Assembly (NCBI GenBank): GCA_000381585.1
Contig: KB906737.1
Coordinates: 310,001 to 374,000 of the forward strand
Source: Acidobacteriaceae bacterium KBS 83
GTDB taxonomy: Bacteria; Acidobacteriota; Terriglobia; Terriglobales; Acidobacteriaceae
Length of the DNA stretch: 64,000 bases
Reading direction: 5' to 3'
Below, piece after piece: positions 1-64,000 of the stretch. Each line of letters starts with the position of its first letter. The first letter of the stretch is position 1. The translations under genes were made by a program, and so were the position numbers. The notes beneath the pieces were generated by a model. The model was not told the DNA's origin. It saw only the letters and a list, made by a program, of their open reading frames with translations, and made no database searches.

Positions 1-1
1 T

Positions 2-1483
2 CTCCTGAATACGGGCGTTTCGGGCTTCGATGAGATCCTGCATGGCGGATTGCCGAAAGGCCACCTGTATCTCATCGAGGGAAATCCCGGCACTGGCAAG
101 ACCACCCTCGCCCTGCAGTTTTTGCTGGCAGGCATCCAGAACGGCGAACGAGTCCTCTATATCACTCTCTCCGAATCGGAAGAGGAGCTGCAGGAGGCGA
201 TGCGCTCCCATGGATGGTCGTTCGAGTCCCTGCGCATCTGTGAGATGGCCCCTCCGGAGGAAGACCTCAAGCCGGAGACGCAGTACACCGTCTTCCATCC
301 CTCAGAGGTTGAGCTCGCTGACACGATCGCCTCCATCTTCAAAGAGGTGGATGCGATGCAGCCGCATCGTCTGGTCTTCGACTCCCTCTCGGAACTGCGC
401 ATGCTGGCCCGCGATCCTCTCAAGTACCGCCGCCAGATTCTCGCGCTCAAACGGCATCTCGCCGGCCGCGACTGCACCATCCTTCTGCTCGACGACGGCA
501 CTGCCGAAGGCGGCCACGACTTGCAATTGCAGAGCATCGCGCACGGAGTCGTACACATGGAGACCATCAATCGCGACTACGGTGTCAACCGGCGCCGCAT
601 CCAGATCTGCAAGGTGCGTGGATCGTCCTATCGCGACGGCTTTCACGACTACACCATCGAAAGGGGCGGCATCTTCATCTATCCCCGGCTTGTCGCCGCA
701 GAACATAAGCCAGGCTTTGAGCGCAAGAACGTCCCTAGCGGCATCGACGAGCTCGACGCATTGTTTCGCGGCGGCATCGATACCGGGACCAGCACCCTGC
801 TGCTGGGGCCGGCCGGCTGCGGCAAATCGACCATTGCTCTTCGCTATGCGGTCTCCGCCGCGCAGCGAGACGAAAAGGCCATGATCTTTACCTTCGACGA
901 GTCCATCAGCACGCTCCTCGACCGCGCCCGAAGTCTGAACATGGATCCCGATCCACTCATCAAGAAAGGTCTTCTCGAGGTGCAGCAGGTCGATCCCGCA
1001 GAGCTTTCACCGGGCCAGTTCGTCGCCCGGGTGCGGCAGTTGGTCGACGCAGAAAATCTGCGCGTGCTGGTGATTGACAGCATGAACGGCCTGCTCAACG
1101 CCATGCCCCACGAGCAGTTTCTTGCAATGCAATTGCATGAGCTCTTTTCCTACCTAGGTCAGCAGGGGATCGCCACCATTCTCACCTTGGCTCAACATGG
1201 CTTCATCGGAACATCGATGGGTACCCCCATCGACGTAAGCTATCTGGCAGACACGGTTCTGCTCTTCCGATATTTTGAGAGGGCCGGTCAGATACGTCAG
1301 GCCCTCTCCGTTGTGAAGAAGCGCAGCGGCCCACATGAACGTGCAATCCGCGAACTCATATTTGGAGAGGGCAAAGTCTATGTTGGTGAGCCGCTTACGA
1401 ATTTCGAAGGAGTCCTCACCGGAGTACCGAGATTCCTCGGAGCGTCAGCCGCTTCGAATGACACCCCGTTTGCTGGAAAATGA
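2..1483 (+). CDS. KaiC-like double RecA ATPase, 5' truncated by window
   Basis: This is an ATPase of the KaiC/RadA superfamily, probably a cytoplasmic signalling protein. The reading frame is open from the first bases of the window (translation begins LLNTGVSGFDEIL), so the true start lies upstream; the TTG at 50 is internal. Two RecA-type domains are visible. The first has Walker A GNPGTGKTT (nt 80-106) and the second has GPAGCGKST (nt 806-832). Each is followed by an acidic motif (TLSESEEEL and TFDESISTL) in the place where KaiC has its catalytic glutamates, and by a hydrophobic Walker B strand (VLVIDSMNG in domain 2). The 3' end overlaps the histidine kinase gene, which suggests a signalling pair. 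The family call is firm. A clock function is not implied: no kaiA or kaiB is seen here, and KaiC homologues are common outside cyanobacteria. Confidence 0.9.
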   Translation, partial: LLNTGVSGFDEILHGGLPKGHLYLIEGNPGTGKTTLALQFLLAGIQNGERVLYITLSESEEELQEAMRSHGWSFESLRICEMAPPEEDLKPETQYTVFHPSEVELADTIASIFKEVDAMQPHRLVFDSLSELRMLARDPLKYRRQILALKRHLAGRDCTILLLDDGTAEGGHDLQLQSIAHGVVHMETINRDYGVNRRRIQICKVRGSSYRDGFHDYTIERGGIFIYPRLVAAEHKPGFERKNVPSGIDELDALFRGGIDTGTSTLLLGPAGCGKSTIALRYAVSAAQRDEKAMIFTFDESISTLLDRARSLNMDPDPLIKKGLLEVQQVDPAELSPGQFVARVRQLVDAENLRVLVIDSMNGLLNAMPHEQFLAMQLHELFSYLGQQGIATILTLAQHGFIGTSMGTPIDVSYLADTVLLFRYFERAGQIRQALSVVKKRSGPHERAIRELIFGEGKVYVGEPLTNFEGVLTGVPRFLGASAASNDTPFAGK

Positions 1484-2627
1484 TCCGGGCTTGGCGGACC
1501 GCCGTACCATCATCCTGGCCCCCACGGGCCGTGACAGTGACCTTATCGCAGGGCTGCTTGGTCGGGCTGCCTTGCCTTGCCACCCAACTGGTTGTATCGC
1601 TGAGCTGGTCGATGAGATTCGATTGGGCGCAGGTGCAGCCATCATCTCTGAAGAGGCCTTGGTTGGAGACGTCATCCCGCAAATTCTCGAGGTGCTGAAC
1701 GAACAACCGTCCTGGTCCGACTTTCCTCTGATACTGCTGACCGTCGGCGGTCAGGTCACCGCCGAAAGCGAGCGGCTCCGCGAGTTGCGCCGCCCTCTCG
1801 GCAATGTTTTTCTTCTCGAACGGCCCATCCGTCCCGAAACTCTGCTCGGCACACTCGAAATCGCCCTGCGCGGACGGCAACGCCAATATCAGATTCGCGA
1901 TCAGTTGCTGCAGTATGAACGTGCCCAGGAGGCGCTACGCCGCTCGGAAAAGCTCGCAGTTACAGGACGCCTCGCCGCCAGCATCGCGCATGAAATCAAC
2001 AATCCTTTGGAAGCAGTCACCAATCTGCTCTACCTCATGCGAACTGACTCTTCCCCGGAAAAGTTGCAGAGTTATCTCGAGGATGCCGATCGGGAGCTGG
2101 CACGCGTCACCGAGATCACCACGCAGACACTTCGCTTTTACCGAGAACCCAACAAGCCGGTAGAGACTAAGCTCGCCGGCGTGCTGGATTCGGTTCTGGT
2201 CCTCTACCAGTCGCGCCTCACCGCCGCAAACGTGAAGGTCGAGCATGAGATTCGACTACCTTCGGCGGCCGTCCTCTCGAGCCCCGGCGAGCTCCGCCAG
2301 GTGATCGCCAACATAATCGGAAACGCGATTGACGCGATGCGGCGTGGCGGCCATCTATGCATACGGATCTCGCGAACGAAGACCCGGCATGGCGCCGATA
2401 GCGTGCGTCTCACCATCGCCGACAGCGGCTCTGGAATCCCTGCCGATCTGTTGCCGAAGATCTTCGAACCCTTCATCACCACGAAAGGCGAGACCGGCAC
2501 AGGACTGGGCTTGTGGGTAACCGCGGAGATCGTCAAAAAGAATAGATGGAAGATCCACGTCCGCAGCAGTCAGCGTCCTGGGTGTTCCGGAACAACATTC
2601 TCTCTGTGCATGCCGCTTCTCGCATAA
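1458..2627 (+). CDS. sensor histidine kinase with N-terminal receiver-like domain
   Basis: A cytoplasmic histidine kinase of about 389 residues. The N-terminal ~120 residues look like a receiver-type alpha/beta fold (RTIILAPTGRDSDLIAGLL), but I see no clear phospho-acceptor aspartate, so it may be degenerate. The HisKA helix holds SIAHEINNP with the phospho-acceptor at His178. The HATPase domain has the N box (IIGNAIDAM, near residue 289), DSGSGIP, and GTGLGLW. No membrane helix is present. I chose the ATG at 1458, which overlaps the end of the KaiC-like gene by 26 bp. The frame is open back to an ATG at 1335, but using it would mean a 149-bp overlap. The partner response regulator is not in the window. 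The KaiC-like neighbour may supply or receive the signal (inference). Confidence 0.87.
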   Translation: MTPRLLENDPGLADRRTIILAPTGRDSDLIAGLLGRAALPCHPTGCIAELVDEIRLGAGAAIISEEALVGDVIPQILEVLNEQPSWSDFPLILLTVGGQVTAESERLRELRRPLGNVFLLERPIRPETLLGTLEIALRGRQRQYQIRDQLLQYERAQEALRRSEKLAVTGRLAASIAHEINNPLEAVTNLLYLMRTDSSPEKLQSYLEDADRELARVTEITTQTLRFYREPNKPVETKLAGVLDSVLVLYQSRLTAANVKVEHEIRLPSAAVLSSPGELRQVIANIIGNAIDAMRRGGHLCIRISRTKTRHGADSVRLTIADSGSGIPADLLPKIFEPFITTKGETGTGLGLWVTAEIVKKNRWKIHVRSSQRPGCSGTTFSLCMPLLA

Positions 2628-2777
2628 CCTCACCCGCCGCCGATACTCGAGAAAACATCGCGCTTCGCCGGCAAAGGCCAACGGCCCTCGCCCCTCGCCC
2701 CTCGAAAACTCCAGAGCCCATTCTCCACAGCGGCCTCAACCGCTCAAGAGCCGGCTCGATAGCCTAATCTGGACTGC

Positions 2778-3848
2778 ATGGCTGCAATCGACAACGACAT
2801 TCGTGTGGGGCTGATTGGGTACGGCTATGCCGGAAAGACCTTCCATGCGCCACTGATTCGGTCCGTTCCAGGTCTTTCGCTGGCGGTCATTGGGTCCAGC
2901 AAACAGCAGATTCTCGAGCAAACTTGGCCCGGAATCACCGTCTGTTCCGTCACGGATGTGCCAACGTACCCGGGCGTCGATCTCGTGGTGATAGCGAGCC
3001 CCAATGACAGCCACTTTCCTCTTGCCGCCGCGGCCCTGCGCGCCGGAAAAGACGTCGTCATTGATAAGCCCTTCACCGTGACGCTCGCGGAAGCTCGCTC
3101 GCTGGTCACGATCGCAAGCCAGAACAAGCGACTCCTTTCCGTCTTTCACAACCGGCGATGGGAAAGCGAGATCCTTGCCACAAAAGCAATTCTCGAATCA
3201 GGCGTGCTCGGCGAAATATCGCACTATGAGTGCCACATGGACCGCTTTCGCCCCCTCGTACGCCAACGTTGGCGCGAAGATCCCGGCCCCGGTGCGGGAT
3301 TGTGGTTTGATCTCGGACCTCATCTGATCGATCTGGCATTGCACCTGTTCGGACTTCCCCAATCCGTGAATGCCAGCTTTGCAATTCTCCGTAACGGCGG
3401 ACAGACGGATGATTGGGCGCATGTGCAATTGAACTACGACCGTCTTCGGGTAGTCCTTCATGCCTCGTTGCTGGCATCCGGCGGCAGTCCCCGATCTGTG
3501 CTTCACGGCACGAAGGGTAGTTGGGCAAAGTTTGGCGCGGATGTGCAGGAGCGTCAGCTTATGAGCGGAATGCTCCCGGATGACCCAGCCTTTGGCTATG
3601 ACCCTGATCCCGGCATCTTGTACGACGGCGCGGCCGGCACCCGGACGGAAGTGCCGTCACCCAGAGGCAATGAGCGCGAGTATTACGTCGGAATCAGAGA
3701 CGCAATCCTCGGTAAATCTCCGGCTCCCGTTCTCGCACGGGACGCTGTCGCCTGCATGGCTATTCTCGAAACATCCTTTGCATCTGGAGCGGAAGGGCGG
3801 GTGCTCCCTATTCCTCTCTCGCCAGAAGAACGCGCGCAATGGCAGTAG
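2778..3848 (+). CDS. Gfo/Idh/MocA family NAD(P)-dependent oxidoreductase
   Basis: A 356-residue cytoplasmic dehydrogenase. It has an N-terminal Rossmann nucleotide-binding motif (VGLIGYGYAGKTFHAPLI), the conserved DKPFT motif equivalent to the EKP of this family, and the second-domain motif LWFDLGPHLIDLALHLFG. The N-terminus resembles the E. coli YdgJ / B. subtilis IolW branch, whose studied members act on scyllo-inositol or related sugars, but the substrate cannot be fixed from sequence. It stands alone: 150 bp upstream separates it from the kinase, and a long inverted repeat lies just downstream. Confidence 0.9.
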   Translation: MAAIDNDIRVGLIGYGYAGKTFHAPLIRSVPGLSLAVIGSSKQQILEQTWPGITVCSVTDVPTYPGVDLVVIASPNDSHFPLAAAALRAGKDVVIDKPFTVTLAEARSLVTIASQNKRLLSVFHNRRWESEILATKAILESGVLGEISHYECHMDRFRPLVRQRWREDPGPGAGLWFDLGPHLIDLALHLFGLPQSVNASFAILRNGGQTDDWAHVQLNYDRLRVVLHASLLASGGSPRSVLHGTKGSWAKFGADVQERQLMSGMLPDDPAFGYDPDPGILYDGAAGTRTEVPSPRGNEREYYVGIRDAILGKSPAPVLARDAVACMAILETSFASGAEGRVLPIPLSPEERAQWQ

Positions 3849-3896
3849 CCCGACTTGCAGTCCTGCTCGACAACGATTCAGTACCGCATCGGAGCC

Positions 3897-3985
3897 GTTT
3901 CACAAATGCTTACTCGTTCTCTATGCCGCCTTTCCATCGAAGAACTGCGCCACGTAGCAAACTCAACCCCAAGTATTTGTGAAAC
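3897..3985. repeat. long inverted repeat downstream of the oxidoreductase
   Basis: The 15-base arms at 3897-3911 (GTTTCACAAATGCTT) and 3971-3985 (AAGTATTTGTGAAAC) are complementary except for one position and are separated by 59 bases. They occupy most of the gap between the oxidoreductase stop (3848) and the redoxin start (4014). The structure could form an RNA hairpin or be the footprint of a small mobile repeat. There is no U-tract, so a rho-independent terminator is not well supported. Confidence 0.55.
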
Positions 3986-4013
3986 TGTTCTAGACTGAAC
4001 TTCCTCGCCGGCC

Positions 4014-4667
4014 ATGTCACACGTCGCACACTCGCAATGGATTCCAGCGTGTTCGCGCCGAAGTGTCATCGCTCTCTTTGCCGCAGGCCTGGGTTCACTC
4101 CTCATCACGCCAATCGCAATCGCACCAATCGCAATTGCAGAAGACACATTCATCTATGGCAAAGACATCGATGGCCGCGACACAACCTCACTCGCAAGCC
4201 GGGACACCAGATACATCGCCTCCATCTTCGTAGCCACCGACTGCCCCATCTCCAATCGCTACCTCCCGCTCCTTGCCCAACTATCCCATCAGTTCGCGCC
4301 GCGCGGCGTCCGTTTCTGGCTCGTCTACCCCAACCCCGGCGACACCATCTCTGCCGTGCGCGCTCACCAGTCGCAATATCCCGCCGCCGCATCGCTGCCG
4401 CAACTCATCGCTCCCGACACGCGTTTTCTCGCCCAAGCGCATGTCCATGTCACGCCGGAAGCCGCCATCTTCCCCAGCGACGCTGTCATGACCCATCCCG
4501 TCCTCTGGCACGGTCGCATCGATGACCGCTATCTCACCTTCGGCACACAACGCACGGCCGCCACGCGCCATGACCTCGCCGACGCGCTCAACGCCGCACT
4601 CGTCGGCCGTCAGCCCGCACCGCCCGCCGCACCGCCCGTAGGCTGCGCCATCGTCCCGCGCTCATGA
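4014..4667 (+). CDS. exported redoxin / thioredoxin-fold protein
   Basis: A 217-residue protein with an N-terminal export signal holding an arginine pair (SRRSVIALFAAGLGSLL), followed by a short internal repeat PIAIAPIAIA. The mature part looks like an AhpC/TSA-type thioredoxin fold. It has FVATDCPISNRYLP with a single cysteine in the usual active-site position, then a VYPNPGD turn. The second cysteine of a CxxC pair is missing, so it is more likely a one-Cys redoxin or SCO-like copper/haem assembly factor than a classical thioredoxin (inference). It is translationally coupled to the next gene through an ATGA overlap, so its job is probably linked to that haem/copper protein. Confidence 0.72.
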   Translation: MSHVAHSQWIPACSRRSVIALFAAGLGSLLITPIAIAPIAIAEDTFIYGKDIDGRDTTSLASRDTRYIASIFVATDCPISNRYLPLLAQLSHQFAPRGVRFWLVYPNPGDTISAVRAHQSQYPAAASLPQLIAPDTRFLAQAHVHVTPEAAIFPSDAVMTHPVLWHGRIDDRYLTFGTQRTAATRHDLADALNAALVGRQPAPPAAPPVGCAIVPRS

Positions 4668-6904
4668 GGCGGCGATCACAATTCGTACTTAACGCTGTGA
4701 CGATCCTCTCCTCCTTCGCAGGCATCAGCCACGCGCAGACACATCCAGACGCAACCGCTCCACCCACCTGGTCACACCAGATCGCCCCCATTCTCTACAG
4801 CAAGTGCACCACCTGCCATCACCCCGGCGGCGCTGGCCCCTTCAGCCTGCTCACCTACGAGGACGCACGCCGCTGGTCCACCCAGATCCTCACCGTCACG
4901 CAATCGCGCTTCATGCCGCCGTGGCTACCCGAGCCCGGCTATGGCGATTTCGCCGACAACCGCCGCCTCTCCGCCGAAGACCTCGCCAACATCAAACGCT
5001 GGGCCAGCGCCGGTATGCCCGAAGGCATCCGCGCCGAAGCTCCTGCGCCACCGAAGTACACCTCGGAGTGGCAGCTCGGCCTCCCTGACCTGATCCTCAC
5101 CGCGCCCGAGTCCTTCACCGTCCCCGCCGATGGCCAGGACCTCTTCCGCAACTTCGTCTATCCGGTCAACGTCACGCGCACTCGCTACGTCCGCGCCATC
5201 GAGATCCTTCCCGGCAATGCGCGCGTCGTCCATCACGCCAACATCCTCATCGACCGCACCGCCGAGTTACGCCGTCAGCACCCTAGTGACTGGCGCGCCG
5301 GCATCCCCGGCATGGGGCTCGAAATCGGCTCTGGTGATCGTTTCGATCCCGACAGCCACTTCCTCTTCTGGAAGCCCGACACCCCCGCCGTCATCGAACC
5401 GCCCGGCATGCCCTGGCGCCTCGACCCCGGGAACGACCTCATCCTCAACACCCACCTCAAGCCCACCGGCCGTGTCGAGACCGTGCAGCCACGTATCGGC
5501 CTCTACTTCACAGACACTCCGCCGGCCCGCGCACCCATGCTGCTGCAGCTCGAACACGACGCCGTACTGAACATCCCTGCCGGCGACAGCCACTTCGTCG
5601 TCGAAGATGAGCTGCGCCTTCCCATCGCCGTCTACGCGCTCGGCATCTATCCGCACGCCCACTACCTCGGCAAGCAGCTCGAAGCATGGTCCATCGCCCC
5701 GGACGGCAAACGCACCCCGCTCATCCTTATTAAGGACTGGGACATTGACCGCCAATCCGTCTACAACTATCGCAAGCCGCTTCTTCTGCCTGCAGGCTCG
5801 GTCCTGCACATGCGCTACGTCTACGACAACTCCGCTGCCAACCCGCGCAACCCCGCCAACCCACCCGTTCGCGTTCGCAACGGCAATCGCTCGACTGACG
5901 AGATGGGCCATCTCTGGCTGCAGGTGCTCCCCGTGCACGCGGTGGAACGTAACAGTAGCGGTGCCGAGACTGACTCCCGCATGCTTCTCGAACGCGCATG
6001 GATGGAGCACCGCCTCACCCGCGATCCCAACGACTCGCTCGCCGCCTACAACGTCGCCTCGCTGGACACCATGAGCGGCAATCCCGCCGGTGCCATCGCG
6101 ATCTACCGAAAGCTGGCCACCGCCGCGCCAAAAGACACGCGCATTGCCACCTCGCTCGCCGCAGCTGAAGAGCAGAACGGCGACTGGCAATCCGCACTCG
6201 ACACCTACCGCCACGCCCTCTCGCTCGATGCGAACTACACGGATGCCCGCTACGACCTTGCGACTCTCGAGCTCAGGCACGAGCAGTACGACGCCGCAGC
6301 CGCCGACTACCGCACTCTCCTTCAGCAGCATCCCGATGATGCCGCCGCACACGCAGGCCTCGGCACCGCCCTCGCGCAGCTTCAGCAGCCCGACGCCGGA
6401 CGCACCGAGTTCGACCGCGCCCTCGTGCTCGACCCCGCGCAACCCGACGCGCTTACCAATTACGCTTCACTGGAACTGGCCGAGAGCAATCCCCAACATG
6501 CACAGGAGTTGCTCACCAAAGCCGTCGCGGCCGGCGCGCATGACGCCGCGACCTATCAGCAGTTGGCCCTCGCCGATCAACAGACCCAGCATCCCGCCGA
6601 AGCCGAAGTCGCACTCCGCTCTGCCATCGCTGCCGATCCGTCAGATCCCACCAGCCACTCGCTGTTGGCCCAATCCCTCGCCGCACGCGGTGATCTCGTG
6701 GGCGCGATCGCTGAGCAGCAGGCTGCCTTGCGGATCAACCAAAAAGATGCCGACGGCTGGAGCAATCTCGGCGTCCTCCATGCCCAATCGGGACAACCCG
6801 CGGAGGCGCGCAACGACTTCGAACGCGCCCTGGCCATCGATCCTCAACACGCCCAGGCCCGTGCGAACCTGCAACGCCTCAACAACGGCGCAGCGAAACA
6901 GTAG
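4664..6904 (+). CDS. exported haem c / Cu type II monooxygenase-like / TPR protein
   Basis: A 746-residue exported protein with a signal peptide ending near ISHAQ. Three parts are visible. A haem-binding CTTCH (Cys48, Cys51, His52) lies in a cytochrome-c-like segment. Next is a central region resembling copper type II ascorbate-dependent monooxygenases: a HH pair (His190-His191 in RVVHHANIL), an HxH (His331 and His333 in PHAHYLGK) and a Met in DEMGHLW (Met414), which match the order of the Cu ligands in peptidylglycine hydroxylating monooxygenase. From about residue 440 to the end there are tetratricopeptide repeats. It forms an operon with the upstream redoxin. The substrate is unknown; the copper assignment rests on motif spacing only. 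Confidence 0.8.
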   Translation: MRRRSQFVLNAVTILSSFAGISHAQTHPDATAPPTWSHQIAPILYSKCTTCHHPGGAGPFSLLTYEDARRWSTQILTVTQSRFMPPWLPEPGYGDFADNRRLSAEDLANIKRWASAGMPEGIRAEAPAPPKYTSEWQLGLPDLILTAPESFTVPADGQDLFRNFVYPVNVTRTRYVRAIEILPGNARVVHHANILIDRTAELRRQHPSDWRAGIPGMGLEIGSGDRFDPDSHFLFWKPDTPAVIEPPGMPWRLDPGNDLILNTHLKPTGRVETVQPRIGLYFTDTPPARAPMLLQLEHDAVLNIPAGDSHFVVEDELRLPIAVYALGIYPHAHYLGKQLEAWSIAPDGKRTPLILIKDWDIDRQSVYNYRKPLLLPAGSVLHMRYVYDNSAANPRNPANPPVRVRNGNRSTDEMGHLWLQVLPVHAVERNSSGAETDSRMLLERAWMEHRLTRDPNDSLAAYNVASLDTMSGNPAGAIAIYRKLATAAPKDTRIATSLAAAEEQNGDWQSALDTYRHALSLDANYTDARYDLATLELRHEQYDAAAADYRTLLQQHPDDAAAHAGLGTALAQLQQPDAGRTEFDRALVLDPAQPDALTNYASLELAESNPQHAQELLTKAVAAGAHDAATYQQLALADQQTQHPAEAEVALRSAIAADPSDPTSHSLLAQSLAARGDLVGAIAEQQAALRINQKDADGWSNLGVLHAQSGQPAEARNDFERALAIDPQHAQARANLQRLNNGAAKQ

Positions 6905-6920
6905 AAAAATTAGAGAAGAT

Positions 6921-6985
6921 TGTCATCCCGACCGGAGTGTCTCGCGTAAGCGAGACCGGCGAAGTGGAGGGATCTGCTGTCCCCC
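6921..6985. repeat. dispersed repeat with internal hairpin
   Basis: A diverged copy of a short dispersed element of the type TGTCATCCyGAsCGxAGxGxxGGATCTGC. It contains a perfect hairpin GTCTCGC-GTAA-GCGAGAC at 6939-6956. It lies between two convergent genes (stops at 6904 and 7003) and could serve as a bidirectional transcription end, although no U-tract follows. Confidence 0.6.
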
Positions 6986-7002
6986 CTGACTCCACCGCGC
7001 CT

Positions 7003-7749
7003 TCAGGCCCGAATCTCCCGCCGCTCCAGCACAACCTGCGCAATCAGCAGCAGCACCACGATCGCAATCACCCGCGCACCCAGTTCCAGCCACACATGTG
7101 GCGCCACCGCAGAACTGTATTGATACGGAAATGGATCCACCCACCAGCTTGGAAAGAGATACCGCGTCACGCCACCCCAATCCCGGACAGCCTTCAAATG
7201 CAAATACGCATACGCGATCAGAGCTGCGACCGAAACCACCCGTGCCGTTTTATCCAGCGGAATTGCCATCGTGCACAAGTAGGTGACGGCATAGATCAGC
7301 CCCGCAAAGATCAGACCGCTGAGGGGAATCAACACCAGGGCAAGAGGCGACAGCGACATGCCCGCCGGAAATTGAATGATATGCACAAGCGCCAGCAATA
7401 CGAACAGCAGTGTCAGGCCCCACGCCAGTACGGCCATCAATCCGAAGCTGAATCCACCATCTGACCACACGAAGAATCGCCGCGAGCGAGGACGTGTCAA
7501 CAGGAAAGCACCCCTATCCTCCGCAACGTCGTGACCGATCCCGTCTCCACCGAGAGACCACCCAACGAAGAGCAGCAGAATACCTGCAATGCTCAATCCG
7601 CGAGTGACGAGCCATTCCGTGCTCGCATGGGAACTTGTCCCGATGTCTGCTGGCGCATGCCGCAGAAAGCCATACAACATGATCAGAATTGGCACAGCAA
7701 AGATCGCCACGCTCAGCCGTGCATCTCGCCAGCTCTTTAAGAAGTACAT
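7003..7749 (-). CDS. ABC transporter permease
   Basis: A membrane protein of about 248 residues with roughly six hydrophobic segments, for example VAIFAVPILIMLYGFL, GILLLFVGWSLG and IVVLLLIAQVVL. Between the second and third is a charged cytoplasmic loop (DVAEDRGAFLLTRPRS) of the kind found in ABC-2 permeases. I chose the ATG at 7749, only 2 bp after the ATPase stop, because AAGGAGAAGGAG just upstream is a strong ribosome binding site. The frame is open upstream but that would overlap the ATPase gene. It is the last gene of the regulator-ATPase-permease operon. The transported substrate is unknown. Confidence 0.83.
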   Translation of the reverse strand: MYFLKSWRDARLSVAIFAVPILIMLYGFLRHAPADIGTSSHASTEWLVTRGLSIAGILLLFVGWSLGGDGIGHDVAEDRGAFLLTRPRSRRFFVWSDGGFSFGLMAVLAWGLTLLFVLLALVHIIQFPAGMSLSPLALVLIPLSGLIFAGLIYAVTYLCTMAIPLDKTARVVSVAALIAYAYLHLKAVRDWGGVTRYLFPSWWVDPFPYQYSSAVAPHVWLELGARVIAIVVLLLIAQVVLERREIRA

Positions 7750-7751
7750 AA

Positions 7752-8648
7752 CTACTCCTTCTCCTTGCCTTCGGCGCCCAGGCACTCGAGAAATATCTCC
7801 GACAAGTTCATCGGCGACGACTGCAGCACCGTAGCGCCCTCACGCTCCAGCGCATCCACAAACTCCTCCGCGCCATCGCGCACCACATACTCCGTGCTGC
7901 CGCCCGACCGCCGCACCCGCATCGCCGCCGCAGGCGCCATCTCCGCGACCCCTGCCACCTGAATCCGCCGGAACTTCGCGCGCAGCTCCTCCATCGGGGC
8001 CTCCAGCAGCAGCCTGCCCTTATCGATCATTCCCACCCAGTCCGCAATGCGCTCCACCTCCGCCAGATGATGGGAGGAAAGAAACACCGTTCGCCCCTCG
8101 GACGCAACATCCTCCACCAGCACCCGCAGCAACTGGTCCGTCACTACCGGATCCAGCCCCGCCGTCGGCTCATCCAAAATCAGCACCTCCGGCTGTTGCG
8201 CCAGCGCCAGCAGCAGCCACATCTTCGTCTGGTTTCCGCGCGACATGTTCCGAAACTTCTGCTTCATCGGAATGTCGAAGTCCCGCACATAACGCGCCAC
8301 AAGTTCATCGGACCAGCGCGGATAAAAGCCCTCCGTGAAGCGCACCAGTTGTTCGCCCGTCCAGCCGCCCAGCAGCGGCCGGTCGCTCACGTAGCCCACG
8401 CGCTCCAGCACCGCCACGCGCTCCACATGACAACCCATTCCCAGCACACGCGCCGTCCCCGCATCGGGCCGCGCCAGGTCCAACAGCATGCGGATCGTCG
8501 TCGTCTTCCCCGAGCCGTTTCGTCCCACTAACGCATACACCGCGCCTCGTGGCACTGACAGGCTCAGTCCGTTCACCGCATCCACGTTGCGATAGCGCTT
8601 TACCAGTCCGCGCGTCTCGATCGCAAGGTCAGGCATCACCTCAGTCAT
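7752..8648 (-). CDS. ABC transporter ATP-binding protein
   Basis: A 298-residue nucleotide-binding subunit. It has Walker A (GRNGSGKTT), a signature-like MSRGNQTK that is somewhat degenerate relative to LSGGQ, Walker B with D-loop (VLILDEPTAGLD) and the switch His (LSSHHLAEVE). The ATG at 8648 overlaps the upstream GntR stop (ATGACTGA), so the two are translationally coupled; an internal ATG at 8636 is an alternative start. Pairing with one ABC-2-like permease and a YtrA-type regulator matches systems that export antibiotics or lipids or respond to envelope stress, but the cargo is not visible here. Confidence 0.93.
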   Translation of the reverse strand: MTEVMPDLAIETRGLVKRYRNVDAVNGLSLSVPRGAVYALVGRNGSGKTTTIRMLLDLARPDAGTARVLGMGCHVERVAVLERVGYVSDRPLLGGWTGEQLVRFTEGFYPRWSDELVARYVRDFDIPMKQKFRNMSRGNQTKMWLLLALAQQPEVLILDEPTAGLDPVVTDQLLRVLVEDVASEGRTVFLSSHHLAEVERIADWVGMIDKGRLLLEAPMEELRAKFRRIQVAGVAEMAPAAAMRVRRSGGSTEYVVRDGAEEFVDALEREGATVLQSSPMNLSEIFLECLGAEGKEKE

Positions 8649-9042
8649 GCTCTACCCCGTTTCGCGTTCCCAGCATCTCCCACGCCTCTTCCACCAGCCG
8701 CACCGTGTCTGCCTCGGTCAGCTCTACCTGCTTCGCTTCCACCGCAAGCTGCGTCGCAATGGGACGTACGCGCCGCAGCTTCTCCGCCTTCACCAGTCCC
8801 GTCCCGCGCGCCGCCACAAATGTCCCGCCGCCCGGCACCGTGCGGATTGTCCCTTCGCGCTCCAGGTTGGAATACGCCCGTGCCACAGTGTTCGGGTTCA
8901 CACGCAGGTCCGCTGCCAGTTGCCGTATCGACGGCATGGCCTCATCGCGTTCGAGCGCTCCCGCCGCAACCGCCTGCTTCACCTGCGCCTCAATCTGCAG
9001 ATAAATCGGAACGCCTGATCCGGAATGAATACGAAAAATCAC
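8641..9042 (-). CDS. GntR family regulator, YtrA-like
   Basis: A short regulator of about 133 residues. Its winged helix reads GVPIYLQIEAQVKQAV, then MPSIRQLAADLRVNPNTVARAYSNLEREG and GGGTFVA. A short C-terminal tail instead of a large ligand-binding domain is typical of the YtrA subfamily, whose members usually repress an adjacent ABC transporter operon. I chose the GTG at 9042: the homology begins right after it (VIFRIHSGSGVPIYLQI) and there is no in-frame ATG before the domain. The frame extends back to 9174 without family similarity. The start codon lies inside the palindromic operator, so repression by blocking the promoter, or a leaderless message, is likely (inference). Confidence 0.85.
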   Translation of the reverse strand: MIFRIHSGSGVPIYLQIEAQVKQAVAAGALERDEAMPSIRQLAADLRVNPNTVARAYSNLEREGTIRTVPGGGTFVAARGTGLVKAEKLRRVRPIATQLAVEAKQVELTEADTVRLVEEAWEMLGTRNGVEHD

Positions 9043-9057
9043 TGTACTAATACAGTG
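9040..9057. promoter_or_regulatory. operator of the GntR/ABC operon
   Basis: A perfect palindrome CACTGTA-CTAA-TACAGTG with 7-base arms. It covers the GTG start codon of the regulator gene. GntR/YtrA proteins bind such inverted repeats, and the position fits autorepression. Confidence 0.8.
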
Positions 9058-9074
9058 GTACGTAAGAGAAAAAC

Positions 9075-9080
9075 TGTCAA
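9075..9080 (-). promoter_or_regulatory. possible -35 element of the GntR/ABC operon
   Basis: On the minus strand this reads TTGACA, a consensus -35 hexamer, upstream of the palindrome at 9040-9057. The matching -10 is not clear: TATTAG lies within the operator but at 22 bases, longer than usual. Confidence 0.35.
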
Positions 9081-9097
9081 CAGCAAAATGTGCCCGC

Positions 9098-10843
9098 CTA
9101 TTTTCCTGGACAGCTCCGCGTTCCTCCGGCAAGGGCAGCCGCGAGCGCCCGCGCTCGCTGGTCATCCGGAGCAAACCGTAACAACCGCTTCAACGTAGCC
9201 TCCGCCTCTGTTCTTTGCCCCAGCCGGCATTGTCCCAGCGCCAGGTTGTAGCCTGCAGCCGTCTGCGCCGGATCCGCATCGAACACCCGCTGCCACAGCC
9301 GCACCGCGGTCGCATAATCCCCCGTCCCGGCAAACAGCACCGCCATATCGCCGCGCGCCGTGCCGTTATCGGGATCCGCAACCAGCGCCACGCGGTACTC
9401 CCGGTCCGCCGCGTGAATGTTCCCGGTCGCCTGCTCCAGGAATCCAAGCTCGGTATGCAGCTCCGCGTCCTTCGCCGTCGACGACTCGAGCGCCTCCGCC
9501 TTTCGCAACAGCGCAAGTGCCGTTTCTCCGCTCGCCCGGTCGCCACGCTGTGCCATCTGCGCATAAGCCAGACCCAGCTCGCGTTCACTCGCCTTCTCAT
9601 TCCCAATCGGCACCAGAGTCCCGCTCTTGCTTGGGTGTTCTGAGATCGCGGCGTTCACCACGCGAATCCGATGGTCCGTCACCTGCTCGTGCGCAATGTC
9701 CTCGCTCGGCGCGCGCGGCATATGACACCGGGCGCAGTCCTGCTGCTCCGGATGATGTCCGGTCGCATACTTCGCACCGCTGTGGCAGCTCAGGCATTTC
9801 GCGCGGTAGTAAGCAACTCGCTCCGTCGGCGTCGCCGTGGTCTCGCTCGCATGCGGATCATGGCACGTCGTGCACGTCATCCGGTCGCCGCTCGCCCGCT
9901 TGCAAGCACTCCCCAGCAGCGCCTCGTACTGCGAGGTCGCACGCCCCTGTGGCCTCGCTTCACCCTGATGAACGAAGTACGCAACGCTGTCGAATAGCGC
10001 CTCGCCCGGTCGGTAGTCGGCAAGCGAGCGTCCCAGCCGGTACACCGCCGTCTCGCCTTCGAGATGACACTGCAGACACACGGAATCGCGCAGCGCCGCA
10101 TCCAGCTTTCCGGGATTCAGCACCGCCGCCTTGCCTTTCGTCCGCAAATGCTCTGCTGCATCGCCATGGCAGGAAGCGCACCCAATTCCTCCATGTGCAA
10201 ACGGCGCGCCCGCAAAATGATTGCGCGCTCCCGGCAGCGCCGTCGATACGCCGCTCACGTGGCAGTGTAGGCAGTTCGCATCCACCGGCAAAGTCAGTGG
10301 CATCTCGCGCGCATCCAGAAAATTTGGCGTCATGTCCCACACGCGCTTCTTCGCATACCAGTTCACCGGCGTCTCAAACCAGTAGCCATCGCGCTCAAAC
10401 AGATACGTGCGCCCGCGTGTATTCGATCCGATAAAGTACGCAAGCTTCACTTCGCCGTTCAGGTATCCACCCGCCGCTGTCTCCGGCCGCGCATAGCTCA
10501 ACCAGCCCGCGCCATCGCGTTCAAAAATTCTGTAGCGCACCCCCGAAGCCGCATGTGTAAAACTCCCGTCCATCAGCCCGTCCATTGCCGCGCCGCTCGC
10601 CCGCGCCATCGGCGTCGCCTCGTAATGCTCGTAAATCGCGCGATGGCATCCCGCACACGCTGCATCCGAGGAACTGGCTGCAGAGCCCGTCGGCGAAGCC
10701 GGCGTCACCTGCTTCACGCCGCGCTGCCATGCACCTCCCGGCCGTGCCGCGCCCGGGTGTGTCACACCCGCATGTGCCGCGCCAAAGACCAGCGCAACGC
10801 ATGCCACCGTCGCGATCCATCCCCCCTGCACTCCAAACGCCAT
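9098..10843 (-). CDS. seven-haem c-type cytochrome with C-terminal TPR
   Basis: A 581-residue exported protein with signal peptide (IATVACVALVFGAAHA). Seven CxxCH haem motifs begin at residues 63 (CAGCH), 191 (CLHCH), 222 (CASCH), 256 (CLQCH), 324 (CTTCH), 350 (CLSCH) and 370 (CARCH). This places it near the cytochrome c554/NrfA-like multihaem proteins. From about residue 420 it changes to tetratricopeptide repeats, a combination frequent in Acidobacteria. It is probably periplasmic or surface-attached and could carry electrons or act as a reductase; no partner membrane quinol oxidase is adjacent. It is transcribed divergently from phosphoketolase across 165 bp. Confidence 0.88.
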   Translation of the reverse strand: MAFGVQGGWIATVACVALVFGAAHAGVTHPGAARPGGAWQRGVKQVTPASPTGSAASSSDAACAGCHRAIYEHYEATPMARASGAAMDGLMDGSFTHAASGVRYRIFERDGAGWLSYARPETAAGGYLNGEVKLAYFIGSNTRGRTYLFERDGYWFETPVNWYAKKRVWDMTPNFLDAREMPLTLPVDANCLHCHVSGVSTALPGARNHFAGAPFAHGGIGCASCHGDAAEHLRTKGKAAVLNPGKLDAALRDSVCLQCHLEGETAVYRLGRSLADYRPGEALFDSVAYFVHQGEARPQGRATSQYEALLGSACKRASGDRMTCTTCHDPHASETTATPTERVAYYRAKCLSCHSGAKYATGHHPEQQDCARCHMPRAPSEDIAHEQVTDHRIRVVNAAISEHPSKSGTLVPIGNEKASERELGLAYAQMAQRGDRASGETALALLRKAEALESSTAKDAELHTELGFLEQATGNIHAADREYRVALVADPDNGTARGDMAVLFAGTGDYATAVRLWQRVFDADPAQTAAGYNLALGQCRLGQRTEAEATLKRLLRFAPDDQRARALAAALAGGTRSCPGK

Positions 10844-11008
10844 GCGTTTCTGCCCGCCACCGTCCGCCTGTATACCACCTCAGGCGCCGGTCTTTATATT
10901 GGCGTAATAAGGCTGATGTCTGCTGAACTGGATCCGTTCGCTCGAATCGCATCCAATTCCTAATACTCGCGTCGCATCCCCACATTCGCCAGCCGCAAGG
11001 AGATTTCC

Positions 11009-13435
11009 ATGCCGACCGCCGCCAAAGCCAAGTCCACCTCGCGCAATCGCAACGCAACGGCCTCCGCACAGCCCAACTCCTCGCACCTCGACCAGCACGA
11101 GCTCGATCTCATGGACGCCTACTGGCGCGCCGCCAACTACCTCTCCGTCGGCCAGATCTACCTGAAGGAAAACCCGCTGCTCCGTCGCCCCCTCACCCGC
11201 GACGACATCAAGCCGCGCCTGCTCGGCCACTTCGGCACCACCCCGGGCCTCAACTTCATCTATCTCCACCTCAACCGCATCATCCGGCACAAGCACGCCA
11301 ACATGATGCTCGTCGTCGGCCCCGGGCACGGCGCTCCCGGCATCGTAGCCAACACCTACCTCGAAGGCACGTACACCGAGGTCTACCCCAGCATCGAGCG
11401 CAATCACGACGGCCTCAAGCGCTTCTTCCGCCAGTTTTCATGGCCCTACGGCATCCCCTCGCACGACGCCGCCAACGTTCCCGGCTCTATCCATGAGGGA
11501 GGCGAGCTCGGCTACTCGCTCCTTCACGCCTATGGCGCAGCATTCGACAATCCCGACCTCATCGTCGCCTGCATCGTCGGCGATGGCGAGGCAGAAACTG
11601 GCTCCGCCGCCGCATCCTGGCACTCCAACAAATTCCTCAACCCCATCACCGACGGCGCAGTCCTGCCCATCCTTCATCTCAACGGCTTCAAGATCGCGAA
11701 CCCTACCGTCCTCGCCCGCATCGAGCCCGAAGAACTCACCGCGCTCTTCGAGGGCTACGGCTACACGCCGTACTACCTCGAAGGCGACGAGCCGGCGGAG
11801 ATGCACCGCCGCATGGCCGAGACCCTCGACGCCATCTACGCCGATATCCGCCGCATCCAGCAGCACGCCCGCGAGGACAACGACGCCACGCGTCCCCGCT
11901 GGCCCATGCTCATCCTGCGTACGCCCAAAGGCTGGACTGGCCCCAAGATTGTCGACGGCAAACCGGTCGAAGGCACCTGGCGCGCCCATCAAGTGCCACT
12001 TGAAGAAGTGCGTACTAACCCTGAGCACCTTAAGCTGCTCGAGGAATGGCTTCGCTCGTACAAACCGGAGGAGCTCTTCGACGAGGGGGGCTGCATTCGG
12101 GAATCCGTTTCCTCCGTCGCGCCGCGCGGCCTCGAGCGCATGAGCGTCAACCCGGCTGCCAACGGCGGCCTACTTCTCAAGCCGCTGGAGATGCCCGACT
12201 TCCACGACTTCGCGCTCAAGGTCGAATCGCCCGGCGCCGTCGAGAACTCCGCTACCTCCATCCTCGGCAACATGCTCGAAGAGGTCATGCGCCGTAATCT
12301 CGACACGCGCAACTTCCGCATGTTTGCGCCGGACGAGAACGCCTCCAATCGCCTGCAGGCCGTCTACAAGGCCAGCGGCAAACGCTGGGACGCGCGTTAC
12401 GAGCCGGTCGACGAAAACCTCTCTGTCGACGGCCGCGTCATGGAAGTGCTCTCAGAAAATCTCTGCGAAGGCTGGCTCGAAGGCTACCTGCTCACCGGCC
12501 GTCACGGCTTCTTCTCCTGCTACGAGGCTTTCATCCACATCGTCGACTCGATGTTTAATCAGCACGCCAAGTGGCTCAAGGCCTGCCACAAACTCCCCTG
12601 GCGTAAGCCCATCGCCTCGCTCAACTACCTCCTCACCTCGCACGTCTGGCGGCAGGACCACAACGGCTTCTCTCACCAGGACCCCGGCTTCATCGACCAC
12701 GTCGCCAACAAGAAGGCCGACATCGTCCGCATCTATCTGCCGCCGGACGCCAACACCCTTCTCTCTATCGCCGATCACTGCCTCCGCTCACGCAACTACA
12801 TCAACCTCATCATCGCGGGTAAGCAGCCGCAGCAGCAGTGGCTCAATATCGAAGACGCCGTGCAGCACTGCATCGCCGGCGTTGGCGAGTGGCACTGGGC
12901 CTCGAACTCCGACGACCCGGAAGTTGTTCTCGCTTCCGCCGGCGACATCCCCACGCTCGAAACCATGGCCGCCGTCACCGTTCTGCGCGACTGGGCGCCC
13001 GATTTGCGCCTCAGGGTCGTCAACGTCGTCGACCTCTTCACTCTCGAAACCTTCGACCAGCATCCCCACGGCATCGAGCACGAGGCCTTCGATCGCCTCT
13101 TCACCATCGACAAGCCGGTCATCTTCGCCTTTCACGGCTACCCCACCGTCGTCCACAAGCTCACCTACAAGCGCCACAACCACACCGGCTTCCACATCCA
13201 CGGCTACAAGGAGGAGGGCACCACGACCACACCCTTCGACATGACCGTGCTCAACGAGCTCGACCGCTATTCCCTCGCTCTCGACGCCGTGAAGTACGTC
13301 CCGCGTCTCAAGGATCGCTTCCCGGAGTTCCGCCAGCGCCACTCCGAACTCATCCAGAAACACAAACTCTACGTCTCCGAGCACGGCGAAGACATGCCCG
13401 AAGTCAGCGACTGGAAATGGACACCGCGGCAGTAG
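11009..13435 (+). CDS. xfp: xylulose-5-phosphate/fructose-6-phosphate phosphoketolase
   Basis: An 808-residue cytoplasmic thiamine-diphosphate enzyme that cleaves xylulose-5-P (and often fructose-6-P) with phosphate to acetyl-phosphate and glyceraldehyde-3-P (or erythrose-4-P). Length and motifs fit the family throughout: [15 protein letters not shown], the early [20 protein letters not shown], the ThDP-binding [10 protein letters not shown] and later [10 protein letters not shown]. The ATG at 11009 follows a ribosome binding site AAGGAGA. The first ~25 residues are a basic, low-complexity extension before the conserved core. It stands alone here; acetate kinase, which would use its acetyl-phosphate, lies about 27 kb downstream. 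Confidence 0.97.
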
Positions 13436-13440
13436 CGTGA

Positions 13441-13611
13441 ATGAGTGGCGTCATCATGAGCGGAGCGAAGGACCTGCAGCCGGAACTAAGGAGAGGCGCT
13501 CCGAAAGCCTACGTCGTTGAACATCCCGGAGGCCCTTCGATCACCGACATCGCCCCTGCTCACGCGCTCGTCGAAGCCGGCGCCCTCGGCAAAGTCGTCG
13601 TCGATTTCTAG
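13441..13611 (+). pseudogene. remnant of an MDR quinone oxidoreductase, internally deleted
   Basis: A 56-codon open frame. The middle reads KAYVVEHPGGP, which looks like the N-terminus of zinc-type or quinone oxidoreductases. It runs directly into ITDIAPAHALVEAGALGKVVVDF-like sequence, which looks like the C-terminus of the same family, ending at TAG. The roughly 300 residues between are missing, so this is best read as a gene reduced by an in-frame deletion. A ribosome-binding-like AAGGAGA precedes the remnant, and the codon where ATG is expected is CCG. The first ~13 codons overlap a dispersed repeat. Confidence 0.6.
13450..13479. repeat. dispersed repeat copy
   Basis: The segment GTCATCATGAGCGGAGCGAA followed by GGACCTGCAG is close to the element type TGTCATCCTGAGCGAAGCGA-AGGATCTGC. 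Related copies lie at 6921, 33659, 34636 and 45404. It sits directly after the phosphoketolase stop. Confidence 0.6.
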
Positions 13612-13705
13612 AGCGGTCGTATACGGCTCAAGCAAAACTCTGATTACCGCAACTGCCCGCGCGCGGCCTCGGGAACAATCCCACCCACTCCCCGTATAGC
13701 CTTCC

Positions 13706-14182
13706 ATGAAAAGTCCGCCCGCAGTGCTCTTCCTGTTTCTCTTTGGCCTTGCTCCCTCATCCGCCGGCGCGCAGTCGAGCCCCACACCCGATCCTCTCTA
13801 TCAAACCATTCAATCCCTTGACACCAAACTCTTCGACGCCTACAACCACTGCGACCTGACCACCATCGCACCCTTGGTCTCCGAAGACCTCGAGTTCTAC
13901 CACGACAAAACCGGCCTCGCCCGTGGCCGTCAGTCACTGCTCGACGGCATCAGGAACAACATCTGCGGCAAAGTCTCGAGAGAGCTCGTTCCCGGAACAC
14001 TCCAGGTCTATCCAATCGCACACTATGGCGCAGTCGAGATCGGAACCCACCGCTTCCATCATCCTGGCCGCGAACACGATGACGCGGGAGAGGCGCAGTT
14101 CATCATGCTCTGGCAAAACAAGGGTGAGGACTGGCAGCTCACGCGGGTCATCAGCTTTGATCACCGGCCCTTAACCAAATAA
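13706..14182 (+). CDS. exported DUF4440/NTF2-like protein
   Basis: A 158-residue protein with a signal peptide (VLFLFLFGLAPSSAGAQ) and a single small domain of the NTF2/SnoaL/DUF4440 type. The helix LDTKLFDAYNHCDLTTIAPL, then SEDLEFYHDKTGL and a C-terminal strand pair ending WQLTRVISFDH are the typical pattern. Such domains form cone-shaped dimers, and many have no known catalytic role. It lies 12 bp upstream of the DUF3891 gene, so the two may be co-transcribed. Confidence 0.78.
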   Translation: MKSPPAVLFLFLFGLAPSSAGAQSSPTPDPLYQTIQSLDTKLFDAYNHCDLTTIAPLVSEDLEFYHDKTGLARGRQSLLDGIRNNICGKVSRELVPGTLQVYPIAHYGAVEIGTHRFHHPGREHDDAGEAQFIMLWQNKGEDWQLTRVISFDHRPLTK

Positions 14183-14194
14183 TCCGCACATCCG

Positions 14195-14984
14195 ATGGCC
14201 ACGCACTTCCGCATCCAAGCCAGCATGATCCTCCGCATCGACGATGCGAGCGCAACCGAAGCATCCGGACACGAGGCATGGCCGGCATTCGAAAAGACCC
14301 AGCGAACCACCGGCCGCTTCACCGGCTGCATCTCCCAGCCCGCGCACGCGGCACTTGCGGCACGATTGGCAGCAGCGCTCAAGCCAGAGGTCTTTGGCGT
14401 CCTTCCCCGTGAAGTCATCGACGCCATCGGACGACACGACGTCGGTTGGGCCGACCATGACCTCACCGCCCTCGAATGGGCTGGTGATCGGCAGCCGCAG
14501 TCCTTCATGGCATATCCGCCCGAAGTCGCAGTCCAGGCATGGCGCAAGTCGATCCGCGAAACAGAAACGCGTTCTCCTCTCGCCGGCATCCTTACCAGCC
14601 GCCATTTTTCCATGCCCGCGCCCCGAGACGATGACCCTCATCACGCCGCGTTCGTCGATCAGGAGAACCGCAGACGAGATCCGCTGGAGGCTTCTTCTCC
14701 ACTCTCTCGCGACGATCTCGACCGCCAGTGCAGCCCTCGGCTTCTCTGATCTGCTCTCGCTCTGCCTCTGTTCCGGCCTCGCCGGGTCTGTGCAAGTACC
14801 GCTCGCACATCCAGCCGACCCCGCGTCCCGGCACGCCGACAAAGTGACCATCTTCCTCGCGGGTGAGACCGTCCGGCTCGACCCGCAAATCATCGCGCCC
14901 GGCACCCTCATCCACGTAGACGGCTGGATCGCCCTCTCGCCAACTGTGCTCGCAAGCCAGCGCTTCCACTGGACCATCGCCTGA
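14195..14984 (+). pseudogene. DUF3891 family gene broken by a frameshift
   Basis: Two adjoining frames together make one DUF3891-like protein of about 262 residues. The first frame (from ATG 14195, or ATG 14225 at MILRIDD) gives FTGCISQPAHAALAARLA, IGRHDVGWADHD and LAGILTSRHFS, then loses similarity around 14660-14680 and ends at 14749. The C-terminal half (ALGFSDLLSLCLCSG to FHWTIA) continues in the next frame to TGA at 14982-14984. The join falls near AFVDQENRR / ADEIRWRLLL. No homopolymer lies at the join, so a true one-base indel is plausible, but a base error in the assembly cannot be excluded. Function of the family is unknown. Confidence 0.72.
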
Positions 14985-15012
14985 AGCGCATCACAATAGC
15001 ATCCAATCTGGC

Positions 15013-15528
15013 ATGTCCACCGTCGAGGATCTCCATTTCATGCAACTTGCGATCGAGGAGGCACGCCTGGGTCAGCAGACACCGGGCGGTGCCGAGGTCG
15101 GCGCTGTGCTGGTCAAAGACGGAGCGGTCCGTTGCGCCGGCTTCAATGAAAGCGAGATGCGCCACGATCCAACCGCACACGCGGAAATGGTCGTCATTCG
15201 CCGGCTCTGCGCCGAGGAGCAGACCAGCTCGCTCGAGGGCCTCACGCTCTACTGCACTCTGCAGCCGTGCGGTATGTGCACTATGGCGTGCCTCTGGGCG
15301 GGCATCAGCCGAATTGTCTACGGCGCTGGCCGAGAAGACGTCCACTCCGTCTACTTCGAGTCGCGACACAACAACACCTTCGACTTCATCCGCGATGCAT
15401 TCCGCAGCGACCTCGAGATCGAAGGGGAAGTCCTCGCAGAACGGTGCGCCACCTTTTACGCACGCCCCGAGGAGCCGGTGCCGGAAAAAGACGATCCAGC
15501 CCACGGCCGCACCCAACCTCCTGGATAA
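15013..15528 (+). CDS. nucleoside deaminase (CMP/dCMP deaminase superfamily)
   Basis: A 171-residue zinc-dependent deaminase. The zinc and proton-shuttle motif HAEMVVI and the PCGMC motif (LQPCGMCTMACLWAGI) are both intact. The rest of the core (VGAVLVKDGAV, RIVYGAGREDVHS) fits cytosine, guanine or tRNA-adenosine deaminase relatives. The extended C-terminal part (FDFIRDAFRSDLEIEGEVL) differs from TadA, so free-base or nucleoside deamination is more likely than tRNA editing (inference). It starts 28 bp after the broken DUF3891 gene. Confidence 0.87.
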   Translation: MSTVEDLHFMQLAIEEARLGQQTPGGAEVGAVLVKDGAVRCAGFNESEMRHDPTAHAEMVVIRRLCAEEQTSSLEGLTLYCTLQPCGMCTMACLWAGISRIVYGAGREDVHSVYFESRHNNTFDFIRDAFRSDLEIEGEVLAERCATFYARPEEPVPEKDDPAHGRTQPPG

Positions 15529-15606
15529 AATCTATCGACCCTGTTCATGTGCAAGAATCGGTGGACGGAAGCAGAAGTAGAGCGTTCCCTCCATCTGGAA
15601 GTGACC

Positions 15607-17541
15607 ATGTGCATCGCCCGTAACGTTGCCATCTTCATCTGCGTCAGCGGACTTGCCTCTTTGCCCGCCGCCGCTTCCAACCTTGTTACAGGCAACGGCT
15701 TTGGCTTTGCAGTGGTGTCACCCAGCACATCCAAGGTGACTTGCTTCTATGCGCATCCGTACAGCTTTACCCAACCCGACCCCAAAGATCCTCTCAGCGA
15801 AGGTATCCCGACCGCCAACTTCATCAAGAGTGTTAGCTGGAACGATGGAGGCGCTGAGGGCGCGTCGGCGGAATACGAAGAGGACTCAAACGTCATCCAC
15901 GCGCGCAATCGTGCCGGAGAGGGTCTCTTCTTCATGCCCTTCGGTCTTGCGCGCACTGCCTTCATCCTGAGTTGGGAGCCCGCTGAAGCGAAGACGTCTC
16001 GTGGAGCTTTGTCTGTGGAGTGGAACTGGCCGGTCACCTCTCAAAAAGTCGTCAGCATGCTCGGCACCGAAGTACGGATATTGAAATTCGACGGTATCCA
16101 GGAATCTCTATTACTCATTCCGCTGGACCGGCAGCAGGCGGAACCAGTAACAAAGCAGCAGTCTCTAAGCGGCGCCCGTGCATGGGCGCTGCTCTCTCTG
16201 GAAAACGACGGAGAACTCGAATCCGCGCTCCGAGACTTTATCCATTGGCGCGCCGGACTCACACCGCGGGCTCTGGCCAAGCGCGAAATTACAGAAATGG
16301 AGCACTGGCGCGTCAAACCTGCTGTCCATTTCACCGGAGAAAAAGAACGGCACCTGTGGCGTCAAAGCGAAGTCATGCTTCGCATGGCGCAAAGCCGTGA
16401 GCCCAACCGTCCCGGGCGGTACAACAACGGCTTCATAGTTGCCGCCCTGCCGAATGCTGCGTGGTTCATGACATGGGTGCGAGACATGGCATACGCAGCG
16501 ATTGCCCTCGCTCGCATGGGGCATCAGCAGGAGGCCCGCGCCGCGTTGCTGGCGTACTTCAATGCCCGGCCCACCGGAAAGATGCGCATTCAGACAAATG
16601 GTGTCGACTACCAGATTTCGGTGGTGCGCTATTTCGGTGACGGCTCGGAAGAGCCCTTCTTTACCAACGAGGGCGCTATCAATATCGAGTTTGACGATTG
16701 GGGACTCGCGCTCTGGGTGCTGGGTGAGTACATGCGGCAATACGACGATCCCACCCTGCTTGCAACTCCGTCGTACCGCGGCGCGGTCTACAAGAGCGCC
16801 AGGGATTATGTGGTCAAGCCGCTGCTGGCAAACATGGAAAAGCATGACCACGGCCTGATCGTCGCTACCGATACTTCGATATGGGAAGAACATCAGAAAG
16901 ATAAAAAACACTTCGCCTTCTCTACCGCTGCCGCGATCATGGGCCTGCGGGATTTCGCGGAAGTGGCGCGCCGCGAGGGCGACGAAGCGACGCGGACGGA
17001 TCTACTGCAGAAAGTCTCGCTGCTCGAGCGCGGCTTCGATGCCGCCTTCATCAGGGACGGAAAGCTGCGCGGGACCCTCGAGGAAGGCGTGAAGAACGAT
17101 ATCGATGGCGCGTTGCTGGCGATTATCAATTTCGGACTCGTAACCGATCCTGCAGTTGTGCACGATACCGTCCAAAGGATGGATCTTCTGAAGGTATCTT
17201 CCGGCGGCTATCGCCGTGTGCGCAGCACGTACACAGATCCCGCCATCTATGAGTACTGGTACGAACGGCAGGAATTTGTGTTCGTCGACTTCAGCCTCGC
17301 GGAGGTCTACCGGCGCATGGGGAGGAACGACGAGGCCGCCGCCATCCTCAAGCGCATCGTCGACAAATCGGCGGCCGACCACAACATCGTCCCCGAAATG
17401 TATGTTGCGCTGCCCTGCAAGTTGTTTCCCGGCAACCTGGGCGACCCTACCGGAGCGATTCCGATGGTCGGATACGGCGCCGGGGCCTACATCCTGGATC
17501 TTTTGCAACGCGCAACGTGGAGCGACGGGCACCGATCCTGA
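15607..17541 (+). CDS. exported GH15-like (alpha/alpha)6 glycosidase
   Basis: A protein of about 644 residues with a signal peptide (NVAIFICVSGLASLPAAAS) when started at ATG 15607; the frame is open to 15547 but the extra 20 residues would bury the signal. After an N-terminal beta-rich domain comes an (alpha/alpha)6 barrel with GH15 features: FMTWVRDMAYAAIALARMG, a NEGAINIEFDDWGL segment, and SIWEEHQKDKKHFAFSTA, where Glu427 corresponds to the GH15 general acid. Expected activity is removal of glucose from alpha-glucans or trehalose-like substrates, with substrate unproven. It is monocistronic. Confidence 0.8.
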   Translation: MCIARNVAIFICVSGLASLPAAASNLVTGNGFGFAVVSPSTSKVTCFYAHPYSFTQPDPKDPLSEGIPTANFIKSVSWNDGGAEGASAEYEEDSNVIHARNRAGEGLFFMPFGLARTAFILSWEPAEAKTSRGALSVEWNWPVTSQKVVSMLGTEVRILKFDGIQESLLLIPLDRQQAEPVTKQQSLSGARAWALLSLENDGELESALRDFIHWRAGLTPRALAKREITEMEHWRVKPAVHFTGEKERHLWRQSEVMLRMAQSREPNRPGRYNNGFIVAALPNAAWFMTWVRDMAYAAIALARMGHQQEARAALLAYFNARPTGKMRIQTNGVDYQISVVRYFGDGSEEPFFTNEGAINIEFDDWGLALWVLGEYMRQYDDPTLLATPSYRGAVYKSARDYVVKPLLANMEKHDHGLIVATDTSIWEEHQKDKKHFAFSTAAAIMGLRDFAEVARREGDEATRTDLLQKVSLLERGFDAAFIRDGKLRGTLEEGVKNDIDGALLAIINFGLVTDPAVVHDTVQRMDLLKVSSGGYRRVRSTYTDPAIYEYWYERQEFVFVDFSLAEVYRRMGRNDEAAAILKRIVDKSAADHNIVPEMYVALPCKLFPGNLGDPTGAIPMVGYGAGAYILDLLQRATWSDGHRS

Positions 17542-17581
17542 CCTTCCAGCGTGACCAAAAAGTGTACTGGCCAACGCCGCA

Positions 17582-17602
17582 TTCTCCCCTAGAATGGGAG
17601 AA
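17582..17602. terminator. hairpin downstream of the GH15-like gene
   Basis: TTCTCCC-CTAGAAT-GGGAGAA forms a perfect 7-bp stem with a 7-base loop, 41 bp after the stop at 17541. There is no U-tract, so it may equally be a leader structure of the next gene. Confidence 0.4.
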
Positions 17603-17671
17603 CCGAAATGAGCTGAGGCAATCCCCATTCGCTGCGGCCATTTAGCACTTCCCCTTGTTGGAGGCCTGCCG

Positions 17672-18523
17672 TTGCGGCACCGTACCCTACTCGCGCTCGC
17701 AGCCCTCACCCTGTCATCCTTCGCGGCCAACGTCCGTGCGCAGGAACCCGAGGCCGCCTCCAAGCCCGCGATCCTGACCAACACTCCGGCTGACGCGACG
17801 CCGGAACCCACAGCACCTGCACAGCCCCCGGCCGCATCGACATCACCCGCCACGCCTGCCGGTGAACCCGCCATCCAGCCGCCCCAGACTCCGACGGCCG
17901 ACAACCCCGCCGCCCAGGCCAGCGACCCCGACTTCCGCGCCGCCCTTTCCAGCGCCCTTCCCGTGGTGACCGCCGCCTACGCCACTGAGCCCTACCGCCT
18001 GCGCCTGCATAACCTGCACACGCTCGAAGACATCGACATCGTCTACCGCATCGGAGACAACTACCAGCCCGAGGCCGTCGCGCGTCTCAACTACTTCCTC
18101 CGCGACCACAACACCCAGGACGTCATCAGCTACGATCCGCGCGAGTTCGATCTCCTCCACGACATCCTCCGCCGCCTCGGCCGGCCCGGCGCCACCATCG
18201 ACATCGTCTGCGGCTATCGCACCCAGGAAACCAACGAAATCCTCCGCGCCTCCAGCAACGGCGTCGCCGAGCATTCGCAGCACATCCTCGGCCACGCCAT
18301 CGACATCCGCATCCCCGGCTCCACCACCCCCCGCATCCGCAATGCGGCACTCTCTCTCAACGAGGGCGGCGTCGGCTACTACCCCACATCGCACTTCGTG
18401 CACGTCGACGTAGGCGCCATCCGCACCTGGACCTACTCGCCCCGCCGCCACCGCCGCCGCAGCGCACACCACCGCCAGATTGCCGCCCGCTCTCACCACA
18501 GCACCCGCACCAACGGAATGTAG
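17672..18523 (+). CDS. exported DUF882 / M15-like peptidase
   Basis: A 283-residue exported protein. I chose the TTG at 17672, preceded by TTGGAGG, which gives a signal peptide (LLALAALTLSSFAANVRAQ). A Pro/Ala/Thr-rich linker (about residues 25-90) leads to a DUF882 (YcbK-like) domain related to M15 D-Ala-D-Ala carboxypeptidases. Zinc-ligand motifs are present: HILGHAIDIRIPG and HFVHVDVG. Likely role is in peptidoglycan in the periplasm. The C-terminus is a basic, His/Arg-rich tail (RRHRRRSAHHRQ). Confidence 0.85.
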   Translation: MRHRTLLALAALTLSSFAANVRAQEPEAASKPAILTNTPADATPEPTAPAQPPAASTSPATPAGEPAIQPPQTPTADNPAAQASDPDFRAALSSALPVVTAAYATEPYRLRLHNLHTLEDIDIVYRIGDNYQPEAVARLNYFLRDHNTQDVISYDPREFDLLHDILRRLGRPGATIDIVCGYRTQETNEILRASSNGVAEHSQHILGHAIDIRIPGSTTPRIRNAALSLNEGGVGYYPTSHFVHVDVGAIRTWTYSPRRHRRRSAHHRQIAARSHHSTRTNGM

Positions 18524-18617
18524 GCTCGTAGCCACTCACGGAAAGCGACTGCTCGTAGTGCGCTCCGAGGCAAACACCTTGTCCTCCCCGTCATCTCTTT
18601 ACCCAGGGAGACAAATC

Positions 18618-19541
18618 ATGAAAGCAGTCGTGATCGATGGCTTCGGCGGCGTGGATCAGCTCCACATCCAGAATGTTGACGATCCGGAAGTTGGCAGAGG
18701 CGAAGTGCTCGTCCGCGTGCGCGCCACCAGCGTCAATCCGATCGACCTCAAGATCCGCAATGGCTCCGCCGCAAAACGCATGGGCGTCGAACTGCCCGCC
18801 ATCCTCGGCCGCGACCTCGCCGGTGACGTTGTCCGCGCCGGCGAAGGCGTCGTCGGCTTTGAAAAAGGTCAGCGCGTCATGGCCATGGCCAACGGCACCT
18901 ACGCCGAGCTCACCACCGCAAAAGCCGACGTGCTCGCACCCATCCCGGAAAAGCTCAGCTACGAACAGGCCGCTGCGCTCCCGCTGGTCCTGCTCACCGG
19001 CGCACAGCTCATAGAGCGCGCCATCAAAGTCGAGCCCGGTTGGACCGTTCTCATTCTGGGCGCCGTCGGTTCGGTCGGTCGCAGCGCCGTGCACGTTGCC
19101 CTCAAACATGGCGCGAAAGTCATCGCCGGTGTCCATACGTCGCAGGTGAAGGAGGCGGAGTCTCTGGGCCACGGGAACGAAGATAGGTTCCACGTCGTTT
19201 CGACAGACGATCCGAAGCAGCTCGAACTACTCCATGACCTCGACGCTGTAGCCGACACCGTAAACGGCCCTACCGGAGCACGTGCCCTCAAGACTCTCAA
19301 GCCGGGCGGGGTCTTCGGCACAGTCGTCGGCCCCCCCGCCGATGCCGCGCAGCACAACGTGCGCGTCGCCGCCCTGCAGTCCGTGCCCGACGCCTCACGC
19401 CTCTACGAGCTCGCCGACGATGTCGCGCGCGGCGAACTTAACATTCCCATCGCAAACATTCTCCCGCTCGACCAGGTGCAGGATGCCCACCGCGAAGCCG
19501 AAAACCACCCCAGCGGAAAGATCGTTCTGAAGGCCGCGTAG
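18618..19541 (+). CDS. NADPH:quinone oxidoreductase-type MDR protein
   Basis: A 307-residue medium-chain dehydrogenase/reductase without catalytic zinc ligands. N-terminus MKAVVIDGFGGVDQLHIQ, the VNPIDLKIRNG motif, ILGRDLAGDVV and the nucleotide-binding LILGAVGSVGRSAVHVA are all typical of the quinone oxidoreductase/zeta-crystallin branch. The ATG at 18618 has AGGGAGA upstream; the frame is open to 18480 but without similarity. A strong hairpin covers the stop codon. The same superfamily recurs at 22950 and as the remnant at 13441. Confidence 0.9.
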   Translation: MKAVVIDGFGGVDQLHIQNVDDPEVGRGEVLVRVRATSVNPIDLKIRNGSAAKRMGVELPAILGRDLAGDVVRAGEGVVGFEKGQRVMAMANGTYAELTTAKADVLAPIPEKLSYEQAAALPLVLLTGAQLIERAIKVEPGWTVLILGAVGSVGRSAVHVALKHGAKVIAGVHTSQVKEAESLGHGNEDRFHVVSTDDPKQLELLHDLDAVADTVNGPTGARALKTLKPGGVFGTVVGPPADAAQHNVRVAALQSVPDASRLYELADDVARGELNIPIANILPLDQVQDAHREAENHPSGKIVLKAA

Positions 19542-19552
19542 TCGCGGCCTTC
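19529..19552. terminator. 10-bp stem-loop over the stop codon of the MDR gene
   Basis: GAAGGCCGCG-TAGT-CGCGGCCTTC is a perfect 10-bp stem with the TAG stop in its loop. It lies between convergent genes (stops 19541 and 19565), so it could end transcription from both sides. No U-tract follows, so efficiency is uncertain. Confidence 0.5.
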
Positions 19553-19564
19553 AACATTCGTCCT

Positions 19565-19945
19565 TCAACACGATTGATCGATCTCAATCTCCACCAGGTC
19601 GCCATCGTGAAGTTCGAAGAAGTCGCGCAGCCGAACGTCGCAGGCGATCTCGACAATCTTCTTCGGATGACGACCGCGCGCATCTTCATTTGCATCCGTG
19701 CGCAGCAGAAAAGCATTCTTTCCGCGGATCGTGCAAGGCACCATGCTCACCGAAACCGTCCCACCATACTCACTGGCCTCGAGCCGAATCACTCGCTCGG
19801 GCAGCGAGAACGGCTCCGTGAGCCGCACATTCAATGTTCCCGGATAGAACGCCATTCCAGTCTTCCGCAGATAGTGGTCCTGCAGTCTTTCAATCCAGTA
19901 CCAGAAGTTCCCCATCCCGGATACAACTTCACCACGCAGCAGCAA
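19565..19945 (-). CDS. CTP-dependent (archaeal-type) riboflavin kinase, DUF120
   Basis: A 126-residue protein matching the small beta-barrel DUF120 family. Archaeal members (RibK) phosphorylate riboflavin to FMN using CTP. Family landmarks: GEVVSGMGNFWYWI at the N-terminus, FYPGTLNVRL (the PGTLNV motif), a central Gly-rich strand YGGTVSVSMVPCTI, and IVEIACDVRLRDFFELHDGD near the end. Length is normal and the gene looks intact. It is unusual for a bacterium, where ATP-dependent RibF is standard. An archaeal origin or an ancient bacterial branch are both possible. It runs convergent to the MDR gene and follows the exported protein at 19999. Confidence 0.82.
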   Translation of the reverse strand: MLLRGEVVSGMGNFWYWIERLQDHYLRKTGMAFYPGTLNVRLTEPFSLPERVIRLEASEYGGTVSVSMVPCTIRGKNAFLLRTDANEDARGRHPKKIVEIACDVRLRDFFELHDGDLVEIEIDQSC

Positions 19946-19998
19946 GCAGCTTGTCCCCCGTTATCTTCGTCATGCGTGTTCATCCCGCGATGCGGCCA

Positions 19999-20751
19999 TC
20001 ATTCCGGGTTCGCTGTCGTTTCCAGCAGGAGCGCCGTCTGTCCATGCAGCTGCCACTTCGGGCTGGTCAGCCGCAGAACGATAGGACCTTCAGCCCCGCC
20101 TGGTGAGGCGATCTCCATTCCCGCCAAGTCGTACAGCCCTCGCGCAGTAGTCGAGAAGGGCCCCATGGCCAGTGCTGCTCCCGGTGTCGGCGCCGGCGCA
20201 TAGACGCCGTACGCATCGGCATGTCCGACCACGCGCTCGCTGTACTGGTCGTATACCGGACCAGAGCCACCGCCCCGGTACACTTCGTCTCCACCGATCT
20301 GTTTGGTTGTCCAGTTCATCCGATTGCCCAACGACCGGTCCGTGGCGCCAAGCGGCCGCTCCGTCTCCTCCACATCCAGCCAGTGGCCAGCGGCCACCAG
20401 CTTCACGTACATCGGCACCTGCTCATCCTTCAGCCAAAGCCGGTCAAAGCGCAGCGTCAGCGAACTCGCGTCATACGCCACGACCGTGCCCGTCACCTTG
20501 GCCTTCGACGGAAGATACGTGCCGTCCGTCAGCGGCACCCTCTGCATCAGCCGTGCCGTTACCTGCTGCCCAACTCGCACATGCCGCGCATCCAGCCGCT
20601 GCTTCAAAGAGACCGGCAGCATCACTCCAGCGGGAAGAGGCTCCAGCTTCGCCACCGCGCGTGCCGCTGATGATGGAATGCAGCAGAGTGTCAGCAACAG
20701 GACCATCACGCCGGCCCGAATCGCGCCCGGCACAGCACGGAAACGTTGCAT
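19999..20751 (-). CDS. exported protein of unknown function
   Basis: About 250 residues starting at ATG 20751 (MQRFRAVPGAIRAGVMVLLLTLCC), with a signal peptide ending near SSAARA. The mature part is beta-rich: LPAGVMLPVSLKQRLDARHV, then VTARLMQRVPLTDGTYLPSKAKVTGTV. This resembles the repeated beta pattern of TrbI/VirB10-like or DUF3455-type surface proteins, but not strongly enough to name. Two thirds in there is a Gly/Tyr-rich region. It is encoded between the riboflavin kinase and the L,D-transpeptidase on the same strand, and may be in one transcript with the latter (63 bp apart). Confidence 0.6.
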   Translation of the reverse strand: MQRFRAVPGAIRAGVMVLLLTLCCIPSSAARAVAKLEPLPAGVMLPVSLKQRLDARHVRVGQQVTARLMQRVPLTDGTYLPSKAKVTGTVVAYDASSLTLRFDRLWLKDEQVPMYVKLVAAGHWLDVEETERPLGATDRSLGNRMNWTTKQIGGDEVYRGGGSGPVYDQYSERVVGHADAYGVYAPAPTPGAALAMGPFSTTARGLYDLAGMEIASPGGAEGPIVLRLTSPKWQLHGQTALLLETTANPE

Positions 20752-20814
20752 GACGGTACCCTCGCAACGTTTAGACTCCGTCAAGCCTGCCCGAGGAAGC
20801 CATCCCGCTGCGCT

Positions 20815-22752
20815 CTACCGCTCGTCGTGCACATCCACCACCGGCGTTATCGGCTTGGTCGGATACGGCCGCCCCGCCGCCAGCGTCTCGTCCAGCAGCT
20901 TGTCGTACTCGTAGATGTCGCGCGTAAAGTTCACCGTCCCGTCCGGCTCCACATACGCCGTGTCGTAAAAGATCGCCACCGGGATCGTCTGCTTCAATGG
21001 CACGGTCTTGTTGTTGTCGCCGACATTCATCGCTTCATCGATCTTGTCCGGTGTCCAATCCTGCCGATCGCGCAGGATCCACGCCGCGAGCGCCAGCGGC
21101 TTCTCCACCCGCACGCAACCATGGCTGAAGTCGCGCCGCGTCCGCGTGAACAGCCCCACCGCCGGCGTCGAATGCAGATAGATCGAATACGGGTTCGGAA
21201 ACATGAACTTCACCAGCCCGAGCGAGTTGTCCGGCCCCGCCTCCTGCCGCACCATCAAATCGCCGTGCAGCAGTTTCTTATCCAACTGCGGCGTATAGTC
21301 CACCGGCTTCCTGCGATGGTCCACGACTTCAAAATCATGCTCCGCCAGGTAATTCGGGTCCTTCGCAATGCCCGGCAGCACCTCGCGCTGCGTGATGTCG
21401 ATCGGCACCGACCAGTACGGCCGGAAGATCAGGTAGCGCATCAGGTTCACCAGCATCGGCGTCTGGTGGTCCTCCGGCTGCTCTCCTTTTTTCTCCGGCG
21501 GCTTGATGCCCGCCTTGCCCGTCACCACATTCATCTCGAGCGCGATCTTCGAATGGTCGCTCGTCATGTCCGCCGGCGCCGGCCGCTCGCTCGCATGTAC
21601 CACGGCCACATCATGCACCGCCTCCGGCTTCGTCTCCGGGATCAGGTTCAGGTCTGGCAGCGGATCATCTGAATACACCCGCAGCTTGAACTCCGGCAGG
21701 TTCACGAAGATCGGCGCATTCTGATACACATCCGGCAGCCAGCGCCATCGCTCCAGCGCAATCGCCAGTTGATGCACGCGCTCCACCGTCGGCACATTCA
21801 TCGCTGCAATCGTTGGCGGACCGATCTTCCCGTCCGCCTGCAGTCCATGATGAAGCTGGAAATGCCTCACCGCCGCCGCCCACTCGGGTTCATAACGCGT
21901 CGGCTTCTTCTGCGATGTCTCTGGAGGCGCCGCGGCAGCGCCGTTCACGTCCGCCGGCGTCACGTCTTCCTTCAGGTCGCCATCCAGCACCAGCAGTTCA
22001 CGCATGCGCGCCGCTCCGGCATACGGATCGCCCGGCTTCATCCGCCGCGCCACCGCCGGCAGCCCGCCGCCCGGGTCCTGCTTCGCCAGCTCTACCCAGT
22101 GCCGGTACGCTGTAAGCGTGCGCCGATACTCATTGCTCTGCGGCGGTACCGTCACCAGCGCCGCGCCCACGTTGCTCGACGTAATGATCTTCTCTGTCAG
22201 GAACTTCGCCAGGTCGTAGCGCTTCTGATTGATGTCCACCCCGAAGTTGAATCGCTTCGGGTCCACTCGACCGTTGTGCTCGTCATTGAGGTAGCGCATC
22301 GCCGCCACGGTCATTGCCATATCGAAGGCCGCGCGATCCTGCGCCGTATGAATCTCCGCCGCCCGCACCGCCCAGCGCGAAGAGTCCCGCGCCGCATTCG
22401 ATGGCGCGCTGTCATAGTCTTCCGGGTCGAGCCCATCTGTATCGCATGCGGCAAACGCCGCCATCATTTGGCGCGCCTGCTCGGTCGGCTTTGTCCCCTT
22501 CACCCACACTGTTTCAAAATCATGCGCGCCGTAGAAATCCTCAACCGGCTTTTTCAGATCGGCAAAGTCCGGCCAGCGCATCGTATCCAGCCGTGCCCGG
22601 TCCGCCATCGCGTGCAGCGCCACGCCCTCCGGCGACAGCGGTTTCGGCTGCGCCTGCTTCTGCTCTTTACGGCAGCCACCAGCCACCAGCAGTGTGGCCG
22701 TTCCCGCAATCAAGACCCAGCGCCGTGCTCGCTTCCAGCCGCAATTGTTCAT
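20815..22752 (-). CDS. L,D-transpeptidase (YcbB/LdtD-like), probable lipoprotein
   Basis: A 645-residue envelope enzyme that would form or edit 3-3 cross-links in peptidoglycan. The start ATG 22752 gives a lipoprotein-like signal (LIAGTATLLVAGGC, lipid Cys27; the -3 residue is Ala, so atypical). A peptidoglycan-binding segment (FQLHHGLQADGKIGPPTIAAMN) precedes the YkuD domain, whose catalytic motif is YLHSTP...SHGCVRVEKP with Cys546. The large N-terminal region and insertion between the two domains match the YcbB type. The next gene downstream on this strand is the unknown exported protein. Confidence 0.9.
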   Translation of the reverse strand: MNNCGWKRARRWVLIAGTATLLVAGGCRKEQKQAQPKPLSPEGVALHAMADRARLDTMRWPDFADLKKPVEDFYGAHDFETVWVKGTKPTEQARQMMAAFAACDTDGLDPEDYDSAPSNAARDSSRWAVRAAEIHTAQDRAAFDMAMTVAAMRYLNDEHNGRVDPKRFNFGVDINQKRYDLAKFLTEKIITSSNVGAALVTVPPQSNEYRRTLTAYRHWVELAKQDPGGGLPAVARRMKPGDPYAGAARMRELLVLDGDLKEDVTPADVNGAAAAPPETSQKKPTRYEPEWAAAVRHFQLHHGLQADGKIGPPTIAAMNVPTVERVHQLAIALERWRWLPDVYQNAPIFVNLPEFKLRVYSDDPLPDLNLIPETKPEAVHDVAVVHASERPAPADMTSDHSKIALEMNVVTGKAGIKPPEKKGEQPEDHQTPMLVNLMRYLIFRPYWSVPIDITQREVLPGIAKDPNYLAEHDFEVVDHRRKPVDYTPQLDKKLLHGDLMVRQEAGPDNSLGLVKFMFPNPYSIYLHSTPAVGLFTRTRRDFSHGCVRVEKPLALAAWILRDRQDWTPDKIDEAMNVGDNNKTVPLKQTIPVAIFYDTAYVEPDGTVNFTRDIYEYDKLLDETLAAGRPYPTKPITPVVDVHDER

Positions 22753-22949
22753 CACTCTGTCGTGCAGCCCCTCCCCGGGGTACAAAGCGCATTCTATTTG
22801 GCTTCTGCCAAGAATCCGCTGCTACTTTAAGTGTAGTAGCTTCCCCTCTTCTTTCTTTGAGATCGCACCTCCGCGCACCAGCGTCGTACTCCCTGCACCT
22901 GCGCATCGGCCAGCCATCCCCAGCCATCCAATTGACGAAGGAGAACCGG

Positions 22950-23939
22950 ATGCCCAAAGTTGTACGTTTCCACGAGCTCGGCGGTCCCGAGGTCCTCAGG
23001 TTTGAAGATCAACCCGTGCGCCATCCCCAGGCTGGCGAAGTCCGCATTCGTGTCCAGGCAGTCGGCCTCAATCGTGCCGAAGCGCTTTATACCCGCGGCC
23101 AGTACCTCGAACAGCCGCGTTTGCCCTCCGGCCTCGGTTACGAAGCCGCCGGCATCGTCGAAGAAGTCGGCCCGGGTGTCGAGCCCTCTCTGATCGGGCG
23201 CGCCATCAGCACCGTCCCCGGCTTCTCCATGAATGACTATCCCGTACTTGGCGAAGAGGCGGTTGTTCCCATCGCCAACGTCGGCGCGTATCCGGAAACG
23301 CTCACGCCCACCGAAGCCGCAGCCATCTGGATGCAATACCTCACCGCGTGGGGCGGACTCGTCAACCTCGGCCACATCGCCAAGGACGACTTTGTCGTTA
23401 TCTCCGCCGCATCCAGCTCTGTCGGCGTTGCCGCCCTCCAGATCGCCAAAGAGGAAGGCGCCCTCACGATCGCCACGACGCGCACCTCAAAGAAGCGCGA
23501 AGAGCTGCATGAGCTCGGCGCCGATCACGTCATCGCCACCGCGGAGGAAGACCTCGTCGGCCGCATCGCCAAGATCACCGGCGGAAAAGGCGCGCGCGTC
23601 CTATTCGATCCTGTCGCCGGCCCCTTCGTCGAACAGCTCGCCGCCGCCGCCGCGCCGCACGCCATGCTCATCGAATACGGCTCGCTTTCTCTCAAACCGA
23701 CGCCCTTCCCGCTCGTCGTCGCGCTTCAGAAACAATTGACCATGCGTGGTTACACATTGCGCGAACTCAACGCCGACCCCGAACTCTCCCACACCGCTCG
23801 CGAATACGTCTTCGACCGCCTCGCCGATGGCCGCTTTCGGGTCAAGATCGCCAGGACCTTCCCCTTCGCCGACACCGTAAAGGCCTATCAATACCTCGAG
23901 TCCAACGAGCAGATAGGCAAGGTCGTCATCACGTTATAG
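22950..23939 (+). CDS. zinc-independent MDR family oxidoreductase
   Basis: A 329-residue medium-chain reductase. ATG 22950 follows GAAGGAGAA. The N-terminus MPKVVRFHELGGPEVLRF, the motif VQAVGLNRAEALYTRGQY and the nucleotide-binding VVISAASSSVGVAALQIA are typical of quinone oxidoreductase-like proteins. The Zn ligands of true alcohol dehydrogenases are missing. Divergent from the L,D-transpeptidase over 197 bp. Substrate unknown. Confidence 0.9.
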   Translation: MPKVVRFHELGGPEVLRFEDQPVRHPQAGEVRIRVQAVGLNRAEALYTRGQYLEQPRLPSGLGYEAAGIVEEVGPGVEPSLIGRAISTVPGFSMNDYPVLGEEAVVPIANVGAYPETLTPTEAAAIWMQYLTAWGGLVNLGHIAKDDFVVISAASSSVGVAALQIAKEEGALTIATTRTSKKREELHELGADHVIATAEEDLVGRIAKITGGKGARVLFDPVAGPFVEQLAAAAAPHAMLIEYGSLSLKPTPFPLVVALQKQLTMRGYTLRELNADPELSHTAREYVFDRLADGRFRVKIARTFPFADTVKAYQYLESNEQIGKVVITL

Positions 23940-23997
23940 AGCAAAAGTGAGCAGAGCACGGCTCTGTGCGCTGGTCCACGCCGCGTCACGCTGGAGA

Positions 23998-25158
23998 TCA
24001 CTTGGGCTGAACAATAATGTTTCGCGGACTGCCTATCGAATACGGCGAGCCGAGGGCCTGACTGGCGCTTGTTGGTGTGACCGTAAACACAAATAGCTTC
24101 CCGGCCGAGTCGCTGATCGCATACAGATGATTCGCATTGTCCCAGAAGCACTGGTCAATGCTCGTCTTTGTAAGCTGACCCGTGAATTTCGTGATCGGAC
24201 TGGCCCCGTTGAAGTGGAAGACCTGTAAGCCCGCCGACCCGGCAACAGCCAGAAGCTTGCCCGATGGCGCCATCTTCAGATATCTCACACCCCCGACAGC
24301 AACCGACGGCATGTTCGTGTGTGTGCTGCTTGTCGACAGCATCCCGGAACTCGCGACGGTATAGGTCGCAAGCTGCGGCGGGCCGGTTGTATCGAAGCCC
24401 ATGCTGGCGTCCGAGACTGGCTGCATCGAGACAGCGAAATGATTGGTCGTGTCTGCCGCGGCTTGGTACGTGAGGTAATAGCTCCCTGGCTTCGCAGCCG
24501 GTATCGGAGAATCAAAGGTGAAGCTCAGATGGATCAGATCTCCGTTGCTGGCGCGCTGGAACCCGTAGATATCTGGTTCAAAGTGAAACGAATTTGCTCC
24601 GTAGGCAAACATGTTGTTTGCGGTGATCGTCAGACCTGTTGCAAACTGCGGGCTGCTGCTCGCCTCGCTGCTGACGCCGAAGTAGGTCAACTCACCCGTC
24701 GACTTATTCACTCTGAAAAATTGATAGGCGTTGTTCGCGCAATCGTTGAGGAAACTCAACGCATAAAGGTCAGATCCCGTATGGTCGAGAAACAGCGGTG
24801 GAAGGACCTGACCGCAATTAAGGGTTGTAAATTTCTGAGCATTGATCGAGGAAACCTGCTTCAGGGCGCCATTCGCTGCGATGGAGTAGGAGAAGATATT
24901 GACGGCGCCTGCCCCGGCGCCAAACAGATATTTGCCGTTCACCGCCATGCCCGTAAGCTGCCCTTTGAAGGGCGAAGCAGCCACAGGAGTTAGCTTTCCG
25001 TTCGCAGCAGCGGAAAAGGCATAAATCCCGCCTTTCGCGGACACGTAAACAAAGGCGGCAGGCGCGCTTGCTGCATTTGTCGTCTGTTCGGGAACATTCT
25101 GGGCAAAGGTCCCCGCGCAGGTCGCGACGACCAGAAAAACCTTGATGAAGGATTTCAT
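23998..25158 (-). CDS. exported lactonase-like beta-propeller
   Basis: A 386-residue exported protein starting at ATG 25158 (MKSFIKVFLVVATCAGTFAQ), with GAGG 8 bp upstream; a GTG at 25167 is possible. The mature protein is a beta-propeller of the 6-phosphogluconolactonase/YncE-like type (FVYVSAKGGIYAF, then regular repeats of the type GKLTPVAASPFKGQ and a last blade ending SPYSIGSPRNIIVQ). It is paralogous to the divergent gene at 25525. The two have similar blade motifs and near-identical endings. No catalytic residue set can be assigned. Confidence 0.82.
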   Translation of the reverse strand: MKSFIKVFLVVATCAGTFAQNVPEQTTNAASAPAAFVYVSAKGGIYAFSAAANGKLTPVAASPFKGQLTGMAVNGKYLFGAGAGAVNIFSYSIAANGALKQVSSINAQKFTTLNCGQVLPPLFLDHTGSDLYALSFLNDCANNAYQFFRVNKSTGELTYFGVSSEASSSPQFATGLTITANNMFAYGANSFHFEPDIYGFQRASNGDLIHLSFTFDSPIPAAKPGSYYLTYQAAADTTNHFAVSMQPVSDASMGFDTTGPPQLATYTVASSGMLSTSSTHTNMPSVAVGGVRYLKMAPSGKLLAVAGSAGLQVFHFNGASPITKFTGQLTKTSIDQCFWDNANHLYAISDSAGKLFVFTVTPTSASQALGSPYSIGSPRNIIVQPK

Positions 25159-25524
25159 CGGGATCACCTCGTTGAGAGGCCCGGATGCGCTGAAGTGTAC
25201 GCTCTCCAGCCCTCTCTTTGAATACTGCAGTTAATCTATAAGTGAATCGCCTGCTCAAATCGTTTCCATCCTGACTGAACTCCTTCAACATTTTTGGATA
25301 ACTTCAAATTCCATTTCTTGGTTTTCTGTCACATGTTGAACCGTTGCTGCAGGACCGCCGAACCGACTGCCCGTTTCAACAACACCTCGAGTTGCTGGGT
25401 TAGTCGCATCCACGTTTGGCAACTTGTTGCCTCGGTTTCGCTAGTCACGTTTTGGCATTGCAAGCGCAGAAGTCGCGGCGTAACTTCATCGCCTCTCTCT
25501 GACATCCGAAAGGACACCGGTTCA
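25159..25524. other. intergenic region between divergent propeller genes
   Basis: 366 bp shared by two divergent paralogues. I see no clear promoter or palindrome. A thymine-rich segment lies about 25280-25330 (CATTTTTGGATAACTTC). It probably holds both promoters. Confidence 0.5.
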
Positions 25525-26730
25525 ATGACCTCCCAATTGCAGCTCCTTCTCTGCGTCGTCGTCGCCGGTTCTCCCCAGGCCGTGCTCGCCCAGTTCACGC
25601 CCGCCACCGCAGCACCAGCGCCCGTCGCACACGTCTACGTGCAAACACCGAATGGAGTCAATCTCTACAACACCTCACCAACGGGACAACTCAGCCTGGC
25701 CGTCGGGTCGCCGTTCAAGAGTGTCGGATTGTTGGTCGCGGCCAACGGAAAATACCTCATCAGCAACGGCACGACTTATGTCCACGTCTATCCGCTGTCG
25801 TCAACCGGTGCCATCGGGAAGGAAGTCTCGAACATCAACACCGCCCTCTACTCCGGTGCGGAGTGCGGCACGACCGGTCCAACCGCTCTGGACCACACCG
25901 GCCAATCTCTGTACGTGCAACACGCCTCAGTCACGAGCAGTGGCAGTATTGTCTGCTCTGCTTTCCAGTCGTACAAAATCGGCAGCACAGGGCAATTGAC
26001 CTTCGTTGGAGCCACGGAAGAAGGCGTCAATGAACACGTAGCTGCCCCGACACCTCTGACCATCAGCGGCCAGAACAACTATGCATTTGACGTCTATGGC
26101 GTCAGCTTTGGATATGAAACTTCCGTCATTCAAGCTTCCAAGCGGAACGCGGGCACCGGTTCTCTGGAGCCATGGAGAAGTTTTGTGACCAATCCCGCGA
26201 CCTATGACTCCAGCTGGGAATGGATGCAATTCGGTGTGGCCGCCGATCCCGCAAACCACCTCGCCGTATTCCAGATGCAAGAGCAGGGTCTTCCGTTTGG
26301 CAAGTTCGCTTTCCCGCAGTTAGCAAGCTACTCCTTTGATTCCTCCGGGAACCTTACCACTACGAATACCTACAAGAACATGCCCGCGTCGCAGGTATAT
26401 CCGGCGGTTCTAAACATGTCTCCCTCCGGAAAGCTGCTGGCAGTCGCCAGTCCTACCAGCTACTCTAGCTGCAAGTGTGGAACTGCCAGCTGGGGAACAG
26501 CAGGGTTGCAGGTGTTCCACTTCAATGGAGCTCAACCAATCACCCACTACACTTCCACGCTTACCAAGACGCCGATTGATAGCGTTCATTGGGACCACGC
26601 GAACCACCTCTACGCCATCAGCCACTCCGCGAGTAAGCTTTTCGTGTACACGATTACGCCAACCAGCGTCACACAGGCTCCCGGTTCACCATACACAATC
26701 CACAGCCCTACGGCTCTGGTTGTTCGCTGA
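25525..26730 (+). CDS. exported lactonase-like beta-propeller, paralogue
   Basis: A 401-residue exported protein. The start ATG 25525 gives a signal peptide (LQLLLCVVVAGSPQAVLAQ); the frame is open to 25294 without a sensible signal. It has propeller repeats in the same order as the divergent gene: AHVYVQTPNGVNLYNTSPTG at the start, a middle ALDHTGQSLYVQH, and a last blade ending SPYTIHSPTALVVR. The repeats are longer in places, for example a Cys-containing insert near SSCKCGTASWG. Likely extracellular; function unknown. Confidence 0.82.
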   Translation: MTSQLQLLLCVVVAGSPQAVLAQFTPATAAPAPVAHVYVQTPNGVNLYNTSPTGQLSLAVGSPFKSVGLLVAANGKYLISNGTTYVHVYPLSSTGAIGKEVSNINTALYSGAECGTTGPTALDHTGQSLYVQHASVTSSGSIVCSAFQSYKIGSTGQLTFVGATEEGVNEHVAAPTPLTISGQNNYAFDVYGVSFGYETSVIQASKRNAGTGSLEPWRSFVTNPATYDSSWEWMQFGVAADPANHLAVFQMQEQGLPFGKFAFPQLASYSFDSSGNLTTTNTYKNMPASQVYPAVLNMSPSGKLLAVASPTSYSSCKCGTASWGTAGLQVFHFNGAQPITHYTSTLTKTPIDSVHWDHANHLYAISHSASKLFVYTITPTSVTQAPGSPYTIHSPTALVVR

Positions 26731-26893
26731 AAGAGAGAAAAACACTGCTCGGCCACATCGCGCAACTCCGGCCGCCGATCAGCTCGGGTGCCCCACTTCT
26801 ACTGGCCGAAAGCCCAATATCGAAATTGAAGCTACCCCAACAATGTCGACCTGGGTCAATATCTTGATAACAGGGGGGCTGCTACCTCGCGGC

Positions 26894-27772
26894 ATGCTGA
26901 CCCGCAATCTGCTCGCCGCATTTATCCTCGCGCCACCGGTCCTCAATGCTCAGGGCCAAACGACACAGCTCACCGCCGCCCAGGCCATCGCGCGCATCCA
27001 GCAGGCCATCCCGCAGCCGCCTCCAGCCGACACCGTCGACACCATCAAAGCCGGGGACCCGTCCACAATCGTCACCGGCATTGTCACATGCTTCACCGAC
27101 AACATGGATGTCCTCCGTCGCGCCGTCGCCCTCCATGCCAACCTGATCGTCGCCCACGAGCCTACCTTCTACAACCATCGCGATGAGAGCACCCTCTTCG
27201 CCAACGATCCCGTCTACAAAGAAAAGCTCGCCTACATGCACGACCACCACCTCGTTGTCTGGCGCTTTCACGACCAGTGGCACCTACGCCATCCCGAGCC
27301 CATGACCGAGGCCTTCACCGCCGCCCTCGGGTGGCAGAAATATCAGCACGCGGATGATCCCCTCTTCTTCACCCTCCCGCCCACAACAGTGAACGCCCTC
27401 GCCGAAGACCTCCAGCAGAAACTCAACGCGCGCATCGTCCGCGTCGTCGGCGATCCCAACCTCCGCGTCACCGGCGTCGCCTATCGTCCCGGCGCATCCG
27501 GCGAAGCGGCCCAGATCAAGGCACTCGAGCGCGACGACGTACAGGTGCTCGTCGCCGGCGAATCCTCCGAGTGGGAAGCCGTCATGTACACCCAGGACGC
27601 CCAACAGCAGCACCGTTCCAAGGCGCTCATCCTCGTCGGCCACAGCAACTCGGAAACCGACGGCATGGATACCGCCGCCACCTGGCTTCGCGCCCTCTTC
27701 CCAACGCTGCCTGTCCAGTACATCAACTCCGGCGAACCCTACTGGCTCCCCGGCCACCCACCGCAGCCATAG
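26894..27772 (+). CDS. exported NIF3-like dinuclear-metal protein
   Basis: About 292 residues. Start ATG 26894 gives a signal peptide (MLTRNLLAAFILAPPVLNAQ); ATG 26843 is an alternative. The core matches the NIF3/DUF34 family: TVDTIKAGDPSTIVTGIVTC, NLIVAHEPTFYNH with the metal-binding HE pair, and near the C-terminus LVGHSNSETDGMDTAA. Most NIF3 proteins are cytoplasmic, so an export signal is unusual. Function is not established; proposed roles include GTP cyclohydrolase-like reactions or protein interaction. It lies between the propeller gene and the tandem carboxypeptidase-regulatory-like genes. Confidence 0.78.
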   Translation: MLTRNLLAAFILAPPVLNAQGQTTQLTAAQAIARIQQAIPQPPPADTVDTIKAGDPSTIVTGIVTCFTDNMDVLRRAVALHANLIVAHEPTFYNHRDESTLFANDPVYKEKLAYMHDHHLVVWRFHDQWHLRHPEPMTEAFTAALGWQKYQHADDPLFFTLPPTTVNALAEDLQQKLNARIVRVVGDPNLRVTGVAYRPGASGEAAQIKALERDDVQVLVAGESSEWEAVMYTQDAQQQHRSKALILVGHSNSETDGMDTAATWLRALFPTLPVQYINSGEPYWLPGHPPQP

Positions 27773-27811
27773 CGATACACTGTCTCCGCTTTAACGGAGC
27801 ATCCACTCGCA

Positions 27812-29047
27812 ATGTGTATTCGGCCCCTGTCCATCCTTCTCGCGATTTCGCTCGCTGCCGGCGCGCAGCAACCCGGTAAGAAACCAGCCACCACAACTGT
27901 TACCGGCCATGTCTACCTGGCCGATACAAATACGCCCGCGCGCTTCGCCACCGTTATGCTCGAGCCGGCGAGCGCCCTCGACAACGATCGCGATCCTCAA
28001 CCGCCCAAAGACTACCCCGCATCGCTGATCCACACCTCCGCTGTCCAAACCCTGCTCGATGGCAGCTTCGTCATCCCTAAGGTCGCGCCCGGCACCTATT
28101 ACGTGGTCGCATACAAAAACGGCTACCTCTCCCCGCTTTCCACAGTTTCAAAAGAGGCTCTCGAGCACCCCACGCCTGAGGATCACAAGCGCATCGCCGG
28201 CATTCTTCCCCGCATCGTCGTCGAAGCCGGTCTTCCCGTCTCGGTGGATATTCGCCTCGAACGCGGCGCCATCATCTCCGGCACCATCCTCTTCGACGAC
28301 GGCAGCCCCGCCTCCGGCCTTGCCGTTCACGCGCTCGTCCAGCGTAAGGATGGTAAGAAGGAAACCTGGTCGCCGCTGCGCCCCGCCCCCTTCGCTTTCA
28401 CATCAGATGTGTACACAGATGATCTCGGCCGCTATCGTCTTACCGGTCTTGAATCACGCGAGTACCTGGTGCAGGTCGATCTCAACTTGCAACGCATGGA
28501 GTATGCGTCCGCTCCCGGCGGATTCGAGGGATCCAGCAGTTTCGGCAATGTAGCCAGCCTCTCCTTCTACTCCGGTAGCACCGCCCGCAAGCTGGACGCG
28601 AAACCCTTCAGGCTCTCCGCGAACGAAGAACGCAGCGGCGAAGACATCACCATCCCGCTTTCCAAACTCCACCCCATCACCGGAGAGATCGTCTCAACGC
28701 ACGATGGCCACTTGCTGAACTATGGAGACGTGAAGCTGCTGGATCCTGATGACAAGAGCGAAGTGGAAAGCTCCACAGTCGATCACATTGACAGCAAGTT
28801 CCATTTTTTCTTTGTTCCCGAAGGGAGCTACGTTCTGCGCGTGGAGAGTCCCGCTGACGCCAAGTATGAAGACGTGCCCAACCCGCCGGGCGCAATCCCG
28901 GCGTCACGAGAGAAGTCGAACATCATTCACTGGTACGGCACCGCCGATCAACAACTCAACGTCCACGACGACATCCCGAACCTCATCGTCTACGTTCCTG
29001 ACAAGTCCACACAACAGACCAGCTCGCAAACCGCAGCCTCCCACTAG
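27812..29047 (+). CDS. exported CarboxypepD_reg-like protein (copy 1 of 3)
   Basis: A 411-residue exported protein with signal peptide (ILLAISLAAGAQ). It begins with TTTVTGHVYLADTNTPARFA, a carboxypeptidase regulatory-like (CarboxypepD_reg) beta-sandwich, followed by two or three similar domains: DGSFVIPKVAPGTYYVVAYK and LERGAIISGTILFDDGSPAS, each with a GSF...PGTYYV or DGSPA motif. Paralogous to the next two genes; it is the most diverged of the three. These proteins usually fold as stacked prealbumin-like domains in the periplasm or on the surface. No catalytic residues are visible. Confidence 0.8.
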   Translation: MCIRPLSILLAISLAAGAQQPGKKPATTTVTGHVYLADTNTPARFATVMLEPASALDNDRDPQPPKDYPASLIHTSAVQTLLDGSFVIPKVAPGTYYVVAYKNGYLSPLSTVSKEALEHPTPEDHKRIAGILPRIVVEAGLPVSVDIRLERGAIISGTILFDDGSPASGLAVHALVQRKDGKKETWSPLRPAPFAFTSDVYTDDLGRYRLTGLESREYLVQVDLNLQRMEYASAPGGFEGSSSFGNVASLSFYSGSTARKLDAKPFRLSANEERSGEDITIPLSKLHPITGEIVSTHDGHLLNYGDVKLLDPDDKSEVESSTVDHIDSKFHFFFVPEGSYVLRVESPADAKYEDVPNPPGAIPASREKSNIIHWYGTADQQLNVHDDIPNLIVYVPDKSTQQTSSQTAASH

Positions 29048-29089
29048 GCGCGCAGCGTTACACTTATCTCCGCCATCTGTAACCACTCC

Positions 29090-30232
29090 ATGCGCCCGTG
29101 GCCTCTGCTGCTCCCGTTCCTTACCATCGCCGCCACGGCGCAATCCAACACCTCCGCCAGACATGCCACCGGCACTGTCACCGGCCACGTCTACTGCGCG
29201 GACACCAACGCCCCCGCCCGCATGGCACGCGTCCGGCTCGAATCAGCGAAAGAAAGTTCAGGAAACAATCCCCAGAGTTCGTCCGACCTTCCGGTCGGCG
29301 GCATCGTGCAGACCGCGCTTGATGGCAGCTTCATCATTCCGGATGTCCCGCCCGGCGCTTATTACGTGACAGCCACTCTTAACGGCTATCTCTCTCCGCA
29401 ACCCCGCCCCGAAAATGACGATGAAGCGCTGCCACCTGCGCCCGCCGGAAAACCGCCTGTCGCTGCCTTGAAAATCACCGTCCAGGCGGATCAGGCAGCC
29501 GCTATCGACATTCGCCTGGAGCGCGGCGCCGCTGTCAGCGGCACCGTCCGCTTCGACGACGGCAGTCCTGCCGTGGGCGTTCACGTCGGCCCGGTACACA
29601 TCGCCAGGGGCGAGACAAAGTCGTCGTACTCTGACGACTTCGGCGTGCAGGGAGACGTGGTCACAAATGATCTCGGTCGCTACCGCATCAGTGGCATGCA
29701 GGGCGGCCGATATGCTGTCGAGGCTCTGCTGAGTCACGTGGACCTGGTGCCAAGGGCGAATCGCGACTCCCCCTTCTCCGACATGATGCGTTCCGTTCTG
29801 GTCGTCTACTCCGGAGACGCCACCCGGAAAAGCGCTGCCGTCTCGTTCACCCTCAGCCCGGGCGAGGAACGCACCGGAGAAGACATCACCATCCCCCTCA
29901 CCAAGCTGCACACCATCAGCGGCGTCGTGACTGCTGCTCGCGACGGTCATCCCATCAACGCCGGCAACCTGGCACTCATGAGTCCCGAAGACAAAGAGCC
30001 CGTCGCCGATGCTGAGATCGCCAGCGACGGCACCTTCCAGATTGAAGCGGTTCCCGAAGGCAGCTACATTCTCCGCATCCGCGACGCCCACGACACCATG
30101 AGAGGCTCCAGCGATAAAAGCACTTACCGCTACGGCGATCTCGAACAGCCTCTTAAGGTCGAAAGCGACGTCCCTAACCTTGCGCTCGTGGTGCCGGAGA
30201 CGAAGCAGTCCGCCGCGCGTACATCGCAATAA
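29090..30232 (+). CDS. exported CarboxypepD_reg-like protein (copy 2 of 3)
   Basis: A 380-residue exported protein, starting MRPWPLLLPFLTIAATAQ. The domain order equals copy 1: GTVTGHVYCADTNAPARMA, then DGSFIIPDVPPGAYYVTATL, LERGAAVSGTVRFDDGSPAV, and SKxTI-type repeats with EERTGEDITIPLTKLHTISG. Its upstream leader and first ~35 codons are nearly identical to those of copy 3, showing a recent duplication. Spacing to copy 1 is 42 bp, so one transcript is likely. Confidence 0.8.
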   Translation: MRPWPLLLPFLTIAATAQSNTSARHATGTVTGHVYCADTNAPARMARVRLESAKESSGNNPQSSSDLPVGGIVQTALDGSFIIPDVPPGAYYVTATLNGYLSPQPRPENDDEALPPAPAGKPPVAALKITVQADQAAAIDIRLERGAAVSGTVRFDDGSPAVGVHVGPVHIARGETKSSYSDDFGVQGDVVTNDLGRYRISGMQGGRYAVEALLSHVDLVPRANRDSPFSDMMRSVLVVYSGDATRKSAAVSFTLSPGEERTGEDITIPLTKLHTISGVVTAARDGHPINAGNLALMSPEDKEPVADAEIASDGTFQIEAVPEGSYILRIRDAHDTMRGSSDKSTYRYGDLEQPLKVESDVPNLALVVPETKQSAARTSQ

Positions 30233-30266
30233 ACGCCCCAGGCGCTACACTTATTTCCGCCACTCC

Positions 30267-31448
30267 ATGCGCCCCTGGCCCCTGCTGCTCCCGCTCCTCA
30301 CCATCGCCGCCACGGCGCAAACCAGCCCCTCCGCCAGACATCGCACCGGCACCGTCACCGGCCACGTCTACTGCGTGGACACCAACACGCCCGCGCGCCT
30401 CGCCTCCGTGCAACTCGCACCCGTGAAGAAAGCAGAGACGCGATCCGGAACCTCCGTAGAGGTAACCGGTATTCCCGCGGGAGGCGTCGCCCAGACGGGA
30501 TTCGACGGGAGCTTCACCCTCACTCGGGTGCCTCCCGGCTCGTATTACGTCATAGTCGCGAAGGCTGGTTATCTCTCTCCGCGCCCGGATGCGGACGACA
30601 GCGATGATGTAGAGCCGCAACCGCCTCCGGGCCAGCCACCAGTCGTCATTCCCAGGGTCGACGTGCAGGCAGACCAGAGTGCCGGTGTCGACATTCGCCT
30701 CGAGCGCGGCGCGGCCATAAGCGGCACCGTACGCTTCGATGACGGAAGCCCTGCCTCCGGCGTGGGAATCATGGTGCTCCATAGGAAGAAAGACAAATGG
30801 GTGCCTTCAAACGGGCCCAGCTTCGCCATGACGGCTCCCCCATCAACCGACGATCTTGGCCACTATCGTGTCGGCGGGCTGCGCGATCGCGATTACCTCG
30901 TCATGCTGCAGCTATCCCGCACCGATCTAGAGTCGCGGGGCGGGCACGACGCGGGCCTGTCCGGCGTCGAACGATCGACGCTCAGGATCTACTCCGGCGA
31001 CACACCCCACATCAGCGACGCCGTCCCCGTGAAGCTCGGCGCAGGCGAGGAGCACAGTGGCGAAGACATCACCATCTCGCTCAGCAAATTCCATTCCATC
31101 AGCGGCGTCGTGACCGCCGCAGGCGACGGCCACCCTATCAACAGCGGACATCTCTCCATCGAAGACCCAAAAGATAAGGAGACCGTGGTGGACGCCGAGC
31201 TCGGCAGCGACGGCACCTTTCACCTCGAAGGGGTTCCCGAAGGTAGCTACACGCTCTATGTGCGTAGTCCGCGAGACCAGCAGTTCCAGGAAGTCTCGGT
31301 AGGCAACCAACAGACCATCATCACCAGCGAGAAAACTCTCCACCAGTACAGCGACCTCGAACAATCCCTCAAGGTCGAAGGCGACATCCCCAGCCTCGTC
31401 CTCACCGTTACTGAAAAATCAAGGCAGCGCGCCGCTGGTGCGCAATAA
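30267..31448 (+). CDS. exported CarboxypepD_reg-like protein (copy 3 of 3)
   Basis: A 393-residue exported protein. I start it at ATG 30267 (MRPWPLLLPLLTIAATAQTS), because this gives the same signal peptide and leader as copy 2; the frame is open to 30180 but those codons belong to the end of copy 2. It keeps the same domain series (GTVTGHVYCVDTNTPARLA, LERGAAISGTVRFDDGSPAS, EEHSGEDITISLSKFHSISG). The end of copy 2 and start of copy 3 are 34 bp apart. Confidence 0.8.
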   Translation: MRPWPLLLPLLTIAATAQTSPSARHRTGTVTGHVYCVDTNTPARLASVQLAPVKKAETRSGTSVEVTGIPAGGVAQTGFDGSFTLTRVPPGSYYVIVAKAGYLSPRPDADDSDDVEPQPPPGQPPVVIPRVDVQADQSAGVDIRLERGAAISGTVRFDDGSPASGVGIMVLHRKKDKWVPSNGPSFAMTAPPSTDDLGHYRVGGLRDRDYLVMLQLSRTDLESRGGHDAGLSGVERSTLRIYSGDTPHISDAVPVKLGAGEEHSGEDITISLSKFHSISGVVTAAGDGHPINSGHLSIEDPKDKETVVDAELGSDGTFHLEGVPEGSYTLYVRSPRDQQFQEVSVGNQQTIITSEKTLHQYSDLEQSLKVEGDIPSLVLTVTEKSRQRAAGAQ

Positions 31449-31575
31449 AGGCCATCAGCCGCCGAGCTACTCTACGGCTTTCGTGGACGTCCAATCCCAC
31501 TTTCGTTTGCAACAGTCAGGGTGCTTTTATCAATACTTAATCCCAAAATGGGAAGGTTCACCTGTATATAAGTGC

Positions 31576-31593
31576 TAGGCAATTTTTTGCCTA
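31576..31593. promoter_or_regulatory. inverted repeat upstream of the first phosphoesterase
   Basis: TAGGCAA-TTTT-TTGCCTA, a perfect 7-bp inverted repeat, 27 bp before the GTG start at 31621. Just upstream lies CCCAAAATGGGAA and ACCTGTATA, which also occur in front of the second phosphoesterase gene. It could be an operator or RNA stem-loop; it also lies in a low-GC stretch. Confidence 0.4.
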
Positions 31594-31620
31594 ATCCAAT
31601 GAGAAAAGGATCCTCCCCCG

Positions 31621-33075
31621 GTGCCTTTCAGACATCTCTGCCTCATTTTGTGCCTATTTATTGCCGGAGTTGCCAGCCCGCAAAGTGTTCCACGTTCCAC
31701 TCACGTATGGATGATCACCGAAGAAAATCATAGTTTTGAAGATGTCATCGGAAACTCCGCAATGCCGTACTACAACCAGCTAGCTAACCAATATGGATTG
31801 GCAACGCAGTTTTATGCAAATCAGCACAGTTCTCTTCCTGCATTAATGTGGCTCGTCGCCGGAGCGCCGGTCGAACCTAATAACGGGACGGTCTCATGCC
31901 ATCACACCGATGACAATATCGTCCGCGAACTATTGAAGCAGGGCTACACCTGGAGGTCCTATCAGCAGAGCATGCCCTATGCTGGTTATCAGGGACTCTT
32001 CGGCGGCAAGAATAACATGTATTATCGTCGGCACAATCCGCTGATCGACTTCTCGGATGTTTGCCCGGGAACTGGCCAGGAAACAAACAGTGTTCCCATT
32101 TCAGACGTGATCACAGATCTTAATGCGGCAGATTTTGTTCCAGACGCGACCATTAACTATGCCTATGTCACTCCAGATGCAGACGAAGATGCTCACAGTG
32201 GTACTCTTCAGGCCGCGGATCACTGGCTTCAGGCGAATATACCGGCGATTCTGGACCGGCCCGAATTCATGCCGGGAGGCGATGGCATTCTGTTTATTGT
32301 TTGGGACGAAGGCACTCTGTATAAGGACAACCGTTGCTCTGCTACCGTGAAGAACGGGTGCGGTGGGCGTACGGCTACTCTCGTCATTGGTCCCCAGGTA
32401 AAGCCAGGCTATAAGTCGACCATTACCTACCATAGCGAAAACGTCCTCAAGACTGTGTGTGTGGCTATGGGTCTGTCAACCTGCCCTGGTGCCGCGCAGA
32501 ATGCCGACCCCATGGGTGACTTCTTTACCACAAACTCGTCTGGGAGTTCATCGAACAGCGTTCTTATTTCGAGTCCAGGAAACGGAGCCACCGTAGTTGG
32601 AGCAGTCCATCTCATGGCTTCTGCATCGGAGAGCCAGGCTGTGAGTCAGACGCAGGTCTGGGACAATGGTGCGAAGCTTGGCGTCTATGGCACCCAGATC
32701 GACACTACCTATAACTTGGCGCCTGGAAATCACAAAACCACGGTGACCGACCTGGATTCTAAATTCAAAGTCATCCATCAGGCTTCTGTGAGCTACAGCG
32801 TGCAGCCGCTGGTAAGTGGACTGCAAATCATTTCACCCACTCCCAGTCAAACCATCAGCATGACAACGGTTAACGTCGTTGCTCATGCAACGGAAGCTTC
32901 ACCCATAAGCCAGATGCAGGTCTGGGATAATGGCGTCAAGCTCGGCTGGTATCCCGGTGCGGATGTGAACCAATACTTCAATCTGAAGCCTGGATCGCAT
33001 ACTGTGACAGTTGTAGACCTTGATAGCCACTTCAACGTCATGCACAGCTCAAGTGTTTCGTACTCTGTGCAATAA
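31621..33075 (+). CDS. exported phosphoesterase with two Ig-like repeats
   Basis: A 484-residue secreted enzyme. GTG 31621 is preceded by GAGAAAAGGATCC and followed by a signal peptide (LCLILCLFIAGVASPQS). The PF04185-type phosphoesterase domain (phospholipase C/acid phosphatase group) spans about residues 25-300: HVWMITEENHSFEDVIGN, then YVTPDADEDAH and ILFIVWDEGTLYKDNR, with the Glu-Asn, His and Asp-Glu residues that bind metal. The C-terminal part has two repeats of about 80 residues (SQTQVWDNGAKLGVYG and ISQMQVWDNGVKLGWYPG) of bacterial Ig-like type. It shares the same fold as the gene at 37509 but without InlB repeats. Confidence 0.82.
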   Translation: MPFRHLCLILCLFIAGVASPQSVPRSTHVWMITEENHSFEDVIGNSAMPYYNQLANQYGLATQFYANQHSSLPALMWLVAGAPVEPNNGTVSCHHTDDNIVRELLKQGYTWRSYQQSMPYAGYQGLFGGKNNMYYRRHNPLIDFSDVCPGTGQETNSVPISDVITDLNAADFVPDATINYAYVTPDADEDAHSGTLQAADHWLQANIPAILDRPEFMPGGDGILFIVWDEGTLYKDNRCSATVKNGCGGRTATLVIGPQVKPGYKSTITYHSENVLKTVCVAMGLSTCPGAAQNADPMGDFFTTNSSGSSSNSVLISSPGNGATVVGAVHLMASASESQAVSQTQVWDNGAKLGVYGTQIDTTYNLAPGNHKTTVTDLDSKFKVIHQASVSYSVQPLVSGLQIISPTPSQTISMTTVNVVAHATEASPISQMQVWDNGVKLGWYPGADVNQYFNLKPGSHTVTVVDLDSHFNVMHSSSVSYSVQ

Positions 33076-33105
33076 AACCTGACGGCTCAAAGCAAAATCT
33101 CGTTT

Positions 33106-33141
33106 AAAAAACGGGACAGGCCATCAGCCTGTCCCGTTTTT
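33106..33141. terminator. bidirectional rho-independent terminator
   Basis: AAAAAC then GGGACAGGC-CATCA-GCCTGTCCC and GTTTTT: a perfect 9-bp GC stem, extended by A/T pairs, with T-run at one side and A-run at the other. It lies between convergent stops (33075 on + and 33161 on -), so it can serve both genes. This is the best terminator in the window. Confidence 0.9.
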
Positions 33142-33160
33142 CATCTCATCGCTCGAGCTT

Positions 33161-33538
33161 TTAGCCCTCTTTGTTGTAATAGAACCGCTCGCTCGCAATC
33201 TTTCCGTTCTTCCAGCGCCGTACCGCTACCTGGTTCATCTTCACGCGCTTGCCGCCCTTGAAGGTAAGGTCGTACTCCCACTCGGAGAACGTCACATCGC
33301 CGTTCACCGCGCTCGCCTTCACGCTGCCGCCGTTGAACGCCTCCACCGACGAGAAGAACTCCTGCTCCACCTTGCGGTTTGCATCCTTGCCCCGCCGCGG
33401 CTCGTCCGAGTTCTCCTGCATCACAACATCGTCAGCGTAGTACTTCTCAAACGCCTCCATCGCCTTGCCGGATAGCACATCGTCATTCAACTGCTTATCC
33501 AGCTCCTGCACGCTCGTGGCTGTTGCTGTTGCACTCAT
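33161..33538 (-). CDS. SnoaL/NTF2-like protein
   Basis: A 125-residue cytoplasmic protein starting at ATG 33538 with strong GAGGAG just upstream; the longer frame to 33649 lacks any family similarity. The fold is cone-shaped SnoaL/NTF2-like: VQELDKQLNDDVLSGKAMEA, FEKYYADDVVMQENSDEP, then strands ending KIASERFYYNKEG. No catalytic residues can be named. Such small proteins bind or transform hydrophobic substrates, or have unknown roles. Confidence 0.82.
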   Translation of the reverse strand: MSATATATSVQELDKQLNDDVLSGKAMEAFEKYYADDVVMQENSDEPRRGKDANRKVEQEFFSSVEAFNGGSVKASAVNGDVTFSEWEYDLTFKGGKRVKMNQVAVRRWKNGKIASERFYYNKEG

Positions 33539-33658
33539 CAAATCACTCCTCGGGACCAGATGTAGGTGACCCGGCCCATAGACGCCTAGATGCCGCCCAC
33601 CCCACCCAGGTTCCATGAATATCCCAAGACCACCACAATAGTGCCCCATGTGCCGGCT

Positions 33659-33690
33659 GTCCCATCCTGAGCAAAGCGAAGAGTGGGATC
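33659..33690. repeat. dispersed repeat copy
   Basis: GTCCCATCCTGAGCAAAGCG and a further AAGAGTGGGATC match the TCATCCTGAGCGAAGCGAAG-type element. The flanks TCCCA...TGGGA form a short inverted repeat. Lies in the 279-bp gap between two minus-strand genes. Confidence 0.6.
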
Positions 33691-33817
33691 ACGAAAAGCG
33701 GCTGCCCATCTCACTCTTAAAGAACGTGGAAACTCAGCACGGCCACCCCCCACACGCAACGTGAGCGACGAACCCAACAGAAGGCGCCAAAGGCGCATCT
33801 GCCTGGATGGCAAATCC

Positions 33818-34510
33818 CTACTCCACCATCAACAACGCAAAACCGTCATACTTCTTGCCGCTCACCGTCTGGATCGCCGTCGCCGACACATGCGGCTCCG
33901 CGGCCACCGCCTCAAAAAAACGGCGCGTCCCCTTCACCATCGCATCGTCACTCGATCCATCCAGCACCGCGCCCTCGCGCACCACGTTGTCCGTCACGAT
34001 CACAGTGCCCACCCGCGACAGCCTCACGGCCCACTGCAGGTACTCCGCGTTGTGCTCCTTGTCCGCGTCCAGAAAGATCATGTCGAACGGCCCCACGCCC
34101 TCCGCCACCAGCTTCGGCAGCGTTTCGAGCGCCGGCCCTTCCCGCAGCTCCACCCGCGCATTCCCGGAGCCCAGCAGCCCTGCCCGTTCCAGGTTTTTGC
34201 GCGCCACCGCCGCATGCTTCGCCGCCGCCTCAAGCGTCACCAGCCGGCCATTCTGCGGGAGGGCCCGCGCCAGCCAGATCGTGCTGTAGCCACCCAGCGT
34301 TCCCACCTCCAGAATCCGCCGCGCACTCACCATGCGTGCAAACATCTGCAGCATCTTGCCCTGGAGCGCCGTCACCTGGATCGGCGGCAGCCCCGCCGCC
34401 TCACTCTCTGCGAGCGCCGCCTCCAGCACCTCATCTTTTGCAATCAGGTGGCCTGCCAGATACGCATCCACCGCTGTCCACATAGCCTCGCTATCGTTCG
34501 CCTGGCCCAT
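33818..34510 (-). CDS. class I SAM O-methyltransferase (caffeoyl-CoA type)
   Basis: A protein of about 230 residues. The SAM-binding motif RRILEVGTLGGYSTIWLARAL, then LVTLEAAAKHAAVARKNLERAG, and the catalytic/metal-binding stretch FDMIFLDADKEHNAEYL and VTDNVVREGAV match the Methyltransf_3 family (catechol/caffeoyl-CoA O-methyltransferases, tightly metal-dependent). The start is uncertain: ATG 34510 is used; GTG 34531 and ATG 34483 are alternatives. Substrate unknown. It stands alone. Confidence 0.88.
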   Translation of the reverse strand: MGQANDSEAMWTAVDAYLAGHLIAKDEVLEAALAESEAAGLPPIQVTALQGKMLQMFARMVSARRILEVGTLGGYSTIWLARALPQNGRLVTLEAAAKHAAVARKNLERAGLLGSGNARVELREGPALETLPKLVAEGVGPFDMIFLDADKEHNAEYLQWAVRLSRVGTVIVTDNVVREGAVLDGSSDDAMVKGTRRFFEAVAAEPHVSATAIQTVSGKKYDGFALLMVE

Positions 34511-34635
34511 GCCGGACAGAATAGTGCGCACCAGCCATCACCACCAAATGGGCGCAGCTCTGAGTGGGCAAGAAATTCCGCCACGTCAACTCGAAGGAAG
34601 TGATGACATACCTAGGATGGAAATCAAGTGAGATC

Positions 34636-34662
34636 GTCCCACCATCCTGAGCGTGGACGACC
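34636..34662. repeat. dispersed repeat copy, partial
   Basis: GTCCCACCATCCTGAGCGTG followed by GACGAC is a partial match to the TCATCCTGAGCGAAGCGAAG-type element, 127-153 bp upstream (in reverse) of the O-methyltransferase start and near the next gene's stop at 34778. Confidence 0.5.
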
Positions 34663-34777
34663 CAAAAGGAGGGCTCCAGAAGGCGCGGCAGGCGCAGTCC
34701 AGGACGCCCAGTCCCGCATCTCCCGGGCATCCTGCTGCGCGTCGTTCTTCGGACCAGAGCAATCATTCTCTCTGAAT

Positions 34778-35947
34778 TCAACGTCCGTCCAGGTTAACGT
34801 TCAGCGTCCAGATCAAAAGGGTTGCCGTATTGTCATCCACCGCGGCAAAGACCGCCGTATCTGGGTTAGACCGCACGGCCAGTCCAAACGATCCTCCCTG
34901 CGCCGGATCGACTGAAAGCTGCTTCACGAATTGCCCGGCCACCGTGAACTCGACGATCTCACTCGGCTGCTTCGGATCCGGGTTGATGCCATCGTTGTTT
35001 GAAACCAGAAGATGGCCATTCGGCGCCATCGTCATTCCCAGTGCGCCGTGCAGATGGACATTATCCATATAAATGAGGTTCCCCATGCCGGCATCGGTCG
35101 TGCGCTCCGCGGCATTCCGCACAGCGAACACAGCATTGTCGCCCGTCGATGCCACATACAGCACATCCAAGCGGCTGTTATAGACCAGCCCGGTCGGCGA
35201 AACGAACAGCGTCACCGGATCGCCCCGATGCACATACCCCGAAGCAATCGTCTTCGCGCTCATCAAGGTCAACCCGCTGGCGCTCACATTGAAGTCCAGC
35301 CGTGACACAGTGCCGTTCAGATCGTTGGTGATGAATGCCTTCGCCCAACTCCCACCATCTACCAGCGCCATGTCCCACGGCCCCTGTATCCACGGACTCT
35401 TGAACGTCTGGATTAACTTTCCCTTGTTGTTGATCACCAGCAGCGATCCCGCTGTCGCCGTTGCCGAGGAGCCGTCCATCGTCGGAGAGTTACCCGCCAC
35501 GATGAATCCAGCACGCAGTGTTCCCAGCGCCGTCGAAAGCCCTAGCGGCGCCTTCCCCTGAAAGAACACCGTCGCCGGTCCGCTCTTCCCAATTCGCACG
35601 ATGGTCGTTCCAGTGCCCTGCAGATTCTTCGCGTTGTTGAAGTTTGAAACCAGAATGTCCCCATGCTGCAGCGGCCCCGCACTGGTGTTGAAGTTATTCG
35701 GCACAAAGACAACACCGTATGGATTGACATCGCCATTCTTCGGCACCGTCGAAACGCTTCTCACCGGGCTGGGCAGAAACGCGTCATCGGCGTCGCTTTG
35801 AGGCTCTTGCGCTTGAGCCACACAAAACCCGCTCGCAATGGCCATCAGTGAAGCCGCCATCAGCGCCCTGCGCCAACCGCTCCAATGTTCCCAGCCATGC
35901 GTTGTTGCGATCGCAACACGTTTCGTCAAAGACTCATGGTTTCGCAC
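34778..35947 (-). CDS. exported beta-propeller protein of unknown function
   Basis: A 389-residue exported protein. GTG 35947 is chosen because GGGAGG (35955-35960, minus strand) lies 7 nt before it; a longer frame with ATG at 35989 has no such site. The signal segment (MAASLMAIASGFCVAQA) follows about 28 charged residues, a long n-region. The mature part has regular repeats like VSNFNNAKNLQGTGTTIVRI, AFITNDLNGTVSRLDF and GHLLVSNNDGINPDP, typical of NHL/SMP-30-like propellers. Function not assigned. Confidence 0.75.
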   Translation of the reverse strand: MRNHESLTKRVAIATTHGWEHWSGWRRALMAASLMAIASGFCVAQAQEPQSDADDAFLPSPVRSVSTVPKNGDVNPYGVVFVPNNFNTSAGPLQHGDILVSNFNNAKNLQGTGTTIVRIGKSGPATVFFQGKAPLGLSTALGTLRAGFIVAGNSPTMDGSSATATAGSLLVINNKGKLIQTFKSPWIQGPWDMALVDGGSWAKAFITNDLNGTVSRLDFNVSASGLTLMSAKTIASGYVHRGDPVTLFVSPTGLVYNSRLDVLYVASTGDNAVFAVRNAAERTTDAGMGNLIYMDNVHLHGALGMTMAPNGHLLVSNNDGINPDPKQPSEIVEFTVAGQFVKQLSVDPAQGGSFGLAVRSNPDTAVFAAVDDNTATLLIWTLNVNLDGR

Positions 35948-36054
35948 GTCGCTACCTCCCGAATAGAAACTCTCCGCTCGGGGACGCATCGATCCTTCCC
36001 TCAGCAGGCAGACGAAAGCCTAGTCCGCACGCACATTGAGGCTCTTGCGCAACC

Positions 36055-36080
36055 TGTCATTCCATTGTCATTTCATTGTC
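36055..36080. repeat. TGTCATTCCATTGTCATT repeat, copy A
   Basis: TGTCATTCCATTGTCATTTC followed by ATTGTC. The same 18-base core recurs at 36399. Internally it is built of the ATTGTCA-type unit repeated. Confidence 0.6.
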
Positions 36081-36398
36081 GAGGCGCACTGCGAAAAAAT
36101 GGGCAGCGGCGCTTAAGCGACGGACGGGGAGGAAACCTCACGGCATGGCCACAGGCGCTTTTTTCGAGTCCGGCTAGCATCGCTGCAAACGCTCTCGCCG
36201 GGCGGCCAAACCATAGCCCTGCCGGAGGAACGTGCGCGTCGTTCTATCGCCGCTCTGCGCGCATCCCTCCGGCATCCCCCATCTCAACTCTTCCGCTTTC
36301 CGTCAGAAGAGTTGCGGTGCCGTTCGCCCGGCACCGGTCCATTCGCCAATAGACCAAACGAAGCTTAGCCCGCCGCGCCCGCAAAATGGTGAACGGGG

Positions 36399-36423
36399 TG
36401 TCATTCCATTGTCATTCGATTGT
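36399..36423. repeat. TGTCATTCCATTGTCATT repeat, copy B
   Basis: TGTCATTCCATTGTCATTCG followed by ATTGT, identical to copy A over the first 18 bases, about 345 bp away in direct orientation. Confidence 0.6.
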
Positions 36424-36640
36424 TGTGGTCCACTCGAAGCTCATCACTGGGGTAGCCCCATTGAGCCCTAGTCCTGGGCAAGGCGGCAAAACGACACCGG
36501 CTGCGAACGTTTTCCTGTCTCCGAATATGGCCCTGTCGTCACAAATGTGAGCGACCAGCCGGGAGCGAACAGCGCAAAATGCGCCGCAGAGGCTTTCGCT
36601 GTGCGTAAACCTGCGCCGCAGGCGCCTATGCCAGGAACCG

Positions 36641-37342
36641 CTAGTCCTGGTGGAAATCGAAGTACGCCAGGTTCATGTTCCCCTGCGCCAGAATGTGCAC
36701 CGTCAGCACACTCTTGCCCTTCGGCAGCCGCACCTTCACCAGCCCTGGTGCAAGGTTCCAATGGTGCCACTGCCGCCACGCAATCGGATCAGCCTTGTTG
36801 AAAGTAGAAGCAATCGCCACCGGACCAGTTACATTCTCTCCGTTCACGTCGATCGAGATCGCCCCGCCGCGATTCGACGTGTACAGCAGGTCGCCCGCGT
36901 ACACTCCGGCGCGCGGCACATTCACCGTGATGTTGAACCACTCCCCCGGCTCGGTCCACCCTACATACAACAGACCCTCCGGCGGATGCACCTTCTCAAA
37001 AGGATTGTTGTCGATCGCATCGTGATACTTCGTGTACGACGTATCCACCCCCTCGTGCATGCGGAACTCATTCAGATACGTTCCATCTGCCGGATTCAAT
37101 CCGCCGCTCCCGCTGTTCTTCGCATCCGAGTCGTGATACGAGACGCCCTCCCCGCCGCGATCGTAGTACGCGCACATCACACGCCCGGGAATCGTCTGCC
37201 CGCCGCCCGCATGCCGGCTGTCCTGGTACGGCATTCCCTTGTAGCTCGCGAGGAAGTCTGCTGGCGCAGCAAACGAAATCGGCGTAACGAAAGCAGCAGA
37301 GCAGAGAGCGCACCAACCAGACCGCAGTAAATTAATTTTCAA
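36641..37342 (-). CDS. exported carbohydrate-binding-module-like protein
   Basis: A 233-residue exported protein starting at TTG 37342 (signal LLRSGWCALCSAAFVTPISFA). Upstream of the TTG is a GGCGGGG stretch. The mature part has the CBM6/CBM35-like pattern often found on glycan-targeting proteins: EGVSYHDSDAKNSGSGGLN, WTEPGEWFNITVNVPRAGVY, and ending KGKSVLTVHILAQGNMNLAYFDF. It is not fused to a catalytic domain. It is divergent from the phosphoesterase at 37509 (166 bp between). Confidence 0.72.
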   Translation of the reverse strand: MKINLLRSGWCALCSAAFVTPISFAAPADFLASYKGMPYQDSRHAGGGQTIPGRVMCAYYDRGGEGVSYHDSDAKNSGSGGLNPADGTYLNEFRMHEGVDTSYTKYHDAIDNNPFEKVHPPEGLLYVGWTEPGEWFNITVNVPRAGVYAGDLLYTSNRGGAISIDVNGENVTGPVAIASTFNKADPIAWRQWHHWNLAPGLVKVRLPKGKSVLTVHILAQGNMNLAYFDFHQD

Positions 37343-37508
37343 AGAAAACCCCGCCTATCTACCCTAATTTGGGAAAGTTGAAGCCGCAGCAAAAACCTGT
37401 ATAGCCAAGACCAGCCGAGGCATGTTAGCGTTTCAGGCCTAAGCCTTCCCCCGCAAACAGAAAACCGCAAGATTGCATTAAGACTTATGGGCCCGCTCGG
37501 GGGGAGTT

Positions 37509-39509
37509 ATGTCCACATTTAGGTCTTTCCTTGGCAGTTTTTCCTGTCTGGTACTGTTCCTTGGACTATGCGGGATATCTAGCATTGCCAGTGCCTCCAC
37601 TTCCGTCCAATTCACGATGAAGACCGCAGGGGACGGCGTGGGAACAGTCGCCATCAATCCCGCCAATGTGAGCTGCGGGAGCACGTGCAGCGGGACGTTT
37701 AGCGAGGGGACATCCGTCACGCTGAAAGCGGCTGCCAAACCCGGCTCCATATTTGCAGGGTGGTCCGGCGCCTGCAGCGGCTCGGGCGCCACCTGCAGCG
37801 TTTCTCTGAAAGCGGCAACATCCGTCACTGCAACCTTCAAGGCAGGCTCCCAACTCACGGTAGAGAACACAGGCGGCTACGCGGGAAGGGTAATCAGCAC
37901 GCCGGCGGGGATCGACTGCCCGGGAGAGTGCACCGCCACCTTCGCCAAAGGAGCAGCTGTCGTTTTGACGCCGGCTCCCGAGCCAGGCACTACCTTTGCC
38001 GGATGGTCCGGCCCGTGCACGGGTACGGGAGCGTGCAACCTGACACTGGGGGAGAGCGCTACTACGGCGGCGACGACATTCGAGATCGGATTCGCGACTG
38101 CTGCTACGTCGATCAACCACATCATATTTTTTGCCCAGGAGAATCGCTCGCTCGATAACTACTTCGGCGCGATGCGTCAATATTGGAAACAGCTCGGAAT
38201 TCCCGACCAGTCGTTCGACGGCCTGCCTCAGTTCAACCCGACCAGCGGCGCGGCTCCACTCTTTAAAGCCCCTCCGGCCATCCCCGGATGCAACCCCAAC
38301 AATCCTCCGCCCAGCGACTGCGTTTGGGATCCAACTCACACCGTAGCCTCATTCCACATGAAATCGGTGTGCAACGAAAACACCAGCCCCTCGTGGAACG
38401 AGGCCCACGTGGATTGGAACTTTAACGATCAGGTGGGGAGATTTCCCCCAGCAAAAAATAATGGGTTCGTGAAGACTGCCGGGCACGACGCCCGCACTAA
38501 CCCCGGACATCCCTTCTTCGACGTGAACGGCAAGCGCGCCATGGGCTACTGGGACGGCACCGACCTCAACGTCGACTACTTCATGGCTACCAACTTCGCC
38601 ACATCCGACCGCTTCTTCCACCCCCTAATGGCTCGCACCGAACCCAATCGTTTGTTTCTGGTTGCAGCGACATCCGGGGGATATGCGCTTCCCAACGGCT
38701 CTAACGCTAAGGATACGGCTCAGCTGAAGGCAAAGCCGATCTTCGCGGCGCTTCAGGCCGCCGGTATAAGCTGGAAGGTCTACGTTGACCCGGAAGGCAC
38801 CGGTTGTGCCGCGCCGTACCAGACGTCCTGCCTGATCAAGCACTCTTACCTTTCGGGCTTCACTTATGCCCAAACCATCGTGGCGCAGTTTCCACAGCAC
38901 ATCGCCCCTATCTCCCAGTACTTCATGGATCTACAAAACGGAACCCTGCCCCAGGTCGCGGAGATCGCACCTGCATCTGACGCTGGGTTCGACGAACACG
39001 GATCCGTTACCGACAAGGTAGGAACAAATGTCCAGAGGGGAGCAAACTACACCCGCACTCTCGTCACCGCGCTGATGGGGAGCTCTTCGTGGAGCAGTTC
39101 GGTGTTTTTCTTTACCTTCGACGAGAGCGGCGGTCTGTACGATCACGTCTCGCCGCAACCGGCCGCCGTTCCCGATCAATTCACATCACCGGTCGACATC
39201 CCTCCGAACTCAGTCTGTTATACGGTGAAGGGACCGACCTGCAATTTCACATTTACCGGCTATCGCATACCCCTGGTTGTCATCTCCCCATTTGCGAAGA
39301 GAAACTACGTCTCCCACACAGTCGCGGATTTCACGGCGATCCTGAAGTTCATCGAAACGCGGTACGGTCTTCCTCCCCTCACCAACCGGGATAAGGCCCA
39401 GATGGATATGACCGAGTTCTTCAATTTCAACAATCCGCCGTGGATGTCTCCGCCCGCGGTTCCAGCACAAAACCGGAGCAATCCGTGTTATTTGGACAGG
39501 GTGCCCTAG
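37509..39509 (+). CDS. exported phosphoesterase with N-terminal InlB-type repeats
   Basis: A 666-residue secreted enzyme. ATG 37509 is preceded by GGGGGGAG. The signal peptide ends near SIASA. Residues ~35-190 hold two repeats of the divergent InlB B-repeat type (FAGWSGACSGSGATCS and FAGWSGPCTGTGACN). The PF04185-type phosphoesterase domain follows (about 195-660): IIFFAQENRSLDNYFGAM, DARTNPGHPFFDV, and FFTFDESGGLYDHVSPQP. The family includes phospholipase C and acid phosphatases. The second copy of this enzyme type in the window after 31621. Confidence 0.85.
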   Translation: MSTFRSFLGSFSCLVLFLGLCGISSIASASTSVQFTMKTAGDGVGTVAINPANVSCGSTCSGTFSEGTSVTLKAAAKPGSIFAGWSGACSGSGATCSVSLKAATSVTATFKAGSQLTVENTGGYAGRVISTPAGIDCPGECTATFAKGAAVVLTPAPEPGTTFAGWSGPCTGTGACNLTLGESATTAATTFEIGFATAATSINHIIFFAQENRSLDNYFGAMRQYWKQLGIPDQSFDGLPQFNPTSGAAPLFKAPPAIPGCNPNNPPPSDCVWDPTHTVASFHMKSVCNENTSPSWNEAHVDWNFNDQVGRFPPAKNNGFVKTAGHDARTNPGHPFFDVNGKRAMGYWDGTDLNVDYFMATNFATSDRFFHPLMARTEPNRLFLVAATSGGYALPNGSNAKDTAQLKAKPIFAALQAAGISWKVYVDPEGTGCAAPYQTSCLIKHSYLSGFTYAQTIVAQFPQHIAPISQYFMDLQNGTLPQVAEIAPASDAGFDEHGSVTDKVGTNVQRGANYTRTLVTALMGSSSWSSSVFFFTFDESGGLYDHVSPQPAAVPDQFTSPVDIPPNSVCYTVKGPTCNFTFTGYRIPLVVISPFAKRNYVSHTVADFTAILKFIETRYGLPPLTNRDKAQMDMTEFFNFNNPPWMSPPAVPAQNRSNPCYLDRVP

Positions 39510-39629
39510 GGCCTGTCCATAGCACCGCGTAAACAGTAATTGGAGTTCGCCACTCTGCCCGAATTCCGATGCGGCAGTCATCTGCCGCGTCTGGGGCACC
39601 CTGTAGGCACTTGCTCCCCCATAGGTGCG

Positions 39630-40493
39630 TTACTGAGTTCCCTTCGCGGCGGAAACCGCCTTCGGTTGTTTCCAGTAGTCGGGATCAGCCTTCACCAACG
39701 CGTCCGGCGGATAACTCATCACCGGACTGAAGGCGAAAAGGTTGGTCTGTCTCGACTCGACACACGCGGCCTCGAGTTCTTCCAGCTTCTTCATGCCATC
39801 CTCGCCCAGCGCTTCGACGAACTTCTGATCCGATGACATGTTCTGATCGGCCTCGGCCAGCGACTTGAGCTTGGTGATTGCGAGGAACGCACCGCCACTC
39901 GTGCCATAGAGCTGTTGAAACGTCACCCAGTTCGCATCCGGCAAGCCCTTCTTGTAGCCCCCGATCACCAGCTTCACCAGTTCTTCCCACTCATGCATAT
40001 GGCCGGGACGAACCACGAAGGTGACGATCTCCATGAAACGGGCGCCCTGCAGATTGCCCGTGTTAAAGCTGAGATCGTCGCGTCGCATCCACACGCTCTG
40101 GTTGAACTCGGTCAGCAGATCGCCGTCAGCGATCGAGGCGCGATCCAGGGCGGCGGAAAGCGTAGCGTCCTTCTCCACGCTCTTGCTCTCCTCTTGCCAC
40201 GCGGCTAGCGACGGATAACCGCTGAAGAACAGCGCCCGCGGCGTTCCCGAAAGCGCGGTCATCGCAATGTAGCGTGGCTTGGCCTTCGCAGCGGCCAGCG
40301 CCCGGATATAAGCGGCCTCTGACTTCGCGTGCAAGGGTGCTTTGCCGGCTTTGACGAACTCGCGCTGGATCACTAAGAACTTCGGCGGCCCATCGTCGCG
40401 GTCATTCTGGGCCCACGTGGATGGACCATTCGCGCCAAAGAAACAGACCGCAGACAGGATCGCGGCACATCGAAACACCTTGATAAACGTCAT
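39630..40493 (-). CDS. exported protein of unknown function
   Basis: A 287-residue exported protein starting at ATG 40493, with AGGAGG upstream. Signal peptide: VFRCAAILSAVCFFGANG. I do not recognise the family firmly. The mature part has two similar halves each beginning with a strand such as LVIQREFVKAGKAPLHAKSE and MEIVTFVVRPGHMHEWEEL, like a duplicated ferredoxin-like (dimeric alpha/beta barrel, NIPSNAP/ABM-type) fold. The frame is open to 40781 but without similarity. A TTGACA (minus strand, 40688-40693) in the upstream region might be its -35. Confidence 0.65.
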   Translation of the reverse strand: MTFIKVFRCAAILSAVCFFGANGPSTWAQNDRDDGPPKFLVIQREFVKAGKAPLHAKSEAAYIRALAAAKAKPRYIAMTALSGTPRALFFSGYPSLAAWQEESKSVEKDATLSAALDRASIADGDLLTEFNQSVWMRRDDLSFNTGNLQGARFMEIVTFVVRPGHMHEWEELVKLVIGGYKKGLPDANWVTFQQLYGTSGGAFLAITKLKSLAEADQNMSSDQKFVEALGEDGMKKLEELEAACVESRQTNLFAFSPVMSYPPDALVKADPDYWKQPKAVSAAKGTQ

Positions 40494-40783
40494 CACTTGA
40501 GCCTCCTCAGGCTGACAGATCGATTTCAGGTCGAGCATTCGCGATGGCGCGGAGACACCGGCTCCGCGCTGAAGATTTGAAATCGGGGAAGAATCACGAG
40601 GCCTGCAAAGCAGACCGGCCCGTTGGACCGGAGGAGAAGGGTTAATCTTGGGGAAACTGGAAGGATACTGCGCTTCAATCATTGCCCTGTCAAGAAACAC
40701 CATATGTAATCGTGGAAAATCACAGCTTGATAGGCGTGCGATTTTCATGGATCGCTCTTTCATCGCATCGCTTCTAATCACCC

Positions 40784-41986
40784 ATGCCGACCATCCTCAC
40801 CATCAACAGCGGCTCCTCCTCTCTCAAGCTCGGCCTCTACCGCGCCGACGACCGCACACGCGGGCCGCAACTCCTCTTTCGCGGCGCCACCGACGCCATC
40901 GGCAAACCCGGTGGCTCGCTCACGATCACCGACAGCGCAGGCAAAGCCCTCCACCACGAAGACGCCACGCATGAGTCGCAATCGAGCGCTTTCGCGCACG
41001 CCGCACAGAAACTCCGCGAGCTCTCAGGTACTAGCCCCGACGCCGTCGGCTACCGCGTCGTTCACGGCGGCCCGCAACTCACCCATCACTGCCGCATCAC
41101 GCCCCAGGTCCTCGACTCGCTCCGCGCCGCCATCCACTACGCGCCGCTCCACATCCCCGCCGCTCTCACCCTCATCGACACCGCATCGAAGCTCTATCCG
41201 GACGTCCCCGCCTTCGCATGCTTCGACACCGCATTTCACACCACCATGCCGCCCGAGGCCTTCACCTACGCCATCCCCACGCGCTTCCGCAAGCAGGGTG
41301 TTCGCCGTTACGGCTTCCACGGCCTCTCCTATGAATCGATCGTTGCGGCCCTCGAGACCAGCGTTCCCGCGCGCCTCGTCGTCGCGCACCTCGGCAACGG
41401 CGCCAGCCTCTGTGCCATCGCCAGCGGCCGCTCCGTCGACACATCGATGGGCCTCACGCCGACCGGCGGCATCCCCATGAGCACCCGCTCCGGCGACCTC
41501 GATCCCGGCGTCGTCCTCTTCCTTGCACGCAGCGGCATTCTCAACACGAACGAATTAGAGTCCCTCCTCAACCACGAATCCGGACTCTACGGGCTGTCCA
41601 GTGGCGCGCAATCCGGTGGCGCGCCCGCGCCCGGTATATCCGATCTGCGCGAGCTCACCGCTGCGGCCGGTCAGGGTTCCGCCACAGCGCATCAGGCGAT
41701 CGCCATCTTCTGCCGGGCAATCGCCAAAACTGTTGCCAGCTACGCTGCGGTCCTCGGTGGCCTCGACTGTCTGGTCTTCACCGGAGGCATCGGCGAACAT
41801 TCCGCGCTTGTCCGCGAACAGGTCTCGCGTCAGCTCGCCTTCCTTGGCGTCGCCCTCGACGACGAAGCCAATCAGCGCCACGCCGCCACCATCTCGCAGC
41901 AAACCAGTCCCATAGAGGTTCAGATCATCCCCGCCGACGAAGCCGGCCGCATCGCCCATCACGTCCAAACCCTCCTCACGCACTAG
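40784..41986 (+). CDS. ackA: acetate kinase
   Basis: A 400-residue cytoplasmic kinase that makes ATP and acetate from acetyl-phosphate. All family signatures are present: ILTINSGSSSLKLGLY at the N-terminus, VHGGPQLTHH, the catalytic FDTAFH, RRYGFHGLSY, GNGASLCAI, DTSMGLTPTGG and FTGGIGEHSALVR. Length is usual. There is no phosphotransacetylase gene beside it. With the phosphoketolase at 11009 it could form a phosphoketolase-acetate kinase bypass, though the genes are 27 kb apart. Confidence 0.97.
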   Translation: MPTILTINSGSSSLKLGLYRADDRTRGPQLLFRGATDAIGKPGGSLTITDSAGKALHHEDATHESQSSAFAHAAQKLRELSGTSPDAVGYRVVHGGPQLTHHCRITPQVLDSLRAAIHYAPLHIPAALTLIDTASKLYPDVPAFACFDTAFHTTMPPEAFTYAIPTRFRKQGVRRYGFHGLSYESIVAALETSVPARLVVAHLGNGASLCAIASGRSVDTSMGLTPTGGIPMSTRSGDLDPGVVLFLARSGILNTNELESLLNHESGLYGLSSGAQSGGAPAPGISDLRELTAAAGQGSATAHQAIAIFCRAIAKTVASYAAVLGGLDCLVFTGGIGEHSALVREQVSRQLAFLGVALDDEANQRHAATISQQTSPIEVQIIPADEAGRIAHHVQTLLTH

Positions 41987-42274
41987 AACTCAGTAGGATC
42001 AAAAGGTGCACGTGCACGGCACATTTTGGTATTGATGCGTGCGGCCATCATGGGACGCATGGCTGGAGGGGTTCGAATTACCTCCAGTTTGCCGACCATC
42101 CTTCCGCCATGAGTCCGGTTTCTTCGCGCACGCAGCTGAGTATTTGTGACTTTTCCCTGTCACTAGTCCCAGTTGTGCAGCTCCCATTCATCCACATAAC
42201 GTGCCCCCAGCGAATGAAGATCCAGCAAGTCACGCGGCCCATGGTGGTCAATTGCTCCGGCGATGGAGAAAAGA

Positions 42275-44692
42275 ATGCAAGCAAAAGACTCGTTCAAGGC
42301 AGGCGTGCTAGTTGCAACGTTGACTCTGCTACCTCTATTGTTGCCTGCGCAGCAGATCGATCGGACCCTGCTACCGGTTCCCGAACCTCAACCGCCCACG
42401 ATCACCGAACTGGATGCACGGAACGCCAAGGCGCCGCCGCGTTTTGAAGTGAAGGCTCCCCAGGGATCGCCGAACGTAGTTATTGTTTTGCTGGACGACA
42501 TTGGTTTTGGACAATCCAGCGCTTTTGGCGGACCGGCCAGGATGCCGACGCTCGACAAACTGGCTGCCGAGGGCCTGCGCTACAACGGCTTTCATACCAC
42601 GGCACTCTGTTCGCCGACGCGTATGGCGCTGCTCACGGGGCGTAACCATCACGTCACGAATACGGGAGCCATTATGGAGCTGGCGACCGCATTTCCCGGC
42701 AACACTGGCATTCGTCCGCAGAGCGTCGCACCGTTAGCTGAGATCTTGCGTCTGAACGGATACAGCACCGCCGCCTTCGGCAAGTACCACGAGACCCCGG
42801 CCTGGGAAGTCTCGGTTTCCGGACCTTATGACCGTTGGCCGACGCATTCAGGGTTCGACAAGTTTTACGGTTTCATCGGGGGTGAGACCAATCAATGGGC
42901 GCCTGCCATTTTTGATGGAACGGTCCGAGTGGAGCACCCACCTGACCCCGATTATCACTTCACGGTGGACATGACAAACCAGGCCGTGGCTTGGGTGCAG
43001 GCACAGCATTCGCTGACGCCGGACAAGCCCTTCTTTGTTTACTTCGCCACGGGTGCGCTGCACGCTCCGCATCATGTACCCCAGCCGTACATTGACCGCT
43101 ATAAAGGGGAGTTCGATGAGGGATGGGACGCATTGAATGAGAAGACATTTGCACGTCAGAAACAAATGGGGATTGTCCCTCAGAATGCGGAGCTGACTAA
43201 GCGACCCAAGGAGATTCCATCGTGGGATTCACAGACTCCAGAGCAGAAGAAGCTCGAGGCCCGGCAGATGGAGACTTTTGCCGGATTTGCGGAGCAAACC
43301 GATGAGCAGGTGGGACGACTGGTGGATGCACTGCAAGAGATGGGCGTAATGGACAACACCTTGTTCATTTACATCGTCGGGGATAACGGAGCCAGTGCAG
43401 AAGGCGGACCGCTAGGCGCTTACAACGAGATGATGGCGCTCAACGGAATCGTCAGCGACGCCAAGATCAACATGCCTCATATGGACGCCTGGGGCGATCC
43501 CAGCACTTTCCCCCATTACGCCATCGGGTGGGCATGGGCAGGGGACACTCCTTTCCAATGGACCAAGCAGATCGCGTCACACTACGGCGGAACGACGAAT
43601 GGGCTGGTGATCCATTGGCCGGTGCGCATCAAGGCCAAGGGCGAGGTTCGTTCCCAGTTCACTTACGTTACTGATATTGCGCCGACGGTGACGGAAGCGG
43701 CGGACTTGCCGTTTCCCAAGAGCGTGAACGGGGCGGTGCAGCGGCCGTTCGATGGAACTTCGATGATCTACAGCTTCGACAACGCCAACGCGAAGGAGAC
43801 GCATACGACACAGTATTTCGAGATGTTCGGAAATAGGGGCATCTACCATGACGGCTGGGTGGCCGCCGCGCGCCACTCCATTCCGTGGCTGATGGTGCCC
43901 ACTCCACCGCTTTCGCAGGACGTCTGGGAGTTGTATCACGTTGCCGACGACTTCAGCGAAGCCAGGGACCTTGCCGCCCAGGACCCAGCAAAGCTGAAAG
44001 AAATGCAGGCGCTGTTTACGACGGAGGCAGTGAAGAACCACGTGTTGCCCATCGACGACCGGCGATCCGAACGTTTTGACGCCTCGATCGCCGGAAGGCC
44101 CGACTTGATGGCCGGCCGCACTACTCTGACGGTTTATCCAGGCATGATCGGGATGACGGAGAACGCCTTCATCAACATCAAGAACCGTTGCTACACCATC
44201 ACGGCGTCGGTGGAATTAGCGGACGGCAACACCAATGGGGTGATCATTGCACAGGCGGGCAGATTCGGCGGCTGGACCCTCTATATGAAGGAAGGCAAGA
44301 TCCATCACGAGTACAACTTCTTCGGGGTGGAAAGCACCAATATCGGCGGGCCGGCCCCACTCACAGCGGGCAAACATGAGATCAAGTATGAGTTCACCCC
44401 CGATGCTCCCAAACCAGGCGCTGGAGGCAGGTCCATCCTCTACGTTGACGGCAAACAAGTGGCGGAAGGACATGTACCGAAGACTCAGCCGTTTGCCTTT
44501 TCTGCCGACGAGGGCACGGATGTGGGTATGGACGGTGAAACCGCAGTATCGAACGACTACAAGCAGGGAGACAACAAGTTCAGCGGCAAGATCCTGAAGG
44601 TAAAGATCGACACGAAGCCGCCAAACCTTAGTGCGGCTGATAAAAAAGCTGTGGAAGATGCGGACGAAGAGGCAGCAGCGATCGAGGACTGA
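42275..44692 (+). CDS. exported arylsulfatase
   Basis: An 805-residue exported sulfatase. I prefer the ATG at 42275 because GGAGAA lies just before it; an in-frame ATG at 42263 would add four residues. The sulfatase signature CSPTRMALLTGRNHH has the cysteine (Cys112 from this start) converted to formylglycine by an FGE-type enzyme, and IVLLDDIGFGQSS holds metal ligands. After the catalytic part (about 1-540) there is a C-terminal domain (TLYMKEGKIHHEYNFFGVES) typical of large arylsulfatases. It would remove sulfate from aryl or carbohydrate substrates; no anaerobic maturase is adjacent. Confidence 0.92.
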   Translation: MQAKDSFKAGVLVATLTLLPLLLPAQQIDRTLLPVPEPQPPTITELDARNAKAPPRFEVKAPQGSPNVVIVLLDDIGFGQSSAFGGPARMPTLDKLAAEGLRYNGFHTTALCSPTRMALLTGRNHHVTNTGAIMELATAFPGNTGIRPQSVAPLAEILRLNGYSTAAFGKYHETPAWEVSVSGPYDRWPTHSGFDKFYGFIGGETNQWAPAIFDGTVRVEHPPDPDYHFTVDMTNQAVAWVQAQHSLTPDKPFFVYFATGALHAPHHVPQPYIDRYKGEFDEGWDALNEKTFARQKQMGIVPQNAELTKRPKEIPSWDSQTPEQKKLEARQMETFAGFAEQTDEQVGRLVDALQEMGVMDNTLFIYIVGDNGASAEGGPLGAYNEMMALNGIVSDAKINMPHMDAWGDPSTFPHYAIGWAWAGDTPFQWTKQIASHYGGTTNGLVIHWPVRIKAKGEVRSQFTYVTDIAPTVTEAADLPFPKSVNGAVQRPFDGTSMIYSFDNANAKETHTTQYFEMFGNRGIYHDGWVAAARHSIPWLMVPTPPLSQDVWELYHVADDFSEARDLAAQDPAKLKEMQALFTTEAVKNHVLPIDDRRSERFDASIAGRPDLMAGRTTLTVYPGMIGMTENAFINIKNRCYTITASVELADGNTNGVIIAQAGRFGGWTLYMKEGKIHHEYNFFGVESTNIGGPAPLTAGKHEIKYEFTPDAPKPGAGGRSILYVDGKQVAEGHVPKTQPFAFSADEGTDVGMDGETAVSNDYKQGDNKFSGKILKVKIDTKPPNLSAADKKAVEDADEEAAAIED

Positions 44693-44770
44693 TTGTGCTC
44701 CTCACCATGCCTGCGGAGCGTCGTGAGATAACATGTGGACGACATCATCTGAGCCCCACAGGAGGTCCGC

Positions 44771-45223
44771 GTGAACCAGTTCGCTCCGCTTAAATACATC
44801 TTTTACATCGGAGCGCCGCCGGCAAAGGTATGGGAGGCGATCGTTGGCGAAGAGGGAGTGCGCAAGTTGTTCTTCGGCGCTCGCCTGGAATCCACCTTCG
44901 AGCCGGGCAGCGACTTCCGCTATGTAGGTTCAGACGGCAAAGGCGGCGAAGTCAATTATGTAACCGGCAAAGTGCTTGAATGCACGCCGGAGCGCCGCAT
45001 CACACTGCTGTCGAATTATCAGCCCAATAACCCCGAAGTCTTCACCACACGTTCAACATACGAACTCGAGCCGATTGTTGCTTGCACCAAGCTCATGCTC
45101 ACGCATGATGAGATTCGAGAAGGCGATCCCTTCTACCAACACCTCTCCGACGGAACCTGGAAGCTGCTTTCGCGGCTGAAATCGATGATCGAAACCGGAG
45201 AGCCGCTGAACCTGTTTGGCTGA
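44771..45223 (+). CDS. SRPBCC / AHSA1-like protein
   Basis: A 150-residue cytoplasmic protein. GTG 44771 follows AGGAGG. It is a START-like (SRPBCC) fold of the Activator-of-Hsp90-ATPase-1 type: FYIGAPPAKVWEAIVGEEG, FFGARLESTFEPGSDFRY, then LLSRLKSMIETGEPLNLFG at the C-terminus. It is 78 bp downstream of the sulfatase; link unclear. Ligand unknown. Confidence 0.85.
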   Translation: MNQFAPLKYIFYIGAPPAKVWEAIVGEEGVRKLFFGARLESTFEPGSDFRYVGSDGKGGEVNYVTGKVLECTPERRITLLSNYQPNNPEVFTTRSTYELEPIVACTKLMLTHDEIREGDPFYQHLSDGTWKLLSRLKSMIETGEPLNLFG

Positions 45224-45403
45224 GCCTCAGCCTCATTCGACCCGGACGGCCAGTCCATACTGCGAAGCCTGAGACAAGCTCCATTACCATCGGAGCGTTT
45301 CTTCGGGAAACCTGCCGGTTCATTCACCGCCAATCGCTACACTGGAAATAGGGGGTCAGTAGATCCCGCGAAGCGTCGTCCTCCCAATTTTTGGGGGAAT
45401 GCG

Positions 45404-45440
45404 GACATCCCGACCGAAGCGAAGCGGAGTAGATGGCTGC
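45404..45440. repeat. dispersed repeat copy, variant
   Basis: GACATCCCGACCGAAGCGAA and GCGGAGTAGATGGCTGC. This is closer to the 6921 copy (CATCCCGACCG...) than to the others. Confidence 0.55.
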
Positions 45441-45510
45441 TTTCGGTATAACTCGTTGACTGACCACCGCTTACGATTAACCCATTTATTCAGAAATATT
45501 TAGCCGCAAC

Positions 45511-45631
45511 TCCTTTGTTTGGAAATATTTGCGGATAAATCCGGCTCCTGCAATAACTTAGGGCGAGCCCCCATGCATAAATCCTTTGTTTGGACATATT
45601 TGGAGGTAAGTACGGTTCCTGCAACAACTTA
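45511..45631. repeat. imperfect tandem repeat, period 71 bp
   Basis: A 50-base unit at 45511-45560 (TCCTTTGTTTGGAAATATTT...) recurs at 45582-45631 (TCCTTTGTTTGGACATATTT...) with 42 of 50 positions equal by my alignment. A partial third copy (CAGAAATATTTAGCCGCAAC) lies just before the first. The units are AT-richer than the surroundings. Confidence 0.8.
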
Positions 45632-45869
45632 GCCCTCCGTACGCGACCGAAGCCCTTCCTGATCAATGGTTTACCAAAACGGAACCCGCAGCCTTGGGGG
45701 AGGGGGTGGGTCGGGTAACAGTACCGCAGCCACGAAACCGACCCAGCGCCGACAAGCCCGATCAGCGCCTGTCGAAACGATTGACAGCTTTGCCGCACGA
45801 TCAAGAAGATCGTCGCCTCGGTAAAAAGGTCCCATACCTGTCCCGAGCGATTCACGAAAGCGGACCCCC

Positions 45870-48008
45870 ATGAACCAGCACCGCTCTCTTGTAGCCGGGC
45901 TGCTCGCCGCCCTCGTCTTCGCCCCGCTTCTCTGCGCTCCGCTTCTCTGCGCCCAGGACTTCAAGAAGCAGGTCATCTACCAGATCGTCACCGACCGCTT
46001 CTTCGACGGCGACACCACCAACGACAATCCGTCGGAAAGCCCCGGCCTCTACGACTCCACCAGGACCAACTGGTTCGCCTACTGGGGCGGGGACCTCGCC
46101 GGCATCCAGCAGAAGATGGCCTACATCCAGGGGCTGGGTGCCACCGCCATCTGGATCTCGCCCACCGTCAACAACGAAAACTCCAGCATGAATACCTCCA
46201 GCGTCTCCGCCCCCTATCACGGCTACGACGCGCGCGACTTCATGCAAGTCGAAGAACACTTCGGCGACAACGCGAATGATTGGACAGCCTTCAACAACCT
46301 CATCTCCGCCGCGCACGCGAACAACATCAAGGTCATCCTCGACTGGGCTAATAACCACTCGAACTACAACGCCGCAGGCGAAAAGGGCGCCCTGTATAAC
46401 AACGGCACCTTGATGGCCTCCGCCGGCAACGATCCCACCGGCATCTTCCACCACAACCCCGACATCGCCGACTACAACGACCGCTACCAACTCCAGTACT
46501 ACACCCTCAGCGGTCTCACCGACCTCAACCAGGAGAACTCCACCGTCGACAGCTACCTCAAGTCAGCCGCCGAGCTCTTCCAGTCCCATGGCGTCGACGC
46601 ATTCCGCCTCGACGCCCTCAAGCACGCCACTTGGGGGTGGGAGTACTCCTTCGCAAACGCGATCTACAACAACAAACCAACTTTTCTCTTCGGTGAGTGG
46701 ATCGACAGCACCAGCGACGCGCTCTACCACGACGCCTACAAGTTCGCGAACCGGAGCGGCATCAGCGAGCTCGACTTCGGCGTCAATGGCGCCATGCGCG
46801 ACGTCTTCGGAAGCAACCACAACTTCTCCGAGCTCGACGGCGTCATCGCTACTGAGAACTCGAACTTCACTTCGCCGAACGACCTCGTCACCTTCTTCGA
46901 CAGCCACGACGAATCGCGCCTGCTGACCATGAACAACAACCGGAACCGGCTGCAGGAGGCGATGGCTTTTCTCATCACCTGCCGCGGCATCCCCGTCATC
47001 CTGTACGGCGACGAGCAGTACTTGCATAACGACACAAACAACGGCAATGATCCATACAATCGGGTCGCCATGACGCCGACCTCGTTCAACACGACCAGCA
47101 CTGCCTACAAGCTCATCGGCAAACTCGCCGGACTTCGCAAGGCGAACGACGCACTTGGGTACGGCACCTGGCGTCAGCGCTGGATCAACAACGACGTCTA
47201 CATCTACGAACGCCAGTTCTTCAACGACGTCGTGCTCGTCGCCATCAACAAGAACGACAGCACGGCGCAAAACATCTCCCGCCTCTTCACCTCCCTGCCC
47301 GCAGGCACCTATGCGGACTATTTAGGAGGCCTTCAGAGCGGAGTGCCGCTCACCGTCACCAGCGGCAGCGGCGACAATAATCCCGCGAACAGCGTCTCTC
47401 TGCCAGCGCACTCCGTCAGCGTCTGGCAGGTGAGCAGCGCTGCGACGGCGCCAGAGGTCGGCAGCATCGGACCCACGGTCGGCCAGCCCGGCATGCAAGT
47501 CACAATCGCCGGCGACGGCTTCGGCAGCGCACGTGGCAGCGTGAAGGTGAACGGCACAACAGCCACAATCACCTCTTGGTCAAACATATCTGTTTCCTTC
47601 ACAGTGCCCAATATCGCCAGCGGCAACTACACCGTGCAACTGGCCAACAGCCAGGGCGCGCTTGCGAACTCCATCCAGTTCAGTGTGCTCACTGCGAGGC
47701 TCATCCCCGTGACCTTCACCGTGAACAACGCAACGCCTACCGGTCCCGGCGATTACATCTTCCTCACCGGCAATACGGTAGAGCTCGGCAATTGGGGAAC
47801 AACATTCGACACCGCCGTCGGTCCAATGCTCGATCCTAACTATCCCAACTGGTTCCTGAACGTCTCCGTTCCTGCGGGCCAGAGCATCCAGTTCAAGTTC
47901 ATAAAGATCGCTGCAAGTGGCACCATCACCTGGGAGAACGGCGCCAATCACTCCTACACTGTGCCCACCAGCGGCACGGGATCAGTCAACGTCACCTGGC
48001 AGAATTGA
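45870..48008 (+). CDS. exported GH13 alpha-amylase / CGTase-like with IPT/TIG and CBM20
   Basis: A 712-residue exported enzyme acting on starch-like alpha-glucans. The signal peptide includes a repeated APLLC unit. The GH13 barrel has nucleophile Asp248 (GVDAFRLDALKH), acid/base Glu276 (FLFGEW) and Asp347 (FFDSHDES). Order of domains: A/B barrel (about 25-470), C domain (to ~525), an IPT/TIG domain (IGPTVGQPGMQVTIAGDGFG, about 530-610) and a CBM20 starch-binding domain (PVTFTVNNATPTGPGDYIFL onward). This A-B-C-D-E layout is that of cyclodextrin glucanotransferases and maltogenic amylases. It is convergent with the GH144-like gene. Confidence 0.92.
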   Translation: MNQHRSLVAGLLAALVFAPLLCAPLLCAQDFKKQVIYQIVTDRFFDGDTTNDNPSESPGLYDSTRTNWFAYWGGDLAGIQQKMAYIQGLGATAIWISPTVNNENSSMNTSSVSAPYHGYDARDFMQVEEHFGDNANDWTAFNNLISAAHANNIKVILDWANNHSNYNAAGEKGALYNNGTLMASAGNDPTGIFHHNPDIADYNDRYQLQYYTLSGLTDLNQENSTVDSYLKSAAELFQSHGVDAFRLDALKHATWGWEYSFANAIYNNKPTFLFGEWIDSTSDALYHDAYKFANRSGISELDFGVNGAMRDVFGSNHNFSELDGVIATENSNFTSPNDLVTFFDSHDESRLLTMNNNRNRLQEAMAFLITCRGIPVILYGDEQYLHNDTNNGNDPYNRVAMTPTSFNTTSTAYKLIGKLAGLRKANDALGYGTWRQRWINNDVYIYERQFFNDVVLVAINKNDSTAQNISRLFTSLPAGTYADYLGGLQSGVPLTVTSGSGDNNPANSVSLPAHSVSVWQVSSAATAPEVGSIGPTVGQPGMQVTIAGDGFGSARGSVKVNGTTATITSWSNISVSFTVPNIASGNYTVQLANSQGALANSIQFSVLTARLIPVTFTVNNATPTGPGDYIFLTGNTVELGNWGTTFDTAVGPMLDPNYPNWFLNVSVPAGQSIQFKFIKIAASGTITWENGANHSYTVPTSGTGSVNVTWQN

Positions 48009-48021
48009 GGCTCCGGAAGCA

Positions 48022-50271
48022 TCATTCCTTCGGCGGGTCAGGCTGAAATCCGATGCGCTGGAGCGCCTGCTTGATCTCAGGGTTTTTCATGAACGTCTTC
48101 CAGATCAGACCGCTTCGATAGTTCTCGATCATCACTACCATGGGTGCCTGGTTTAGCCCCATATTGATGTTTGCGACCCAGTCCTGCTGTTGGTTAAAGG
48201 CGTCACGAAACCCGAAAGGCCCCCAGAGCTCCGAACCATTGTCGCGATAGAAGTGCTTGAGCGCGTGCATCGATGCCTCCGGTAGATATGGCATCGAGCT
48301 GATCGCGCCCGTGGGCGCGATCGTGCCGTCATCAAGCTCATACTTATTGGCTGGATTCGGCTCGTACGGCACGTAGCCCCCGGGCCCGTCCACCGCCGTG
48401 ATGCCCCAATCATCCGACCCGTACCCGGCGTACCCCGCAGGATTCCGCTCGCAATATTTCAAATTGATCGTCGCCATATTCCGGTTCTGATCGAAGTAAT
48501 TCGTGTACTTGTCGTGCAGGCCACGCGGATCGAATCCCATGAAAGAGTACTGCGTGAAGAACAACGGGCCACCCACGCCTTCTCCCACCTTCAGTTCGAC
48601 ACCCTCCGCCTTGTGCGGTTGCGAGTAGCTGCTGCCGCCCGCCCACCCAGAAGAGTAGAAGCTCGCCGGCACAGCGTGGGTCGGCGAGGCGATCGCATCG
48701 AGGTACGTGATCATCACCTCATTCCACCCGGCCAGCCGGAAGTGGATGAACCACGCGTAATCGGGCGACCAATGCCAGAAGATGGCGTCGTTCTTCGGAT
48801 CGCGCCGGAACCAGCTCCACTCCACACCCTGCCATAGACGCGTGATCCGGTCGCGGAGCTCACGCTCGCTGGTCGTATCGCGGTCGAAGTATTCCCGGGC
48901 AGTCAACAGCCCCTCCATCATGAAGGAGGTCTCCACCAGATCGGCGCCATCGTCATACGCACCAAACAGCGGCAGCGCCTTGCCGGTGCTGCCATCCATG
49001 AAGTGCGCCCACGCCCCATGGAAGCGATCCGCGCGCTCCAGAAAGCGCGCGATCTTCAGCATCCGCTCCGCCCCTTGCTCGCGCGTGATGAAGCCGCGAT
49101 CGACACCGACCACCAGCGCCATCACACCAAAGCCGCTGGCCCCCGTGGCGACAATGCTGTCATTGCCGGGGATATTCTCCCGCGCCATTCCGGACACCTG
49201 GCTCCCGCCCTCCCAGTAGTAGAGGAACGACGCCTGCTGCACCATGGTCAGCAGCTCATCGTCCGTCATCGGATGCGTCGATGCGGAGACCGGCGCCGAC
49301 ATTGGCCCCTGATGAAAGCTGCGATCCACTGCCGCGACTTTGTAAGCCGCATGCTTATCGGTAGCCCCGAGAAAATCCTCCCACCGCCGAATTCCCGGCA
49401 CCTGGATGCCAACCGGTTCGAAAGGACCGCCATCGAGCGAGCGATAGATGAGGTAGTGACGTACTCCCGTGTTCGTTAACGGCTGCCATGCAACCTCAAC
49501 GTGCCGCTCATACCCGGTGGCCGTCACATCCCGCACCGCCGGCAAAACCGTGTGCACCACAAGCTGCCGGCTGTCTTCAATCGAGATGTCATCAATGAGC
49601 AGTGTGTGTGCTGCCCCGTCGGCCTTGTCTTGAGAAAACACGACCGCGATGATCTTCTGCGGATCGAGCACATGGACCGTAGAAGAATGGAAGGCCCGGA
49701 TCGGAATGGCGATTCGGGTCCATCTACCAGGACGGAGACCTGAGAAGTAAGGTGCCAGTTCCAGCGGCTTGGTAAAGTTGTGATCCTCGTCGTTGAGCGT
49801 CAGGTTCGGTGCAAGATCGACCCCGTAGCTAGAGGTTCGTCCTGCATCGCGCAATACAACTCTGGGCAGATTCTGCTCGGACAACGGCTCTGATTCGTAG
49901 CACCAGAATGTCAGCGTATCGCCGGTGAAGTGGAGAAGACGGTTGCGCCACTCGTTGACGCGAATATGCGCCTGCCACCCTCCGCCATCGTTCGAAACCC
50001 AATGCAGCCGCAGCGCATTCGGCGGGGTGTGGAAGTGCTCCCCATCCACGGGAAGACGGCCCGCAATGGTTTCCACCGTGCTAGGGCCCTGTACATCCGC
50101 CTGAGCGTAGAAGTAGCGATCTGGTGTAAGGCTGTTGTCAAATAGAACGCGGTCGTAATATGACGATTGCGCACGCGCCCTCGGCAATCCCGCTATCGCA
50201 GCGGCTACACACATAAGAGCAACCACCGGATTGCATAGCCCAAGCTCCATCTGGCGAGAACAAATCTTCAC
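48022..50271 (-). CDS. exported GH144-like / glucoamylase-family (COG5368) enzyme
   Basis: A protein of about 749 residues with a signal peptide (VVALMCVAAAIAGLPRARA). Residues ~30-240 form a beta-sandwich of the kind that binds carbohydrate, followed by an Ig/FN3-like segment. The C-terminal (alpha/alpha)6 barrel (about 345-745: ASFLYYWEGGSQVSGMAREN, ATGASGFGVMALVVGVDRGF, FFTQYSFMGFDPRG) belongs to the PF10091/COG5368 'glucoamylase' group, which in CAZy is GH144, characterised as endo-beta-1,2-glucanase. The GTG at 50271 overlaps the upstream GH13 gene stop as GTGA; ATG 50250 is an alternative. Exact substrate is inferred only. Confidence 0.83.
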   Translation of the reverse strand: MKICSRQMELGLCNPVVALMCVAAAIAGLPRARAQSSYYDRVLFDNSLTPDRYFYAQADVQGPSTVETIAGRLPVDGEHFHTPPNALRLHWVSNDGGGWQAHIRVNEWRNRLLHFTGDTLTFWCYESEPLSEQNLPRVVLRDAGRTSSYGVDLAPNLTLNDEDHNFTKPLELAPYFSGLRPGRWTRIAIPIRAFHSSTVHVLDPQKIIAVVFSQDKADGAAHTLLIDDISIEDSRQLVVHTVLPAVRDVTATGYERHVEVAWQPLTNTGVRHYLIYRSLDGGPFEPVGIQVPGIRRWEDFLGATDKHAAYKVAAVDRSFHQGPMSAPVSASTHPMTDDELLTMVQQASFLYYWEGGSQVSGMARENIPGNDSIVATGASGFGVMALVVGVDRGFITREQGAERMLKIARFLERADRFHGAWAHFMDGSTGKALPLFGAYDDGADLVETSFMMEGLLTAREYFDRDTTSERELRDRITRLWQGVEWSWFRRDPKNDAIFWHWSPDYAWFIHFRLAGWNEVMITYLDAIASPTHAVPASFYSSGWAGGSSYSQPHKAEGVELKVGEGVGGPLFFTQYSFMGFDPRGLHDKYTNYFDQNRNMATINLKYCERNPAGYAGYGSDDWGITAVDGPGGYVPYEPNPANKYELDDGTIAPTGAISSMPYLPEASMHALKHFYRDNGSELWGPFGFRDAFNQQQDWVANINMGLNQAPMVVMIENYRSGLIWKTFMKNPEIKQALQRIGFQPDPPKE

Positions 50272-53200
50272 GATTTGGGCTTACTCGGAGTCGATTTTTT
50301 CGTGCTCTTCTTTGCCTTCGAATTGGAGCCTTTCTCAGACGAAGGGTCAGCGCCGGCTCCATCCTGCGGACTGCTCAACTTTGCCTTCTCCTTCACCTGG
50401 CTCGAAATCTTGGTTGCTCCGGCCTTCGAAGTCGTTCGCACCCGTGCCGAAGGCGAACTAGACGCATTCGCAGTGTCAACCTTTTCGGCCACTCGGCCGG
50501 ATCGCGCTTGTGCATCCAGCATGAAATCCAGGCGGTATCCAGCCTCCTTCGCCGCCCGGGAGGCAAGGTGAACTGCAGCAGCAGTCTCCCGCGCCGCCAC
50601 GCGTTGTTCTGGTGGCGTCGCTGCAGCCAGGGCCGGTACCTGGATCCACCACAACAGCTCTTCGTGGCTCTCCTCGTTGAAGTAGCGCACTCCATCTGAC
50701 TCATGCGTCCCCGTGAGCCACTGCACATCGCCGTCCTGCCATTCCTTTCGCGATAACTCGAGCGAGAGTGGGCTTGCACGGTGCAGCAGAAATCTCACGC
50801 GCGCTGCTCCACGCCAGCCATCTTCTCCGCTCATCCCCAACCCGTGGAAGGTATGCGCCAGAGCATGCCGCAGCCGCAGCCGATCGAACACCGATACTCC
50901 ATCGAGTGGCAACCCGCGCAGCAATGACCATGCCAGCACCGGCGCCCACACCGCTGCGCCGCTGGTGCCAGGCGAATCGCTCGGCAGCACCTTGCGAGCA
51001 GTCTCCGGCCAGCGCTGCGGGAAGAGTACCTCAATGCGAGGCAAAGCCAGCGTCGAAACCAGCAGCGCGCTCTGATGTGGTTCCACGCCGACCGGTGTCG
51101 TCTCATATTCGACTTGGAGTTGCCTTGCGATTCTGTGGAAGCGGTTCCCGCGTTCGATAAAGGGAGCGACCGCTTCCAGTATCCGCTGTTCGCGCTGGCG
51201 CACAGCAAGCGCGCCGGTTGCCTCCATCTCTGCTGCATCGATAATTTTCGCAAGCACACCGGAATCGAGCGCGGCGCGTAGTGCCTCGTGCAACGGTTCC
51301 AATCGCAGTTGCTCGAGCGCCTCATCCAGATTGGGCACGCCCGTGCCATGCAGCGAGTCGTGCAGGCGGTCCCATGGACATTCGCGGCTCGCACGCAACT
51401 CCCGCCAATCGAGGAACACGTGATAGTTGTAAGCTTGAAGATGGAAGGAGAACCCGCGCTGGTGCATATCGGACGCTCGTCGCAAGTATTCGAGTCCGTT
51501 GCTGACATCACGAAACGCGAGGATCACATCATGATCTGTCGGGAGATGTAGTCCGTCCTGCAGCGTTCGCTGGCGCAATCCTCCATTCGTTTTATCGATG
51601 AAACCCGTCGAGTGGTGAATCGTCCCGCGGGTCTCGCCATAGCGATTGTGATAGAGCACCAGGGCCCGCTGTCCGCCGCGCGCGTTGGAGTAGGCGTAGA
51701 CGTTTTCGTCCACGGTTCCGTCTTCTTTCCAGAAGTCGTAAAGCAGGAAATTCTCGCTCTCCGCAAAAAGCCAGCGGCTATGCAGCAGCGGGGCAATCTC
51801 GCGATTGTGACGATCCACCAGCCATTGATCCGGCGTCTCGTCATAGCGTGGCCGCTGGTATTCCATTCCATATTTTTCCGTGAATCCCTCGACCTGGCCG
51901 TGACCAAACATGGGCAACCCCGGCAGCGTTGCCATCAATGTGGCAATACCAAAGCACTTGTCACCGGTGCCGAACTGATCGATGGTCGTGCGCTCATCCG
52001 GATTGCTCATGAAGTTGACATAACGCTTCATGATGCCTGGATCGAATTCCATGGTTTGCTTCAAGAGCCCGCGATAATGCTGATTGTCCTCGTCGCGTAG
52101 CAGATTCATGAACGCGCTGTTATAGACGCGATGCATACCGAGGGTGCGAACAAAATATCCCTCCATCATCCAGAACGCCTCGGCCAGTAGCAGCGTGCCA
52201 GGCACCTCCGCCGCCACGCGGTCCACGACCTCCCGCCAGAACTCCACTGGGATGCACGCGTCGAACGCGGAGGTCGGCATGCTATACTCGGCGCGCGAAG
52301 GAATCGCCCCGCCTGCTCCGGGTGCCGGATACCAGAGCCGCTGGATGTGCCGTTTCGCCAGCGTCATCGCAGCATCGAAGCGGATGATCGGAAAGAGTCG
52401 CGCCACATGCAGAATGGTCTGGATTACCTGCTCACGTACGGCGGGATTCAGATAGTCAAGTTGCGCCGTGTCGTTCCACGGAAAACTGGTGCCATCATTG
52501 CCGTGATAGACGTAGCGTGTGTCCCCGGTCCACTTATCGAGGCGCCGGAAGACTACTGCTGCGTCAGACTGCTCGTAGTAATGGTCTTCAATCTTGATCT
52601 CAACGCGCCCATCGCTCGACAGATCGGGTCCGTTGAAACTGTACGCCGGATAGGGCGAGTCGTAGCGCGAGAGGAACCACTCCGGGTGCTCGATCACCCA
52701 TGGGGAATCGATGCCCATGTGATTAGGCACCATGTCGCTGGCAAGCCGAATTCCGAATCTCCTGGCCTGGTCTCGCAAGCGAATGTACGCATCATAACCG
52801 CCAAGATCATCCGCAATTCTGTAGTCGTAAAGAGAATAGGCTGACGCAACAGCATCCTCCTTGCCGCACAGATGTTTGATCGTGCGCGAGGCTCGGCTCC
52901 GCTCCCACAGTCCAATGAGCCACAGCGAGTTCATGCCGCGAGCGGCCAACGTCGCGAGTTCTTCGTCCGGTATCTGGTCGAGTCGTGTGATTGATTTCCC
53001 ATGCCGCTTGCTGAGTTGCGCCAGCCACACATATGTGCTTTTCGCGATCAGAACCGTGCTCGGCATCCAGTCCTGGTCAGGACTGAATCGCTCATACTCG
53101 TGTTGCAACACGGCGAAATCTGGCAGATCGACGCGTCCACCAAAATCGCCCGCATGTCCTTGCCTTCCCCGGCGCCGCCGCTCGGCCATCTCATCGGAAG

Positions 53201-53981
53201 GATGAAAGCGCATCCAAATCGCGACGTCTTCTTCCTGCAATACATCTATTGCAAGAACCAGACGGCGCAACGCTGCGTCGCCTAGAATGCGACTCCACTT
53301 GTCGCGAATAAAAGCGAGCTGCCCGCTTAAAGAATCTGGCGAAGCAAGCGCTGGCGCACGCAGCACGTCGATCAGGTTCGCTCCCTCGTCACCAATGGGT
53401 GGTTTCGTCGCGAAGAACTCACGCAGTCCACCGGTCACCTTCGGATAGGGCGTCTGCTTCGTCAGCGACGTGGCATCGAAGAGCTCAATGAACTTGTGAA
53501 AGCCTGGATTTGCGTTCGCCAGCCACAACATCATCAGTTCTTCAAACGCTGCTTCACGATGCGATATACCGTCCGTCGAACCGCTCAGCCATTCTTCTGC
53601 TGTCTCTTCGCCTCGGTAAATCGTCGACCCGGGAAACTCCTGTACAAAGCGCAGCAGCAGCTCATTCAGGCGCTCAGCTCCGAGCCGCGACGAAAACCAC
53701 TGCAACGCGTCAGCGATCGCCTGTGGCGCCACTACTTTGCGGTAATGATAGACGAGTAGATGACTTGCCTCATCAATCAGTCCCATCGCGAAGAGCGCTC
53801 CGGGGTGAATGGTCCGCTGAGGATCTTCATCGGTGCCCCGCACCCGATTCATGCTGTGTGCCAGCTCACGGCTGGCCTTCACGTCAGCAAAGATCACGTT
53901 TCCGGAGAAGGAGAACAACGCCTGCTCTGCGTGATATCGGTGACGTGCAGCGCGCGAAATGTGAAATTCCATCAAAGGCAT
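50268..53981 (-). CDS. very large GH13-type alpha-glucanase-like protein
   Basis: A 1237-residue protein without an obvious signal peptide, so probably cytoplasmic. Residues ~1-330 are not recognisable. The central GH13 barrel has Asp536 (IIRFDAAMTLAKRH), Glu601 (TLLLAEAFWMMEG) and Asp662 (SNPDERT) in the positions of the catalytic triad; third motif is NPD instead of the common HD. SDMVPNHMGI is conserved region I. After ~residue 850 lies a long unassigned helical part, then a Lys/Ser/Thr-rich tail (SKAKKSTKKSTPSKPKS). This is far longer than standard amylases. It overlaps the GH144-like gene, suggesting they work together. Confidence 0.82.
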   Translation of the reverse strand: MPLMEFHISRAARHRYHAEQALFSFSGNVIFADVKASRELAHSMNRVRGTDEDPQRTIHPGALFAMGLIDEASHLLVYHYRKVVAPQAIADALQWFSSRLGAERLNELLLRFVQEFPGSTIYRGEETAEEWLSGSTDGISHREAAFEELMMLWLANANPGFHKFIELFDATSLTKQTPYPKVTGGLREFFATKPPIGDEGANLIDVLRAPALASPDSLSGQLAFIRDKWSRILGDAALRRLVLAIDVLQEEDVAIWMRFHPSDEMAERRRRGRQGHAGDFGGRVDLPDFAVLQHEYERFSPDQDWMPSTVLIAKSTYVWLAQLSKRHGKSITRLDQIPDEELATLAARGMNSLWLIGLWERSRASRTIKHLCGKEDAVASAYSLYDYRIADDLGGYDAYIRLRDQARRFGIRLASDMVPNHMGIDSPWVIEHPEWFLSRYDSPYPAYSFNGPDLSSDGRVEIKIEDHYYEQSDAAVVFRRLDKWTGDTRYVYHGNDGTSFPWNDTAQLDYLNPAVREQVIQTILHVARLFPIIRFDAAMTLAKRHIQRLWYPAPGAGGAIPSRAEYSMPTSAFDACIPVEFWREVVDRVAAEVPGTLLLAEAFWMMEGYFVRTLGMHRVYNSAFMNLLRDEDNQHYRGLLKQTMEFDPGIMKRYVNFMSNPDERTTIDQFGTGDKCFGIATLMATLPGLPMFGHGQVEGFTEKYGMEYQRPRYDETPDQWLVDRHNREIAPLLHSRWLFAESENFLLYDFWKEDGTVDENVYAYSNARGGQRALVLYHNRYGETRGTIHHSTGFIDKTNGGLRQRTLQDGLHLPTDHDVILAFRDVSNGLEYLRRASDMHQRGFSFHLQAYNYHVFLDWRELRASRECPWDRLHDSLHGTGVPNLDEALEQLRLEPLHEALRAALDSGVLAKIIDAAEMEATGALAVRQREQRILEAVAPFIERGNRFHRIARQLQVEYETTPVGVEPHQSALLVSTLALPRIEVLFPQRWPETARKVLPSDSPGTSGAAVWAPVLAWSLLRGLPLDGVSVFDRLRLRHALAHTFHGLGMSGEDGWRGAARVRFLLHRASPLSLELSRKEWQDGDVQWLTGTHESDGVRYFNEESHEELLWWIQVPALAAATPPEQRVAARETAAAVHLASRAAKEAGYRLDFMLDAQARSGRVAEKVDTANASSSPSARVRTTSKAGATKISSQVKEKAKLSSPQDGAGADPSSEKGSNSKAKKSTKKSTPSKPKS

Positions 53982-54204
53982 CGTTCTGTCTTCCTATTCT
54001 CCACACGTTTGGGCCCGGCGCCCATCGGCGCCGCTCATCACGGCTGGTCTGCAGGCTTCTCCATACTAGAGATGAGCCCAAGGGCCGAACAGTGACCCGT
54101 GAAGACATCATCTATAAGCTACCGGGCCCTCACAATCTCGGAAACTGGCCCGGCCATCTTCCACTATGCGCCACTCCGTTGGCGGCTGTTTGCAGCATCT
54201 GGCG

Positions 54205-56760
54205 CTACGCGCTCACGTCAAGGTCCACACGTTCACCATGCGCAAACAGGGAAGCAGGCAGCAGAATAGCTGCACCCTCCACCGTGCCCACCGATGCGGT
54301 CCGGAGGTTCCCACCGCCCGGCGGATGTATGTGGACCCGAACCTCTCCACTGAACCCGGCAACGGCCTCGACCACCACATGCCACCTTTCGTCGGCGGTT
54401 GCCTCAGTCGTCCATGCAATGCGTCCAAAGCGCGTCGGACATTTGCGCACCGCGATCCGTTCTCCTTTGTGGAACCAGTGCTTGGGTGCCGCCTTTTGCA
54501 GGTGGCAGATATCCCGATCGTTCTCTTCGTAGCACAGCATCCAGCGCAGCCCCATGGCGGGCTGCAGTGCGCTGTTGATCACCGCAGACCATCCCCACGG
54601 CGCTCCATCGCCCGGATAACCACCTGGAATGTAAGCGTCCTCCGGCGAGTAGCGGTTGCCAGAGTCCGCGGCATAACACACCAGCGCGTAGAGGGTCAGC
54701 AGAAATGGGCGGTAGTCCTCCTGCCGGATCTTCACCGCAAGCGAGCCATGCTCCATGAAGTTTGAGTTGCGTGGCACATGTTCATTCGTGCTCAGTCCGC
54801 AGATTTGTTCGCCGGCCAGCTCGCGATGCTTCAGGTGACCCAAGTCCAGCGCCGGCACTCCCCAGTCGGCGAGAAACCAGTCCATCATGAAACGGTGGTT
54901 CTCGTAGTTGGACAGTTCCGTCGGCTTGCGCAGAATGTCATTCGGCTCGAAGGGTGTGATTCCAGCCGTGCGCATCTCCGGGGTCGAGGCGGCAATCGTG
55001 GCCTCGATCGAAGCCTGAATGTTCTGCCTCATCTCCTCCGCAACCGACCCATAGCGTTCCCCCAGCGCAGTCATTCCGCGGTCGTTCTCAGATGCGCCGA
55101 TCGAGCGCAGCGCCTTCGCATACTCCGTGATTCCACGCCACGCACACGCCGCGTTCTGATAGTAGTACGGATGCGAACCGGGATAGTCGTTCGTCGGATC
55201 GCCCAAGTCCGCCTCCGGAGAGCCCCAGATCAATCCATAACGACGATCGCTCTTCGCAAACTGCTGCTTGCCATATTCGTAACGCGCAAGCACGTACCCC
55301 AGCATGCGTTCGAGCACCGGCTGCTGCCTCTTCAGGCTGCTCGTGTCCCGCGTATACCAGTAATCGCGTGACGCATTCATCAGAAACATGCCTACATTCA
55401 GCGGCGCCTCCACCTGGTCTTGTGTGTTGTATAGAAAATTGCCGTCAGGAAGCACATAGTGCTCCAGATAGTGGTGTATGTAAGGGCGGCTGGCCTCGGT
55501 GAGCCCCCACAACTGCTGTCCCCAGATGAACTCATAATGTGCGACCGGGAACAGCGCATGGCTGCGCTCGGGAATTTTCGTATAGCTCCCCTCCCCTATC
55601 TGGTATGTCGGATCGAGCCCTCGATAGCTGCAGCGGCACAAGGTAATGCCAGCCCGCGCGGCATCCAGAATCCACGGATCCGGGGTCTCCACTGGCATCG
55701 CGTCTTCGTAAAAACTGTGCCAACGGTTCCAGATGCCCGCCAACGCGCTGAAGAAAGCTCCCGGCGATGTATTCCAGAAGTGTTCGGCATAGGTTCGCCC
55801 ATCGGGCGCATGCACGAGCATGGCATCCCGTCGCTCATAGTGCGCCACGTCTTCGGCCGGAATCATCATGCGCATGCGTGCTATCGGCTGCGCCTCAACC
55901 CCCGGGGGCAGCAGCATCATGAGTTCATATCCGCATCCGTATTGCACATTCCATACCGCAGTGTCTGCCACCGGAAGATATCCGCCAAGCAGCGTGCGCT
56001 TGCTGAAGCCATGTTGATAGGCATAGCGCTCCGGAGCGGCGAAGGGAAAATATCGGGACGGGTCGAAGAGCCGTCCCTCGAGATCCGGAGCCCACTCCGC
56101 CTGTGGATTCTTCTTCGGCTGACGGCTCGTGCCGTCCGCCTCCAGATAGATCGACCCCAACGGGCCCGCTTCCTCGTTTGCCACCAGCGACCAGCCAATG
56201 TACTCAGCCCCAAGTGCCGCGACGTTCTCGTAGCAAGGGTCCTCAATAGATTTCAGAATGTATTCGCCTGTTACATCCGGACCGGGAGGTAGCTGCAGCG
56301 GACGCTCGAGCTTGACTCCGTGGGGTGTATCGGTCGGCCGGGGTCGCACCTTGCTCAGATCTCCCACCTGCTTGGAAATCAGCGCGATCGTACCGCCGCG
56401 CTCCGTCACATAGGCAATGGCTCCCCGGTGCGTCGCATGCTTTTCGAATACAGCGGTCATCACTCCGTTAATCTCCACCGTAGTCAACAGCACCCAACCC
56501 GCGATGCTCTGACCGTGCACAAGCTTAATCTCGACGCTCGCATGACTCGCGGTGGCTCCAGTCCCATCGATCGCCTTCACCTTCGGTGGCTCGGCCAGCG
56601 CCTCCCGCTCTCCCGGTAGGAAGGTGCTGTATTCGTTCACGATCCGGCCCGGCCAGTAATTGCCGGTAGGGCGTGGCGCTGCGAATATATCCTCAGCCGG
56701 CCCGAAGGTGCTTGCTGCTCCTGCGGCTGATAACAGCTTTAGAAAATCTCGACGATCCAA
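54205..56760 (-). CDS. Tat-exported protein with six-hairpin-glycosidase-like fold, unknown family
   Basis: About 851 residues. I prefer the TTG at 56760, preceded by GGAGAA nine bases before; it gives a twin-arginine signal (DRRDFLKLLSAAGAASTFG). TTG starts at 56775 and 56790 are alternatives. After an N-terminal beta-rich part (about 60-360), the region ~390-750 has an (alpha/alpha)-barrel look (YIHHYLEHYVLPDGNFLYNT, LERMLGYVLARYEYGKQQF, HPYYYQNAACAWRGITEYA) as in six-hairpin glycosidases, then a small beta C-terminal domain. I do not recognise the family. The Tat route suggests it folds before export or carries a cofactor. Confidence 0.72.
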   Translation of the reverse strand: MDRRDFLKLLSAAGAASTFGPAEDIFAAPRPTGNYWPGRIVNEYSTFLPGEREALAEPPKVKAIDGTGATASHASVEIKLVHGQSIAGWVLLTTVEINGVMTAVFEKHATHRGAIAYVTERGGTIALISKQVGDLSKVRPRPTDTPHGVKLERPLQLPPGPDVTGEYILKSIEDPCYENVAALGAEYIGWSLVANEEAGPLGSIYLEADGTSRQPKKNPQAEWAPDLEGRLFDPSRYFPFAAPERYAYQHGFSKRTLLGGYLPVADTAVWNVQYGCGYELMMLLPPGVEAQPIARMRMMIPAEDVAHYERRDAMLVHAPDGRTYAEHFWNTSPGAFFSALAGIWNRWHSFYEDAMPVETPDPWILDAARAGITLCRCSYRGLDPTYQIGEGSYTKIPERSHALFPVAHYEFIWGQQLWGLTEASRPYIHHYLEHYVLPDGNFLYNTQDQVEAPLNVGMFLMNASRDYWYTRDTSSLKRQQPVLERMLGYVLARYEYGKQQFAKSDRRYGLIWGSPEADLGDPTNDYPGSHPYYYQNAACAWRGITEYAKALRSIGASENDRGMTALGERYGSVAEEMRQNIQASIEATIAASTPEMRTAGITPFEPNDILRKPTELSNYENHRFMMDWFLADWGVPALDLGHLKHRELAGEQICGLSTNEHVPRNSNFMEHGSLAVKIRQEDYRPFLLTLYALVCYAADSGNRYSPEDAYIPGGYPGDGAPWGWSAVINSALQPAMGLRWMLCYEENDRDICHLQKAAPKHWFHKGERIAVRKCPTRFGRIAWTTEATADERWHVVVEAVAGFSGEVRVHIHPPGGGNLRTASVGTVEGAAILLPASLFAHGERVDLDVSA

Positions 56761-56877
56761 ATCGCATTTCTCCAATGTGCGCCGCGGCAACTAACCGCTC
56801 GAACACCCCTGAAATACAAACCGTCCCAGCCTATCGCAGCTTTGGGTAAGCCAACCTTCGTCAGCGCATTGACGCGC

Positions 56878-58266
56878 TCAATTCTTTGCCGGGCTGGCCC
56901 GATATAAGGCGCAGGCATGGGGTACCAGGCGCACGGTGACGCCATGCGCAGCGTGTCTCTCACTGTGCTCCCAAAGATCCCGTAAAACGTATCTACCGGC
57001 CGGCCACCCGAGTCGCGCCCAGGTGTAATTCAACTCTTGCACCTGATTCGAGGTATTGAAGATCGCCACGTATCTGCTTTCCCCCTTCTCGGCTTTCGCT
57101 GTCCATACGCTGGCTGCCGGCGACTGGAACATAGCGCGCCCACCAGTCGAGTGCTGGTCCACCGCCAGGACTTCGTCATTGGTCAACAGTGCCGTTGTTC
57201 CTGGGTCATTGTGCGGCAGATCGCCCCCCATCATCAGGGGTGAGCGAAAGATGGACCACAGCGTCATCATCGTGCGCTGTTCCGCAAGCGAGAGCCGTGT
57301 CTGGCGCGCCTTGCCCCAGCCCGGTGACGGCCCCAGGTAGCCCAGAGGAAGCATGTCCGCATCCGGCCAATGGCCGGGCTCGGTGAGCGGCGCCCACTCT
57401 GCTGCGCGAGAAAACTGATCGCCGAGTCCCTGCGGATACTCCACTTCGCTGTGCCACTCGTCCCAGATGTCATCCGAGATCCGCCACATCTGCGCGTACT
57501 TCCTCATCTCATCGAGTTTGTCGACCGGGGCGGCTCCCGGAGACAGGCTCAACAGGATCGGACGGCTCGTTTTGCGCAACGCCTCGCTTAACATGCGGAT
57601 CTCCGTGCTTTTGTAGGGACGCGACGCAATACAGTCCACCTTGATCAGATCCACCCCCCAGGCGGCATACAGCCTGGCAATCGAGTCGTAGTACGCCTGA
57701 CCCGCGGCAGTGTCTTTCAAATCGAAATTATCGTGGTTCCAATGACACGTACCCGAAGTGTTCGCGGCATCCGTGGCGTGAAAGCGTGACCCCGCGATCG
57801 GTAAGTTCCTCGCCACCGCCTCGCGAGGGATTCCCTGAAGTATGTGGATGCCAAACTTGAGGCCCCTTGCATGCACATATGCGGCAAGCGGCGCGAAACC
57901 ATCGCCGTTCGCCGCGGACAGAAACCGATTGGGCGCAGGAACGTAGCGGCCGTGAAGATCGAGCGCATAGCGGAAGTTCGTCGCATTGCCCTCTGCAATC
58001 GGGTTGGCGACAAACCACTCCATATCCACGACAATGTATTTCCAGCCATGCCGCTTCAGATGGACAGCCATCCAGTCTGCGTTCGCCTTTACCTGCGCCT
58101 CCCCAACGGTCGTCCCGTAAGAATCCCAACTGTTCCATCCCATGGGGGGCGTTTGCGCTGGCGTTGCGGATATGCCATGATGCGCCGGCTGCCCATGCAG
58201 CCCGAGTATGCATAAGCAGACAACAAGCGCGCCCATCCATCCGACCTGGCGATACGTTATTCCCAT
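56878..58266 (-). CDS. exported GH27 alpha-galactosidase
   Basis: A 462-residue secreted glycosidase. Signal peptide (GALVVCLCILGLHG), then TPPMGWNSWDSYGTTVGEAQ, the classical GH27 start. The nucleophile is Asp211 in DLIKVDCI, and the acid/base is in RISDDIWDEW (Asp265 or Asp266). GHWPDADMLPLG and FRSPLMMGGDLP match the family. GH27 enzymes remove alpha-galactose (or alpha-N-acetylgalactosamine) from oligosaccharides or glycans. It is divergent from the LacI regulator. Confidence 0.93.
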   Translation of the reverse strand: MGITYRQVGWMGALVVCLCILGLHGQPAHHGISATPAQTPPMGWNSWDSYGTTVGEAQVKANADWMAVHLKRHGWKYIVVDMEWFVANPIAEGNATNFRYALDLHGRYVPAPNRFLSAANGDGFAPLAAYVHARGLKFGIHILQGIPREAVARNLPIAGSRFHATDAANTSGTCHWNHDNFDLKDTAAGQAYYDSIARLYAAWGVDLIKVDCIASRPYKSTEIRMLSEALRKTSRPILLSLSPGAAPVDKLDEMRKYAQMWRISDDIWDEWHSEVEYPQGLGDQFSRAAEWAPLTEPGHWPDADMLPLGYLGPSPGWGKARQTRLSLAEQRTMMTLWSIFRSPLMMGGDLPHNDPGTTALLTNDEVLAVDQHSTGGRAMFQSPAASVWTAKAEKGESRYVAIFNTSNQVQELNYTWARLGWPAGRYVLRDLWEHSERHAAHGVTVRLVPHACALYRASPAKN

Positions 58267-58575
58267 GCTCTACTCTTCCACTCATATGGAACAAATGCGC
58301 GCAGCACCCCGTACTCACGTGGATTGCCCCGAAACTTGCTGCGAGCGTCCTGCCATTTGGGATACACTGGCCGGCCGCTTACAGACTTGTTAACGTTAAC
58401 TCCGTATCGTGCAATAGTTCCAATACTCCGAATGAATTTTTCTGCGTCTGCGACTGCCTCTTCGACGTCAATGTTGTGACGAGGTTGTTCCTAGGCGGGA
58501 CAGCCCGGTGATACGCTCTTGTTCGGACAGCGCCGATTGCCCGTGAACACGGGCAGGGCATAGGAAGGATCGTTC
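58267..58575. other. divergent promoter region GH27/LacI
   Basis: 309 bp between the GH27 start and the regulator start. It holds the palindrome at 58389-58400 and no open frame I would call a gene. Confidence 0.6.
58389..58400. promoter_or_regulatory. LacI-family operator
   Basis: GTTAACGTTAAC is a perfect 12-bp palindrome with a central CG, as expected for operators of LacI/GalR-type regulators. It lies about 123 bp upstream of GH27 and 176 bp upstream of the regulator gene, so it may control both. Confidence 0.75.
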
Positions 58576-59637
58576 GTGCCAGCACCTCGAAAGGCCGCCA
58601 GGCGACGCCACTCCGGCCCAACCATCACTGACGTAGCGCGGGAAGCCGGCGTTGCCATCATGACCGTGTCGCGAGTGGTGAATGGCGGCAGCTACGTAAG
58701 CCCGGCAACGGAAAAACGGGTTCGGGCAGCCATTCGGCGCCTGGGCTATACGCCAAACGAAGCCGCACGCATGCTGAAAGGGCAGCGCGCCCGCATGATT
58801 GGGCTCGTCGTTCCCGACCTCGCCGACTCGTTTTTTGCCACCTGCGCCAACGCCGTGCAGGAAGTGGCCGGCACCCACGGATACATGACCCTGATTGTCA
58901 CCTCAGAGCGCAGCGTAGAGACCGAGTCAAACGAGATAGCGATGATGGCGGCGCGCCGCATCGCCGGGCTGCTTATTGTGCCCTCGCGCTCAGGCGCAGA
59001 CAAGCGCCTGCGTGAACTCCAACAGGCGGAGATCCCCCTCGTCGCTCTAGACCGAACTCTCGATGGCGTCGATGCCGGCCAGGTCATCGTAGAGAATGCG
59101 GGTGGTGCAGAAGAAGCAGTCCGGCACCTTATCGCGCATGGCCATCGCCGCGTGGTCTGCATCGGCTATGACGCCAAGGTCTACACCATCCACCAGCGCA
59201 TCCTCGGCTACCGCCGCGCCATGAAAGAAGCAGGGCTGAAGTCCGAGATGTGGACCAACCTGACAACAGCGGCTGCCACCGAGGCCTTACTGCGACGCCT
59301 CATGGGCGAAGCTGACCGGCCAACCGCCCTCTTTACGCTAAACAACGTTACGACCATCCACGCGTTGCAGGCTGTCCGCGCCATGCAACTGCGCCTGCCT
59401 GCGGATTTGGCAATGATAGGTTTTGATGACCTCGAGCTCGCTCCACTGCTCGACACACCGCTCACCGCAGTTCGCCAGCCCGCACTGGAACTCGGACGCA
59501 GCGCTGCCCGCATGCTCTTCGATATGATCCGTCACTCTCGCGATGCTGCGACAGACCACAAGCCCGAGCGGCGGATCGTGTTGCCCACTCAACTGATATT
59601 GCGCGCGTCCTGTGGCTGTAACCATCACGGTGGCTGA
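58576..59637 (+). CDS. LacI family transcriptional regulator
   Basis: A 353-residue regulator. GTG 58576 follows AGGAAGGA. The helix-turn-helix reads PTITDVAREAGVAIMTVSRVV with the hinge helix NEAARMLKG. The periplasmic-binding-like domain begins GLVVPDLADSFFATCANAV and includes FDDLELAPLLDTPLTAVRQP. The C-terminal SCGCNHHGG is unusual: a Cys/His-rich tip (CGCNHH) that might bind metal. It most likely represses the xylulokinase and glycosidase genes around it; the ligand is unknown. Confidence 0.92.
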   Translation: MPAPRKAARRRHSGPTITDVAREAGVAIMTVSRVVNGGSYVSPATEKRVRAAIRRLGYTPNEAARMLKGQRARMIGLVVPDLADSFFATCANAVQEVAGTHGYMTLIVTSERSVETESNEIAMMAARRIAGLLIVPSRSGADKRLRELQQAEIPLVALDRTLDGVDAGQVIVENAGGAEEAVRHLIAHGHRRVVCIGYDAKVYTIHQRILGYRRAMKEAGLKSEMWTNLTTAAATEALLRRLMGEADRPTALFTLNNVTTIHALQAVRAMQLRLPADLAMIGFDDLELAPLLDTPLTAVRQPALELGRSAARMLFDMIRHSRDAATDHKPERRIVLPTQLILRASCGCNHHGG

Positions 59638-59667
59638 AAGCGGCGTGGCCGGCGTGGCGTGAGAACG

Positions 59668-61194
59668 ATGAAATTGATCGGAATAGATGTCGGCACCGGT
59701 GGTACGCGTGTCCTGCTGGTGGATGCCGCAGGCAAGGTCATTGGCTCCACTGTGCAAGATCATGCGCCCTTCCAATCGCCGCACCCCGGCTGGGCAGAAC
59801 AGGATCCGGAAGACTGGTGGCGGGCGGCGGCCCATGCCATCCCTGCCTTGCTGCAAGCGACGTCAACCTCACCCGACGAGATCGCCTCAGTAGGCTTGAG
59901 CGGTCAGATGCACGGCGCTGTACTGCTGGACGCGGCGGACCGCGTTCTGCGTCCGGCGCTCATCTGGTGCGACCAACGGACGGCAGCCGAGGCCACATGG
60001 CTTACCGAGCAGCTTGGCGCCGCGCGCCTGATCGAGTTCACGTCCAACCCCGCGCTCACCAACTTCACGCTCACCAAACTGCTTTGGGTGCGCACCCACG
60101 AGCCAGCCATCTGGCAGAAGTTCCGCTCATTCCTGCTGCCCAAGGACTATGTGCGCTTTCGGCTTACGGGCGAGAAAGCAATGGATGTCGCCGACGCATC
60201 GGGCACGCTGCTGCTCGATGTCGCGCATCGCCGCTGGTCCACCGAGATGCTGTTTGCTGTCGAGATGCGTGAAAGCATCCTTCCCAGGCTTCACGAGTGC
60301 CATGAGATCGCCGGTGCCGTGACGGCAGAAGCGGCCGCGCTCACTGGATTGCGTGCCGGAACACCCGTCGTCGCTGGAGCCGGCGATCAGGCCGCAGGCG
60401 CTCTCGGCATGGGCATCGTGCGTCCAGGCGACGTAAGTGCTACCATCGGCACCTCCGGAGTGGTCTTCGCCGCAACCAATCGCCCTTTTCTCGATCCGCA
60501 AGGACGTTTGCACACCTTTTGTCATGCCGTGCCCGGCCGCTGGCATATTATGGGCGTCACGCAAGCTGCGGGTCTTTCCTTGCGCTGGTTCCGCGACACC
60601 TTGGCCGGCACTTCGGATGAAGATGCATACACTCGTCTCGCAGACTCCGCCGCGTCCGTACCTCCCGGCGCCGAGGGCCTGTTGTGGGCTCCGTATTTGA
60701 TGGGCGAACGCACTCCGCATCTTGATCCGGAGGCTCGCGGCGCTCTCGTCGGACTTACCGCCTCCCACCGCTCCCCGCACATCGTCCGCGCCATCATGGA
60801 AGGCGTCGCCTTCAGCCTCAAAGACACTTTGAGCATCTTCGCCGAACTCGGCGTGCCGGTGGGGGCAATACGATTGGGCGGCGGCGGCGCCCGCTCGCCG
60901 CTCTGGCGGCAGATCCAGGCCGATGTCTACGCGCGGCCGGTCGAGATTGTCGCCGCTGAAGAAGGCGCTGCGTATGGTGCGGCATTGTTGGCGGGCATCG
61001 GCACAGGCGTGTGGCCATCGGCAGATGCGGCGTGCGATGCCGTTATCCAGGTGTCCGACCGAATTGCCCCCATGCCCACGGATAGCGCAAAGCTCCAAGA
61101 CTTTTATGCCCTCTACCGAAGCTTGTATCCATCGCTGCAGCCAGTCTTCCGCGGATTGCATGCAGCAACTGCAAAGGTGAAGACGAATGGCTAA
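59668..61194 (+). CDS. xylB: xylulokinase
   Basis: A 508-residue sugar kinase of the FGGY family that phosphorylates D-xylulose. ATG 59668 gives the typical KLIGIDVGTGGTRVLLVDA; GTG at 59659 adds only three residues. The signature GLSGQMHGAVLLD is characteristic of XylB. VAGAGDQAAGALG and IRLGGGGARSPLWRQIQADVY are the other FGGY landmarks. It follows the LacI gene by 30 bp and overlaps the M24 homologue (ATGGCTAA), forming an operon. Its product feeds the phosphoketolase or pentose-phosphate route. Confidence 0.93.
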   Translation: MKLIGIDVGTGGTRVLLVDAAGKVIGSTVQDHAPFQSPHPGWAEQDPEDWWRAAAHAIPALLQATSTSPDEIASVGLSGQMHGAVLLDAADRVLRPALIWCDQRTAAEATWLTEQLGAARLIEFTSNPALTNFTLTKLLWVRTHEPAIWQKFRSFLLPKDYVRFRLTGEKAMDVADASGTLLLDVAHRRWSTEMLFAVEMRESILPRLHECHEIAGAVTAEAAALTGLRAGTPVVAGAGDQAAGALGMGIVRPGDVSATIGTSGVVFAATNRPFLDPQGRLHTFCHAVPGRWHIMGVTQAAGLSLRWFRDTLAGTSDEDAYTRLADSAASVPPGAEGLLWAPYLMGERTPHLDPEARGALVGLTASHRSPHIVRAIMEGVAFSLKDTLSIFAELGVPVGAIRLGGGGARSPLWRQIQADVYARPVEIVAAEEGAAYGAALLAGIGTGVWPSADAACDAVIQVSDRIAPMPTDSAKLQDFYALYRSLYPSLQPVFRGLHAATAKVKTNG

Positions 61195-62335
61195 AACAGC
61201 TTCTATGGCGGAAGGCATCAAAGAACTCGAGCAGTCCGCGCAAATTCTGCTCGCCGAGTTCGAAACCAAGCGCCGGCGGCTCTGCGAGCAAATGGCATCC
61301 TCCGGTTTGGCAGCCGTGCAGTTGCAGCGCACCGAGAACATCGCGTGGCTTACCGCCGGACGCGTCGACCGTCGCGTTCTCCTTCCTTCTGCAACTGGCA
61401 TCGCTACCATTTTGGTGCTGCGCGGTGGTGACGCATTTTACTTCGCGCCCGACAACGAAGCCCGTCGTCTCGCCGAGGAAGACTTCGCCGGACTTCCCTT
61501 CACCGCGATCACCACACCGTGGCACACCGCCGACTTTTCAGCAAAGATGCGCTCGCTAGCAGGCGACGGCCGCATCGCCGCCGATATCGGGCCTGAAGGC
61601 GGCGCGCTCCTGCTCGAACACCGCGCCTCACTCGCAGACACCGAAGTGGATCGCTACCGCTGGCTGGGTCGCAACACCGCCGAAGTCACGGTCAATGTGC
61701 TCAATTCCCTCCAGCCGGGCGTCACGGAAGGCACAATGGCCGCGCGCGTTGCCTCAGGGCTCCTCGAGCGCGGCATCGAACCCTCCGTGCTGCTGATGGC
61801 GGCAGACGACCGCGTTCTACGTTACAAACACGCCGTCGCGCAAAATGCGACACTCGAGCACTTCGGCATGTTGAATCTTTGTTCGCGGCGTTGGGGACTC
61901 TGCATATCCATCACCCGCTTCGTTCATTTCGGCCCCTTGCCGCAACGCCTCACCGAAGCGTTCGCTGTAGCAGGGGAAGTAAACGCCCGTCTCCTCGCCG
62001 CCACGAAGGCCGGCGCCACATCAGCGGAGCTATTCGCCACCGCAGCCGATACATATGCCTTGCTCGGTCATCGCGGTGAAGAACAGCATCACCACCAAGG
62101 AGGCGCCACCGGTTATGCGGAACGGGAGTGGCTGGCAACTCCCGCAGGGAAAGAACGCGTCATGAATAATCAGGCTTTCGCCTGGAATCCCTCTGTCGCG
62201 GGTGGCAAAGTCGAGGAGACGGTTCTGCTCCGCGACGGAGCGATCGAATTGCTCACCGGCACGCCCGATTTGCCGGTCGTTTCGACCAAAACGGGTGATC
62301 TCACGACGCAATCCGCCGGCGTCCTCGTTCGTTAA
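61187..62335 (+). CDS. M24 peptidase-family protein lacking metal ligands
   Basis: A 382-residue homologue of the creatinase/prolidase/aminopeptidase P (M24) fold. ATG 61187 overlaps xylB by 8 bp and has AGGTGA before it. Domains: creatinase-like N-terminal (about 25-150), then the pita-bread domain. The motif positions of metal ligands differ: in MLNLCSRRWGLCISITRF the expected Asp residues are Asn230 and Ser241. HHHQGGATGY keeps His residues and GGKVEETVLL keeps a Glu. So it is probably not an active dinuclear peptidase, or binds metal differently. It may have a non-peptidase role in this sugar operon. Confidence 0.8.
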   Translation: MAKTASMAEGIKELEQSAQILLAEFETKRRRLCEQMASSGLAAVQLQRTENIAWLTAGRVDRRVLLPSATGIATILVLRGGDAFYFAPDNEARRLAEEDFAGLPFTAITTPWHTADFSAKMRSLAGDGRIAADIGPEGGALLLEHRASLADTEVDRYRWLGRNTAEVTVNVLNSLQPGVTEGTMAARVASGLLERGIEPSVLLMAADDRVLRYKHAVAQNATLEHFGMLNLCSRRWGLCISITRFVHFGPLPQRLTEAFAVAGEVNARLLAATKAGATSAELFATAADTYALLGHRGEEQHHHQGGATGYAEREWLATPAGKERVMNNQAFAWNPSVAGGKVEETVLLRDGAIELLTGTPDLPVVSTKTGDLTTQSAGVLVR

Positions 62336-62349
62336 ACCCGCGAGCCCTG

Positions 62350-64000
62350 CTATTCCGCCATCGCTTCCGATCCGGTTACAGCAAATGTTCCTGTCACGTG
62401 CTCCGCGTCTGCTGGCTGCGCGCCGCCGATCATCACCGAATACTCGCCCGGCTGGATGGCACGCTTCCCCTGCTGGTCCACGATGCTGAGGTCGCGAGGC
62501 GTCAAATCAAAAGAGACGACCCGGCTCTCGCCCGGCCCGAGATGCACCCTCGCCATTCCCCGAAGCGCCGGATTGCCGTGCCCACCCGCCGCCGCGAGAT
62601 AGAGCTCTGTTACCTCGTCGCCGGCGACCTCGCCATCGTTGCGGACCGTTACTTGCGCCTTGATGGGGCCGCCCGCCTTCACATTCGTCCCGGATAGCTT
62701 CAGGCCAGAGTACCCAAAATGCGTATAGCTCAGGCCATATCCAAAGCCATAAAGCGGCTTGCCTTTGAAGTAGCGATAAGTCCGGTTCTGCATCGAGTAG
62801 TCTTCAAACGGCGGTAGCTGGTCGGTTGATGCGTAGAAGGTCACCGGCAGCCGGCCCGCTGGGTTGTTCTTTCCAGAAAGCGTTTCGGCAATCGCGGCGC
62901 CGCCCTCCTCGCCCGGATACCATGCTTCGAGAATCGCGGCCGCATGTTGCTGCGCCCAGTTCACCGCCAGCGCGCTTCCATTGAGCAGCACGACGACGAG
63001 CGGCTTGCCCGTTGCGGCCAGGGATTCAAGCAACTGCTTTTGCACCGGTGGCAAATCGATGTCCGTGCGGTCGCCACCGGCGAATCCCGGCACATGAATC
63101 GGCATCTCTTCGCCCTCAAGTTGGGATGTGAGTCCCACGAAGGCTATCACTGCATCGGCCTGCTTTGCGGCAGCGACCGCATCCGCGCGCAGGGTCTCTA
63201 CTGGCGGCTTCCACCGCAGCGAAATGCCCGCGCCAAAGATCGGCGACTGGTGGCTGTACTTCAGCTCGATGTTGTGAGGTTGCGTGTCCCTGAAATGGAG
63301 AGTGAAGTCTGGATTCGTATGACCGCGAGACTCCTTCGGCGCGCCCGAATCGTGTTGCGAAACAATCTTCCCATCGAAGCTGAGCACATACGTCTCACGG
63401 TCCTGGCATGGATAACAATCGCCAATGTCTACGCTGAATGCGTAGTCGCCCGGAGCAGGCGCTGTCAGCGTTCCCGTCCAGCGCACACTGAAGGCCTGCG
63501 CCGGTACTCCCTCCGCCGGCGACGCAGCAGTCCAATCGAAATTGATTGCGTGGTCATCCCGCGTTAATATCGGCGCACCGCTGAAACTCGCATTCACGAA
63601 ATATTCGCCCTTCACCCGTAGGGCAGTGCGCGGCACCGGCAGCGATACGCCCTCCGCATGAGGCGCACCCTGCGCATAGAGCACATGCGCATTGGCGAAT
63701 TCTTTCTCGATACCGTCAAGCGGCAACACGGGATGTGAAGGTATTCCGTTGTAATTCCCTTCGAGCGCAAGCAGCGACTCAGCATTCGGACCAACCACCG
63801 CCAGCGTCTTGACACCGTGTAGCGGCAAAAGGTGCTGATCGTTCTTAAGCAGTACCATCGACTTCTCCGCCACCTGCCGAGCAAATGCGCGGTGCTCTAC
63901 GGAGTCAACATCAGAGAACGGCAGCCGAGCGTACTCCACCTGTGCCGGCGGATCAAAGAGGCCAAGCCGAATCCGTGCGGTAAAGAGCCGCTTCACTGCC
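62350..64000 (-). CDS. GH3 glycosidase with PA14-like insert, 5' truncated by window
   Basis: The 3' part (about 550 codons) of an exported-type GH3 beta-glycosidase; the frame is open to the right edge, so the N-terminal barrel with the catalytic nucleophile lies outside. Visible parts: the second GH3 domain start (VAEKSMVLLKNDQHLLPL), an inserted PA14-like beta-barrel (APAPGDYAFSVDIGDCYP...ISLRWKPP, about residues 155-270 of this part), the remainder of domain 2 (KPLVVVLLNGSALAVNWAQQ), and a C-terminal fibronectin-like FnIII domain (DEVTELYLAAAGG). PA14 inserts bind sugars in GH3 enzymes. Convergent to the M24 gene with only 14 bp between. Beta-glucosidase or beta-xylosidase are both possible. 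Confidence 0.9.
   Translation of the reverse strand, partial: AVKRLFTARIRLGLFDPPAQVEYARLPFSDVDSVEHRAFARQVAEKSMVLLKNDQHLLPLHGVKTLAVVGPNAESLLALEGNYNGIPSHPVLPLDGIEKEFANAHVLYAQGAPHAEGVSLPVPRTALRVKGEYFVNASFSGAPILTRDDHAINFDWTAASPAEGVPAQAFSVRWTGTLTAPAPGDYAFSVDIGDCYPCQDRETYVLSFDGKIVSQHDSGAPKESRGHTNPDFTLHFRDTQPHNIELKYSHQSPIFGAGISLRWKPPVETLRADAVAAAKQADAVIAFVGLTSQLEGEEMPIHVPGFAGGDRTDIDLPPVQKQLLESLAATGKPLVVVLLNGSALAVNWAQQHAAAILEAWYPGEEGGAAIAETLSGKNNPAGRLPVTFYASTDQLPPFEDYSMQNRTYRYFKGKPLYGFGYGLSYTHFGYSGLKLSGTNVKAGGPIKAQVTVRNDGEVAGDEVTELYLAAAGGHGNPALRGMARVHLGPGESRVVSFDLTPRDLSIVDQQGKRAIQPGEYSVMIGGAQPADAEHVTGTFAVTGSEAMAE

Follow-up and report, generated by a model that had tools for sequence, protein, structure and literature searches.

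Positions 54,205-56,760 of the window (the whole 64,000-nucleotide stretch of DNA analyzed here) encode on the minus strand a protein that is probably (about 0.7) an exported six-hairpin glycoside hydrolase built on an (alpha/alpha)6 barrel. Its predicted activity would be inverting, its location is probably periplasmic, and its family has no name in the libraries searched; it is set outside the named glycoside hydrolase (GH) families because of the Pfam models tested. The mode of action would resemble that of the inverting (alpha/alpha)6 hydrolases, which would make the protein an addition to a well-known enzyme class.

The Gene and its Start Codon

The minus strand of 54,205-56,760 is open to its stop codon, and a gene on the plus strand was rejected, as several stops interrupt that frame. 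The preliminary description, which left the strand unstated, had counted 850 residues in an open reading frame at these positions; the frame is confirmed, on the minus strand, and comprises 851 residues from a TTG at 56,760. A longer call for the same gene (54,205-56,790, minus strand) begins at an upstream TTG ten codons earlier and yields 861 residues. Residue numbers below follow the 861-residue frame, and subtracting 10 converts them to the 851-residue protein. GGAG, read from the sequence as the likely ribosome-binding site (56,770-56,773, minus strand), precedes the TTG at 56,760-56,758, nine bases ahead, and a TTG codon right before the conserved x-R-R is also found in L021, L022, L023, L024 and L067. 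Because of this GGAG and the retention of TTG at that codon in the five relatives, the start already chosen in the preliminary description, at 56,760, is probably the true one. The gene is more than a chance open reading frame, since in other genomes 56 of the 57 stretches that match it contain no stop (best-segment identity 51-82%).

The Export Signal

The N-terminus carries a twin-arginine signal (56,677-56,760, minus strand) that consists of DRRDFLKLL, a hydrophobic stretch and an end estimated to lie near IFAAP. The NCBIfam model TAT_signal_seq scores 21.9 bits on the protein, above its cut-off of 16.7, and the Pfam model TAT_signal reaches 21.5 bits, slightly below its cut-off of 22.7. 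The motif RRxF[L/I] is in frame in all 50 sequences counted (the window and 49 of the 57 loci), the count being made without eight loci, seven of which begin inside the gene and one of which (L071) has a frameshift. The Tat signal recognized at first reading is thus present, and the protein is probably Tat-exported, which would place it in the periplasm.

Distribution and Paralogues

The protein is matched in 18 of 61 genomes, including the window's own, and three of these 18 hold distant paralogues only. A wider profile, run on a phylum-wide sample of 395 genomes, finds matches in 23; six of the 23 (again including the window's own) contain a full-length close member, and the others contain paralogues or partial matches. 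The scan of GTDB species genomes used two patterns, and since both are conserved peptides of the close family, distant members lie outside it. It returned 91 pattern matches, which gave 60 confirmed stretches and 57 loci. Most of these loci are labeled Acidobacteriota (53 of 57), two carry the label "bacterium" and two come from Gemmatimonadota bins, both of which contain just the last third of the gene, at a contig end. Members are present in the named isolates Acidipila rosea DSM 103428 and Edaphobacter lichenicola X5P2, and the window's genome has a single copy.

A paralogue from Granulicella tundricola (WP_232298890.1) shares 24.5% identity with the protein over 41% of the query. It represents a separate subfamily, 22% identical along its length in alignment A1 (the family plus three paralogues), and is annotated merely as "Tat pathway signal protein," without a functional name. 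The comparable paralogues L016, L017 and L020 retain E526, D528 and E717 in A1. The 57-row alignment of the close family (A3) excludes the frameshifted L071, and a further alignment, A6, excludes L071, L075, L076 and L077.

Searches Against Named Families

Pfam and NCBIfam return the Tat signal alone, besides a weak match to DUF3782 (E 0.21). Searches with the protein give no match in PHROGs and no credible match among PDB sequences. In Pfam, the models PF17389 (GH78), PF00723 (GH15) and PF22124 (GH95), those for GH63, and PF22422 (MGH1-like) do not match the protein at E-values up to 1, nor do the polysaccharide lyase models match it. No description of the protein family was found in the literature searches. 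The family therefore still goes unrecognized, as originally suggested, in Pfam, NCBIfam, PHROGs and the PDB sequence set, to which the term "unnamed" is relative, CAZy/dbCAN lying outside the comparison.

Predicted Fold

The AlphaFold2 model built from the 57-row alignment (pLDDT 87.3, pTM 0.91) is arranged into an N-terminal beta domain (residues 55-339; 55,774-56,628, minus strand), a linker helix, a barrel of twelve helices and a C-terminal beta sandwich (residues 755-861; 54,208-54,528, minus strand). The (alpha/alpha)6 barrel, delimited from the model and from structure comparison, spans residues 372-752 (54,535-55,677, minus strand).

In Foldseek, the whole model is placed closest to GH78 rhamnosidases (8iwd, E 2.3e-9), followed at lower ranks by the arabinanase ExoMA2 and by GH94-type phosphorylases, GH95, GH116 and GH15 structures. 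Comparison of the whole model with VIA yields a Z-score of 20.3 to MmpH (322 residues, 3.4 A) and of about 19 to GH78 structures (465-470 residues, 5.6-6.1 A), the latter over the barrel and C-terminal domain; GH95 structures are also among the whole-model fold matches. The barrel alone scores highest with dextran dextrinase (Z 24.5; 346 residues, 3.4 A), followed by MmpH (24.1), bacterial glucoamylase (24.0) and glucodextranase (23.0). The bacterial glucoamylase 1lf6, the glucodextranase 1ug9 and the dextran dextrinase 9ju0 are GH15 members, and MmpH (7qsj) and YgjK are GH63-type hydrolases. A model of the barrel by itself is weaker (pLDDT 79.3, pocket loops partly below 50) and has no Foldseek match under 1e-3.

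Glycoside hydrolases and phosphorylases make up the majority of the fold matches listed. A few are of other kinds, namely epimerases, an aldolase-like enzyme (AprG) and terpene synthases, and no lyase is among those listed. From these comparisons, the six-hairpin assignment of the preliminary description, which spoke of barrel-like helices, is borne out, in view of the twelve modeled barrel helices and of the Z-scores of 20.3 and 24.5 to solved members. The closest enzymes are those of GH15, GH63 and GH78, none of which stands out from the others. The proposal of a new glycoside hydrolase or polysaccharide lyase family survives in its first half, which the fold and the profile links described below support; the lyase half gains no support from fold matches that are mostly glycoside hydrolases and phosphorylases.

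Sequence Links Through a Bridging Group

The family profile A1 detects a bridging group (A4) of 17 distant homologues in the phylum with a probability of 99.7% (E 3.9e-27), and the bridging group in turn reaches GH15 (98.3%, 1.8e-14) and GH78 (97.6%, 4.7e-12); these hhalign E-values are pairwise and not database-scale. On its own, A1 reaches GH15 at 13% and GH78 at 38%, and the close family (A3) at 0.2 and 2.2%, respectively. The sequence link of the family to GH15 and GH78 thus hangs on the bridging group, because the close family alone reaches them weakly. A combined profile, in which the close family was thinned to roughly every fourth member, gives 97.7% for both GH15 and GH78 and 96.5% for GH95. 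The comparison sets were hand-picked from retrieved loci (GH15, 21 sequences; GH78, 12; GH95, 7; MGH1, 24 in three sets).

When the PDB is searched with A4, YgjK (6e-6), MmpH (5.8e-5) and dextran dextrinase are found. The same search with A1 or A3 gives nothing usable, and neither does A5, a profile that includes bridging members (best 0.048). Single bridging proteins match TIGR01577 ("oligosac_amyl") below threshold, the best at 2.5e-12 with 46.2 bits, where the cut-off is 820.7. As judged from sequence, the protein is homologous to member families of the six-hairpin superfamily, and this homology runs through the bridging group only.

The sequences L089-L107 are six-hairpin proteins of 600-1,150 residues that bridge GH15, GH63 and GH78 in profile comparisons; the seven that were scanned have no Pfam match over the cut-off.

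The Candidate Active Site

With helices taken from the model, the loops on one side of the barrel add up to 148 residues vs. 18 on the other. The idea that the pocket-side loops are also more conserved was rejected: the two faces do not differ in loop conservation (0.83 vs. 0.79, p = 0.47), and length alone sets them apart. Few stretches of the protein are as conserved as the loops of helices 1-2 and 3-4 (0.95 and 0.93, mean 0.72).

The helix 11-12 loop, DSGNRYSPEDAYIPGGYP (54,613-54,666, minus strand), contains the proposed general base, E717 (54,640-54,642). This residue is invariant in 56 of 56 family members and in all nine rows of A5, among them the bridging members. Aligned with GH78, it falls exactly on the E of GATTWWE, the position of the GH78 base; alignment with GH15 leaves the base register offset by four residues. 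The published GH78 general-base motif is GATTLWERW (PMC12838782).

The favored general acid lies in the helix 5-6 loop, GLIWGSPEADLGDPTND (55,186-55,236, minus strand), which includes E526 (55,213-55,215) and D528 (55,207-55,209). Both are present in 54 of 54 family members and, as described above, in three paralogues. The general acid is unsure, since some A5 rows depart from E at position 526 (Y in L086, for example). GH15-type enzymes place the acid on the helix 5-6 loop and the base on the helix 11-12 loop. The other candidate is E400 in the helix 1-2 loop, CSYRGLDPTYQIGEGSYTKIPERSHALFP (55,546-55,632, minus strand; model and alignments), which is E in 54 of 55 members and Q in one, and stands one residue away from the GH78 acid in the GH78 alignment. 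E526 or D528 is tentatively favored over E400. The same loop holds E408, which was dropped as a GH78-like acid because it is V in four and Q in one of 55 members. The paired acidic residues proposed as a check at first reading are plausible, the invariant E717 and its possible partners E526/D528 or E400 being carried by different loops; in the wider comparison with bridging relatives, E717 alone is invariant. Neither the GH78 acid motif DCPxRDERxGWxGD nor the base motif GxTTxWExW occurs in any of the 57 rows of A3, although the control is weak, as the two patterns are found in three and four of 12 PF17389-type proteins.

Taken together in a proposed mechanism, the Tat system would deliver the protein, probably to the periplasm, where the sugar end of the substrate would enter a pocket formed by six long loops on one barrel face, with a presumed exo action. 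E717 would act as general base on a water molecule, and protonation of the leaving group would fall to another acid, with E526 or D528 the likeliest and E400 a less likely choice. The bond would then be cut by a single displacement with inversion.

Gene Neighborhood

The preliminary description had also noted adjacent glycosidase genes, and Pfam agrees. Upstream lies a Melibiase_2 (GH27-type) gene (56,878-58,266, minus strand, 462 residues), and downstream follow an alpha-amylase-domain gene (50,268-53,981, minus strand, 1237 residues) and a gene for a "Glycoamylase" PF10091 protein (48,022-50,271, minus strand, 749 residues). The 50,268-53,981 protein matches the alpha-amylase domain at 7.7e-7 and gives weak matches, far below the cut-off, to TreY and other GH13 equivalogs; judging by its sequence, it is possibly an unusual GH13 enzyme. 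Near the locus, the plus strand encodes an 809-residue sulfatase-domain protein (42,263-44,689) and an alpha-amylase with TIG and CBM20 domains (45,870-48,005). Elsewhere in the window, a 670-residue open frame contains a stretch (16,423-17,049, plus strand) that matches GH15 weakly, at 31.9 bits, which exceeds the Pfam cut-off.

Two-locus clusters and matching lengths suggest that L021, a locus from the same genus, also has the pair of GH27-type and amylase-domain genes. Across the other loci gene order is not conserved (57 loci). Besides the window genes, 45 neighboring proteins were scanned with Pfam, and the neighbor positions come from 52 loci, because the gene caller missed the family gene in five of 57 (L044, L058, L064, L075 and L076). 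A GH127-type gene is found in six of 57 loci, where 704 kb of flank would be expected to hold about 0.16, given 35 copies in the ~154 Mb (sum of rounded sizes) of 41 relative genomes, an excess that is inflated by counting related loci as independent. Among these loci, L043 and L077 are near copies, and in L033 and L034 the GH127 copy lies at the far edge of the locus, that of L033 being a fragment. A CarboxypepD_reg/outer-membrane-barrel protein is encoded in 11 of 57 loci, a raw count without density control. The surroundings of five distant paralogues include a GH127 relative in two cases (25 and 34% identity) and a relative of the receptor in one. Other neighbors are a GtaA six-hairpin protein (three loci), GH92 (L031), GH78 (L046) and MFS or sugar transporters (L028, L047 and L048), together with genes unconnected with sugars (TPR proteins, peptidases, a type II secretion protein, a methyltransferase, HSP90 and others). 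The neighbors support a role in glycan use without naming the sugar, and the window itself looks glucan-like.

Some further genes near family members were recorded. Histidine kinases with a 3-keto-disaccharide hydrolase domain (PF06439) are encoded at L026 (4,785-6,968) and L025 (7,042-9,249), and in L025 a periplasmic-binding-protein-type gene stands beside the kinase, possibly a sugar-sensing two-component system. One related clade has several loci in which an MGH1-like glycoside hydrolase match adjoins the family gene (L062, 2,205-4,430; G037:C7:177772-178269; G048:C436:6256-6765; G042:C57:28548-29030).

Alternative Functions

The families nearest in fold provide the main alternatives. It is unlikely that the protein is, sequence apart, an alpha-glucosidase or glucoamylase of the GH15/GH63 type that acts, in the window's locus, on glucans resembling starch or dextran. 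GH15 structures and MmpH do give the highest barrel Z-scores (23.0-24.5 for GH15; MmpH 20.3 with the whole model and 24.1 with the barrel), the bridging group reaches GH15 at 98.3% and finds YgjK and MmpH, its single proteins have sub-threshold TIGR01577 matches, the favored acid and base loops are those used in GH15, and the neighbors in the window include the alpha-amylase with CBM20, the "Glycoamylase" and the alpha-amylase-domain gene. However, the protein itself matches no Pfam model of GH15 or GH63, the family alone reaches GH15 at 13% by profile with the base register four residues off, and its own close profiles find neither YgjK nor MmpH in the PDB. Moreover, of the 57 other loci apparently L021 alone shares the GH27-type and amylase-domain neighbors, and different sugar genes occur at other loci. 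A very divergent GH78-type alpha-L-rhamnosidase, with E717 as base and E400 on the helix 1-2 loop as acid, is rather improbable too. GH78 structures lead the Foldseek matches (Z about 19), E717 coincides with the GH78 base, and the largely conserved E400 is one residue off the acid, but PF17389 has no match, both motif patterns are absent from A3 (with the weak control mentioned), the barrel alone scores equally or higher with GH15 and GH63, and E400 is replaced by Q in one member. GH95 alpha-L-fucosidases resemble the protein in the 96.5% of the combined profile and in their presence among the fold matches, yet this likeness is weaker than that to GH15 and GH78, and the GH95 acid motif is out of line with GSPEAD.

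Functions other than hydrolysis are less probable still. The helical barrel fold also serves polysaccharide lyases, and the fold matches include epimerases and GH94-type phosphorylases, so that a lyase, sugar epimerase or phosphorylase was considered; it is very unlikely given the conserved acid loops, the alignment of E717 with the hydrolytic base of GH78 and the lack of any lyase among the listed fold matches. A phosphorylase fits poorly with the Tat signal, since phosphorylases are normally cytoplasmic. Loss of catalysis, leaving a sugar-binding or sensory protein, would agree with the variation of E400 and E408 in a few members; it is the least probable reading, as E526, D528 and E717 are constant in every member that covers them (54-56 members), and conservation in the loops of helices 1-2 and 3-4 is well above the mean (0.95 and 0.93 vs. 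0.72).

The preferred reading is therefore an exported hydrolase of an unnamed family. A fuller version of it can be put forward tentatively, at well below even odds: a new GH family that, within the collection scanned, is mostly limited to Acidobacteriota and that would stand, along with its paralogues of 22% identity and the bridging group, between GH15, GH63 and GH78. The substrate of its members would be a plant or microbial glycan that is rich in arabinose or branched in some other way; the CarboxypepD_reg/outer-membrane-barrel receptor would take it up, and GH127-type enzymes would share in its trimming.

Significance

Acidic soils harbor abundant Acidobacteriota. Neither this protein nor its paralogue bears a functional name in the libraries or records covered. 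The family is compact, has near-invariant pocket loops and occurs in named isolates, making it a directly expressible target. The bridging relatives, which connect GH15, GH63 and GH78 by sequence, could help to order the superfamily.
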